NCBI RefSeq assembly: GCF_019649055.1
Contig: NW_026570225.1
Span: forward strand, 3,348,001-3,412,000
Origin: Paramacrobiotus metropolitanus
Taxonomy: Eukaryota; Tardigrada; Eutardigrada; Parachela; Macrobiotidae
Direction of reading: 5' to 3'
Length of the DNA stretch: 64,000 bases
Shown here: positions 1 to 64,000 of the stretch, piece after piece
How the letters are laid out: each line of letters begins with the position of its first letter
Position numbering within the stretch: the stretch's first letter is position 1
Notes under the pieces: generated by a model
What the model was told of the DNA's origin: nothing
The model's input: only the letters and a program-made list of their open reading frames with translations
Database searches by the model: none
Made by a program: the position numbers and the translations under genes

Positions 1-289
1 GCACAATTACGTATCAATTAACCACCGTATTAGAAAGTAAATAGGAATTAGGAATTATGCAAAAATAATTTTATATTTTAAAATAATAATATCGACGAAT
101 ATCAAGCGGGAGGGCTCAGTAGCAAAGGATGGTAGCAAGTGGCTTAACCTGGCATTCACAGTGCAGTAGAAAGTTAGAAAGACCGTGCCGTATCGTTAGC
201 TACTGAAATACACAAAAGACGATTACTTACCTGGGAATCGCTGGGCTGGGATTTTGGTGCTCCAAGTTGCAATTTCTAAGGCCTCGTCC

Positions 290-425
290 CGAATTCGAAG
301 CGAATCTCGTTGCGATACAGCAACTCCACCTCGCGAGGTGGCTTCGCATACCGTATCTGTAGGCGTGGCCACTGCATACAGCCACCTCGTGCGGTTGAGC
401 AACGGTACCAAAGCTAGATTCGCTT
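290..425 (+). repeat. Dispersed repeat, copy A
   Basis: This segment shares ordered blocks with the reverse complement of about 61640-61755: CAACTCCACCTC, GAGGTGGCTTC, GGCGTGGC, GCATACAGC and GAGCAAC followed by GTACCA and TAGATT, in the same order with small gaps. Two diverged copies over 60 kb apart and in opposite orientation suggest an interspersed family. I see no clear terminal repeats, poly-A tail or Pol III boxes, so its class is open. Confidence 0.55.
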
Positions 426-504
426 CAAATTGGAGACGCACCCTAAGTTCCACAGAGTTGGTAGTATGCACTTTCAATGGAAGGGAATTTTTAATGTGTT
501 AAAA

Positions 505-656
505 ATCAGTTAATTTTTTCAGATTAGGGGAATCAGTTAATTTTTTGAAGGGAGACATTTTTGAAGGGAACCAGTTAATTTTTTCAGATTAGTGGCTAAT
601 CTGCAAAAATTAACTGACTTCAAAACTTCGCGTAATCAAAACAAAAATTAACTGAT
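505..656. repeat. Small palindromic repeat, MITE-like
   Basis: The ends carry ATCAGTTAATTTTT (505-518) and its inverted form AAAAATTAACTGAT (643-656). Inside, 572-592 and 596-616 form a 21-bp inverted repeat with one mismatch around a 3-base loop (TGG), and a third CAGTTAATTTTTT lies near 533. About 150 bp, AT-rich, no coding capacity. This suits a miniature inverted-repeat element, but I could not find a convincing target duplication. Confidence 0.5.
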
Positions 657-1290
657 GCTGTGAGCTCTCTGGCCGGCTGCTTATCTGCTACCAGCATTAT
701 AACGCATCATATTATTTAAAGTTTGTTTTCCATGTTGGGGGATGAAAATTCAAGAATCCTGATCAGATCTGATGAACATGACAATCTATCACTACGAATT
801 TACGGCCACTGTGAATGTGACGTGAACTCTACGCGATAGCTCACAGTAAGTGTGACTGCGCGAATAAAATATTGTAGCGATAGAAATTAGATGTACCGCC
901 AGTAGGAGTGTTAATTGCCTTTCTCTACTGTTTATTGGTTGTTGTGTTATGAAGATCAGAATCCTAGTTTTCCTACTTTTACCGACCGCATATCACAGTC
1001 AGAAACATCTTGAAATTAGTCTTGCTGCAACTTTCTCCGAATCTTGCTCCGCGCCTTCCGCGCTTCTTGCCCCACGCTTATGAATTCTTGCTCCTGAGCT
1101 TGCGTTGCTCGCTGATTCTTGCTACGTGTACTTGTTAATAGACACCTGCGATAACCTTGTTTTGTGTAACTTGTGTTGCGTAATCGCTATGGGATGATCT
1201 TGCATCTCCCATCATTTTGTCATCCTGTAAACGGTAGTCAGCATCGTTACCGACCGTGCCAGCCTTTCCCACACTAATAGCCGACAGATC

Positions 1291-1298
1291 GTGGTAGG
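1291..1298. repeat. Left target-site duplication GTGGTAGG
   Basis: Exact 8-bp match to 9744-9751, directly abutting the inverted termini of the hAT-type element. Confidence 0.75.
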
Positions 1299-1330
1299 TA
1301 GTGTTGCCGCAAGTGCTCGAAATTGCATGC

Positions 1331-1556
1331 GAAAGAATTCCGATACCAATTCCGAGTACTCGGAATTCAAATTCAAGTATTTGCAATTCCAAGTAATCTA
1401 AATATATTTTTTTAGATTTTCAAATACAATATTTGAAATTTAAAGGCCGCAATTTGAATTCCGATTACTCGAAATTCAAAATGGGGCAATATGAATTCCG
1501 AGTATTCGAAATTTAAACTGCGGTAAAATAAAATCCGAATATTCGGAATTTAAACG
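1331..1556. repeat. Left subterminal palindrome array
   Basis: At least four copies of an imperfect palindrome with the form RAATTYCGANTANTCGRAATTY. The best copy, AATTCCGAGTACTCGGAATT at 1348-1367, is a perfect 20-bp palindrome; others lie near 1455-1478, 1492-1516 and 1530-1553. The same motif recurs in the right array, mirrored about the element. Subterminal repeats in hAT elements are known transposase-binding sites, so that role is inferred. Confidence 0.7.
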
Positions 1557-2086
1557 TGACTTTTCTGGATTTCGATTTCTTTGAAATTTAATTAGTACTA
1601 ACAGAATAGACTGGAATCATGATTATCTTACAGTAGACTGCGAGAGAATATCTTGCAGAATACTTTCGACCACTAGTTATGGCAAAAACTGGAAATTGTA
1701 CGGTTTTTCAGTTCATTTCTCGAACATACGTCTACGTACGTCGAATTCATCATTTCTTGAGATGGTGAATTTAAGAAACAGAACCGACAGTTATTGTATC
1801 GTTTAGTAACAGAGCAATATTCACAGCGAAACTGATCTGTATCCGCTGGGCAGATGCAACCGCCGGCGTACTTCCACCGTATCTGCTGCTTTTGCTGTGC
1901 AGTTATGACCTCTCAGCGTGGTTTACATTCACGGATTACGACCCCGCGATCTGGGAGGAGGCGCCAATGTGCCGGTTTCGATCATGGTTAAAAACCAGTG
2001 GCGCAGTTCGTCCTCCCGGGCGTAGTTGGCGTTTTGAATCTGCTTGCCCAATAACAGGTCATAGGCAAAACGAGTATACAGTCATA

Positions 2087-2269
2087 CTAGGCACTTATTT
2101 CCTCCAGGTGATTGCCCGTAAACTGGGTCGTACTCGATGCTGATCTGACCCTTGCTGTCCAGATGCCAGATGGGCAAACAGGAAATGCCACTGTAGTTTC
2201 AGCAGGTCTGGGCATTTGACCCGTTGAATAGTAGATCCGGACAAGACCGGGGATGTCACAGCTGTACAA
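2087..2269 (-). pseudogene. Downstream half of an ORF split by the LTR insertion
   Basis: On the minus strand an open frame runs without a stop from about 6803 to the LTR element at 6645, and, after removal of the LTR element and one target duplication, continues in frame from 2269 to a stop at 2087. The joined stretch is about 115 codons. Another minus frame at about 1905-2240 is also fairly open, so the region looks like decayed coding sequence. I do not recognise the protein; it could be the remnant cargo or transposase of the surrounding hAT-type element. Confidence 0.35.
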
Positions 2270-2273
2270 TGCG
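2270..2273. repeat. Left target-site duplication TGCG of the LTR element
   Basis: Four bases before the 5' LTR match the four bases after the 3' LTR (6641-6644). The Ty3/Gypsy group commonly makes 4-6 bp duplications. Confidence 0.7.
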
Positions 2274-2637
2274 TGACGGAATATAGCAGTACAGTACGTA
2301 AAGTGACGGCTTGACTCGTACTTTCTATTATTCGCTGTACATTCTCGATCTTTCCTTTTGTGCTCGGATATACTTTTGGTTTGGTTTCTACACGGATGCG
2401 CCGTGTCTATATAAGTTCGTGAGTGGCAGTATTTTACATCATCAGTTCTCTCAGGACGAGTTTTGGCAGTTTCGGAGTTTCTAATTAAATTATCGTCGGA
2501 GATGCAGTTCTCGCTTCGCATAGATTCGTAGACTTAGCTATGCCACATTGAGATTATCAGCTCATACTCTGTCGTTGAGTAGGTCGGTAGGATAGATTAT
2601 TACGGTAATTATTCCTATCGTACTGATCTCTCCGTCA
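2274..2637 (+). repeat. 5' LTR
   Basis: 364 bp, matching 6277-6640 over its whole length as far as I can read. Ends are the 7-bp inverted pair TGACGGA/TCCGTCA. A TATATAA box lies at 2408-2414 and is the likely core promoter, with transcription starting a little downstream. Confidence 0.9.
2408..2414 (+). promoter_or_regulatory. TATA box in 5' LTR
   Basis: TATATAA within the LTR, preceded by a GC-rich patch. It is duplicated at 6411-6417 in the 3' LTR, where it could drive transcription outward into the flanking element. Confidence 0.5.
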
Positions 2638-2655
2638 TGGCGCCCACCGATGTTC
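2638..2655 (+). other. Primer-binding site
   Basis: TGGCGCCCACCGATGTTC starts immediately at the LTR edge. The leading TGGCGCC is the complement of a tRNA 3' end with CCA, the usual start for minus-strand priming in Gypsy-like elements. I cannot name the tRNA with certainty. Confidence 0.65.
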
Positions 2656-3477
2656 GAACCTTTCCGATGGCTTAGCTAAGTAAACTGTGATTGAAATTGT
2701 GATTGTGAATGTTGGCTTCTAGAAAGTGCTCAGTCCGGGTACAACTGTACTGACTGGACGGATGTCCGGGCAGCTGGTCTGCCGTCTGGACGCCTAAACG
2801 TTAGTAGTCCGGGTACTGGCGACGCTTTGGTAAGGGGAAACCCTGCTGATTCGTGCCTGCGACCCACGGCGAAAACCTGTAAATGTCCGGGGGCTTTGCC
2901 CCGTCTGGACGCTGAGCAGTTTGTCCTGCCAGCAGGGCGATGCAGGGATAACCTGTAGATCGACCCATGAGCACTGAAGTGAATGAAATGAAAATGAAAT
3001 GAATATTGAACTGATGAAATGACGAAAGTGAATTGATGAACTGATAGTGAAGCAGGTTCTCGTAGCCACTGGCCAGGGCAAGAGTTACCTAGAAATCTGA
3101 AGCGTAGCGGTTACGTAACCGACTGTGAGTAGACAAGAGTTCGAAAGCAGTTTCCCTTGAGCTAAAGTTTTTTATATGCCAGAGCAGTGCCTGCGCATAT
3201 ACAGTGTACACAATCTTGAGCTATAGTTTTGTATGCGAGAGCGAAAAGCGAGAGCATACAGGTGCACCTTATCGTAGCGTAGCCATACAGCCAGAGCAGT
3301 TGCGAGTGCTGTGAGCGGTGAGAGAACACCGACGATCAAAATCTCTTTCTGAAGTATCCGGGTTAGAACAAAAGAGTCAACCCGGTAGTCAGCGTAACGA
3401 ACACTGAAAACAAAAGCGTAGCTGAAGTTTCCGCGTAGGGACAAAAGCTTACCGGATAAAAACCTGAAGCCAGTGCA

Positions 3478-3954
3478 ATGGACACGGCTAAATTGAATAG
3501 AATGGAAAGTGATGCGTCGACTGCATACGATAATGCAGCAGATCGAAACGAAACTGAACGTACTGGTTTATTTCAAAATGGAAATGCCGTACAGTTTGGT
3601 GGAATCGCAGAAAATGAAGAATTCTGGAGTGATATGCACCCGTTGCAGGGGGAATTGATTGAACTGTCGCTTGACCAGAATAGGTTTGAAGCAGCAGTTG
3701 AGTATTGGGATGTCAAAATTGATGATGAAATGAATGTTAATGAATTAAAAGAGATTGCTTGGGCATCTCTATATACTGCACTAGCCTTGCAAAGGAAGTA
3801 CAGTAACGCAAATCGTATCTGTCATGCACTGAACGGCCGCAATACAGACATGGAAATAAGCAACAGTGCTCTAACAGCTGAACTGGTTAAACTGCGCAAT
3901 AAAACTGGGAGTGTAGAAAATGAATGTCGCTTTCAAAAAAACACGAGCAGATGA
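3478..3954 (+). CDS. LTR element ORF1, gag N-terminal region
   Basis: A 158-residue acidic open frame with an ATG start at the head of the coding interior. No conserved motif is visible. It overlaps the next frame by 35 bases in a region with a seven-A run (near 3935), and the next frame is +1 relative to it. Either the two are separate products, or a +1 shift or a sequence error in the A-run joins them into one gag. Position and composition favour the amino-terminal part of gag. Confidence 0.55.
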   Translation: MDTAKLNRMESDASTAYDNAADRNETERTGLFQNGNAVQFGGIAENEEFWSDMHPLQGELIELSLDQNRFEAAVEYWDVKIDDEMNVNELKEIAWASLYTALALQRKYSNANRICHALNGRNTDMEISNSALTAELVKLRNKTGSVENECRFQKNTSR

Positions 3955-5017
3955 ACTGATGAAACGTCAGCTAGCTCTGTTGACAAAAATGGAGGAAATG
4001 CAACAAAAACCTGCTATCCGTGAAAAACTGCAGTACCCGCAAGTGTACGAAGGTATACAAGAAAGCGGTAAAGTAGAACGTTTCATAATGGACTGTGAAC
4101 GATGCAAAGATTTGAATGGCTGGACTGAGAAACAATTGATTGAAAAAGGACTGTCGTACGCACTGAAAGGTGACGCGTATTTGTGGTATGTCGAAAACAG
4201 AAAATTAAATCCAGATAAAGACTGGATTTACTGGAAGACATTGTTAGTTAATCACTTCTCATCGGAGAGTGACCCGGCCGAAGTACGGCAAGCGATGTAC
4301 GCACGTGTCTTCAAAGAGGAAGACACGGTAAATTCGTATGTTGATGGTTTCCTGAATTGGTTTAATACACTTGATACGAAAGAAGAAGAAAGAGTTTCAG
4401 TTCTCGTTCAGGGACTGAAGAAAACCCGAATGGAGTGGTATGGCAAGCTGGTCATATCAAAACCTAAGACTGTTGAAGACGTTATGGCACAGCTGAAAAC
4501 GCTGTACGCACTGAAAGTGCAACGAGAAATGTACGAAAATGATGACTGTTGTGAGTATGAAGATGACTGTGAATATGTGTACAGTGAGTGTGAAAATGGT
4601 AATTTGAATGATGACGACTGTGAATACGATGAAAATTATGAAATCTACAATAATAACGGTAATAAGCCGTACATGATCGGAAATGTCGAAATCGACGTTA
4701 ACAAATGGCGAACCGATAGCGGTCAGCCGATCTGTTTTAAATGTCACGAGTTGCATCCGGCTAAGTACTGTACATTTAACGGTAAATGGAAAGACGTTTC
4801 AAAGGAACCGCCGATTGAAGTGCTTAAGCGTTACAATATGAAACGACTGGAAGCACATTCACTGGAAATACGTACTGTACAATGTGAAGCAAAAGTGAAT
4901 GAAAATGTGGAAACTGAAATGCGGCAGCACTCAAGTTTGCGGGGGCGATCAGTGCCCAATAAGCTACCGCCCGATGCGTTGCAAACGACTGTGGCCAGTC
5001 AAGTTTGCGGGGGGTAA
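3920..5017 (+). CDS. Gag-like protein of the LTR element
   Basis: 365 residues. The central part (roughly residues 35-200) has the helical make-up and tryptophan spacing of the retrotransposon gag domain of Ty3/Gypsy elements, including a motif around NHFSSESDPAEVRQAMY. An acidic Asp/Glu/Asn-rich stretch follows, then a single zinc-knuckle-like cluster CFKCHELHPAKYC. The last 30 residues run across a 68-bp direct-repeat region and end at a stop at 5017. It would form the virus-like particle in an active element. The tail probably marks the edge of the pol deletion. Confidence 0.7.
   Translation: MNVAFKKTRADELMKRQLALLTKMEEMQQKPAIREKLQYPQVYEGIQESGKVERFIMDCERCKDLNGWTEKQLIEKGLSYALKGDAYLWYVENRKLNPDKDWIYWKTLLVNHFSSESDPAEVRQAMYARVFKEEDTVNSYVDGFLNWFNTLDTKEEERVSVLVQGLKKTRMEWYGKLVISKPKTVEDVMAQLKTLYALKVQREMYENDDCCEYEDDCEYVYSECENGNLNDDDCEYDENYEIYNNNGNKPYMIGNVEIDVNKWRTDSGQPICFKCHELHPAKYCTFNGKWKDVSKEPPIEVLKRYNMKRLEAHSLEIRTVQCEAKVNENVETEMRQHSSLRGRSVPNKLPPDALQTTVASQVCGG
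4931..5013. repeat. Direct repeat at the probable pol deletion junction
   Basis: CAAGTTTGCGGGGG occurs at about 4933-4946 and again at about 4999-5012, and the core GTTTGCGGGGG recurs at 6266-6276 just before the 3' LTR. The gag frame ends and the integrase-region frame takes over across this stretch. Short direct repeats at a junction suit a recombination or template-switch deletion of pol. Confidence 0.5.
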
Positions 5018-5771
5018 GCCGGATAATACTGAAGTAGCCTCTATGGCCAAAAATTTTGTAAATGAAAAGTTTTGGAAAGTTGAGCAGCGGAAGTACAAGG
5101 ATACCAAACACTGGTATTACTTGTTCAGAAATCCCATAAAAGCGAAAAATAAATTTCAAAACGAAGAAATTTATCACATGATTGTGAGAAATGGATTGTT
5201 GTGTCGTAAGCGCACAGGAACTGGAATTGACAGAATTGTTGTGCCTAAACAATGGCAAGAAGAACTGATTGATTCAGTGCGAAAAAGATGTGCGAAAAAC
5301 GAATTAATACCGCGTGGAGTGTCAGTTCAACAGTATCTGACCACTCGGTATTATTGGCATAATATGGAGAAAACTATTGAAAATGTTTTGAAGAAATGTG
5401 ATAACGCTGAAGTAACTGGAAATGTTGAAAATGTGTCAGATTGTGCTAAAATGCGTGATATTGAGTGCGTAGCTAAACTGTGCAGTAATTTGCAGATCGA
5501 AAAAGTTGAAATGTGTCTTACGCAGTCGCAGGGAAAAAGCCCGTGCACTACGAACTCGGTGCAATACGAGTATAATTGGGCTGGTCGACGCATTGACGCA
5601 GATGATTATGAAAAATCTGAATTTGTGAATCAGACTTTAGCGGATTTAAAAAATGCTGTAACTGAAGTTGATGGTCAAGAAGTCAAAATGGTGTATGAAG
5701 AGAAGTCCAGTGATGTAGACAATTCGCCTGTGAATTTCTTGGGATTTTATTCCCGAAGATATCCTTTCTGA
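5018..5771 (+). pseudogene. Pol remnant: integrase zinc-region
   Basis: Open frame (extending back to 4899 across the repeat junction) whose middle part, about 5170-5400, resembles the segment before the integrase core of Gypsy elements: a short strand with NGLL, then a basic helix, then a TRYYWHNM-like motif and a cysteine. The expected HHCC zinc ligands are not all present. No protease, reverse transcriptase or DDE core is seen anywhere in the element. The frame ends 500 bp before the 3' LTR; the stretch between looks non-coding. Confidence 0.55.
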
Positions 5772-6265
5772 ATGCCGCCAAACGCTGATTGTGTGTGCTA
5801 CGAGAGTCGCATTGGTAACCGCCTCCGGTGTTACGCTGACTGACTATTTGCGTTTACTTGCGTTTCGCAAATTCAAAGTGGTGTTTTCTTTTATTTTCAT
5901 TTTTCATCGCGGATGTTTTTTGCGTTGAATTTTTCATCGGCGATTTACATTAAATTTAACTTTGCCACTAAAAATCTTCATTTATTGCGTTCCGACGTTT
6001 TCCTGTTTGTACTCCGATCTCCGACTGCCGTTCTGCCATCCTACTCAGTCTTCTGGCCTACGCTCAGTTCTCCATCCCGTCAAGAATCCTCTCCTCACCT
6101 TCCATCTCACTCAGTCACCCGTGGAGGAGGATCAGTCATTCGTTCTTGGACGGTGAATGGATTTGCCCGCCTTTGCCCAGTCGTGAGCATGAGAACTCAT
6201 TTTATTTAGTTTTTTATTCCTGTTTTTCCAGTTCTTTTCTTTTTGTGTTGGGTTCCCCAAAAGCC

Positions 6266-6276
6266 GTTTGCGGGGG
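6266..6276 (+). other. Polypurine tract
   Basis: GTTTGCGGGGG abuts the 3' LTR. A G-rich run in this position primes plus-strand synthesis in LTR elements. It is shorter and less pure than usual. Confidence 0.45.
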
Positions 6277-6640
6277 TGACGGAATATAGCAGTACAGTAC
6301 GTAAAGTGACGGCTTGACTCGTACTTTCTATTATTCGCTGTACATTCTCGATCTTTCCTTTTGTGCTCGGATATACTTTTGGTTTGGTTTCTACACGGAT
6401 GCGCCGTGTCTATATAAGTTCGTGAGTGGCAGTATTTTACATCATCAGTTCTCTCAGGACGAGTTTTGGCAGTTTCGGAGTTTCTAATTAAATTATCGTC
6501 GGAGATGCAGTTCTCGCTTCGCATAGATTCGTAGACTTAGCTATGCCACATTGAGATTATCAGCTCATACTCTGTCGTTGAGTAGGTCGGTAGGATAGAT
6601 TATTACGGTAATTATTCCTATCGTACTGATCTCTCCGTCA
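6277..6640 (+). repeat. 3' LTR
   Basis: 364 bp; I see no difference from 2274-2637. Followed by TGCG (6641-6644), the right target duplication. Confidence 0.9.
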
Positions 6641-6644
6641 TGCG

Positions 6645-7169
6645 CAAACATAGTGGTGCGTTAAACAATCCGTTAAACCGGTAAACGTGGACTGCACAAG
6701 GTTTTCTCCATGCATCCGCATGTGGAAACGTGGCCTTGCGAAGCACAGGTCGTTATTTTGGTACAGATCCAACTCTGCAGGAAGTTCTAGGCCGCCTTTC
6801 TGAGGAAATTAGATTGAGCAGCAGATAGGTCCATGCGTTAAGGAGTCTTAGCTGCAAATTCGAGCCGCTTGTTTTCGCCATGCTCATATCGTTCCTTTCT
6901 GCGGAGGGACTGTTTGAGTAAGCGGGAATCGGTGTGTCGGCAGGCTGGGGCGTGGCTTGGACTGGTTGCGATGACGTTTGGGCTGTCTGATTGAACCGTT
7001 CATGGCGCCTTTCTTTCGACGGCCGACAGCGGGGCTTAATGGTTCCGCGAGGTCTGACTCTGAACGTCGTAAAATCAGGAGCGAAAGCGTTGCTTACAGT
7101 AGGATGCTCTGGCTCTGGCAAATCGGCTTCTGCTGCGGCTTCGGGAATGTTCGGCTGCCCTGGTGACAT
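6645..7169 (-). pseudogene. Upstream half of a disrupted ORF in the hAT-type element
   Basis: A minus-strand frame of 138 residues at 7169-6753 is Pro/Ser/Thr-rich with a basic patch (RVRPRGTIKPRCRPSKERR). Near 6804 the minus strand reads a good 3' splice site (CTAATTTCCTCAG) opening a second frame that runs up to, and beyond, the LTR insertion. I cannot assign a family. Frame changes and the LTR insertion make it non-functional now. Confidence 0.35.
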
Positions 7170-7693
7170 CCATCACGCCAACCACAAGCTTAAGACGCAC
7201 CATCGCCTGGCAGTAACTTTTCAGGGTTATTGTAATGCTTTTCTTTGTGGGAATTGAATTCCGCCGGTGTGGGCGGTAAGCGCCAGCTTTCTTTCACACC
7301 GGCTTCACTGAGCTGTAAGGGAACGTAAGGATGGTAATATGACTACTATCCACAAGAAAGCCTTCCCCGGGAACGTGTCATGAAGCGGATGCGTCGTTGA
7401 TGCTTTGGCATTGCCGCCAGGATTTATAACGACTTGATGCACTTGATGTGTTCGCTGGCTCTTTTGCTCCACTGTTTCCCACTTGAAGTTCTGACGCCAT
7501 AACGGCTGAGTTGTGAAAAGTCCAATTATCAAAAAATGTAAAACGCCGGTAAGGTCAGATTTTGGTTTTACATCACTAAAAGGTGACCTTGCCGTAATTA
7601 TTAGTTGCCCTGTCGTATTGAATACACAATTCAAACTTTTTGTTAGTAGTTTTTTGTGCGGGGAAAAACTCCCGCGCGTAGTCAATACTCATA

Positions 7694-7763
7694 GCGCGAG
7701 ATGCTCTCGCGAGCATCTCGCGCGTAGCCGAAACTCATAGCGCGGGAGGCTCTCGCGCGTAAC
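7694..7763. repeat. GC-rich CpG palindrome and tandem copy
   Basis: GCGCGAGATGC (7694-7704) and GCATCTCGCGC (7713-7723) form an 11-bp stem with an 8-base loop. A second, diverged copy of the unit ACTCATAGCGCG follows at about 7733-7760. The block is CpG-rich inside otherwise AT-rich DNA, within the hAT-type element. Confidence 0.5.
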
Positions 7764-7799
7764 CATAAACATATGTAATACTGAGGGCGATGTGAAACA

Positions 7800-7875
7800 G
7801 CAACGGTTATATGCACCCCTCCCACCCAGGTTTGTTAATTATTTTAGCTACATAAGCACCCCTTTTTACACCATC
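7800..7875. repeat. Diverged copy of the GCACCCC motif repeat
   Basis: TATATGCACCCCTCCCACCC and CTACATAAGCACCCCTTTTT resemble the CTATAGGCACCCCTTT motifs of the element at 10070-11231. It may be an older related end or a chance likeness. Confidence 0.3.
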
Positions 7876-9540
7876 TTTATTTCTTACAGGTACCCATTTT
7901 AAAAATACTGTGATATTGCGTTATGTAACCATAGCCCTGCATCGTCATTGTTATAATTATTATCAATTGCACAGTTGTTATGAACTTACGACCATAAAGC
8001 ATAATAGCCAATGTTAAGCACAAAAAATGGCCAACCTTCTGAAAGCGGTGATGCGAAATTAAGAACATAGGTGGGAAAAAACGTTACCGTTTCGGATAGA
8101 GTTTCTCCTTTTTTAACAGTAAGGAACATCCATATTCTAGCAACCGTATTTGGCCAGTGCACGGAATAACTGAAACTCCGCACGAGTAATTCTCGTGCAT
8201 TCCGCAAGCATAGTAAATGAGGCCATATTTCTGACTAGCGCATTAAAAGCTGATCTGGATCATTTTTGTTTCTGAAAGAGCGGTATGTGAGCTACATTTA
8301 AAAGTTAACCGGCTTTTATCGTTGCAACCTGTCATGCAGCCCACAATTTTAACCAAAAACTCTCATAAAAAACCAAATAAAAAATCCGGAATTTTTTTGG
8401 GAAACTAACAATACGAAAAGTCAGACATCTTTCTCTGTTGGCTGGTATACGGCCAGTGCAGCGAACTATGGTGCGTAAGTTATGATTCATAGAGATAAGA
8501 ACGGGTATGTTAAAAAACGGAGCTGTGCAGCGCGGTATCTTGAATACGTGCGGTATGGTAGTTTTGACCATTTCGAGCGTAAAGTTCCGGATCGTGATGA
8601 CACACGTTACCAGTCGTTATCTCCTGCGCATTATGCACAAAAAACCAAGTGGCGTCTATAGCCACATCTAGAGTTATATAGAGCTTTAAAATCATCCAGC
8701 ATTCTTTTCCGGTTGGTACCACCGGCCGGTACTGCTGATGAAGTCTGGGTATATACAGCTCTGGGCGGTCAAGTTGGTGCAGTTTTAAAAATAAATTACA
8801 AGTATTTCCAACCCGGTTTTGCTTTTATTTTTACACTTTTTAGTGTAAAAGTAAAATACACAGGGATTTACATCCTGATGTACAAACAGGAGGAGCAATG
8901 CGGATGTGGAACAACGATACTTGAAGTGGTGCATTTGTATTTAATGCATTTCAGTTGCTGCTGTATCAGGTAAAGGTGAACTACATGTAACAAGTTGTTC
9001 TTCCCTCCCAATCACCCTCTTTTGTGAAGAGCAGGTTATTTTAGCAAGGACGCCGGGGCCGGTTGCGCCGATGACCTGTGTTCCGGTGCTGGTGCCTTCA
9101 CCCAATCCCCAAAGAAAAGCTGACCAAATTTTTATGCGTCGTCGTTGTAGTTGCCGCACGCAGCCGTTGACTGCGCTAACTTTGAGGTTTGAGTCAACAT
9201 CGCTGGTCTTTACATTTGCGACGGTGAAAGCCAGAACAGGGTAACTTCAAACGGAAAACTATTTTTGTTGTAATTTTCGATATGGAGAGTTTATTGTGCG
9301 CCGAACTGATAAATGTATATCATCGTTTAACAGTCAACACACCAGGCGGGTGCCAAATAGGCAAAGGCTCTTTCTTAATTCTCTAAGAAATTTCCTTTTG
9401 CTCCTACTTCCCTTAAAGTAATTATCGCAGTACAACTACCAGTTCCGTAGTTTGTAGTTTGATGGTACATTGTAATTAAAATCGAAATTTTAAATAAAAC
9501 TTTTTTAAAACCAATTATTTAAAATTCATATGATATGCAT

Positions 9541-9713
9541 TGCAATTCCGAATACTCGGAATTCTAATGTCGGAAATTAGATTTCGAATAATCGAAATTA
9601 CAACAGCGTCCATTTAAATTGCAATTACTCGGAATTGGAATGCCTGCAATTGCAATTCCGATTACTCGGAATTCAAACGGTAGTGTATTTGAATTTCGAA
9701 TACTCGAAATTCA
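9541..9713. repeat. Right subterminal palindrome array
   Basis: Five copies of the palindrome seen in the left array, near 9543-9564, 9581-9598, 9617-9636, 9654-9676 and 9689-9713. Spacing is roughly 35-40 bp. The last copy ends 30 bp from the right terminus, as the left array begins about 32 bp from the left terminus. Confidence 0.7.
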
Positions 9714-9743
9714 TTTTAGATTGGAGCACTTCCGGCAACATTA

Positions 9744-9751
9744 GTGGTAGG
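9744..9751. repeat. Right target-site duplication GTGGTAGG
   Basis: Exact 8-bp match to 1291-1298, directly abutting the right terminus of the hAT-type element. Confidence 0.75.
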
Positions 9752-10060
9752 GTGGATTAACCAACCCACTAGAACAGCAGTCAAACCGGCTGCTGTTACG
9801 ACATGTCAGCAATTTTAATAACAGTATTATAAAAATATTCGTATTATTAACTCGTATTATTAATTATTTTATTTAGTCTTGAGAGATTACAAATTCTTTC
9901 CATAGAGTTGAATATAAATATGAAATTTATTAGTTGAGTATGCACTCGCGTAGAATTAACAATAACTACAGTTTGTGCAGTGGTAACAATTACTTACTGT
10001 TAATTGTACCGGCAAATGCGTCGGTTATACTTCTAATTGCTCTTCTTTGTGTACCTACCA

Positions 10061-10069
10061 TTAATATTA
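10061..10069. repeat. Target-site duplication TTAATATTA (left)
   Basis: Exact match to 11232-11240 on the other side of the element. Because the sequence is AT-rich the chance of coincidence is higher than for a mixed 9-mer, but it sits precisely at both termini. Confidence 0.6.
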
Positions 10070-11231
10070 GGGTGAGACTATAGGCACCAGACTTTGCCCA
10101 TCTTCGACTTTTCCCATCCCCATTTCATCCCCATCTGTCGTGCGCAACTCCCATCCCAGCCCATCTCCAACCTCCTTAGTTCACCAGCCCTGTCCAGCTT
10201 TGAGGCCCCATTTTCAGCCCATTTTTTAAAAATTTTTCAGTACTATAAATTGTTGAAGACTAAGCAAAGTGCAAAAATTAACGCGTAAAAGTCAACTCGT
10301 AGCGCAGAAATCCCAGGCGAATTTAGAATCTTAAACAGCAAACAGCTAAAAATCCGCGCGGAGCGCGGAAATTTTTTATTTTTTTCGACTGAAAAGATGA
10401 ATTTCCGTGAGTTTTTAGCTAAGAAAATCATGAAAATTTAAAAAATTTATTTAAAAATCGTTTTTCTTGATCCCATCCCATCTTCCAACATTATCAGCCC
10501 ATCTCAGCCCATCCGCTGCTTGTCCTCATCCCATCCCCATTTCATCTAAAAAATGGGATGGGCTGGAGAAGATGGGGAAAATTTTCAGCCCAACCAAAAG
10601 ATGGGCAAAGTCTGATAGGCACCCCTTTCACCCCCGTTGGCTATAGGCACCCCCTTTTGCGCCCTGTTTTGCTATAGGCACCCCTTTCTATTACATAAAT
10701 CTCGCACCCCTTTTTTTCCGTGGACTATAGGCACCTGTTTCCTGTTTGCAGTCTTTTTTCCCAGCAGCCTGACAAAGATTTTCTAACACTTTTTTTGGTT
10801 TACAAAGATTTTTTTGACGATCTGACATAACTAGGTCATTCACATAAAAATGCGTTCGTACGAGTACTAGGCACTCCTTCCGACAATGTGCCGGTTTGAC
10901 TGACTTTATAATGATTTGGTTGCTTTGATAAGTTTTCTTGCATTTCTGAGGTCCTGATTGTAATGTTTGGGGCCTTTTGGGGTATCGGACACCACCATAT
11001 AAATAAACGCCCCGGCATCTTTCTTACGGATTTCGTTTAGTACATGATTGACCATTCCCTCTTTTGTTCTTTCACCTCGTTTCACTTTATCGTGCTTGGT
11101 CGTTTGTTGTTTTCGTGTGCGACGGGGTGCAGGAATTAGTTAATCAAAAAGGGGTGCCTATAGTCTAAGTGGGTGCGAAAAGGGGTGCCTATAGATAACG
11201 GGGGTGAAAGGGGGTGCCTATAGCCATTTCC
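10070..11231. mobile_element. Non-autonomous element with CTATAGGCACCCC ends
   Basis: Left end GGGTGAGACTATAGGCAC (10070-10087) pairs imperfectly with the right end, whose reverse complement reads GGAAATGGCTATAGGCACCC. Identical 9-bp flanks TTAATATTA lie at 10061-10069 and 11232-11240. Inside both ends the motif CTATAGGCACCCC(T)TT is iterated in inverted orientation: on the plus strand at about 10615-10735 and reversed at about 11145-11224. No coding capacity is evident. Subtracting the nested MITE leaves about 630 bp. Superfamily unclear; 8-9 bp duplications fit hAT or MULE. Confidence 0.7.
10088..10614. mobile_element. hAT MITE nested in the GCACCCC element
   Basis: Perfect 17-bp terminal inverted repeats CAGACTTTGCCCATCTT (10088-10104 and, reversed, 10598-10614). 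Exact 8-bp duplications ATAGGCAC flank it (10080-10087 and 10615-10622). CAG ends with an 8-bp duplication are typical of hAT. Subterminal regions repeat CCCATCCC/AGCCCATC motifs in inverted orientation. 527 bp, no coding capacity. The duplicated target lies inside the host element's own terminal motif, so the order of insertion is certain: this one came second. Confidence 0.85.
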
Positions 11232-11240
11232 TTAATATTA

Positions 11241-14200
11241 TGGTTATTGTTATGATGAAGATCACATCCCAATTTCTGACATTTTACCAAAATGATTTTG
11301 GCAGGTAGTATTGCCGATACACTTTATCTGCGACAACCCACGAACACGATCAGAATTATAAAATATAACAATTGGGATTGCTCTTGCGTTTTGCTTGACT
11401 TACGAGTCGTTGTTGTTGGTGCCTTATTGCCCATCTTTTCTCGCTAAACTCTTTTGCTTTGAGCCACCACTTTGTGTTTGTGCACTACGAGCTCGAGTAG
11501 AATTTTCTGGCGACGACCTTGCATTTGCGTTAACCGGTACAGTGAGATAGCCATTCCCGCCAAATGTCACCGTGTGATTGTGAACGTTAGCTTCTGGTCA
11601 GCATCGTTGCCGACCGTGTTAGCCTGTCAGCCATACTCTAACAGTCTATACATGCGGCACTTGGATTTTATAATTAAGGGTCTAGCCCACGTTGTAGAAC
11701 AGCGACCAAACCGGCTGTTGTTACAGCAGGAGCAGCAGTTGCTAATTTGCTCTGCCTTGCCAAACCAAGACAAATTTAATTAATTAATTTGCCGTAAACC
11801 ATATAATCCGATAGCCTACAGGATATCGATATGAGTATGAGGTAGAAGACGACTGTTTTCCTGAATCCTTTGCGACTGAATAATAGTCTGTCCTTAATTT
11901 CATTAATGCAGGGATGACACAAACACCTTTTCAATTAAGTCGAAAACGAAAATTAAAATAAAGCTACTAGGGGCCTAGGGCATATGTACCTGAATTTAAT
12001 TTATAGCATTCTCGGTCTCGGTGTACTTTATATGTACTTATTTAACTGGAATATATTCAGTGTCGTCGGATTAGCTTTTTTTGTGATGCTTTGTTTTCGG
12101 ATGTAGGGCAAACTTTTGAAATTGCTGATTTCGTTAATGGTTGATTACAAATTAAAGTTAGTAGCTGTCTACAACACAGAATACGCGTTCGTGCATTGTT
12201 TTGTTTTGTAAGATTTTGTGTTTTTTGTTCTATTTTAAGTAAAAAATAAATAATTAATAAGAGCCATAAACGTTATCAGTTTTCTTGATGAGAAATCAGA
12301 CTGAAAAATTACGGGTTTGGAAATATTGATACCATTTGCATTGAATCCAAGTATTTCGATAAATTGTGTGAACGGTTTTTCGCATTCTAATGGGCTTTTA
12401 ATGTTGGGGAATGGTGAATGAGAATGTGAGATCGAAATGCATTACATTGTTCTGCATTGTTTTTTCTGTTCTTTGTCATTTGCAGATTTGTATGCAAGTA
12501 CCTGCATGGCTTGTATAATGAACAATTTAATGGCGCAGTGAGAGGACTGCAGATCAGCGCCAACTGGATCACGATTTTCATGTTATTTAAACGGCGAACA
12601 GTGTTTGTCGGCCGGTAAGCCACTCAAGGGGCTCCACTTCATCTTTGTCGTGCATCCAAATCTTTCATTTGAGGAGATTTGTTCAGGTAAGTCGTTGAGC
12701 ATTGCATAATTCAGTGGTCTCTCGATACTCGAATAGAAACGAGAACAGACCGAATAGTGTCTACAATAATTGTTTGCTGTTCCGCTTGACCGCTTGTCGA
12801 CTAAAGATTCATTTTCCTTGTTTGACCACATCAACATTTAGACATGTTGGGGTGCTGGCGTTACACGTAATATTATTCATGCCAAAACACCGAAAATCTG
12901 GAACTGATTCCTCTTGCATCTCCATATGCTTCTTCTCGCGAGCGATTTCAGTTATCGGAAAATTTATGAAAGAAGGTAGCAATTTGCTAATAGAAAAATT
13001 TGTGTTTAATCCGGTTTTTGGAGCATTGTGATTCAACGTAACTGGAGGTAAGCTGCAGTTGCGCGAACGGAAGTTCAATTACAATTGGACAATTATTGGC
13101 TTAGTAAGAACTGACTTGGATGGACTGCTGTAGTATTTTGTGTTTGAATAAGTAGCTGAAAATGTAAACTTCATAAATTTAATTGTCTTTAGGCAGCTCA
13201 GTGGTTGTCTTATGCATTGAGATTACACGTGTTGCTGGCACGGTAACAAAACTGTAGAAGTGACCAAAGTTGGTGATGGACTTGTTACGACCGTATTCTA
13301 CTTGCGGCGCCGTTACTAATAACGTAGTGACGAAGCAGAAGCGAAGTGTCCGTTACCGTTTATTGCGGTTTAATACCTATTTCGTTTTTGTGTAAATATT
13401 CTTTATCGTTTATGTTAGCAGAGGCGCCGAGGCTTAAAGTGTTTTGTAGCTGACTTCGTTGTTCTGTTCCATTGAGTAAGTTGTTACAGCATTCCGTAAT
13501 ATAGTCTTTTTCTGTCTCGACACTCCACAGGCATTTCTTCTATGTAGATTATTTCGTTATCTTTGAAATTGCCATAAGTTTTTGCAACACTTATCTAAAT
13601 TTTTTTTGGAACACTTATCTAAATCATTATCTGAGAGCCTCATGGTTAGTAGGTATCACTAGGTAACATAATTCTATAGTTACTACTTACTGATGGTTAA
13701 AGGGAAGCACAAGTACGGTGGCGTGATATTATTACAGTAACGGCACTCTGTTTATTTGTGGTTGTTTCTTTTTTTTTGAAAAAAAATGGTCGAAACTTAG
13801 AAGTAAGGATTTAGGTAATAAAAAAACAGAAAGTGGTAAATTATTTTAGTTTGGTAAAAACAATTGCTGATATTGGGGTAGCCTAAATATTTTGCGGTTC
13901 AGCGATGGTCAGCGGCACCCCGCAGCCGTCATCAGCTTAAATTCCGTCCTGTGATCCCATCCTTACGATTGGTTTTTTTCATTTTGTGCGTTCTGATTGT
14001 TCTGATGTTTTTGAAATTCGCTCTGTTTGCGTTTTCAAACATTCTCAGAGTGATGAATGTTTTTGTCTCAACGTTTATTGCATTGTATGTATTACTTTCG
14101 TTATTGTGCACATAGTTTTCTCATTTGTTGTCGTTTTCTCATTCTCACCGTTGGTCAGGAATCGAGGACTGCATTCCCCCTAGCTGGCTGTTGCTGCCGG

Positions 14201-14734
14201 TTATTATTAACAACTCTAGTTGGACTGACAGTATTTTAGAAATATATAGAGCACTTAAAGAGCACAACGCTCCACGTCGACGTCGTGACTGAAACAAATT
14301 AAAATATTTATAAATTTAACTTGGAGAAACCTCGAAATCTGATCGATAACAGTTGACAACTTACTGTGTTTTCTGTAATATTTGAATTTTGGAAAACTTG
14401 TGAGTGATGGAAGGTGCAGGGATCAGACAATGATAACATGCAGCTACTCGACCATTTTGTTAATTAGTTTTGTAATCGTATTAACCATACGCGGGTGCTA
14501 TTGCGTTTGAACCTCGTTTGAATTATGTTTCCTGTTTACACCGATAGTACAGCCTGAACATGTACAATACTTATTCGTAGCCTCGTGCAAAGTTTCCGGC
14601 CTGTGATTTGTGCAGAGAATTATTAATTATTGCATGCTGTCTTCTTTGCTGCTTCCTTGAGCATATTCGGACGTTGTACCTCTGTGAAGTTTTTGACTGA
14701 CCATGGCAAGTGTTGCTGCAGTTCGTGATGTACG
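11241..14734. other. Intergenic, no gene recognised
   Basis: About 3.5 kb of AT-rich sequence. The open frames are short, mutually contradictory and lack family motifs. A few exon-end-like sites (for example CAG followed by GTAAGT at 12685) could belong to untranslated exons of the downstream cytospin gene, but I cannot show it. Confidence 0.4.
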
Positions 14735-16306
14735 AATACGAGGATGGGGTAAATACACGGGATAGACGAGAAAAAGGGCAAGAATAAGGGATAACCTGCC
14801 CAGGTCGTGCAACACGGGCATTCGACACTGTTTTGCTGACACAAATAAAATAACCGAAAATATTACGCATTAGTACCACCGCAAACTTTATCATTTACAA
14901 CAACACCGTACAAGTATGTAAAACAGTAAAACTCGTAATACTTACATGACTTTTGCACAACATCACAAACGAAAGAAATTCACTTTCTACACATTCTGAG
15001 ATTTTTTGTTTTTCGTCGGTGTATTTGTGATGTCACTGAGCCCCTTAGAATTCTTTTTTCTCTTATTCTTCTGTCGCAGCTTTTCAACTTTTCGCTGTTC
15101 GAGTGCTTCAATCACTTTGCTGTCCGTTGCAATCAGACCAGCCTCCGCCCGCAAACGTGAATCTTTGAGTTTTTTCTTTTTCTGAGGATGAGCGCTCATG
15201 AAATTTTTGTGCCAATCCGCAGCCACTTTTTCCGCGGGAACGGGGGTAGTAAAGCCTTCTGCCTTGGTAATGGTAAACGCCAAAATCTCTTCTATTGCGC
15301 CTTCGGTCAAAAGAGGAATTTTTTGAAGACTTCGGCGCACAACTTGCAGTTCGCTCACGTAAACATTGGCAACAGAAATAGGCAAGTCAGAAACCAGCTG
15401 ACTTGGAACTGGCTCTACATAAGCCCGGCACACCGCATCCGGGTTAAACGGATAAATTCCGGAAGAAACAAACCCAGAGACAATATTGGCAGCCATGTTA
15501 AAATCATTCCACTTTTCCACAATGTGCCGGGCAAAATTCTGTTTGGTAACCTACAAACAACGAAATTCTTCTCACTAATATGTAATCCTCTACTAATACG
15601 TAATGTTCGATGTAATCCTCTTCAGCTTCGGAGAATTTTCTTAGGTGAGCTCCCTTCTTTCCCGTACGCACTCCTCTAAGTTTCTTCCAGAACGAAGTAT
15701 AAGGAACCTTGAACTTTTTCGCAGCTGCATATTGCGAGAGGTTTCCTGATTTGTAGGCTTTCAGTGCCAACGCCATACGATCACTGTAAGCGTGTGGCAA
15801 AGGCAGATCATAAACAAATTCCTCTACACAGTCCGCACTCAAAGGTAGTCCGGAGACGGCGCTGGTAGACCCGAATGAAATCTCTATGGCAGATGCAGAA
15901 AATAAACTGGCAGGTAGCTGTACTTCTTCGCTGATATTCTCATCGCAATACACTATAGGAGGTGAATGCGCTGCTTCGGAGGGAGATTCCGAACTCTCCA
16001 TTTCTTTAAGTTTAATTGAGTGTCAGCAAAATAAAACTCACAAACCAAAGCATAAATGATAATTTGACGAACTCATAAGCAGAACCAAAAGTACTCACAG
16101 TTACAGTGTTACTGTACAAGCAAAGTATTTGAAACAAAATGGCAAAACGGCAGCCCGTACTCAACGGCTAATGCAGTATTCTGTGCGCTAGCTTTCACAG
16201 ACCGCCAGCCTTTGGCGGCTGGCTGTCCTGCACAACACGTGAATGGTTATCCCTTATGTTTGCCTGTTTTTTTGTCTATCCCGTGTATTTACCCCCTCCT
16301 CGTATT
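14735..16306 (-). mobile_element. Pogo-like DNA transposon, internally deleted
   Basis: Inverted repeats of about 62 bp bound the element: 14735-14796 matches the reverse complement of 16245-16306 closely, both containing TCTATCCCGTGTATTTACCCC and GGTTATCCCTTAT. Between them the minus strand codes for the amino end and the carboxyl end of a pogo/Tigger-type transposase with no DDE catalytic domain between. A TA lies close to each end, as Tc1/mariner-pogo insertions require, but I could not fix the exact duplication. Confidence 0.65.
14987..16001 (-). pseudogene. Pogo/Tigger-type transposase, catalytic core missing
   Basis: The first frame (16001-15504) starts at an ATG and holds a psq-type helix-turn-helix at about residues 75-130, with the motif LSQYAAAKKFKVPYTSFWKK, the family's DNA-binding domain. 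The second frame (from about 15545 to 14987) holds the region that follows the DDE domain in this family, GFVSSGIYPFNPDAV, then a Lys-rich tail. The two are joined by only a few bases where some 200-250 catalytic residues should be. A 3' splice-like TTTGTAG precedes the second frame, so the join may be an old intron edge. It could still make a DNA-binding protein without transposase activity. Confidence 0.65.
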
Positions 16307-18088
16307 GATTGTACTGTAGCGTATTTGAACTTCACCATATTCATAATTATTCGTGGTACAACCAAACCAATAGTGGCCCGTTCACTACAAATGATGAAAT
16401 TATCAGTACTGAATGTGCTATCTTTGATTCTACGAGTATCATTGTAAAAGTACGTGCTGTACGGTAGCAAAGTACGTGCTGTACGTTTGTGCTGTACCGT
16501 TGTTGTGGGCAGCATCAATCAATATAGATATAACGTAAGAATAACCAACTGTGCATTGACAGTCAAACGGCACTTTGCGAGCCACAGAATCGCCATATAC
16601 AGCACCTGAATATACAGTAGAGATACGAGTTTAAAAGTACAGTAAATAAATTTCTTTTGCTGGTCCTTTATACACTTTTGTCTTTTGGGTCAAAAGCGGG
16701 TCAAATAGTGAGCGATATGTCATCCCAGATCCTGATATTATTATACTCGTACGGTCTTTATAGATTATAGAATTTACTGTATGGATGCGAGTAAATTTTT
16801 TCCCATTTAACCTTTTTGAACGCACACCACTGAAGTTGTTGCTTAATATTTAAGGGTCAGATTTTTGTCAGAATTGAATTTTTCTTATAGCATGTTTCCT
16901 GTTTGTTGGGTATTCAGAACGAATATTTTTATTCTGCAAATACAGCATGAGTTATCCTGTCGCGTTGCTGCCTTTGAACTGGGGAGCTGTTTATGTACCA
17001 CATACATTTGCATACACATTGCAGCTGTAGTAGTTGCTGTGTACATTAACTGTTCTGGATTTAAATGGCATACAATTATTGTGAACAATGATTTCAGGCA
17101 AGTACTCGATAAAGAACAGTACGAGGACTGTACCTGCAAGTACCCGTATACCATGCTACGTTGTATAATATAGCGAATTGTCGATTTCTCATGCAGATCC
17201 TGTGCTTTTTTTGTGGAGTTTTCTGTTTTCATCATCGTCTCTTGCAGAAGTAAAACCAATACAAGCACCTGCGTTGTTCTGTAACTTTTCTGTAGCGTTT
17301 TCGACCGTGGTGTTTGCACAATAGGAAACTTAGTGTGAGAATATGCTAGTGTGAATATTGGCGTTTCTTACTTGCTGATTGTTTCTCAAAATTACGACAT
17401 GCACTTGGAATTTGTTGGAGAACGTTCTGAGATTGCGATGCATGGTTTTTCTTGTGTCCAAAAAGGCGTTTATTACACTTTACTAACCACCTTTTGTCCT
17501 TTTTTGTTTAATTTTAGTGCAGCGATGATTTAGTTTATTGAGGGTGAGATTATAAAATAATGCTGTGACAGCTTGCAGTTTTTAATGGGCTTGAATGTTG
17601 TTTTTGAATGTTGATGATCTCGTCTGCATTCTGCAATAATGTGGTACAGGTACGCATCTTGCCATATCCACTAATCCGAGCTCGCAAAATTTCAATGCCG
17701 TAATATATTGTTTATTTTGGTTTCGTCTTAAGCATTTGTGCTGACTGCTGATGCTGAGCAAGGTACTAGTACCAGTAGCGCTATCTTCAAAACTCGTTTC
17801 CGCCGGTGGTTAATGTCGAGGTCGTTTGTCTTCCACGATCGGCTGGCCACGTTGTTTGATATGCTGCGCCACACCAAAAATTGTCTGTCTTACGGTGTTT
17901 ATGGTTACTGTAAAGAATGGTACGAGTATGCATTATGCGGATAGTCAAGATCAAGTAACCAATAACCATGCGAGTGCGGAAATTATTTTTGCGTACCTCG
18001 GTGAATTGAAATTATTATTGAATTACCATGAGTCTGGTTATTGCAGATTTCTGCGCTCTATGCCGGCAGCCTGCCGTGAATAATTACA
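16307..18088. other. Intergenic, upstream of the cytospin gene
   Basis: No gene recognised. A short repeat of GTACGTGCTGTACG occurs twice near 16450-16485. The stretch next to 18089 presumably contains the promoter and 5' untranslated part of the following gene, but no TATA box or initiator stands out. Confidence 0.4.
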
Positions 18089-22575
<4,487 letters not shown>

Positions 22576-23894
22576 TATTAAATCGGTATCGAAATCTCTT
22601 TGGGTGACCGGCGATGCAAGTGACCACACATTCTGGCATGGTTGATTGTTCGTACCATAAGAGGATCGGATCCGTTGGTCAGTATGCTCGTTTCGTCGTT
22701 AGCCGGATATGGATACTGTCAACGAAATTGTTGTATTTGCTGGGTACATGTGTTATGATCTCTAATAATTTTGGTTTGTTGATTTGTTTGTATTTGTGAC
22801 CGTGAGTCGTCGTGCGTTTTTGTGAAACGGATGGATCGATTGACTCGATTATCGTTCTGGTCGGTTTGTCCACCGGAAGTTATGCTCAACTCATTTTACA
22901 GTCTTGTTAATTTGCAACACGTACCGCGTGCAGCTGTATTATGTACTTGCAGTGGTTACTGTTTATATGATAATGATCTTTAGTTTTTGGACGATATTGA
23001 CGACCATTAACGATTAAAATAATATTTGAACTGGAATAAAATCAAATACTTAATACAAATAATGCACGTTCTGTAATTGATAAAACGATATGATGGCGGT
23101 GCTTGCCCAAAATGTATTTTCCCCAAATGTTCTAAGTTCTCGATTTAATAACCAATAATCCTGCGTGACCACTGACCAGCTGCGTGAGTTCATTATTAAA
23201 TCTGATTAATTTTAGCTGTTGGGAACGAGACCTTGGCAAATATCGGGAAAATCCCGATTCCCGTTCCCGTGTTGGGGCAAGCAGGCTGTGAGATAAAATT
23301 AAAAAAAAAACAGAAAAACCGACGATTTTTTTAAAAAAAGTTTAATTAAGCACATCGCATTGTAGCAAAAAATAATAAAGTACTCTGTAGTCTGTACAGA
23401 GCTAGAAGTAGGACTTATCGTGAAAAAAAATCAGTAAATGCTGCACGTAAAAAATTACTTCCGTACTTGGTTTTCAAATTCTGTCGGGACGGAATCGGGA
23501 CTTTTGTGGTTGTCGGGCACGGGTTGGCAAAGATCGGTGTCGGTCGGGAACGTAGGGGGAGGGCCGTTTCCCTTGCTGGCCATCGCTGGAGCAGTGTATA
23601 AAGTAGTCAATACGTACGTACTAACCATAAGTCTTGTTAAAGTTATAATTCTGCCAGGTAAAGTAACCTAGCTATGTGAGACTCTGAGAAGAAGTAAGAA
23701 GAAACAATCTTCAGTACAAATCTGTCTGACCGTCTTTATCAACTACATTTTGCCACAATACGAAAACAGTTACTAGACATGTCACGCAGAAACCAAATGC
23801 GACACATTATTACCACCTAAACCAAACAATATTATTCGAAGATAATTAAAACATCATAATCATTTTCACATCAAGCCCGGCGGTGGTTTTCGAC
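22576..23894. other. Intergenic between convergent genes
   Basis: Contains the 3' untranslated regions of the cytospin gene (+) and ZSWIM7 (-). A patch at about 23220-23580 is rich in TCGGGA/TCCCGA and has partly inverted halves (TCCCGATTCCCGT near 23252 against CGGGACGGAATCGGGA near 23483), perhaps a decayed inverted-repeat element. Nothing else seen. Confidence 0.35.
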
Positions 23895-24802
23895 TCAGAA
23901 TAAGGCGCAAGAGACGAGATCCACGATTTCACGTGCAGAAACCGAAATCGGGTGCACTGGTTTAAGCCGCTTTGTCAATTCGGCTGCCAAAATATGTCGG
24001 CACTGAAATATCAATTAACAGCTTCATTTAACAATAAGAGTATGTAAACAAAACAGCTACCTATGAAATAGCACTAATCACTGAAATTTTAATTTTGTAA
24101 CCGTGTCCAGACACTGAAGTTAAATGTACGGAAACACATCACTAAAGAACTAAATGCAACTTCGAACTTTGAACTTTATGACCAGTACGCACGCAAATCA
24201 AATCTTACCATAGGCAAAGATCGGCGTTCCAAAACTGCAAAATTGTACGACTCTTAATTATGGAAACTGAACACAGTATCTACAAAATTAAAAAATTTTT
24301 ATAAAAAACTCGAAGATCTTTAATGCAGCCACAAAAAAAACCTGGGACATCGAGATCGGAAAGACCATAACAAAATGGAAAAAACTGTAAACGCCACTAA
24401 CTATCAGATTAAAGTCCACAGATCTGTGGACACAGCACATTTGAACCTACCGGCTACTTGGAAGTCGCAACACCCGCAAAAGGCTAACGTGGAAAGTAGA
24501 AAAATTTTTGAATCTGCCGCTTCTTTCAACTGTAACAACAGAAAGGTCACTAGAATTCCAGAACAGGACATTACATTATCCAGTACCTGGTAAACTGTAC
24601 GTCCATTCGGCCCTACATACGTTTTGACCGCATCGTGATCAATCAACTGCAGAGCTGGCTCCAGATAATCTGGAAAGGTTTCGTTCAGCAAGCGGAGATT
24701 TTCTTCGCTAACTATACAAAAAGCAAAAACCGAAATGAATACCACAAAGAAAGCGCGCAAAATTTCATCGCTACTGTATATTTTCAAATTCTGACACCCC
24801 AT
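23895..24802 (-). CDS. ZSWIM7: SWIM-type zinc finger protein 7 (SWS1)
   Basis: Four exons on the minus strand: 24802-24575, 24529-24451, 24234-24209 (only 26 bp), 24002-23895; 146 residues against about 140 in human. The core VGPNGRTVYQVLDN matches the family's strand before the finger. The SWIM zinc ligands read C-G-C, then 14 residues later C-R-H, assembled across three exons. SWS1 pairs with SWSAP1 in the Shu complex, which supports RAD51 filaments in homologous recombination and meiosis. The start ATG (ACCATGG context) gives the right length, but the residues just after it (about 18-31) are unusually hydrophobic, so a small unseen intron or another first exon is possible. Introns are about 45-210 bp. 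Confidence 0.8.
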
Positions 24803-27350
24803 GGTTGGTAACCGGAATAACGCACCCACATTAACAGGAACGCTTTGAAAATTACAAAGTGTATCAAATATTAATTTTTCTAACGCGAGTAGATTTACTG
24901 TATTGTGTACGAGTACTGTATATGTCGGTTAACTATAGATTGCATTCACTGCACGGTACCAAGGTAGGATTAATGTACAAATGCAGTCTGTTGTTACCCG
25001 AAGGTTTTCCATTTTGTCCACCACAAGAGGCTTTTTCGATGCGATCAAAGACGGTCAAGATGGATGCATCCAACAAGAAACTCGGTCGGAAAACACCGAT
25101 TTGACATTTCGGGTCACCAGCTCTTACAACTTCGTCCATTCGGTTTTCTCCTGGGATAACTATTAAATTTTAGTATCAGTATGAATCCCTGTAAAAAATA
25201 TGATCCCGCAACAAAATAAAAATCCGAAAAGCTCGATCGTACGGTCAAGTCGTATTAGTGAAGCTTATGCTCTCTGGTGACCAGACTCTGGACAGTGGCG
25301 TAAAACAAACTAATAAATGCTTCCGTACGCCATTTTGATTTTTCTTTTGTACTTTTCTTAGGTAACTTTGAACTTTTCATCGGGGATTCAAAAATACTGA
25401 AACTGCAATCTTTGAGGTTGCACTGTTTCAGCAAGGATCTAAGCGGCGCTTAAGGTGACGTACTACTCTCTAGAGGTGATTTTTATGATTACAGCCGTCC
25501 CTCTAAGAAATTCAGCAACTGATATTTTTGCGTAAACTTTTTTTAAACTGAGTGTTCCAAGAGGTATTAGTTACAGTTTGCAAAAAGAAACTTGCGCGAT
25601 CATCGCTCGTGGTGACCTCGAGACAAGACGCACTTCCCTTAGACTTAAATATTAACAGACTTAAAGGAATGCCTTCCGAAGAATGTCGTTGCCTACAGTA
25701 GAGCATTGATAGCTTTGGGACAAGGTGTTAGTGCTTAAATGAAAGTTAGAAAGGGACTATTAGAAGGCCACGATGCAACTTGCTAATTCTCAACCGTCCA
25801 AAATTTTTAAAATGTTACTGAATCGTGAATGAACCTTGATTTCTTATGGAGTAATGCGATTTTTGCGAACAAACTGAAAGTCTTCTGAACTTTGGCTTCC
25901 GTTTCTTGCGCTTTATCTTCCTGCAGTGTGGATTAATATAAAAAATTGTAAAATTGCTGTAGCTGTAGAACTATCGGATAAAAGTTACACAAAAATTGTG
26001 CCAGCATAGTATCAGCAAATCCTGAAGCCTATGACGGGCTGAAGGCGTTCACTGCTTCACAGGCTTCAATAGTTTATAACACACATTCGTGGTTAAGTAC
26101 TGTATGCCAGGAGGCGATTTTGAAAGCATTTTGCGGAATTACCAAATGCGATGCGCATTGGGCAACCCCTGCGGGTTTGGTGTTTTTTCGATTTGTTCAA
26201 AAAAGAAACGATTATTTTACGATTTAAGGGAATTTCGTTCAGCATGGAGGTCTTTGAGGCGGTCTGCCAGTGGTAGAGTTAACACTGACAGTCACTTTAA
26301 TTCTGTAGGGACATAATGGCACTATGCTGTTAGCTAATCAGTAAGTTCGTAATCTTCGTATCTTCGCGTACCTGGCCGCGCTTTGGCAAAACACTTAATC
26401 CCAAACGATTCCACTTTCCTCGTGCTTTCTAGGGAGCAAAGGATTCTACATCAGCATCAGATATGAAGAGAATTTCAAAGTAAAGGTGGACGATAGTATT
26501 AGTACCAAACAATTACTTATTACAATACTTACTTACAAACAATTACTAACAATTACTTATTACAGTACATAATAAATAATAAAATAATGTAATTATTTAA
26601 TAAGGATAACACAGCCAACGAGGCATTTCCATATTGAAACTTGTACATTCAAAAACTGAATAAGTACATAGACTTAAAATTAAATTCTTAGCCATACAGT
26701 ACATCTTCACTAACATCTGCAAAATGGTGACCAAACTCCAAATTTCTCCACCAGTGTGATTCCAAAATCCATCCAATCTGCAGAGTAGGCCGCAAAGGAA
26801 TTTTAATTGCGAGACGGGCTCGCAAACACAATAGCCAAAAAATTTTTGCAGACTCGCATAGTATGCATAACGTACTTACTGATACCCGGGGCGGTTACAC
26901 TAGTCCTGCGTACACTGGAATGACTGGATCAGGAAAATCCTGTAAGTACGTATCATTTGACTATCGGCTCATCCAGGGGAAAACTTACTTAGGGGCGAGT
27001 AAAACTGCGGAATTTTCTGTGATGTTTTGATTTGTTTCTTGCCAAGTTTTATTCAGTTTTATAACGGCGGCTTCCTGCTGTACGATCCATTGCCATTTCT
27101 TTTCTGCTGTCTCGTGGCTGTTTTCTTATTTATCGGTCCGCATTATTTTTACTTTTAGTGCCATGAACATACCTTGATCGTCAGTGTTGTGTTTGTATTT
27201 GACGTAGTTCGGGATGACCGAGCAAAATGCGCTTGTTAGAAAAGCCCTTCTGAAAACATAACGTACTGTAGAGCGCTAAAAACGATACCTTTGACTATCC
27301 CTGCGCGCAACAATAAAATTTGTTCGTAATCGTTTATCGCTGCGCGGAAG
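24803..27350. other. Intergenic between divergent ZSWIM7 and PI4KA
   Basis: 2.5 kb with no gene I can support. A minus-strand frame at 25139-24933 begins ATGGACGAAGTT followed by GTAAGA, a possible 5' exon, but it does not splice in phase to ZSWIM7. The promoters of both genes should lie here. Confidence 0.35.
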
Positions 27351-30300
27351 ATGACGGGCGGAATAGGGGATAACTTCAAGGATTCGGTTCCGCTATATAT
27401 GGACAACACCTTCAGATCGGCCCGCTGTTTGGCTGGCATCCCCAATTGTCCATGGAGCAAGGTAACTGCTTACGCTTTCCTTCTGTTTCTTTGCGTTCCG
27501 CTGTGTGTTGACGCATAGCGCGTGTCCTGATTGTTTCAGATCAAACCCTTCTACAAAGCCTGTCCCAAGCTTCCGGCAGATGACAAGATTCGCGCCACTG
27601 TGGCGGGACATGATGTGGCAATTCCTAAGATTAACGAAGTTAACGCGGAAATCCGCTTAACGGGAATCGATCAGATCAATGTCGTTGCGCTGGGAATATT
27701 CGTTCTTGAATCGGGACTCCAGGTAATTTGACATCCTTTCTTTGGATGTTCTGTACGGGTGGGAGTTAGAATCGCACTTGTTACAGCATGAGGATAAAAT
27801 TGTAAAGTATCTGATTGGATTACTGTCACGACTTCCCGATGTGGTCCATGTTAACGACCACAGTCTGCCCAACCACGATCGTAAGTCAAAGGAGGCTGCT
27901 GCATGCAATTACTCAGACTGAGCAGCACACCTTCACTATGAAAAATATTGCTACAGGGCTTCCTATCGGTGAACGATTCGCCTTCATCCTGAACACTCTG
28001 ATGTGCGATATCGCAACAAAAAGCGTTGCTTTTGGAGCAGAGGTACATCGGCGCTCGTTTTAGGCAGTGTGAAATTTGATTTCGTTTCTTTTTAACTTTG
28101 TGCCTTTTGGCAGATCATCGCAAAGCAGATTGATGTTATCGAGGATTTTTCCCACAAACTGGTGAAGTATGTCCGCGATGACCAGCTAGCAAAGGAGAAA
28201 CAACGTAAGTCATTTTAATTTACCGTTGACTGCTTTGGGACAATACTTGATATAAAAATACATTTAAGGAGAAATAACATGCAAGCATTTCCTTCGTGTA
28301 GATGCTTTGTGCTACGAGATTGTGCCTCCGCTGTTGGGTTTATTGCGTTCCTTTGGCCGCTTTTCAAAATCCAGTGTACCCCTTGTTTGTTCTATCTTCC
28401 CGGATGAGATTTTTGCCCGAAGAAAAGGGCTAAATATCAACACGGTGCAACTGCCTCTCGTACCGCGCTCGCTGTCGCGTGCCGCATCGTTGGTTCCTGC
28501 GAAGCACGAATGTCGATCTCCCGAAATTGCTCCGAATCCTCTGACGAATTTTCCATTTTTTCGTCGTCATTCTGACGGTGTCCACCATAAAGAGCATGCA
28601 AAAGCGGAAGATCCATCGCTCATGGAGGATCTGCGCGTGTATTTATTTTCCCAGTCGGGATCGTGCGTAGAAAATGTTGATAAGTTTGGTAGTCAGAGCA
28701 TGGTGCTTCCCGTTGGAATGACGAAAAAGAAACTGGAAGACCTCTTTAAAGTGACGCGAGCTTTATTAGATGACAAAGTCACGGAGCAATTGGATACCAA
28801 ACTCCAGGAGACACTGGCTGGCCAAAACGGCAGTAGCATTTATCCGTACAGGACCTACAGTGAAACGCTGCGTTTTGTACTTGTGGCAATGTGGAGACAG
28901 TTGTTTTACGATGATCAAGTTCATAAAGGATCCAAATTAGCCAAGGAGTTGAAGGGATTTTTTGAAGAATTATTTCGTCGCACTCAGACCTATCTGCAGC
29001 GGTCGTCGGGAAAAGAACAGAGGGAAGATACTTTAACTAGAGGCATGGTATGTTGAGCCTTTAGCCTTCAGAAACAATTGCTAGCTTCGTTTCCATTGCT
29101 GATGCCGGTCAAGTTCATCAGTTCAGCGCTGGGGTGTTAAAAAAATTCTTGGCCGGTTATTTAGGGAATAATTAAGGGCTTAGCTTAACGGATGGTACAA
29201 AACTTTCCATTTCCTCTCAAAAGAAGTGATTGTCGTATTTGTCGCACATAACAATTTCTTTATCGGTCAAATGCTGTTTTACAATTACAAAATACGTTTT
29301 TAGGGCAAAACCGTGTACGCCTCACGCCAAACAGTGTGTAGTGTGGCCATCTGCATTGATATCCTCGTGTGGTGTGCCGCTAGTTCTGGCGAAACTGATA
29401 CTGTTATTTCCCATTTGTCCAGCCGTTTGAAGCCAGCGCAGCGCACGAGAACTCTGGCTATGCATTGTCCCATATTTATTTCTTGCTTAGAGGTAATGGA
29501 AAGTGTACTTTCGGAAATTTGTTTCTATACCAAGCAATTAGATGTTTTCTGTTTTAGGCGTTTGCCTTTCTTTCTAAAATGAACCGCAGTATAGCCAACA
29601 TAGCGTTAAGCCATCTGCGAGATTTTCTTGTGGAACCGGACTCTCTTCTGATCAAACTTCAGCTTGGAGACAAAGACTCTTTGGCTCAACCGGGGCGATC
29701 ATCGGCTGCGCCCAGCTTGAATCCAGCTTTGGCAACAAATGGGCATCAGTATGATACAATCACTAGAAGCACTGGTAATTTTGCACTCAGTTGGATAGAA
29801 CAGAAATTTTTTAGAGTAGATATTCGTTGCAGATGCACTGTTGACAAAAGTGATTTTTATCCCATGAATCGTTAGTTTTTTTTTATTTTTCAGACATTGA
29901 GCGAATGGCATCGGTTGTGGAGGCACTAAAAGAGTGCTGTATCGAAAGCATTATTATCACATTGCGCATCAATCAGGAAGAACACCCGGATTCGGTCCAG
30001 GCGTTAATGGCGTACCTAAGCAGCAGTTTGTATCGAGTTGAGCAAACCGATCCTCGCTACATGGCCATGGCTTCAAATCTCCTAATGCTATTGGCGCGAA
30101 TAGCAACTAAATTCAAAGACGTTCCAAAAACGGTGGAATCGGTGTTTAGCATCTGTCAGGATATCTTCTGTAAGACAACAAACCAGGTTGATGTGGTCAT
30201 TGTGGATCAGCTGGCAAATATGGTCGTTGGTGGAGTGTACGAAGCGTATCCCTTGACGTTATTCAACATAGTCACACTGGAAACCAGTTCCGCGGCGTAC

Positions 30301-33300
30301 GGACGACCCATCAGTTCTGACCGGCCCGATTACCGGCATGTTGCATTAGCGGTGATTCGCGGTTTGAAGACTATTGCCGAGGGCTTGGATAACCCGGACG
30401 ATGTAATGGACTTTCTCAACCGAATGTTGGAACTGTTTATTCAGCTGGGTCTCGAAAGCAAAAAAGCCAATGAAAAAAGCGCGGCTATAAAAGCTTCCAG
30501 CAGCGCTGGAAATTTAGGTTAGTTAGGATAGTTGTTGTCCTCCTTGTTGTGAGGATGTTTGGCTTTCTTCGTTTTTTTTTGTTTTATCGCACTCGAGCTT
30601 CATGTGTTTAATTGCTTTTTTTGGAGTTTCGTTTCGAATGCTTATTTATTCCATGTACTGGTTGCAGGCGTACTAATTCCCGTCATTGCGACGGTAATTC
30701 GCAAAATACCAACTTTAAAAAACGCAAAGCCGCGGTTGCTGAAGCTTTTCCGGGATTTCTGGCTTTATTCGGCGATTTTGAGGTTTGCTGAGCCGGATTC
30801 GGGATTGTGGCCAGAAGAGTGGTTTGCGGGAGTATGCGATATTGCTGTAAAAACTCCTGCGTTGGTCACCAAAGAAGTCATTCTCCGGGCGGAGTTGGAG
30901 TATAATTCTGCATTGAAGAGCGATAGCTTGTCTGCCGTTGAATTGCAAGATATCAGGAACAACCTTATTGATCTCCTTAAAGCCAATGCTGATCTCTCGT
31001 ACAAAATCAACCGCTTGAGTCTTGCCCAGTGCCTTTTCCTGCTTTCGGTTTATAGGTACAATGTGTACACCTTAATGTGTTTTTTTTACTTTTATGGAAT
31101 TGTGATTCTTTGAGTGACGCTTAGCTGTTGGCTGGCACACGTAGGTAACTGAAATATTCTTGCAGACTGGAGAGGCTAAAAGTTACGCACTCTGACGATC
31201 CGGATGCCGTGAAACAGATATTTGCTTACCTAGAAGACTATTCACTTCAGAAAGATGACAGTAGGCTGTCTGTTTTCATCCCGAACTGTTTGAATGTTCC
31301 TGTCTTGCAACGGTTTCGTGTTGGTTTATCCAGGTGGTTTGCGGGATGCCGTTCAGGCTATTTCTTATAGCGTTCTGGATGCCTTTATTCAAAGAGCATC
31401 CGCATTGCCAAAAAATGATAAGCGCAACGCCGAATTAGATTCTTTAGCGCAGTATCTCCTGGTGATTTTCAACAATATTAACGGAACGATTCGCCAGATC
31501 GCCGATCAATGGCTGGCACGCTTGGTGGAAGTCTTCCCGCATATCTTATGGAGTCGAAAAGTGTTATGGACAATCTTGGATATCGCTCAGACTCTGTCAG
31601 CATCTCTTGAATCGGTGAGTACAGTTTGCGTATAACCGACTAAGCGAGGGCTTCTTGTACATTTAAAAGCTGCTGATGACTATAGCAGTTAAAGGTCATT
31701 AGCTGTTAAAGCCGTGGGCAAACTATCGGGTAGACATTACGCTGTTATTATGGCTATCGTTTCTGCTGTTGTTGTGCCGTGTTCGTTTCCTGGTGTTTCC
31801 TATTTTACTTTATTGCCTTTTTCTGAAGAGTCCAAATGAAGAGGATATCGTTCTGAGAGTGCCGAATACACCCTATTCGTTGCGTTTTATGGACACGATG
31901 GAAGGTCGAGAGCAGATCATAAAGCTATTTACGGGCCGTTGTGAAGATTTTATTGGAGAAGCCATGAAATGGGCACCGTTTGCCATTCGTTCCAATTTAG
32001 AACAGTACATGCTTGAAGTAACCAGTATTGTTCCTCTTCATAAACAGGATGCGCCTGAACCTGTAGGACTGAGTTACGCGGCAGAAAATCTGCTCCGGCA
32101 AGTGGGACTTAACGTTGGACCTGGTGTAAGTTGTCTGTTTGCTTCATTGTCATGCGTTAACAGAGTGGATTTCACTCTACATAAAAGTTTAGTTTTAAAA
32201 AGTGCTTTATAACGATTAGGGTTATCGCTCACTGATTCAAGATTTAGATTAAACTATTGCAACAGAATTTACTTGTGATGGCAGCATTATATTCTTTAGA
32301 GCGCTGCAACAAATCGAAAGTTTGCTAACAAGGACGTGTCAGCTTTCGTCATGGATTTCACATCAAGATGCCGTTATTCAGGGGAAGTGACCAGTATGAA
32401 AAGCCTTATGAAGATGGACGATCTGTGTAAACACCTAAAGGATGAGATGGTGAAAGCCTGCCGAGAAAAAAATGAGAAGGGATTCGAAAGTTTGGTTTAT
32501 CGAATCTGCGCCGTCATTATCCAGTCCACTGATGATTACGGAATTTATTCCAGTAAGCATTGTTTGAGTACTGCATCTGCGTTATGTAGTGTTATTTCGT
32601 TCAAATTTGCATTATTTGTATTTCAGCTTGTGTTCGAAATCTTCTCCATCTGCTGACGTGGAGCGTCACTGAACTTTTTACCGTTCACACCGTTACTTGT
32701 GCTGTGAGATGTTGGCAATGGTTATTGGCAGCTAAACCTGACATTCATTTGACTTTCATCTACGAAATGATCTCAGCCTGGAATCAAACTCATCAGCTTA
32801 AGTTAGGTAGGTTTGCATGGTTAAAAATCCATACTTCAGTACTGATAATGTAAGTTTCTTAAAACGTTATTGCAGACATTTTTCTCTTTTTCAGTTGTCA
32901 AGTACTGGTTTAATAAATTAATTACAACGGTTTGTAGGGATGTTTGCGGAAATTGACGATGAAGATCCTCCAACTCCTTTGTCTCCTAATCACGATAAAG
33001 TGCGCGCTCCAGCTCCGGATGTGTTGCCACATTCTGTCTGGTGTAAATTTATCAACGAGCGGGTGGAGATTGCTCGCTATTACGACCAACAGGAAATCGA
33101 CGTTTTTGTTGCCATGTTCAATCAATGTTTGGATGTCACTATCGGTAACAGGAGACGACAAAGAACTGTCCGCTACGGAGCCTGTCTTTTCCGCTTCTTG
33201 TCCAGTGGACTTCGACTTCTGCAGGACGATAACATTGAGAATACTCCAGCCAGGAATGCGTTGCGAGAACGGGTGTATGCTGCGGCGCTGGACTACTTCG

Positions 33301-36300
33301 CTGGTTCTATGGACTTTCCTCAGGATTTCAAATACGAACTGCGTGATGACATCAAAGTGTTGTTACGATTTTGGGTGCTGATGCACACCGATAAACGCTA
33401 TCTGCATTGGGGTGACCAAGATTCAGTTGATGGTAGGGATCATGGAGTAGTCTGTTACGAATCAGTATTCAAAATTGCAATGTCACGGTTACAGTGGAAA
33501 GAACTATTTTGGAGGATTCTTTAGGGATCCATCCAAATAACCCTAAAGAATCCATTTTCAGATGGATTCTTCAGGGTTATTTTTGTGAAAGTATAGCGAC
33601 GTCTCAAAGTACACCTGTAATATGTAGTTATCAAACACAAACTTTTGCTGTTTAGCAGGCCCTTACCCTGAAAAGCCCATCGCATCGGCTCCTAATACAC
33701 TTGCGGTTAATCGGACCGGTTGGATGAATATTCCACAGTCAACTTCGCAGATGAACTTAAACATTGGCAAACGAGGTACGATATATCGCTGAGAGCATCT
33801 GACGAAAAACTTAGCTACTTTTAAGTGGGATCTCGAACTTTACAGCTGGTACACTGAGCAAGCGACAGGTGCGATTTAATATGGATTTCGCTAAAGTTTA
33901 TGGAAAGCGTCGGAATTTGATTCTTGCGCTCTTGGCTTCGGAATACGATCGTTGGGTTGTGTGGTATGATCCCTTGAATCAGCTGACGGAAGATTTGGCG
34001 GAAGTCAACGAAACAAAACTTCCTGCATACATGCTGCAGACGGCTGCGGTGAAGATCTTAAGAGAATACGCTCGCATAGCCTGGCAGTGCTCCGCTGTAC
34101 TCGCGGTGCATTTACCTCCGAGGTGATTTTATGAAAAGTAAACCGCTACTTAACAGCATTTTGACACGTGACTGTATTATAGTCTGGGTCATAATCTGCA
34201 AAACATCTGAGTCCATTTTGTTATAAAATTATTGGAAACCATACGGATTTGTTAGTTTAAAGCGACCTGAATTGCTGGATACAATTGTTCTGCACGAGTA
34301 CAACTACCATCAACCATCATAATTTTGTTATCAATATAATATATTTTTTGGGGCGCTATGTCTACTTTTTAATTTAGTTAATCGCGGAGCGTTGCATTTT
34401 TCATTGCAGGTTCCGGTATGCTGAAGTGTTGCTTAAGGAAGTCACTCGTCTGGTTCGTTATGATCCAGAATCCGTGATGGGGGTTCCGGCCGCTTTGAGC
34501 TATTTTGCCACGCCGGAATGCATTGAAGCTGATCCTCCCGAATTGGTCAATGTGCTCATGTGGGCAAAATGTTCTCCGGTTCATGCTTTGAATCTCTTCT
34601 CAAAAGACAGCCCTCCCAATGCGGTCACCCATCAGTATGCTTCGCGAGTGTTACAGGAATATCCCCCGGAAGTGATGATTTTCTACATCCCGCAAATAAT
34701 TCAAGCTCTTCGCTATGATACGGTAAGTAGGCCGCAGTCACTCATTTTCATGAAAGGTCGGGCATGCCTCATGATGGTCATGTTATCAGCAGCGGTTACG
34801 ATTCGTTTTGTGTGATATGGCATTCTATTATGCATCGTTATTTCTGCAGATGGGCTACATCCGTCAGTATGTTGTGGCAGCCGCATCGCATTCGAATTTG
34901 TTAGCACATCAAATAATTTGGAATATTCAGTGTAATAAATATACCGATGAAGAGGGGAAAAATGAAGATCCGATATTGTTCAAGAAACTGAACAGTATTC
35001 AGGAAGAAATTATTGCACAGTTGGCTAGTGGACCGGCCAGAGTTTTCCGGGAACGGGAATTCGAATTCTTCAAGGAAGTGACAGACATCAGCGGGTTGAT
35101 CAAGCCTTTTGAAAAAGGAGAAAAACGTAAACAAGCATGTCTGAAAGAACTGGCAAAAATCAAAGTTCCTCCAGGTATTTGTCGGTGACCAGTTTTTAGC
35201 TATTACGATCCCATTCCGATGTACATACAGTTTTTGCTTATAAGAATTTGCGACTGGGTTATCACCTCATATGCATTAGGTTGTTACCTACCCTCGAACC
35301 CGGAAGCGGTGGTTATCGATATCGATTCGAAATCTGGGTTACCTCTGCAGAGCGCCGCGAAGGCTCCCTATTTGGCTAAGTTCCTAGTGAAAAAATGCAC
35401 TCTCGACGAGCTGGAAGAGATTGGTACGTCTGAAGATCCTGCATCAAAAATACCCAAAGACGCTCCACAGTATTGGCAGGCCGCTATTTTCAAAGTCGGA
35501 GATGACGTGCGGCAGGATATGCTGGCGTTACAAATTATGCAGTTGTTCAAGAACGTTTTCAGTATGGTAAGGGAATATATCATGCTTAGGAAACAGTATG
35601 ATAGAAGAAAGATGGAACTGTTGTGAAATTGTGTTACTCTGCAGTTTTATGTGGTATCGTGTAAATTGGCGTTACTCTTCTTTACAGTAACTTATTTGTG
35701 AGTCTGTCTTTGAATTTTGCAGGCTGGATTAAACTTGTTTGTGTATCCCTACCGTGTCGTAGCCACCGGCCCGGGGTGTGGCGTTATTGAATGTGTTCCC
35801 AGTTCGAAATCCCGTGATCAGCTTGGAAAACAAACGGATACGTTGATGGAGTATTTTGAAGCGAAATATGGCGACAAATCCTCACCTGAGTACCTTCAGG
35901 CCCGACGCAATTTTATCCGCAGTATGGCAGCATACAGCCTAATCACGTTCATTCTGCAAGTGAAAGATCGTCACAATGGCAACATTCTCATTGACGAGCA
36001 TGGTAAATTTCTGCAACTTTTGCGGATATTATTTGTCCATTTCCTGATCTCCTGTTTTCTGTAGGGCATATCATTCATATTGATTTCGGCTTTTTGTTCG
36101 AAAGCAGTCCGGGTGGCAATCTGGGATTCGAGCCCGATTTCAAATTAACCCCGGAGTTTGTAGGGATGATGGGCGGTGCGATGGAATCTCACTTGTTTAA
36201 GTGGTTTATGGAGCTCACTGTCCGCGGATATTTGGCTGTCCGGTACGAACTGTGTTTGTTACAATTTTCAGTGTGCTTTTGTGTATACGAAGTGACTTCT

Positions 36301-36620
36301 TGTCTTTTGATATCTTAATCGATATAAAGTTCTGTTGATTTAGCAACAAAGTGAACGTGTAAGATCTTACTGACATTATTTTCCTTTATTGCAGGCAATT
36401 CCGGGAAGAAATTTGTACTTTGGTCAGTATGATGTTGGATACTAATCTGCCGTGCTTTCGTGGCCAGACTATCCCGAAATTACGAAGTCGCTTTTCGCCG
36501 AATACGTCCGAAAGAGAGGCCGCTGATTACATGGTGAAAGTGATCCAGGGATGCTACCTAAACTACCGATCTCGCGCTTATGATATGCTTCAGTATCAAC
36601 AGAATAAAATTGCTTATTGA
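27351..36620 (+). CDS. PI4KA: Phosphatidylinositol 4-kinase alpha (PI4KIII-alpha)
   Basis: I place 24 exons: 27351-27461, 27540-27722, 27787-27849, 27917-28042, 28114-28204, 28302-29047, 29304-29492, 29558-29774, 29894-30517, 30668-31055, 31166-31260, 31334-31614, 31829-32125, 32300-32552, 32627-32806, 32938-33432, 33659-33775, 33846-34122, 34410-34722, 34850-35174, 35280-35566, 35723-36002, 36065-36242, 36395-36620. They sum to 6,342 bp, 2,113 residues (human about 2,102), with consistent phases. It makes PI4P from phosphatidylinositol at the plasma membrane, normally with TTC7, FAM126 and EFR3. The helical solenoid fills residues up to about 1,700; the lipid-kinase unique region has CYLPSNPEA; the kinase domain shows [15 protein letters not shown], the catalytic loop KDRHNGN and HIDFGF. 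It appears intact and complete in the window. The intron at 27850-27916 is the least certain junction. Confidence 0.95.
33514..33583. repeat. Inverted repeat in a PI4KA intron
   Basis: GGATTCTTTAGGG (33514-33526) and CCCTAAAGAATCC (33541-33553) are perfect 13-bp inverted arms with a 14-base loop; a third, near-copy ATGGATTCTTCAGGGTTATT follows at 33562-33581. All lies in the 226-bp intron between 33432 and 33659. It could be a tiny MITE or a structured intron element. Confidence 0.5.
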
Positions 36621-37079
36621 GCCAATATTATCTCGCTTGTTTTTTTGTATGGACTTAAGTTGAAGTGACATTGTTTTTGTGACGATGGAATTATAAATTA
36701 ATTATGATGACATCGTCTGTATGTAAAAGGTTGCTTTGGCGTTTGAAATGAGCTTATTAATTTGATGTCATTATGTGATGCTTTTTTGTTTGTAGTATTT
36801 TGTTCTTTTAAGTTGGAAATATTAGTTAATGTAGACAAAGGCTAACTGCAGAGTTAAAACGACTAAAGGTCACCCAAACAGCTCTTGTAATGCGAAAGTA
36901 TTTGTCTCCATTTCTCTTGATCGCTTAGCTGCAAGCTGAGTGTGTTTACATGCATCGAAGCATGGCTGCGTTTTATTTACACAATGTACAGCTCCCATTA
37001 CCAAACTTTCTTTATCATCGTAAATAACATACAACAGCAATTTATAACAATTTACAATAACTACCATAAGTACATATAG

Positions 37080-38981
37080 CTAGTGCATTATCGTTTTTAT
37101 CGGATCGTTTCCCGTGTGCTTAGAAGATCTCCCAATAGGAATAAAGATATCAACGGGAGAATTGCTGCTGCTCGGACTTTGTTGATAGCGACCTGAACTT
37201 TGTTGGTTGGCTACCATCTGCTTCACCGTGGGATTGTCTTCATAGCCGGCAACGGGCGCAGAAAAGTATCCCTGTCTGACTGGCGCTGTTTCGTATTTTG
37301 CCTGCATGGAAGCGCTGGGAAACTGCTCACCCGATGAATCCAGTGATTTGCCTAATTTTCCACCGCCGAACAGCGCGGCAATGATTGCCGGAACGGGTTT
37401 GCGATGGTGCTCACGGTCCACTTCGTAGCCCAGCGTGGGATATTTGGCCGGCGAATAACTCTCATCCATGGGCGGTGGCGATTTCTTCTCCTGCACGGTC
37501 ACAGGATCCCGCTTATACTCGGCCTTGGTGGCGGTGAAATACGTGGGATAGTTGGCCGGTTTGGACGGGGCACTGTCGGTTTCATAGGTGATGTCCTGTC
37601 CCGGCGGGGTCACCGTGGCGGCGGCTTGATAGGCAATCGGTTGCTTTAATCCCACGTTATTAAACACCGGATACAAGTCGTATCCGGGCGCAGTGGCAGG
37701 CATTCGCTGTTGTTGCTGTATTTGCTCATTCTGGTAGGGAATCTTTAAAGTGATAGCCGGTAATTGATCATATGTCATCTGTAATTTCTTTTCATGTTGA
37801 ATATTGGGTACCTGTTCATACGCTACTAATGGCTTCTTTTCCGGCATAAAACTGGGCATCTGGTAGATGGTTTTGATGTCAGGATAATTGGCAAATTTTT
37901 CTTGATAGACCATGGGCATTTCTTGCTGTATGATCGGTTTCTTGTTCGTATAAGGATAGCTGCCTAATCCCAGCGCATAAGGATTAGTGCTCGGTGCCGA
38001 GAGGATGGTCGCCGGCCGGTCCGGTTCGGCGGCGGCATAGACAATGGTCGGCTTTTGGGCCAACGCTGTCGGTAGTGGTTTCTGGTAGGTGATTAAGCCG
38101 TCTGGGAACTGTTTGCTGTACATTTCCTTAATATTAATATTATCCGCTGCAACCGGTTTCTCTCCGACCGGAAGAGAATACACGACCTTTTGCTCGCTCA
38201 TCGGCGGAAAGGAAGGGGCTGCGCCGTACGGCATTTCGGCTGCCGGTTTCGCATTCTCTACATAAATGGCCGCTGCGGGTGGCGATTTGCCGATAATGCT
38301 GCCATAATCGCCTTCCAGAATCGCTTTGACGGAGGGAATATTCTGACTGTAGCTGGGCATGTAAGGTGATGCCGGCGGACCGCTTAGCAGGGCTTTTAAA
38401 AATTCCCGATAATTCCCGTACGGAGAACCGGTTAGCGATGTCTTGGGATACACAGATTTGTAGTACGCTCCGCTTTTATCGTACAACGGCTTCGTGGGAT
38501 ACACCAACGGATCCACCGGATACGGATCGTATTTGTAGCCGTAATGTGAATTGGGATAGCTGGATTTCTCCGCCGAATCGGCAGCGCTCTTGAAGACGCC
38601 GATGTCGTATTTGGAGGGCAGTTTGGGCAGCACGACATTATTGGAGGAGTAGGAATAGGGCGCCGGCGGGGGTGGGAAGTAGCGTGGCGAGTATTCCGCC
38701 GGGGGGCCGGGTGGGGGCGGCGGTGGAGGCTGGTAAAAGGGCGGATCACTGCGATACGACGGGGGAAACGGCGGCGGATAGGAGCCGGGATTCAGCGGCG
38801 GATAACTGCCGAAACCCAGCAGAGAGAACAAGCCGCTGAGCGGATTCTGGCCGGCATAATTGGGAAAGGGGATGCTGGGCGCCCCGAATAACTGGCAATG
38901 GACGAACAGCGGCCAAAGTCCCGATAATCCCATTAACGGCATCGCCACTCTGGCAACATCCAGCATAATGTTATTATACAT
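37080..38981 (-). CDS. Secreted Pro/Tyr-rich structural protein
   Basis: A single uninterrupted exon of 633 codons, unusual beside its intron-rich neighbours. The start has a probable signal peptide: the hydrophobic run VAMPLMGLSGLWPLFVHC within residues 12-29, followed by a mature chain starting near QLFGAP. The chain is rich in Pro, Tyr, Ala, Gln and Lys, with polyproline runs at about residues 75-105 and repeated short motifs such as YPPP, KxPxVY and PxxYxxxKP. No folded domain is evident. Such composition is typical of extracellular matrix, cuticle or adhesive proteins with little order; tyrosines may be crosslinked. I do not recognise a named family and the role is inferred. It lies tail to tail with PI4KA, 459 bp apart. 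Confidence 0.75.
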   Translation of the reverse strand: MYNNIMLDVARVAMPLMGLSGLWPLFVHCQLFGAPSIPFPNYAGQNPLSGLFSLLGFGSYPPLNPGSYPPPFPPSYRSDPPFYQPPPPPPPGPPAEYSPRYFPPPPAPYSYSSNNVVLPKLPSKYDIGVFKSAADSAEKSSYPNSHYGYKYDPYPVDPLVYPTKPLYDKSGAYYKSVYPKTSLTGSPYGNYREFLKALLSGPPASPYMPSYSQNIPSVKAILEGDYGSIIGKSPPAAAIYVENAKPAAEMPYGAAPSFPPMSEQKVVYSLPVGEKPVAADNINIKEMYSKQFPDGLITYQKPLPTALAQKPTIVYAAAEPDRPATILSAPSTNPYALGLGSYPYTNKKPIIQQEMPMVYQEKFANYPDIKTIYQMPSFMPEKKPLVAYEQVPNIQHEKKLQMTYDQLPAITLKIPYQNEQIQQQQRMPATAPGYDLYPVFNNVGLKQPIAYQAAATVTPPGQDITYETDSAPSKPANYPTYFTATKAEYKRDPVTVQEKKSPPPMDESYSPAKYPTLGYEVDREHHRKPVPAIIAALFGGGKLGKSLDSSGEQFPSASMQAKYETAPVRQGYFSAPVAGYEDNPTVKQMVANQQSSGRYQQSPSSSNSPVDIFIPIGRSSKHTGNDPIKTIMH

Positions 38982-41574
38982 AGTGAGTTACTAAGATTTC
39001 ACAACGCCGCAGGGCTGACTTTAAATTATTGTGTTGCGAGTGGTGGACGCGCGCGGGATAGCGTTACTGTGAGTGACTGGTGAATGTCTGTCGACATATC
39101 GGGCTGGTTTTATAAGATTAAGCGCATCGCGGCGCGCCGCGCGGGACCTCGAGGCTGTCTTGTCGGTGCGGATGCGACCAGTGGCCAAGAGGCCTATACG
39201 CTGGCGCTGATCAGGAACGACAAACTGGGGTGTCACAAAAACCTGCTGCACAGTGCCGGTGTTGATTTAGTGTAATCAGATGGCACTCAGAGGTGATGCG
39301 TAATCCTTCATAACAATCAAGATTTGTGTATTTAGGGGGCTTAATAGGCAAAATGGACAAGCTTCCTGGCTTTACACTATGTCTGTTAAAAAATTATTTT
39401 TTTTAAAAAGCCAACGTGCCATCAACAGGTACACGCATCGTACATGTGCAAGCCTGAAGATGTAAGCGCGTATAACAACAGCTGACACCTAATACTGTCA
39501 TAACTCGTAGCATAATATCACCAAAGTTTAGTGATATTATGCTCGTAGGTGTATAGTACTTCATTATTTTAAAACGCTAAAAAACTAATATATAAGAAAG
39601 CAAGGATGCAATCGCGCTGTGTTGCAGCATTATGCGGACCACAGGACGGACGAAAATTGCAGCAAATTGAAAGGAGCAACAAAAGTACTGTAACCAGTCT
39701 AAGCTCTTTGTTAAAGTGCTTCGATTTGTTAGACTGTTTTGTGCGCGATGTAAATTTGCTTCTGCTGTCGTTATCGAACTGGTCATCCACGCGAAAAAGT
39801 AGATATTATTTGCGCTAAACTTATTGTTAAAGATAAAACATAATTTATTATTACCTTCTCTAGATCTTGTAGCCGACGTTTCTCTGATCCACGAAGCAAA
39901 ACAAAGAAATATTAATGTGACATGAAGTGTAGCGAACAACGTAAGGTCATTATGCACTGCTTTATACGGTACTTGCACAATACCAGCACAGCCGAATTAA
40001 AATATACTGTAAAGTATATCGCAATTGCCAAATCAAAATATCAATATACACGCACAATTCTTTGAAAGACTCTATCGAAGGTTATTTGTGCAGCTGAATG
40101 TCAACGCCACTTGAGCAAATGTTTTGAGTTTTTATACCACACAAGAAACAGATAAATTTAATAAAAATCGTTGTTTGTGACGTGTAACCTTTAAGAGCAG
40201 CCAGTTCCGGCACAGTTCGTTGTGAAGACTTAGGCTTGAGCTTGTTCCGCATTTCTACCGACTTCTGCGTGTATCGAGTTCTTTGAGCTTCCATCATTTA
40301 GATCAGGGTCAAATGATGCAACCTAACAGTACTTCACGACAAAACAGCCCTTGAAGGATCTTTCCAGTTCTCCATGCATTCATGTTGAGATACTCTTCCT
40401 GCGTCAACAATTTACACTGGCATTCATTCATTACTCAAAAGGCACTCGCGAGTTAAGACGCCGTAAAATTGCAGTTCACTTGCTTATAGTGTTTTAATAC
40501 TATCAGCACAATAACACCTCTACCTTGTTTCAACGATTAAACCCTGCAAAAATTTTGATTAAAATTTCAGTAAATTAGTTACGATGCTTATGCTTTCGGT
40601 CAGTAGAGAAAACACCAAGTTTGGGATTGCTTAGTACAGCCATGCATGGCTGCAGAGCAATTTACAGTTAGAACGATGAGTGCGGTCACGTTACGGATTG
40701 AAATTAAAGTTTAGCTGCAGGTTGCAAAATACAGCATTTTGTGGTATTACATGTACAAGTTCAGTACAGTCCATTATTATGCACAGCACACAACATACGT
40801 ATATTTACATAGATGATATGTATACGATACGTATGCGTAAAGAAACGATGTCAGAAGACTACATGTGATAAACCGATTTTTGTAAGTAACACTGTAAGCC
40901 ACTGTATTGGATATTCCAACTGAGACCATGATCCACGGACGAAGGCCAGATGCTTATAAAGGTCACGCGCGCGCTGTTATATACCCGGCCTTGTGCACAC
41001 ACAGTCGGTGTTTCTTGAGGAAAGCATGATTAGTACAAAATCAAAAACTGAATAAGATTAATATTACGTAAATACTTTGCTTTTTATACTTATTTATTTG
41101 CAAATTTCAAGCTAACAATAAATATTATACGCTGTTTCATTGTTATTTTAACCACCAACCTTATAATTTTCTGACATTGGCTTACATATCTGGAATCACA
41201 TCTTTGATGTGCAGCCCGATAATGATGTCTATACATGGTTGCATTCTATACTTCTACTAAAACTATGCTCCTTTAATCGTGCATAAGGTTACGGTGTTCG
41301 TGGTCGTATACGACAATTCACAATTAATTTAAGAGTACATACAGTACCTTCTTACCAGTTAGTTCTTACAGTCACGGGCAAGCGATTTACTGATAAATCA
41401 GCTTATCTAATCGCAGCTCGCAGCACGTTGTCCTTGCAGCTTGCCTACAATTTTTTTATACACTTTAAGCATCGTTCGCAGCCAAACTAAACCGGAGCTG
41501 GTAACTTAGCATTCAAGTCAATCATATCCTGACGTTAAACTTTCGAAAACCAAAATCTCCGAAGTTTCTCAGCA
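38982..41574. other. Intergenic between divergent genes
   Basis: No gene supported. The part just right of 38981 should hold the promoter of the Pro/Tyr-rich gene and that left of 41575 the UPB1 promoter. A perfect 13-bp stem hairpin lies at 39511-39545. Confidence 0.4.
39511..39545. repeat. Hairpin, 13-bp perfect stem
   Basis: AGCATAATATCAC and GTGATATTATGCT are inverted arms around a 9-base loop (CAAAGTTTA). AT-rich, isolated, no associated coding sequence. Confidence 0.5.
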
Positions 41575-44500
41575 ATGGCTAAACATTCGGAAAGAGTGGA
41601 AGACGTGTTTAATGCTCTTCCGGACGAACAGCGGGATTTCGTGTACAAAATTCTTTACGGAAAATCTCCTTCGTAAGTATAGTATTTAGATAATACTCGT
41701 ACAGTTTTGAGCGCAGTATCTTTTAACAAAATTCAATGCTTAAATTCAATGCTTAATTATCCAATTACTGCTAGAACTCTATAGCTTTATTTACCTAAAT
41801 AAACGTCGCACTGAACAGCTTCAACCGGCAATTTGCATAAGTATATTTTATATTCGGTTTTCCTATCCCACGCAAGACTCTGGAGCTGGAGCACCCCAGA
41901 TTTGTAATTAAGCCCACGTTTTAGTCGCAACTGATATTTCAAAACAACTCAAAATGCATTATTCAGTATAGCTTGCTAATTGCTTAAAATAGCTCACTCA
42001 CTGACTGCATTGGTCTGCATGGAATAGGTATACGAGTACCATATATGTTAATAATAGCAATAATAATAAGCACATTACTGCTTTAATTTAACAATGGTGG
42101 GCCATGGCTGTTGTGTAATTCTTGTTTGACGACATTAAATTTTGACGATTTTTTTCATGCCGCAGTGATCTGAGTCTTCAGCTTCCACCGGAAGCGTTAG
42201 CCATCGCTAAGAAACATGGATTCGATATGCAGGGTTACCAGTTCACGGCTGCGACAGAATCCACTCGCCCAGCGAGAATCGTTCGCGTCGGATTAGTGCA
42301 GACGTCCAGTACGAGTACAGTAGTCTCACGGAAAGCCGTATTACAACTAACCACGTCCACTTCTGGATCAGACTACTTCTTGATCGCGTAAAAACGTTTA
42401 TCTTTCCCTTTGAGCAGTCGCAGCTGCAACCACCGAGCCGGTGCAAATTCAACGGGATGCCATTTTCGAGAAAGCAAAATGCTTCTTCGACGCGGCCAGT
42501 AAATCGGGAGTCAATGTCGTCTGCTTCGAGGAATGTTGGCGTAAGACAAGTGTAAACAAATATTAATATTTATATGTGCAGACTGTAGTATGATTGCGAT
42601 TAAAAGTATGCTACGTTGACGCTACAGTAGTATATTGACCATAATGATTTTTCAGATATGCCTTTTGCGTTTTGCACGCGCGAGCGATTGCCATGGTGCG
42701 AATTTGCGGAGGAAATTTCTAACGGGCCCACTGTCTCGCTTTGTTCAAAGGTGACCACTGACAACGGACAGGACATAGACCATTTCACCCCTTTTATCAA
42801 TTATGAAAGGGGGAATAAGTTTTCGTTAATCGAGCAAAACAAATCTAACAGCAGTATCGCACTGCTTCTGTTCTTCACTAAATAGGGATACGAGCATGCT
42901 TACAGTGGATGTTTTTCATAATAGTTCGAATTGTTGTAGATGGCGAAGCAATATAACATGGTGGTTATCTGCCCGATTTTGGAGCGCGACACTCTTCGCG
43001 GTGATATAATTTGGAACACCGCTGGTAGTTGTTTGCACTAAGTCTCCCCGTCACCAGGTACACTTTACGTTTTGCTTTTGCAGTGGTGATCAACACTGAC
43101 GGAAGTGTAATTGGTACTCAACGAAAAAATCACATTCCTCGCGTTGGAGATTTCAACGAGGTGAGAATGTAAAAATTCTCTATAATTATGAGAATGTTTA
43201 TACTCAAGTCTGCGTTAAGTCGGAAGTAAATTACTTATATAGAGTACGTATTATATGGAAGGAAACAGTGGACATCCAGTTTTCCAAACTCCATACGGTA
43301 ATATGATCTGTTTCTGTGAGGAGTAACACGGGATACTGCACCGAAGTATCTTGTTCATAATGGTGTTTTTCACTCTGCAGGTCGCATTGGTATCAGTGTT
43401 TGCTACGGTCAGTGGAGCTCTTTACGGTCATGAGTCATGACGGAATAAATAATTTATTAGACGGATACTTTTTTGAAAAATAATTGTCGTTTATGATATC
43501 TAACGATTTAGGATAAGCTATTTTTTCCAGATCGACATCATCCACTCAACTGGTTTATGCTGCAAGTGAACGGTGCAGAAATTGTTTTCAATCCTTCTTG
43601 TACCGTGGCGGGATTAAGGTAAACCGAGACATTAGCCCAGCGCTATTGCTAGCCGAAGGTCCGGGACAGTTTCACATTTAGCTACGCTGATCGAATTTAA
43701 GAATATATAAGTGCCAAATTAAAGCGTTCATTGAGCATACTTCAATACTTTTTTGTATGTTTTAGCGAGCCACTATGGGGTGTGGAAGCTAGAAATGCAG
43801 CAATTGCTAACAGGTGAAACCATTTTAGTCTGGTACAAGAGAATGTTCCACTACACTTACCGTCAGAAGTATAGAAACTCCAGTTAAATAATATTGTGGT
43901 AACTGCTATACGAGTACCCTGACAGCCATATTAAAGTGCGTTAGTTATGCTACACCTTGGTTATGCTATAAAGTACGTGCAGATAAGCATTAATCTTGCC
44001 GGTTTTCTTTCAGTTATTTCACGTGTTCGATTAATCGTGTTGGAACAGTAAGCTTAATTACTTACTTACATTTTCTTTATCGAATTCCGCTTGAAGATAT
44101 TTGACTGAGATTGATTGTAAACTCGATTAATACAGGAAACCTTTCCTAATGCATTCACATCCGGAGACGGGAAATCAGGTATACCGAGTCTACGGTGACC
44201 TGTCTGCTTGCCGTGATACGTCAATCGATCGATCGATGTTATTTTTCTTATAATCTGTAGTTGCTGTTATTTATTTATACGCCACGCACTAACTCTGCAT
44301 AAAATTAATGATGTTTTTGGTACTGATATGCACAAAACAAACGTATAGTTGTGAATGGGTTTAAAATTATGTGTCAATACATTCCTTTAAGTAATTGGAT
44401 TTGGACATGTGTTCAGAATTTAAACACTGGAAACTGTATGCTTATTTTGTAGCTCACAAAGATTTTGGACCATTTTATGGTAAGAGAGCTGCCGTGACCT

Positions 44501-45253
44501 ATTAATAATATTTTTATTCATTAAATAAACTATCCGAACATTAATTACCAAGGTCTGGAAGTTAAAATTGCTCGGATACCAGGTGAAACTATAATTACTT
44601 ATGCAAGCGTACGCTCATGTTCATAGACACGCAAATGCACGTATAAACAACACGGAGTTGTCTGCCGTTGACGTCTAGCATGAGACCGGAAGCGGCCACT
44701 GCGTAACGTTGTGATCTGATTTTAGGATCCAGTTACGTCACAGCACCAGATGGGATTCGAACGCCGGTTAGTTCATGATACTTCACACATAGACGTGGAG
44801 ATTGGCCCAAAATAGCTCAGCATCTCCCTTGAGGTACCTTTGTTGCCTTAAAATAGGGTTTGTCACGTGAGCGCGATGGTTTGCTTGTGGTGCAAATGGA
44901 TTTAAACCTCAACCGCCAAGTGTCGGATAAATGGGGATTCAAGGTATTGTACTTTACTTATTACTCTAATCAGCCACGAGTATTGTTAATACATACAAAA
45001 GGTACTCGTAGCAATGCAGTGCTATCCACAGTAAAGTGCAACAAAAGATAATGACAGTATTTGTACAATATTTTTACGCCTGCAAAAGACATACAAAAAA
45101 ATAACTTCGATCCTGCATTTTCAGATGACTCAACGCTTGGATCACTATGCTGCAGAGTTTGCGAAACTTGCCAAGCGAGAATACTTGCCCCATACTGTCC
45201 ACCCACCTAATAATGCGAAAGGTCAAAACGTTCAGGAGAATGGATCCAATTAA
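41575..45253 (+). CDS. UPB1: Beta-ureidopropionase (beta-alanine synthase)
   Basis: I place 16 short exons: 41575-41672, 42166-42308, 42418-42540, 42656-42750, 42940-43024, 43084-43160, 43243-43297, 43381-43407, 43531-43618, 43766-43813, 44014-44047, 44136-44178, 44453-44479, 44726-44766, 44857-44943, 45125-45253. They sum to 1,200 bp, 399 residues (human 384). The enzyme hydrolyses N-carbamoyl-beta-alanine and N-carbamoyl-beta-aminoisobutyrate, the last step of reductive pyrimidine breakdown, in the cytosol. The nitrilase-superfamily triad falls at Glu119 (CFEECW), Lys196 (QRKNHIPR) and Cys233 (SVCYDRHHP), the same numbers as in the human enzyme. The glycine after the Cys-Tyr pair in vertebrates is Asp here, its codon being made at an exon junction. 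Two exons are only 27 bp. Confidence 0.93.
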
Positions 45254-46286
45254 GAACATCACAACTAAGCTACGAGTATCGAGTTTTTAGTTTGTTAACG
45301 ACAACGGTGCAAATGTTTATTGGTGTTATTACTGCAAATCAAATTGTTTCAGGTATGAAGTACGCAATATTTACTAATACACATGCCGAAAAAGTTTGCA
45401 TTGTCAATGTTGAGTCTGTAAGTAAACTGTTTGTTGAGCATGCTTCAGTAAACGTTAACTGTTACCAGTTTTTCTAATAGACATTCATTATGCTGATTAA
45501 TTATTTATGGCGGTGTAATTACAAGTAGTCACGCTGTTTTAGTATGGTACTACTAATTTACTAGAGTGGTACAACTATTCCGTAAATGTGGAAGTACGAT
45601 AGGCAGCGTAACTGCAATACACTACTTATTGTGGAATTACGCATAGTGTTAATAATCGGACGTAAAACAACAAAGTCGGCATTGCGGCTCACACATTAAA
45701 GTTTCTACAAAGTTGTTTATAAGTGATTTTGTTCTTTCGACGTCGCAAACACAATGTAGTAAATATCGTGCTACACGTAGGTCCCCAAGGTTGAACAACG
45801 ACTGCCGGCTGGTGATCGTGATCATATTTTCCGGTTTGTTCACATATTTGCCGGATTTAGCAGGCTTTCGTTTTTCGTCTTCTCTAGGGTAGCTGATCTC
45901 TGTTCTCCGGAGATACACTGCATTACACACATACGGCATATAATAGTATTTGGCAGATCAAAAAATTCTGATCGATTTAAAAGAGAATAATATCTCTAGG
46001 TCTATTTTCTTATTGTGGCATGTTGTACAAAAGAGTAAAATTTTTATCACCCAATGCAAATTATTTAATTTGGCACACCTGCAAATAGAACCACTTATTG
46101 CATATTTTTTATGATTAGTATCATCAATTTTGTAGAAGCATTCTTGGTGTCCATCTATACTCGTAGGGCAGATTTTGTATGCTATGCTGGCCGTTTTATT
46201 GTTGTATATTATAATACATATATATAATGTATAACGTATCTACAATACAATTGACACTCTGACTGCAGTACTCATCCGTACAGTAC
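45254..46286. other. Intergenic
   Basis: AT-rich 3' flank of UPB1 and spacer before the tandem duplication. No gene or clear element seen. Confidence 0.4.
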
Positions 46287-48841
46287 TTACATTTTAACAA
46301 TTATTCCGTAACAGCAAAGATTTGCTGTTATGCAGGAAGTGTGAAGCGTTATGACAGGGAAGGTTCAAAGGAATTTGCGTACGAGTACGAAATGGAATAT
46401 TACGCATCCGGAGCTTTGGAGATTTACAACTTATGATGAATCGGAATAAATGGTCGATACGAGCCGGAGCTGTGACGGGGATAATGCGCAGTACATGAAG
46501 TTTTCTGGGCATGGCTGGGAAGGCCTACCAACAGCGCATTTCCGGTTCTCTGTCTGGCTATTAAAATTCACCGTCGTTCAGTGAACGGTGAATAGACCAG
46601 TCGCTCATTTGTCAGTAGAAGTACTGTACTTACTGGCTGTGTGAATTCTTGTGTATTAACCGCCAGGCCCAGTCCAATGCGTGCGAAGTGTGCACTGTAC
46701 GCCGTAAAGTACGGTACAGCCGATCTATCATGTTGGCTCCCTTTCACCATCACGTTCATCCCAAATTTGGGCTGCCTTCACAATATCTGGATACATGTCC
46801 GACAGGAGTTTGACTTTTCATTGATAGTATTAGATCAGACTTCCGGGGCTTGTCTGAGGGAAAGAAGTGGCTGCCTCTTGACGGGTATGCAGTGTGTGCG
46901 ATATATATTTCTCAATTTGTTTGTTTGCCCTGTCGCGCAGTGTAAATCTTGTTAATATGTCAGCCGTCTGGTGACTGTTTAACGTGTTTTCTTAGATTAG
47001 GCCAGACCGGTCGCTGCGTGGAGTGTGTTGTGATTCGTGTGAAAACATCATCATCATCACCTCTCAGTATCATGACCGTTGCCAGAATGCCGCACTGGTT
47101 CGGGCACGAAGCGCAGAAACACTATCGCTGCACGGTGAAGTATCTGGACGATTCATCATGGGAGACCACGTATACTAAGAGCGAAGACAGCCAGAAGCTC
47201 TTCGACCGGATCTGCGACCATCTTAATCTCATTGAAAAGGACTACTTTGGCCTGCGTTTTGTTGACGAGAAGAAGCAGCGTCGCTGGCTGGATTTAGGGA
47301 AGAATGCACGGAAGCAGCTGAAGAAGGCCGGAAAAGATGTGGACAATGTTATACTGTGTTTCCGCGTCAAATTCTACCCGCCCGATCCCATACTGCGCCT
47401 CCATGAGGAGCTGACGCTTTATCAGTTATTCCTGCAGTTGCGTCGCGATCTCCAGGTAAAAACACGGTGCTCTGCCACTGGCGTCTGCTGTGTATGGCGC
47501 TGAAAAGTTCGATTAGGGATTTTCTTGAGAGCGGGTATTGTGTGAGAGTGTGTGTGTGAATGCGAGTTGCCAGTGGAAAGAGCTGACAACCGGCGCTCTC
47601 CACTCGCTATTGATTTCTATTTTTTTTGCGTGATCATATTGATTGGCAGTTCATATATGCGGGAAGAGCGTGCATCGGTTGTTTCATGCGTTATAGTTAG
47701 TAATCGGCGGGGCTTGACAGTGACATGCGTCAGCAGTATCAGTTAATCCTTTTTAAGCATTTTTCCTTTTTAAGAGCATCGCCAGAATCCGGATTCCGGA
47801 TCCTGGAGACCACTTAAATTTGTATGCACTTTATAGGAGTATGCAGGGAGATCCTAATTACGCAAAAAAAGAATTATCGTGCGGCAGCGTACCAGATTTT
47901 GACGATTGTGCTTAAAACTAGCGACAAAAACAGTTTGATGAAAATTGTCTGCTTACGAGACTACATTTAAAGTATTTTATCGGACCATCCCCTCCTGTTT
48001 CAGTTGTGTAAAGCGTAATACCGGAAAATTTGAATGATTTCGTAACTTTTGAACCATGCGTATATGCTATCGTCATCACGGACATGACAGATGAGTCAGG
48101 ATGGCACCGGTTTTAACAGACGATCAGTGATTTTTTGCTTTACACATTTATTATTACCAAAGTGACAAAACCCGCCATAACGTTAAAAAAGCGAATGGTC
48201 AACATTCTACTAGCAAATTATGATGGTCAGTGCGCAAGGGAAGCATTAGCCGCTTGATCGGGGGAATTGTGTGGAAGTCATAGATAGATCATTGTATGTG
48301 TTACAAAAGTGTTCTAACTATTGGCAGCCATACTAATCAATGTAATCATTACCGTAATTGTGTTCCAGGTATTTTGATCTATTTATTCCCTGCGTGGTGG
48401 CTGTACATGTTGGTAGTTAAGCGTATTAAAGCGCCATTGCAAGAAAACAGCTTGGATTATCGATTCAGATTGAAAATTATTACTTATATCCCCGTCTCTC
48501 ATACGAGACAACCGGTACACTGCAAACTGTAGAAGATTATTGTGTTCAATACAGACTGTGGTACTTATGTGGCATTGAAATTGCGAGAACTGATCGTGAT
48601 TGCCAGAGTGGCAGACTTGTCGGAGAGTTGCAGTTGCGGGAATTCATCAATTTATTTGCAGTGAGATGGGTCGATAGGGAAGTCCTGGTCAATATGGACT
48701 GTCGTTAATTACTTATCCTTACGTGCTTGGGGATGCTGACAGTCGACATAGCCGCTGCTTGTTCAAAAGAGCTACATCACTTCACAATCAGGCAGAAGCA
48801 TTAACACTGTTCTTACCAGTGGGAGAGGGTGTAATGTATTA
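46287..48841 (+). repeat. Tandem duplication, copy 1
   Basis: About 2.55 kb that recurs at 48845-51356 in direct orientation. It holds the presumed promoter or leader and the first coding exon of the FERM gene, with that exon intact here. The copies are very alike apart from many small indels, most of them losses in copy 2, plus one block (about 47937-48005 against 50447-50515) in which the sequences are unrelated. Confidence 0.85.
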
Positions 48842-51800
48842 TTTTTACATTTAACAATTATTCGTAACAGCAAAGATTTGCTGTTATGCAGGAAGTGTGA
48901 AGCGTTATGACAGGGAAGGTTCAAAGGAATTTGCGTACGAGTACGAAATGGAATATTACGCATCCGGAGCTTTGGAGATTTACAACTTATGATGAATCGG
49001 AATAAATGGTCGATACGAGCCGGAGCTGTGACGGGGATAATGCGCAGTACATGAAGTTTTCTGGGCATGGCTGGGAAGGTCTACCAACAGCGCATTTCCG
49101 GTTCCTCTGTCTGGCTATCAACATTCACCGTCGTTCAGTGAACGCTGAATAGACCAGTCGCTCATTTGTCAGTAGAAATAAGTACTGTACTTACTGGCTG
49201 TGTGTATTCTGTGTAGTAACCGCCCAGTCCAATGCGTGCGAAGTGTGCACTGTACGCGGTAAAGTACGGTACAGCCGATCTATCATGTTGGCTCCCTTTC
49301 ATCATCACGTTCATCCCAAATTTGGGCTGCCTTCACAATATCTGGATACATGTCCGAGAGGAGTTTGACTTTTCATTGATAGTATTAGATCAGACTTCCG
49401 GGGCTTGTCTGAGGGAAAGAAGTGGCTGTCTCTTGACGGGTATGCAGTGTGTGCGATATATATTTCTCAATTTGTTTGTTTGCCCTGTCGCGCAGTGTAA
49501 ATCTTGTTAATGTCAGCCGTCTGGTGACTGTTTAACGTGTTTTCTTAGATTAGGCCAGACCGGTCGCTGCGTGGAGTGTGTTGTGATTCGTGTGAAAACA
49601 TCATCATCATCACCTCTCAATATCATGACCGTGGCCAGAATGCCGCACTGGTTCGGGCACGAGCGCGAAACATATCGCTGCACGGTGAAGTATCTGGACG
49701 ATTCATCATGGGAGACCACGTATACTAAGAGCGAAGACAGCCAGAAGCTCTTCGACCGGATCTGCGACCATCTTAATCTCATTGAAAAGACTACTTTGGC
49801 CTGCGTTTTGTTGACGAGAAGCAGCGTCGCTGGCTGGATTTAGGAAGAATGCACGGAAGCAGCTGAAGAAGGCCGGAAAAGATGTGGACAATGTTATACT
49901 GTGTTTCCGCGTCAAATTCTACCGCCCGATCCCATACTGCGCCTCCGCAGGAGCTGACGCTTTATCAGTTATTCCTGCAGTTGCGTCGCGATCTCCAGGT
50001 AAAACACGGTGCTCTGCGTCACTGTGTATGGCGCTGAAAAGTTCGATTAGGGATTTTCTTGAGAGCGGGTATTGTGTGAGTGTGTGAATGCGAGTTGCCA
50101 GTGGAAGAGCGACAACCGGCACTCCACTCGCTATTGATTTCTATTTTTTTTGCGTGATCATATTGATTGGCAGTTCATATATGCGGGAGCGTGCATCGGT
50201 TGTTTCATGCGTTATAGTTAGTAATCGGCGGGCTTGACAGTGACATGCGTCAGCAGTATCAGTTAATCCTTTTAAGCATTTTTCCTTTTTAAGAGCATCG
50301 CCAGAATCCGGATTCCGGATCCTGGGACCACCAAATTGTATGCACTTTATAGGAGTATGCAGGAGATCCCATTACGCAAAAAATTATCGTGCAGCGTACC
50401 AGATTTTCGACGATTGTGCTTAAAACTAGCGACAAAAACAGTTTGATTTTGAAATTAGGATGGTTTTAGCTGATATACTGCAGAAACTATTATTCGGAAT
50501 TATTTATCAATTTGTAAAAAGCGTAATACCGGAATTTGAATGATTTCGTAACTTTTGAACCATGTGTATATGCTATCGTCATCACGGACATGACAGATGA
50601 GTCAGGACGGCACCGGTTTTAACAGACGATCAGTGATTTTTTTGTTTTACACATTTATTATTACAAAAGTGACAAAACCCGCCATAACGTTAAAAAAGCG
50701 AATGGCCAACATTCTACTAGCAAATTATGATGGTCAGTGCGTAAGGGAAGCATTAGCCGCTTGATCGGGGGAATTGTGTGGAAGTCATAGATAGATCATT
50801 GTATGTGTTACAAAAGTGTTCTAACTATTGGCAGCCATACTAATCAATGTAATCATTACCGTAATTGTGTTCCAGGTATTTTGATCTATTTATTCCCTGC
50901 GTGGTGGCTGTACATGTTGGTAGTTAAGCGTATTAAAGCGCCATTGCAAGAAAACATGTACAGCTTGGATTATCGATTCAGATTGAAAATTATTACTTAA
51001 TTATATCCCCGTCTCTCATAAGACAACCGGTACACTGTAAACTGTAGAAGATTATTGTGTTCAATACAGACTGTGGTACTTATGTGGCATTGAAATTGCG
51101 AGAACTGATCGTGATTGCCAGAGTGGCAGACTTGTCGGAGAGTTGCAGTTGCGGGAATTCATCAATTTATTTGCAGTGAGATGGGTCGATAGGGAAGTCC
51201 TGGTCAATATGGACTGTTGTTAATTACTTATCCTTACGTGCTTGGGGATGCTGACAGTCGACGTAGCCGCTGCTTGTTCAAAAGAGCTACATCACTTCAC
51301 AATCAGGCAGAAGCATTAACACTGTTCTTACCAGTGGGAGAGGGCGTAATGTATTACTTAACTAATTTTTATTAGATTAGCTAAGTAAGAAAATCTTGGA
51401 TCCAGTGAATTTATTTTTAATGTTTAGTTGAACAATTGAACCGCTGACTGGTGAAGTACATCGTTTTTTGTTGCTCAAATTTGATTTCGATCAATTTTGG
51501 TCATAATAAAGGTCGTTCTTTTGAAGATTATTAATTTGAGAGTAACGGTGCATCTAGCTTTTACGCAGTGAGAAAGTTATGTAATTCCGTTTCGGTGTGC
51601 CGTTGATTCACGTAGCATAAGATTTTTCTTGCTGTCTTGATCGTTTGCGGTCTGAGTGTTACATTTAATTGTAAGGGTAAGAGTATGCACTGCACATTTG
51701 AGATTTCTAACATATGGTCGGAAACAGTTGTTTTGTGGGCAGTTAAGCCGGTTTGAAAAAGAAGACTGCAAGCTCGATCTAAGCCATTACGTCCTCGAGC

Positions 51801-53407
51801 CCAGTGGAATATTTATTGGATGCATACTGAGGAGAAAATTACGGCAGTTCAATCTGGCAGGTTTAGCGGAATGTACATTTCGTGGTGTTAGATTTTCTGA
51901 AGAGTTAATGAGACCACAGCGTCCTGGGGTTAATGATGACGTAGATTCTCCTGACGTTCGAATGTTGAGCAAGATATTTAGAGGCATCATTATGCCCATT
52001 GAAATTGCTGATGGGCGTTTCTGATGTTGTATTACAGTAATGAATTTTTTCTTTTAGCATGGACGACTTTATGGATCATCGGGCGATGAAGCCATACTAC
52101 TGGTAATTCTCAGTTTTATCAGACAATGTGATACTCATATATACGAGTACTAATTTTTGCAATTTCAGGCGTGCATCCTCCAGTCAGAACTCGGTAACAT
52201 TTCAGCGGGTATAGTAAATGTTCCAGAAGACTATCGCGTATTAATGAAACACGGGAAAAAAGGCGAAACCAAAACCATCGAACAGTGGCACTACCTGCGC
52301 GACTTAAGCCCTTCGGAGTGTGAGAAGCGCTTTGTGGAACAGGCTGCCCGCCTGGACACCTTCGGCATTGATCCCCATCAAGTGAAGAATGAGGAAGATC
52401 AGTCGGTTTTTCTGGGCTACAATCATTTTGGCATCATTGCTTTTCAAGGCTCAAAACGCATCCTCCATCTGGACTGGGCCCACATCCTGAAAATGTCTTA
52501 CGAAGGCCGCACCTTCCTAGTACAGTTCATGCGAGAATCCAAGCCACAGACCCGCGGCTTAAAGTGCCCCACGTCCAAAGCGGCCAAGCAATTGTGGCGG
52601 AATGCATTGGAGACCAAGATCTTCTTCACAGCCCCGACCAGCAAGACCATCAAGCCGGTCTCAAACGGCTCCACCATCTTTTCTCGTGCATCACGTGTCC
52701 GCTTCTCTGGGCGTGTGGCACGAGAAGCCATGGAAGCCAGCTCGACTCTGCACCGTTCCGGTGTGACATTCCAGCGAGCGGCCTTTGCACATAAGCTCGA
52801 GCCGGACGTGTATGAGGGCGTTGTGGCCACGCCAGCCCTTCACCGGCGCGCCAGCCTCTTTCCCAAACCCAAAGAATCCGGCAGCGGATCGCCGGTACCC
52901 GGTGAAAACCGGTCGGAAGAGTTGATAGTAGTGACGCCGGAGCCACCCGCCTATATGGAGGCCGTTCCCTCGGAGGTGCACCATCCACCTGCCTCTCCGT
53001 CTCCGTTCGATATGCCACCAGAACCGTCATCTAGCACCAAACTTCCTTCACCTATGCCGTCGCGAACTGGTAGCGATCTACAGTTTAGACGACCGGTAAC
53101 GGAAAGCATATTAGCCAGGGCTAAGCAGGAGATGGATCAGAATATCGATGATATTTTAAGTAATGGACGGTTTGAGCTGACCAGAGAAATCTCGCAGACA
53201 GTACAGCCGGCATCCGCCGCTGTCGCTGTGCAGCATCGACAGTCGGCGTTGGGAACGGTAGCCGTAGTTGGACTGATTTCCGGGACAGCTATATTGGGCA
53301 TTTACACCCTATATGATACAAACTGGTTGTCGCCCGCACCGCTGTTAGCAGCGATGGACAGCATTCGAGAATTCGTCGCGAGTCATGTGCTTTCCTGGTG
53401 GAATTAA
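47072..53407 (+). CDS. FERM-domain protein, FRMD3/FRMD5 type
   Basis: Exons 47072-47455, 52058-52102 and 52169-53407, all phase 0; 555 residues (human FRMD5 about 570). The FERM ubiquitin-like lobe covers about residues 15-100 (YRCTVKYLDD, LIEKDYFGLRFVDEKKQRRWLD), the middle lobe about 100-215 (LFLQLRRDLQ joined to HGRLYGSSGDEAILL), the C lobe about 225-310 (FGIIAFQGSKRILHLDWAHI). A FERM-adjacent stretch with SRVRFSGRVAREAMEASS follows, then a Pro/Ser-rich linker and a transmembrane segment at about 505-525 near the carboxyl end, as in FRMD3 and FRMD5. These proteins tie membrane to actin and cadherin. The first intron (4.6 kb) contains the second, broken copy of exon 1. An additional 5' exon cannot be excluded. 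Confidence 0.88.
48845..51356 (+). repeat. Tandem duplication, copy 2
   Basis: Direct copy of 46287-48841, about 45 bp shorter. Differences are mainly one- to four-base losses, often in runs or dinucleotide repeats (for example the GT run near 50075). That error profile can arise from uncorrected long reads or a retained second haplotype, as well as from decay of a true paralogous segment. The replaced 70-bp block argues for real sequence difference, not only read error. Confidence 0.8.
49626..50000 (+). pseudogene. Frameshifted copy of FERM exon 1
   Basis: Matches 47072-47455 but has lost a base after LNLIEK (near 49789), three bases in the DEKKQR region, another base near 49843 and further bases downstream, so the frame closes after about 72 codons. 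It keeps the CTCCAG/GTAAAA splice donor. Splicing it into the downstream exons would break the FERM domain, so it is probably skipped or not real in the genome. Confidence 0.75.
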
Positions 53408-54075
53408 ATGAATTTCAAGTGAGAAGCGGCACCGGTGGATGTGTTAGTTAACGTTAACGGGATGATATGACAATGGTTCTGGTCAGTGTGGCAGAATTAT
53501 GTATCATGGCTTTGATGATACGAAATGCTTTACAGTCTGTCAGATTATTTCTGTAGTCAGCAGTTTTAACGGTTTTATATTTTAACTTTTAAAAATTTTT
53601 CTTCGGTTTTATTGTGAGTTTGAATCTGATTGTCTGTTGTTTGTGCACAAACCATGACTTCTAGTTTAAAGCGTAATTATTTCGATTCTTCAAAAAAACG
53701 AACTTTCGGTGAATGAATCACTTTTTTATTGCGCCATAATATTAAACTGGCAGGAAAAATTGCTCTGCAGCAAAACCACCTTCAACATTTGAAGTGGAAT
53801 AATAAGCTGCCCAGTATAAAAAAGGAAAATACGAAGGAATGCAAAAGCACAAAAAGTAGTACTTTGTACACAGTAAGTAATAAAAGTGTTCTAAAAATTT
53901 AAGGCTGTAACAGTGCAATCGGTGCATGCAAAATCTACCAACGAAAAACAAACGAAACTAATCAAATCGAACTGAAAAAACAATAAACACTGCGGTACGA
54001 ACGGAACGACGAAATAAACCCTAACTGGTCCGTTCCAAAAAAATACAGAAACAAATATCAAACAAGCCCGAGAAG
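53408..54075. other. 3' flanks of convergent genes
   Basis: Spacer between the FERM gene (+) and the ligase-like gene (-). AT-rich, no gene seen. Confidence 0.45.
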
Positions 54076-55558
54076 TCATTCGGAAGCGTCATCGTCGTGC
54101 TTCGGAGCGAATGTATCAAGAAATGTTCGCTGATCCAGTTCACCGGGTTCGGGATTATCGGGATCGTCGGCCTTTGTAATGTCGCGAATTCCAATGTCAT
54201 CCGTTCGTCCAGTCTCTTTCAGGTAGCGATTCCAAATGACTGGATACTGTCCAAATAATTCCTTACTCTCGATCTTCCCGCTGTTCAGCTGTTCGCCTAA
54301 CCATTCCAAGAATCCCACCGTCAAAGATTCCCACGCTTTCGCCGATTTATCATCCATGCCCAGCCAGCGGCGAATCTCCTTAACCCGCTTCTGCATGCGC
54401 TCCCTGGCGTCACTCAATTGAAACTTTTGTCCTGGATCGCGTCGCATTTTGGATGCGGCGTTTTTGGCTTTCTCGCGCACGGCTCGCACAATAATGTACC
54501 AAATGGTTTTCTTCTTCAGCAATCCGATTACCTCATCGTTTTTATTCACAAAATACAATACCTCCCCTTCGTAGCCATGTCCTCGACGGATAGCCAGTAA
54601 TTTATCTCCCAAATCCCGATGCTTCACCACTTCGTAACCTGTGACATGCAGGTGGAAAGCGCGACCGACTTCCTGGCAGAAATCGGGCGGAACGCACAGT
54701 TCATCTTCGTACACCGTCGCTTCCAGATCGGTCTTCGACCAGCTGATGAGGAACAGTTTGGGCGCAGTGAGATACGATAAATCTTCAATGTGCTGATAAT
54801 GCGGCAGCAGGATTTCCAACACCGCCGTTAATTTCGTGTGGTGGAAGAAACTGAACAAGGCATTGCGGTCGGCCACGTCCATGGCCTGGAAGAAGGAGAA
54901 ACACGACGACGCCACATCCCGCGCAACAAGGTACCGCGACTCCGAGTACTTTTCAATATCCTTTTTTAAACAACAAATGCACATTTTTCGACCCGGCGAT
55001 CACATAGAAATCACCGTCAATCCACCGCACAGTAAAATGCGCCGCTTCACCGTTCATCTTCTTCGTACAGATCACGCGTTCCGCCTCGGAGATCGGTCGG
55101 ACAAAATACTTTTGGAATTTAAACCCATCTCCGATATCCCGATCGTCATCATCGCCCAGTCCCCCCGTGAATTTCTTCAGTGCGAAGATGACGCAATCGC
55201 TAGTTCGCTCGGATGTTTCTGTGTTGTGCAGCTCCAGCACACAGTTGCCGCGCGCCACGCGCTGTCGAAAGGCCGCATTCTGATCGTACACTTTATCATC
55301 GGGACCGCGAGAAAACACCCTCGCGTCCACCAGTTCGCCTTGTAGATGTTGAGGAAGGATGCCAGTAGGAATGGCTCCGGAAACGCTTTTCAAATTCTTT
55401 TGATTCGCAGTCCAAGATAACCAGTTTTTGGCATTCTGATCGCGCGACGCATCATCGGTTTCTTCCAGCAGATACGTTTTCAGCCGGTCCACAAACTGAG
55501 GCTGAATCAAATGTGATAACTTTTCAAACAACTCTTCTTTAGAAACCAGATGAGCCAT
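54076..55558 (-). CDS. RNA/DNA-ligase-like nucleotidyltransferase, frameshifted once
   Basis: Intronless, ATG at 55558, stop at 54076; two frames meet at a run of six T on the plus strand (54962-54967, A6 on the coding strand). Dropping one base gives 493 residues. Motif I of covalent nucleotidyltransferases is visible as KMNG (Lys167 the likely adenylated residue), followed 19 residues later by GSKN, the same spacing as in T4 Rnl1-type RNA ligases. Later come an LEIL motif (III-like), EGEVLYF (IV-like, near 335) and LLKKKTIWY (V-like, near 350). A basic helical tail of about 130 residues ends acidic. Function as an RNA or DNA ligase is inferred from motifs; substrate unknown. I cannot match it to a named animal gene. 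The shift may be a sequence error, a recent mutation or recoding. Confidence 0.65.
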
Positions 55559-55899
55559 GTTTGCGAAAGCGTTTCCAGAACGGTAATTTTATGGTACGTA
55601 GATGTGACATATCGCAGAGATTACACTGGCAGTGGGTGTAAATACGGCAGTGAGCAATCAGCACCGGAAGTGTTCCACGCTTCTCAAAATGATCTTGAAA
55701 AGTAGCGAATGGCGACAGGTAGGAGGTGTGGCCAACGATAAGAAACCAGCTGACTTGGCATGCTTCCTGTGAAATCCATGCGGCCCAGCTGATCACTACT
55801 CGAACCCGCAAGTGGCCGCTGCGCTTACTGGGAACGACAATTGATTTCATTCTGTAGCGATTTGTGGTTCTGCAGATCTTTTCATTACACTTAACGAAA
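55559..55899. promoter_or_regulatory. Shared divergent promoter region
   Basis: Only 341 bp separate the ATG of the ligase-like gene (-) from that of ALDH6A1 (+), so both promoters must lie here and may be bidirectional. No TATA box is seen. The assignment rests on geometry only. Confidence 0.5.
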
Positions 55900-58345
55900 A
55901 TGGCAGCCATTGTTTTACGTAGTTTTGCTACCAATCTTGGGTACAATCAGCTGTTGATGCGGTCATACGCATCGACGGCGGCTGTGCCTAAAGTCAAGAA
56001 TTTCATCAATGGCCAAATGGTGGACTCCACAACCAACCAGTGGATTGATCTGAAGAATCCCGCTACAAATGAAGGTGAAGCAGCATTTAATGAAAAATGT
56101 TACATGCTGTTAAAGATAGGCTAAGATAACACATTTGATTGACTTGTGTTTTTTTTCGGTTGTATAGTCATTTGCAAAGTTCCTAAAAGCACCAACCGCG
56201 AAATGGAGGATGCTGTTGCGGCAGCGAAGGTTTGTATCTGAATCTGCTTACACTCTCTGCTTCTGCTGTCGATAACTAAAAAAATGTATTGTGTTGTATC
56301 GTCTTCTACTGAATTATTTATGTTTTAATTATGATTTGATTTGTTCCTAAAGGTTAAAATAATTGAATATTATTGCGCTGTTTTTCACTGTGTAGGGGGT
56401 ACACAGTGTTACAATGTTAATAGACGAATGCGGACGTGTACCTTCGTATTGCTATTTACTATGACAGTATCCGCGGTAAAAATTGCAATTTCTTGCTGAC
56501 TGCATTTTAGCAAGCCTTCAAAACATGGTCAAAAACTTCCATATTGACCCGGCAGCAAGTGATGTTTCGCTACCAAGCGTTGATACGACAAAATATGAAA
56601 GAACTGGCAAAATTGATCACCGAAGAACAAGGCAAAACGCTGGTGGATGCGGAAGGAGATGTTCTGCGCGGATTGCAGGTAAAGATTGTGTAGGTCTGTA
56701 AATTTGTGCCGCATGAATGATGCAAAGCAGCAGGCTGGAAGTGAAGCATAATTATAATACCGTTGCAGTGCCTTTATCTTGGAATTCTTATAATATTTTA
56801 TGGTGGTTTTTGTTCCGTGTTGTAATAATTTTACTGATTTGACCATTTAGGTCGTGGAGCACTGCTGCAGCATCACTTCTCTGCAGCTGGGAGAGACTTT
56901 ACCGTCCGTTTCAAAAGACATGGATACAATGACATTCCGCGTGCCGCTTGGTGTTTGCGCAGGCATTACTCCCTTCAATTTCCCAGTGAGTGCTTTGAAT
57001 ACGCCTTGATTGCATTGACATTGGATGCTTCTATAGCATTGTGTCTTTTTATCCATAATATATGCAACCATTGCAATTTCCAATGCAGGCAATGATCCCG
57101 CTCTGGATGTTCCCATTGGCGCTCGTATGCGGCAACACCTACGTGATCAAGCCATCGGAAAGAGACCCGGGTGCCTGCATGAAACTGGTGGAACTGGGCC
57201 AGGAAGCCGGTATTCCCGACGGATGCGTCAACGTCATTCACGGCCAGCACGATGCGGTCAACTTCATCTGCGACCACCGGGACATTCATGCCATCTCCTT
57301 TGTCGGCTCCGATAAAGTGGGACGGTACATCTACGAGCGGGGATCAAAGAACGGCAAACGTGTGCAAGCCAATCTCGGAGCGAAAAATCATGGTGTCGTT
57401 ATGCCGGATGCTAACAAGGAAAACACCCTCACTCAGGTAAATCGGTAAAACGATATTTAAAATAATTCACCTTAAATTAAAAAATTATGTGTACAGGCGG
57501 TTCTTTTTGGGCTTGCGACAATATTGATTGAACGTGTGAAGAACGACAAAGTTTTTAATAAGTTGCTTTTGTAGCTTGTTGGTGCCGCTTTCGGGGCTGC
57601 CGGTCAGCGCTGCATGGCCTTGTCGACGGCAGTTTTCGTTGGAGAATCCAGAAAATGGATCCCTGATTTGGTGGAGAAAGCGAGGAAACTGCGAGTTAAT
57701 GCTGGCCATGTGCAGGATGCAGATTTGGGCCCTGTTATCTCGCCCGAAGCCAAGGACCGCATTTTGGAGCTAATTCAGAGTGGCTTAAAAGAAGGTGCTA
57801 AACTAGTACTGGACGGACGCGATGTCAAAGTTCAAGGTGTGTATGCGAACAGATTGCACTGAAGCGATGGATATATGAGATATTTCTACCTGATTATTGC
57901 ATGATTACTCTTAGGCTACGAAAAGGGCAACTTTGTCGGCCCAACCATTCTGGCCGATGTGAAGCCCGATATGGAATGCTATAAGGAAGAAATCTTTGGC
58001 CCAGTGCTGTGTGTACTCACGGCGGAGACGCTTGATGATGCCATTAAGCTCATCAATGAGAATCCATACGGAAACGGCACAGCCATTTTCACCACCAATG
58101 GCGCTGCGGCTCGCAAGTTCACCAATGAAGTGGATGTTGGACAGATTGGTGTCAATGTGCCGATCCCAGTTCCGTTGCCCATGTTCAGTTTTACCGGTTC
58201 CAGGGCGAGTTTCGCAGGTGACAGCAATTTCTACGGGAAGTCTGGCATTCAGTTTTACACGCAGATGAAAACGATAACACAATTATGGCGTGAGCAGGAT
58301 GTCACTGATACACGCTCAGCCACCGCCATGCCCATTATGCAGTAA
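55900..58345 (+). CDS. ALDH6A1: Methylmalonate-semialdehyde dehydrogenase (acylating)
   Basis: Seven exons: 55900-56074, 56168-56229, 56511-56678, 56851-56985, 57089-57436, 57575-57836, 57915-58345; 1,581 bp, 526 residues (human 535). A mitochondrial targeting start ([20 protein letters not shown], Arg- and Ser-bearing, no acids) precedes the dehydrogenase fold. The CoA-dependent enzyme converts malonate and methylmalonate semialdehydes to acetyl- and propionyl-CoA in valine and thymine/uracil breakdown. Seen motifs: [12 protein letters not shown], the NAD-binding [11 protein letters not shown], catalytic Cys309 in [12 protein letters not shown], and [18 protein letters not shown] polyadenylation signal AATAAA is at 58454-58459. 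Tail to tail with nicalin. Confidence 0.96.
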
Positions 58346-58453
58346 ACGATTTTATCTGTTCTTATTTGTCACGTCAAAATTAGATAAAAAGTATAACAAT
58401 TACGACCAGAATAAAGGGGAACTGTCGTCGAACGTTGAAGATTCTAATGTCGT

Positions 58454-58459
58454 AATAAA
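58454..58459 (+). terminator. Polyadenylation signal of ALDH6A1
   Basis: AATAAA 109 bp past the stop codon, the first canonical hexamer downstream on this strand. Confidence 0.5.
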
Positions 58460-58739
58460 TACCAATCGGAATACTTGTTCCTGAAGTGAGCGCTACAGAT
58501 CTGGCTGAAATGCCACCAGTACTTACGTAAAAAGAAGTTAACCAACAGTTCAATAACCATGGTCATTGAAAATAACAATGTTTAAGCAATCACCGCTTGC
58601 ATGCTTTTTCGGGTTATTTTAGAACGATTAAAACAGGGTCAAACATAAGACAATTCAAAAAAATCACAACAGTTGCCAAAATATCGGTATGCATCCGAAT
58701 CAAAACATGTACAGCAGCCGCCAGCAAACAACGCAGTCT

Positions 58740-61422
58740 TCACTGATATTTTACAGCCCTTCCATTTCGGAATTTTATTGCTGAACCACTGACAACCGGA
58801 CGCATCCAAGAGCGAGTAATTCGAATGATGTCGATGTACTGCAACAAGAACGAACGCTTTACATGTATGCTGACCAACTACCTAATTCACGCAGTCAAAT
58901 ACTTTACCTGTAAAAGTAAAAACATCAGTCCGCCGTAAATGGCAATAATACTTGTGACCAAAAGATCGAAAAACGGCTGTTTTGTTCGAGAAGCCGTTAC
59001 TACTACATCCACCGGACCGTATAAGGTAATGTCGGATTCACTAAGAAACGAAACATCCACGTGTGAGTAATAAAAATTATTACGAAAAATGGAACAGCAT
59101 GCATTTAAATAAAATTCGTGTACGCATTTGCACGCTTACGCTTTATCACTGTTCAAAGGTTTCACTTTGAAATCCACTAAGCGCTTCGTCAAATAATCCT
59201 TCACTGCCACCATAACCGGATGATCGGGAGTGAGCATTTGTAGTGGTCGGGGTTGTCGAGTCAAAATTTCCAACCAAGATGCAATATTTTCCTCGGAGAC
59301 CGCCTATTCAAAAATACATACTTCTATCAAGCAACATAAAAACAAGGCGACCCGACTCGTATATACCGGCACCTATGTACTTACCAAAAAATTGTCATGG
59401 AGAATTCGAGTGTCGTTTCCCTCTAATCCAAACATTTCGCGGGCCAGAGCATCGGCTAACCAATGGGCAGTTTTGGTGAGCTGAGGAATCTGAACTGTTG
59501 ACCTATGTGAAACAAAACAATAGTAACCCTAAACTTCATTAACGACTTAGCAATACAAACGTTGCACGGCACAATTGCATATCTCGACGGGACAACGGTT
59601 ACAAGAAAAGAAATAAAAATCCCGTCACAATTAAACCAGTTAGACAAAAAAGAACCGAGAAACGTCAGAAAACAGCGCTGGACTCCGCCCTTACCTGTCA
59701 TCAAGAATCGAGCGCCGTTCGCTGATCCTGTTGAGAGACAAACTAGATAAACTGAAAGCCGGTACCCGCACCAAGCTGAACTGTTCGTGTTCCCATGTCA
59801 ATTCGTCTTCAGCTAAATTGATCTTTTTATGCACGAGCTGCGCCGCATTTCCCGCAATGTTGACCGCACTTTCATTCAACACCTACAAAGTCGAACTGAT
59901 GCAACGCAAAGCGGAGGCGAGCGCGCCATGGCTAACCTCAAAGAGACGATGTGCCGGTGATCCTTCTTTGGGCGGCCGTGAGACGTACACTTTCGGCGGA
60001 AAGTCCTCACCAACACCATCTAAGCACACGGCATACTGGATCTTACCGAGAAGACTACTCTCTGTCGCATCCACCTGCTCACTCAACCACTTTTTGGTAC
60101 CGAGGAAATTAAATTTCCCCCCGGCACTGATGAGCACCAGCAATTCTCGTTTAGGTGTGGATCGCTGGGTCTGTTTCAGCGTGCTCAGAATGCGTACAAT
60201 CTCCAGAAGCACGGCCACACCGGAGGCATCGGAATTGGCGCCGTAGGACAGACCCGGAGCCACACCGATCGCATCCAGATGAGCGACGAGAACGATCATC
60301 GGCTGCTGTTCCGATGACTGCAGGGAAGCCTCATCGCCAATGCGTCCAATGAGATTGGACATCTTCACATCGCCAATGGCTTTCGCTGAATAGGAACTGC
60401 TGGAAATGTAGTAATAGTCTCCAATCACTTGCTGCAGCAGTTCTAAAATAAATATTCCCGTAACGTATCAAAGCTAAGTCGACCGGTTCAGATTCTTGAA
60501 GTATTTTTGGTCGGCATTTCCAGAAATTAATACATCCAATGTAAAATCATTCGGTCGCTACACGTCTTCGTGTGAGAACGAATACTTTGATAATAAATCA
60601 ATGCAGTAACAGAGGCTTAAATACTTTATAAAACAAACAAGCAAAATGATTTGGAAAAAATATAAACACGTTCAAACGCACCTTCCGTGGTCGTCTGCGG
60701 TGTGTTGACGCTTCCCGAATGGAAGTCCAACGAATCCAACCAATCCTTCACTTCCGGTGTCTGTACGACAAAATACACCGGGATCTGCAGATCCATTTTC
60801 AAAATTGTCTGCTCCGTTTCCACAAACGCCTAAATCCGCAATCGTAACACAAAGTCATCATCATGGAGCTCCGTATCACATACTACGCAACACTGAAGCA
60901 ACTATAGTAGTTCCACATCATTAGATTTATGTAATAATAATACATAATCCAAATGCAGGATAAGAGGCACTAATAACACTCACGTCACGGTCTTCGCCCT
61001 GAATGCTGTTCATGTTCTGTGGCACCGCAATGATCAGCGCCACAATACCCTTCTGCACCACCGAAGAGATATCTTTGGTAATGAGCTCCTTCCATGATAT
61101 CACCAAGCACCGTCGGGCGACGGATGCGCTGAAGAGCGTACGGACCTCGCAGTTCAGCGAGACGCCTGGCGAACCTAAAGATGAATAAGCGCATAGTCTG
61201 GGCGCCGTTGCCAACTGCTTAACTGCCACGCTAATTACCCCGCAGTGATCCCGACACTTCATAATGCTGGATGCGGTGGAACGTGAAGTGGTGCACTGCC
61301 ACGGCGGGTCGGATGGCTGGGCCGATGAGGAGAATGGTTAAGGGAACCAGGCACACCCACACCATGGAGTGCCATCCCTGTCTGCATACATCCAACACAT
61401 CACACAAATGCTCGCCCAACAT
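58740..61422 (-). CDS. NCLN: Nicalin
   Basis: Nine exons: 61422-61239, 61174-60984, 60829-60682, 60442-59937, 59882-59695, 59502-59385, 59303-59140, 59040-58908, 58838-58740; 1,731 bp, 576 residues (human 563), phases consistent. Nicalin is an ER membrane protein with an inactive M28 aminopeptidase-like luminal domain; with NOMO and TMEM147 it forms part of the multipass-protein translocon. Visible: an amino-terminal hydrophobic anchor (VWVCLVPLTILLIGPAI), the HLDAIGVAP-SYGANSDASGVA core, SAGGKFNFLGTKKWL, HKKINLAEDELTWEHEQF, and a carboxyl transmembrane segment (LLVTSIIAIYGGLMFLLL) near residue 535. Exon ends are clear; the junction at 59937/59882 removes a short intron with no stop before it closes. 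Confidence 0.94.
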
Positions 61423-63477
61423 CCTCTGATCGAATGCGGAACTGCAAGGACTCCGTTGTAGTATAGGCTACCGTGGAGTTGGAAGTCTATCGTGGCGGAA
61501 AGAGAGTCAACAAAACATCGGCGCCCGGAAAAAATACGGACTGACAAGGGAAACTAATGGAAACCGCAAATGATCTACTGTTTCCAATTCCCACACTGAA
61601 GTTCTTTTAATCGCGGAGCGATGCTGACTACTAGCGCTCCAAATCTATTATGGTACGGTTGCTCAGCACAGTAGCTGTATGCGGTAAGCCACGCCCGTCG
61701 TGAAGCCACCTCGAGGTGGAGTTGTTGCTTACTGTGAGATTCAACTAATGGACATGAAACTGATAAAATCCAAGTAAAAGCCCGCCCGTCGAAGGTTGAC
61801 GGTAAATTGGCTTGCTGGCTATGGAGTCCATAGATGCCTTGCAATTCTGTGGCCAGAATGAATGCCGCAATGTGAAGTGTGAATGAATAGTAAGTAATTT
61901 GTTTCAAAACAGAAATATAGGAGCCGTCTGGGCAATTCCACGGCGTGGTTTTACTTGTATAAATTGCTGCAAACCCAGGGTCAGCATAATTACATAGCTT
62001 CCCACGGGACTAAACAATTGCGCCGGGGCGTCTGCCATCGGTCCGTAATGTAGCAAATGTAAGTAGCAAGCAGCTATTTTTCAGTGCCCGCTGATGGGAA
62101 ACCGCGCGGATGTGACTTAAAGCCGCTTCCGGCTTGCGACCCCGACGTTTCGCAACCTGAAGCGTACGGTAGACCCTTCGAGCTAGTCACTCGAGTGTCA
62201 CACTGTCACCCTAGGGCCTAGGCGATTAGTGGTGATGTAAACGTCTAGAAGTACAAGGCTACAAGCCATCCATGATTTGTCGCTAATTACAAAGATTTGA
62301 TCGATATAGTCGCTAATTATGTCGTCGATTTCTGAGAGATGCGGTTGGACGCGTTTCCAGCCATGCCCGTTTCGTTCGGTGTGAACTCCAGGAGAGGGCT
62401 TGGGTCGCTTGACTAAATATAGCGAACCCTGGCTACCGAGAGCAACGCTTCCACCGTGACTCCAGTGACCGGTTCACGTGTTTTGGTGCGTTGGGATTCA
62501 GATTTCGCGAGGTTATCTCTCGTCACTCGCTGCTAATTTTGTTTGGCTCCGCAATAGTGCTTCCGTCCTCACCTAAGTCGCATGTTTTCAAGTCAACGGA
62601 GCCACTGAGTAAGGGATCCGAGGCCAAAAAGGCCAGGAGGGTGACCCTCTCAGGGGTCAGAATTTCGAAACCGCCTTTTGCAACCGGAAATGGCGCCACG
62701 TCCGTATCGTTTCCGTCGCCCTCAGATATTAGCGCTTGTGGAAAGGCAGTAACCACTCAGTCTGTCAATTTGTCCAATTCATACTACCGGAAATCCGACT
62801 GGAAGCGAGATCAAAATCATAATAAATTGAAAATTGAATTACCGAACCCATTTTGCAGTTACAATCAGACGTATGTACAGCCTCCGGAATATGTTGCCAA
62901 TGTTGTTGGGTCGTTGCAAACTCAGTATAGCATCAAAAGCCGGGTCATTCTCCTTGTGGGCAGCTGATGCAGCGACGACTGAGTCACCATTCCTCGACCG
63001 CATTCGCGCTGTGGTGGTGCGCTAACCGTAAGCAACTCCCGCAAGCCGCTTACCCGGTTACAAGACCTGCTGCCGGTTTGTAACGGTTCTTTGGATACCA
63101 TGGCCGCTACATACGTGAGCACCTTGCGAGATTCGCGACTTTGTACGTACTTATTAAAACTATATAAATTATTATTTATTTTGATTTCGGAAGTATAGAC
63201 TTTCTGAGTCCGTTCTCAGCTTGTCTGTACAGTATCACTGCCAATGTTATAATTTTCTTAAACACAGCTGTTTTTGATAATGATATTTAATTTCGGAATT
63301 TCCAAACGTTTTGGATAACCCTAATACGTCAGCACGAACAATCCCACCAATCTCACAAATTTCCCAAGTATTTCACAGCACGCTTCTGGACAGTTCTCGC
63401 AACATGTCAAACTAAACCGTGGCATTACAAAAACATATAAAAACGAGACATGTAAAACCATTCCGATTTCAATACTG
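61423..63477. other. Intergenic, with a dispersed repeat copy
   Basis: The region right of 61422 should hold the nicalin promoter. A repeat copy lies at about 61640-61755. A plus-strand frame of 158 codons at 62491-62967 starts without a recognisable domain and I do not call it a gene. Confidence 0.4.
61640..61755 (-). repeat. Dispersed repeat, copy B
   Basis: Reverse complement shares ordered blocks with 290-425 (CAACTCCACCTC, GAGGTGGCTTC, GGCGTGGC, GCATACAGC, GAGCAAC, GTACCA, TAGATT). It lacks about 15-20 bases present in copy A, giving a shorter middle. Confidence 0.55.
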
Positions 63478-63956
63478 CTAACTACTTGCTAGTTCAACGA
63501 CATCCATCAGGCGTCCAAGGTACAATCCGAGGAATTTGTTGTTATCACCGCCAATCACCTACGAAATGGAAGACCTCACGCTCAAACACACTGCACAACA
63601 TTACGTTCTGATTGTAGTGGAGTCATGCAATGTGAACTTGAGTAATGTACAATACGATATAATGCGCGAACGCGAAAGATCCTTTTGTTTAACAAGCGTC
63701 AAGTCTAGTTAACATCCACACACCTTATACAAGTCTGCCAGCGGTGCCAGGAAGTCGTCAGTAATGAACTCGCGCACATTGGTCTTAAAATGACGATATT
63801 CATCATACGGTGTCGTGGGCATTTCCTGCTCCAGAGCGGGAAGCAGGGCTCGGCGCATACTGGCCGGAAGCGGAGTTTGCTGTGCATCTGCTAGGAATAC
63901 GCTGCACACGTGCTCCAGGTGAGTCACCAAGATCATTAGCAAGCATTCTTCGATAT
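63478..63956 (-). CDS. 3' end of an unidentified gene
   Basis: Two terminal exons on the minus strand, 63956-63724 and 63558-63478, joined in phase 0 (DFLAPLADLYK then VIGGDNNKFLGLYLGRL), ending in TAG. The upstream exon enters in phase 1 through a clean CTTTCTAG acceptor, so more exons lie beyond the window. The 103 visible residues are helical and without cysteine-rich or catalytic motifs, as at the end of a helical-repeat protein. I do not recognise the family. Confidence 0.6.
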
Positions 63957-64000
63957 CTAGAAAGTGAACAAAGTTGTACACAAACACCACATCTATATTT

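Follow-up and report, generated by a model that had tools for sequence, protein, structure and literature searches.

A probable Rnl1/Trl1-type RNA ligase gene of the DUF7920 family in the tardigrade Paramacrobiotus metropolitanus

A 64,000-nucleotide stretch of the Paramacrobiotus metropolitanus genome (contig NW_026570225.1, positions 3,348,001 to 3,412,000; referred to below as the window) carries on its minus strand a coding region of 493 codons (54076..55558) whose product belongs to the Pfam family DUF7920 (PF25536) and retains active-site motifs of Rnl1- and Trl1-type nucleotidyltransferases. We consider it reasonably likely that this is a genuine single-copy animal gene encoding a stand-alone Rnl1/Trl1-type RNA ligase within DUF7920, and that the one-base break in its reading frame is an assembly error. 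The product is read as an Rnl1/Trl1-type adenylyltransferase, most likely a 5'-phosphate RNA ligase. What is probably new here is the tie between DUF7920 and RNA ligases, the enzyme class itself being already known.

Reading frame and domain assignment

The coding region starts at an ATG at 55558, upstream of which an in-frame stop is present, and runs to a stop codon across one extra base. It is divided between two minus-strand open reading frames that fuse to encode a protein of 493 amino acids when one A is skipped in TTTAAAAAAGG (A6, 54967-54962, minus strand). The first of these (54953..55558, 201 amino acids) encodes the N-terminal region, motif I (KMNG, residues 167–170, 55049..55060) containing the putative adenylated Lys167, and motif Ia (GSKN, residues 189–192, 54983..54994). 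The second (54076..54984, 302 amino acids) encodes motif III (LEILLP, 54802..54819), motif IIIa (LFLISW, 54739..54756), motif IV (EGEVLYF, 54550..54570) and motif V (KKKTIWY, 54496..54516), followed by a C-terminal region of approximately 130 residues. The first-pass annotation of this DNA had listed KMNG with K167, GSKN, LEIL, EGEV and KKK, and all were found on the minus strand in the order and with the numbering it gave; that the set is split over two frames by a shift at the A6 run had gone unmentioned.

A divergent neighbouring gene, putatively encoding a methylmalonate-semialdehyde dehydrogenase, has its apparent ATG approximately 340 bp from that of the ligase-like gene. Elsewhere in the window, overlapping open reading frames at 3478-5771 (plus strand) have the look of a retroelement remnant, with a gag-like stretch and a weak match to an integrase zinc-binding domain. 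Two adjoining open reading frames at 14987-16001 (minus strand), one containing a Psq helix-turn-helix, probably represent a broken pogo-like transposase, and a proline- and tyrosine-rich open reading frame of 633 amino acids at 37080-38981 (minus strand), for which no Pfam match was found, perhaps encodes a secreted structural protein.

When the joined 493-residue protein was compared with Pfam, residues 85–360 (54478..55306, minus strand) matched nearly the whole of the DUF7920 model (positions 46–314 of 315) with a score of 31.0 bits (E 1.8e-7), exceeding the curated cut-off of 27 bits, and the enzyme can no longer be described as unassigned, as it had been at first. The two halves alone scored 14.5 and 17.0 bits, collinear along the profile and both below the cut-off, and the segment from motif I to motif V alone scored 30.6 bits. 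GT-AG introns capable of restoring the frame were also enumerated, and the three shortest and most plausible were scored against DUF7920. Removal of 34 nt or 97 nt gave no match and removal of 43 nt gave 21.7 bits. This fall in score upon intron removal indicates that the sequence at the joint appears to be coding and to lie within the domain, and the frame change is best explained by a one-base indel within the coding region, not by an intron. The earlier description of the gene as intronless holds save for the frame shift at A6, the domain requiring no other intron.

Frame breaks of a similar kind were observed among chaperone genes of the same assembly. The HSP70 matches included neighbours that overlap within one exon yet lie in different frames, and conserved stretches were interrupted midway by a one-base frameshift both in an HSC70-like gene (C2:3562500-3564800) ending in GPTIEEVD and in a BiP-like gene (C6:856700-858800) ending in KDEL. 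Residual indels are therefore probably frequent in this assembly, in which apparent pseudogenes call for care. Since the HSC70 and BiP genes carry similar one-base frameshifts, an assembly error is a likelier cause of the A6 shift than decay into a pseudogene, and the frame break in the ligase-like gene is most likely such an error, a reading for which the joined Pfam match and the intron tests also argue. Were the shift real, the enzyme would be truncated after GSKN and the gene would be decaying. The shift does stand in the deposited sequence, the shifted gene is the sole genomic copy, and the Paramacrobiotus sp. TYO assembly, if it is the same assembly, was produced from Nanopore reads with Illumina polishing (PMC8277472). 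A pseudogene is nevertheless distinctly unlikely, as the 1.48 kb contain no further stop or shift, the whole domain on both sides of the shift still exceeds the Pfam cut-off, and the essential HSC70 (EEVD) and BiP-like (KDEL) genes are likewise frameshifted at short runs.

Relation to Rnl1- and Trl1-type ligases

Profile comparison of the bare single sequence with phage Rnl1 using hhalign aligned motifs III, IIIa, IV and V with a score of 31.9, compared with a maximum of 26.8 among 200 shuffles. With a more varied set of 116 Rnl1 sequences, the score of the domain was 29.8, with shuffles reaching a maximum of 23.2 (mean 14.9, sd 3.3). The catalytic residues K99, G102, E159, E227, K240 and K242 of T4 Rnl1 correspond, in order, to K167, G170, E248, E330, K348 and K350, and columns invariant in phage Rnl1 recur at K167, G170, E248, P252, E330, G331, K348, K350 and Y354. 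In the alignments to phage Rnl1, P252 of motif III is paired with T4 P163, G331 of motif IV with G228, and W353 and Y354 of motif V with W245 and Y246. A pattern built from the columns invariant in 17 phage Rnl1 sequences was matched by the protein and by none of 200,000 shuffles, a result that is supportive and not blind, as its gap ranges were set with the query in view. Under each of four alignment settings, E248, E330 and K348 lined up with columns that do not vary among the 33 phage sequences. Motif I did so only when sequences were trimmed to begin near it, and the placement of the N-terminal part that includes it varied between alignments. A single MAFFT alignment matched 13 of 20 T4 invariant columns, a figure that is weak alone given that shuffles reach 12. 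K191 of GSKN is proposed by eye as the counterpart of T4 Rnl1 K119, although automatic alignment leaves the two unpaired.

Searches with established ligase models gave a different outcome. Neither RNA_lig_T4_1 (PF09511), against which T4 Rnl1 itself scores 89 bits, nor RLIG1 (PF17720) matched the protein even at E 10. T4_Rnl1_C (PF20819) gave no match in the C-terminal 130 residues and a sequence search of the PDB with the protein gave none. Judged by Pfam scores, the protein is not a member of PF09511 or RLIG1, and because no Pfam ligase model matches, the case for a ligase rests on the profile comparison, the column pattern, the alignments and a structure model.

The AlphaFold2 model generated from the single sequence was useless (pLDDT 36), and one guided by phage Rnl1 rows reached a pLDDT of 72 and a pTM of 0.59; the rows had been picked to start at motif I, so this model was steered and is not independent. 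A Foldseek search of the PDB with the guided model returned Candida glabrata Trl1 first (E 8e-5, 17% identity) and T4 Rnl1 with an E value of 1.3e-4, and VIA-align gave Z 9.2 over 168 residues for T4 Rnl1, Z 8.4 for Trl1 and lower values (Z 5–6) for DNA ligases. The Rnl1-guided model shows compatibility of the predicted structure with a nucleotidyltransferase fold and is not independent proof. Of the marks of the superfamily, Kx(D/H/N)G and motifs III to V are present in the sequence, and the fold is seen solely in the Rnl1-guided model. The original suggestion of a covalent nucleotidyltransferase of Rnl1/Trl1 type in an animal genome is supported by a profile comparison exceeding all shuffles and by the fit of the guided model to T4 Rnl1 and Trl1.

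Motifs I, III, IV and V, with the elements E...P, EG.V and K.K..WY, follow one another here as they do in T4 Rnl1 and at the same spacing, but the protein differs from T4 Rnl1 in having N in motif I where T4 has D, in the 166 residues that precede its lysine (98 in T4) and in the missing PF09511 and T4_Rnl1_C matches. The adenylyltransferase domain of fungal and plant Trl1 has the Kx(D/H/N)G form of motif I (PMC6592678) that is found here, and the top Foldseek match to Candida glabrata Trl1 is a likeness of structure only. In contrast to Trl1, no kinase or phosphodiesterase domain is present on this polypeptide, which gave no further Pfam match. RLIG1 (C12orf29), an ATP-dependent 5'-3' RNA ligase of animals, belongs to the same superfamily (PMC9931718, PMC11494293) and is distributed in vertebrates and some molluscs (PMC9931718). 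It is a 325-amino acid protein with Lys57, compared with 493 amino acids and Lys167 here, where a PF17720 score is also lacking. The closest animal precedent is lancelet BfRNL, the stand-alone 5'-3' RNA ligase of Branchiostoma floridae (PMC3400036, PMC4090602), the tardigrade protein likewise being predicted to be a stand-alone ligase.

RNA specificity is suggested by this likeness to RNA ligases. A protein with an Rnl1/Trl1-type fold might instead be a DNA-end sealer, a protein AMPylator, a capping-like enzyme or an inactive relative; the fold class takes in DNA ligases and capping enzymes, motifs alone do not reveal substrate, and the literature searched names DUF7920 nowhere and yielded no described function for it. 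We regard this as unlikely, given that RNA ligases head the PDB matches and DNA ligases score lower, albeit in modelling biased to Rnl1, and that the catalytic lysines and glutamates all seem intact.

Copy number and origin of the gene

A genome-wide search (169.8 Mb, 533 contigs) indicated that the ligase-like gene is single copy, and no paralogous parent gene was found in the genome. A whole-genome profile search with PF25536, PF09511 and PF17720 gave no match, but carries little weight as the PF25536 search missed the candidate itself; the failure to find a separate RLIG1 gene with PF17720 is accordingly a weak negative. The GC3 of the gene was 0.573, compared with 0.584–0.591 for three neighbouring coding stretches and 0.476 for a fourth. 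No target-site repeats were found flanking the gene; the only repeats seen were short two-copy chance ones, none of them at its flanks. Scans of IMG/VR, GTDB contigs, phages and plasmids with the protein, which detect close relatives only, returned no relatives. A DNA pattern for motifs IV and V identified 37 stretches in IMG/VR, none of them related, and a GTDB contig scan with T4 Rnl1 alone found nothing.

The gene had initially been viewed as a possible product of retroposition or of transfer from outside animals. Recent acquisition from bacteria, phages or fungi, or origin as a retroposed copy, would fit a coding region without an intron, and bdelloid rotifers do carry transferred RNA ligases (PMC10809525, PMC11258130). 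This origin is nonetheless highly improbable, as GC3 equals that of neighbours, flanking target-site repeats and a parent gene are lacking, and the close-relative scans of prokaryotic, phage, plasmid and viral collections were negative. An ancient transfer from a eukaryote is possible, the scans having covered prokaryotic, phage, plasmid and viral sequences.

Partner genes and a proposed sealing pathway

The partner activities of a 5'-phosphate pathway (phosphodiesterase, kinase and Tpt1) are all encoded in the same genome. Tpt1/KptA (PF01885) was identified at C2:3484080-3484604 (E 2.3e-56), together with CLP1-family kinases (PF16575), RtcB and two CNPase-like loci (PF05881) with H-x-T motifs in the exons examined. 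The CNPase-like loci, C210:76500-81500 and C210:97000-102000, are near-identical and approximately 21 kb apart, which points either to recent duplication in tandem or to haplotypes left uncollapsed in the assembly; their examined exons encode a kinase-like portion and a 2H phosphodiesterase portion, with HVT and HIT motifs. Presence of CNPase-like, CLP1, Tpt1 and RtcB genes makes a heal-and-seal pathway plausible, and both sealing routes, ligase-type and RtcB, look possible in this animal. CNPase-like, CLP1 and Tpt1 genes also figure in the BfRNL pathway (PMC4090602).

Covalent ligases function by adenylation of a lysine, transfer of AMP to a 5'-phosphate and attack by a 3'-OH. By analogy with Rnl1, Trl1 and RLIG1, the active-site motifs suggest that Lys167 would attack ATP to form lysyl-AMP, that AMP would then be handed to the 5'-phosphate of an RNA, and that the 3'-OH of the other RNA end would attack to seal the strand. 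E248, E330, K348 and K350 would hold the nucleotide and metal. The RNA ends would presumably first be healed by separate proteins, the CNPase-like phosphodiesterase/kinase and CLP1, and Tpt1 may clear any 2'-phosphate that remains after sealing, as it does in the pathways of lancelet and yeast, with RtcB working alongside. The first-pass view of RNA sealing as a novelty in this group was only partly right, animals already having RLIG1, BfRNL and the transferred ligases of bdelloid rotifers.

To our knowledge, RNA sealing in animals was long credited to RtcB alone, with RLIG1 and BfRNL as exceptions of patchy distribution. With the present data, a Pfam family of undescribed function gains a probable enzyme class; as the protostome concerned also encodes healing and clean-up enzymes, a yeast-type heal-and-seal pathway beyond vertebrates and lancelets becomes directly testable. 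Occurrence in a stress-tolerant animal with suspected RNA repair is of added interest. Tentatively, and with less than even confidence, we suggest that DUF7920 may be an unrecognised animal, perhaps wider eukaryotic, family of BfRNL-type 5'-phosphate RNA ligases that a protostome has kept in addition to RtcB. Together with CNPase and Tpt1, such an enzyme might serve RNA repair or an alternative route of tRNA/mRNA splicing, perhaps in connection with tardigrade stress tolerance.
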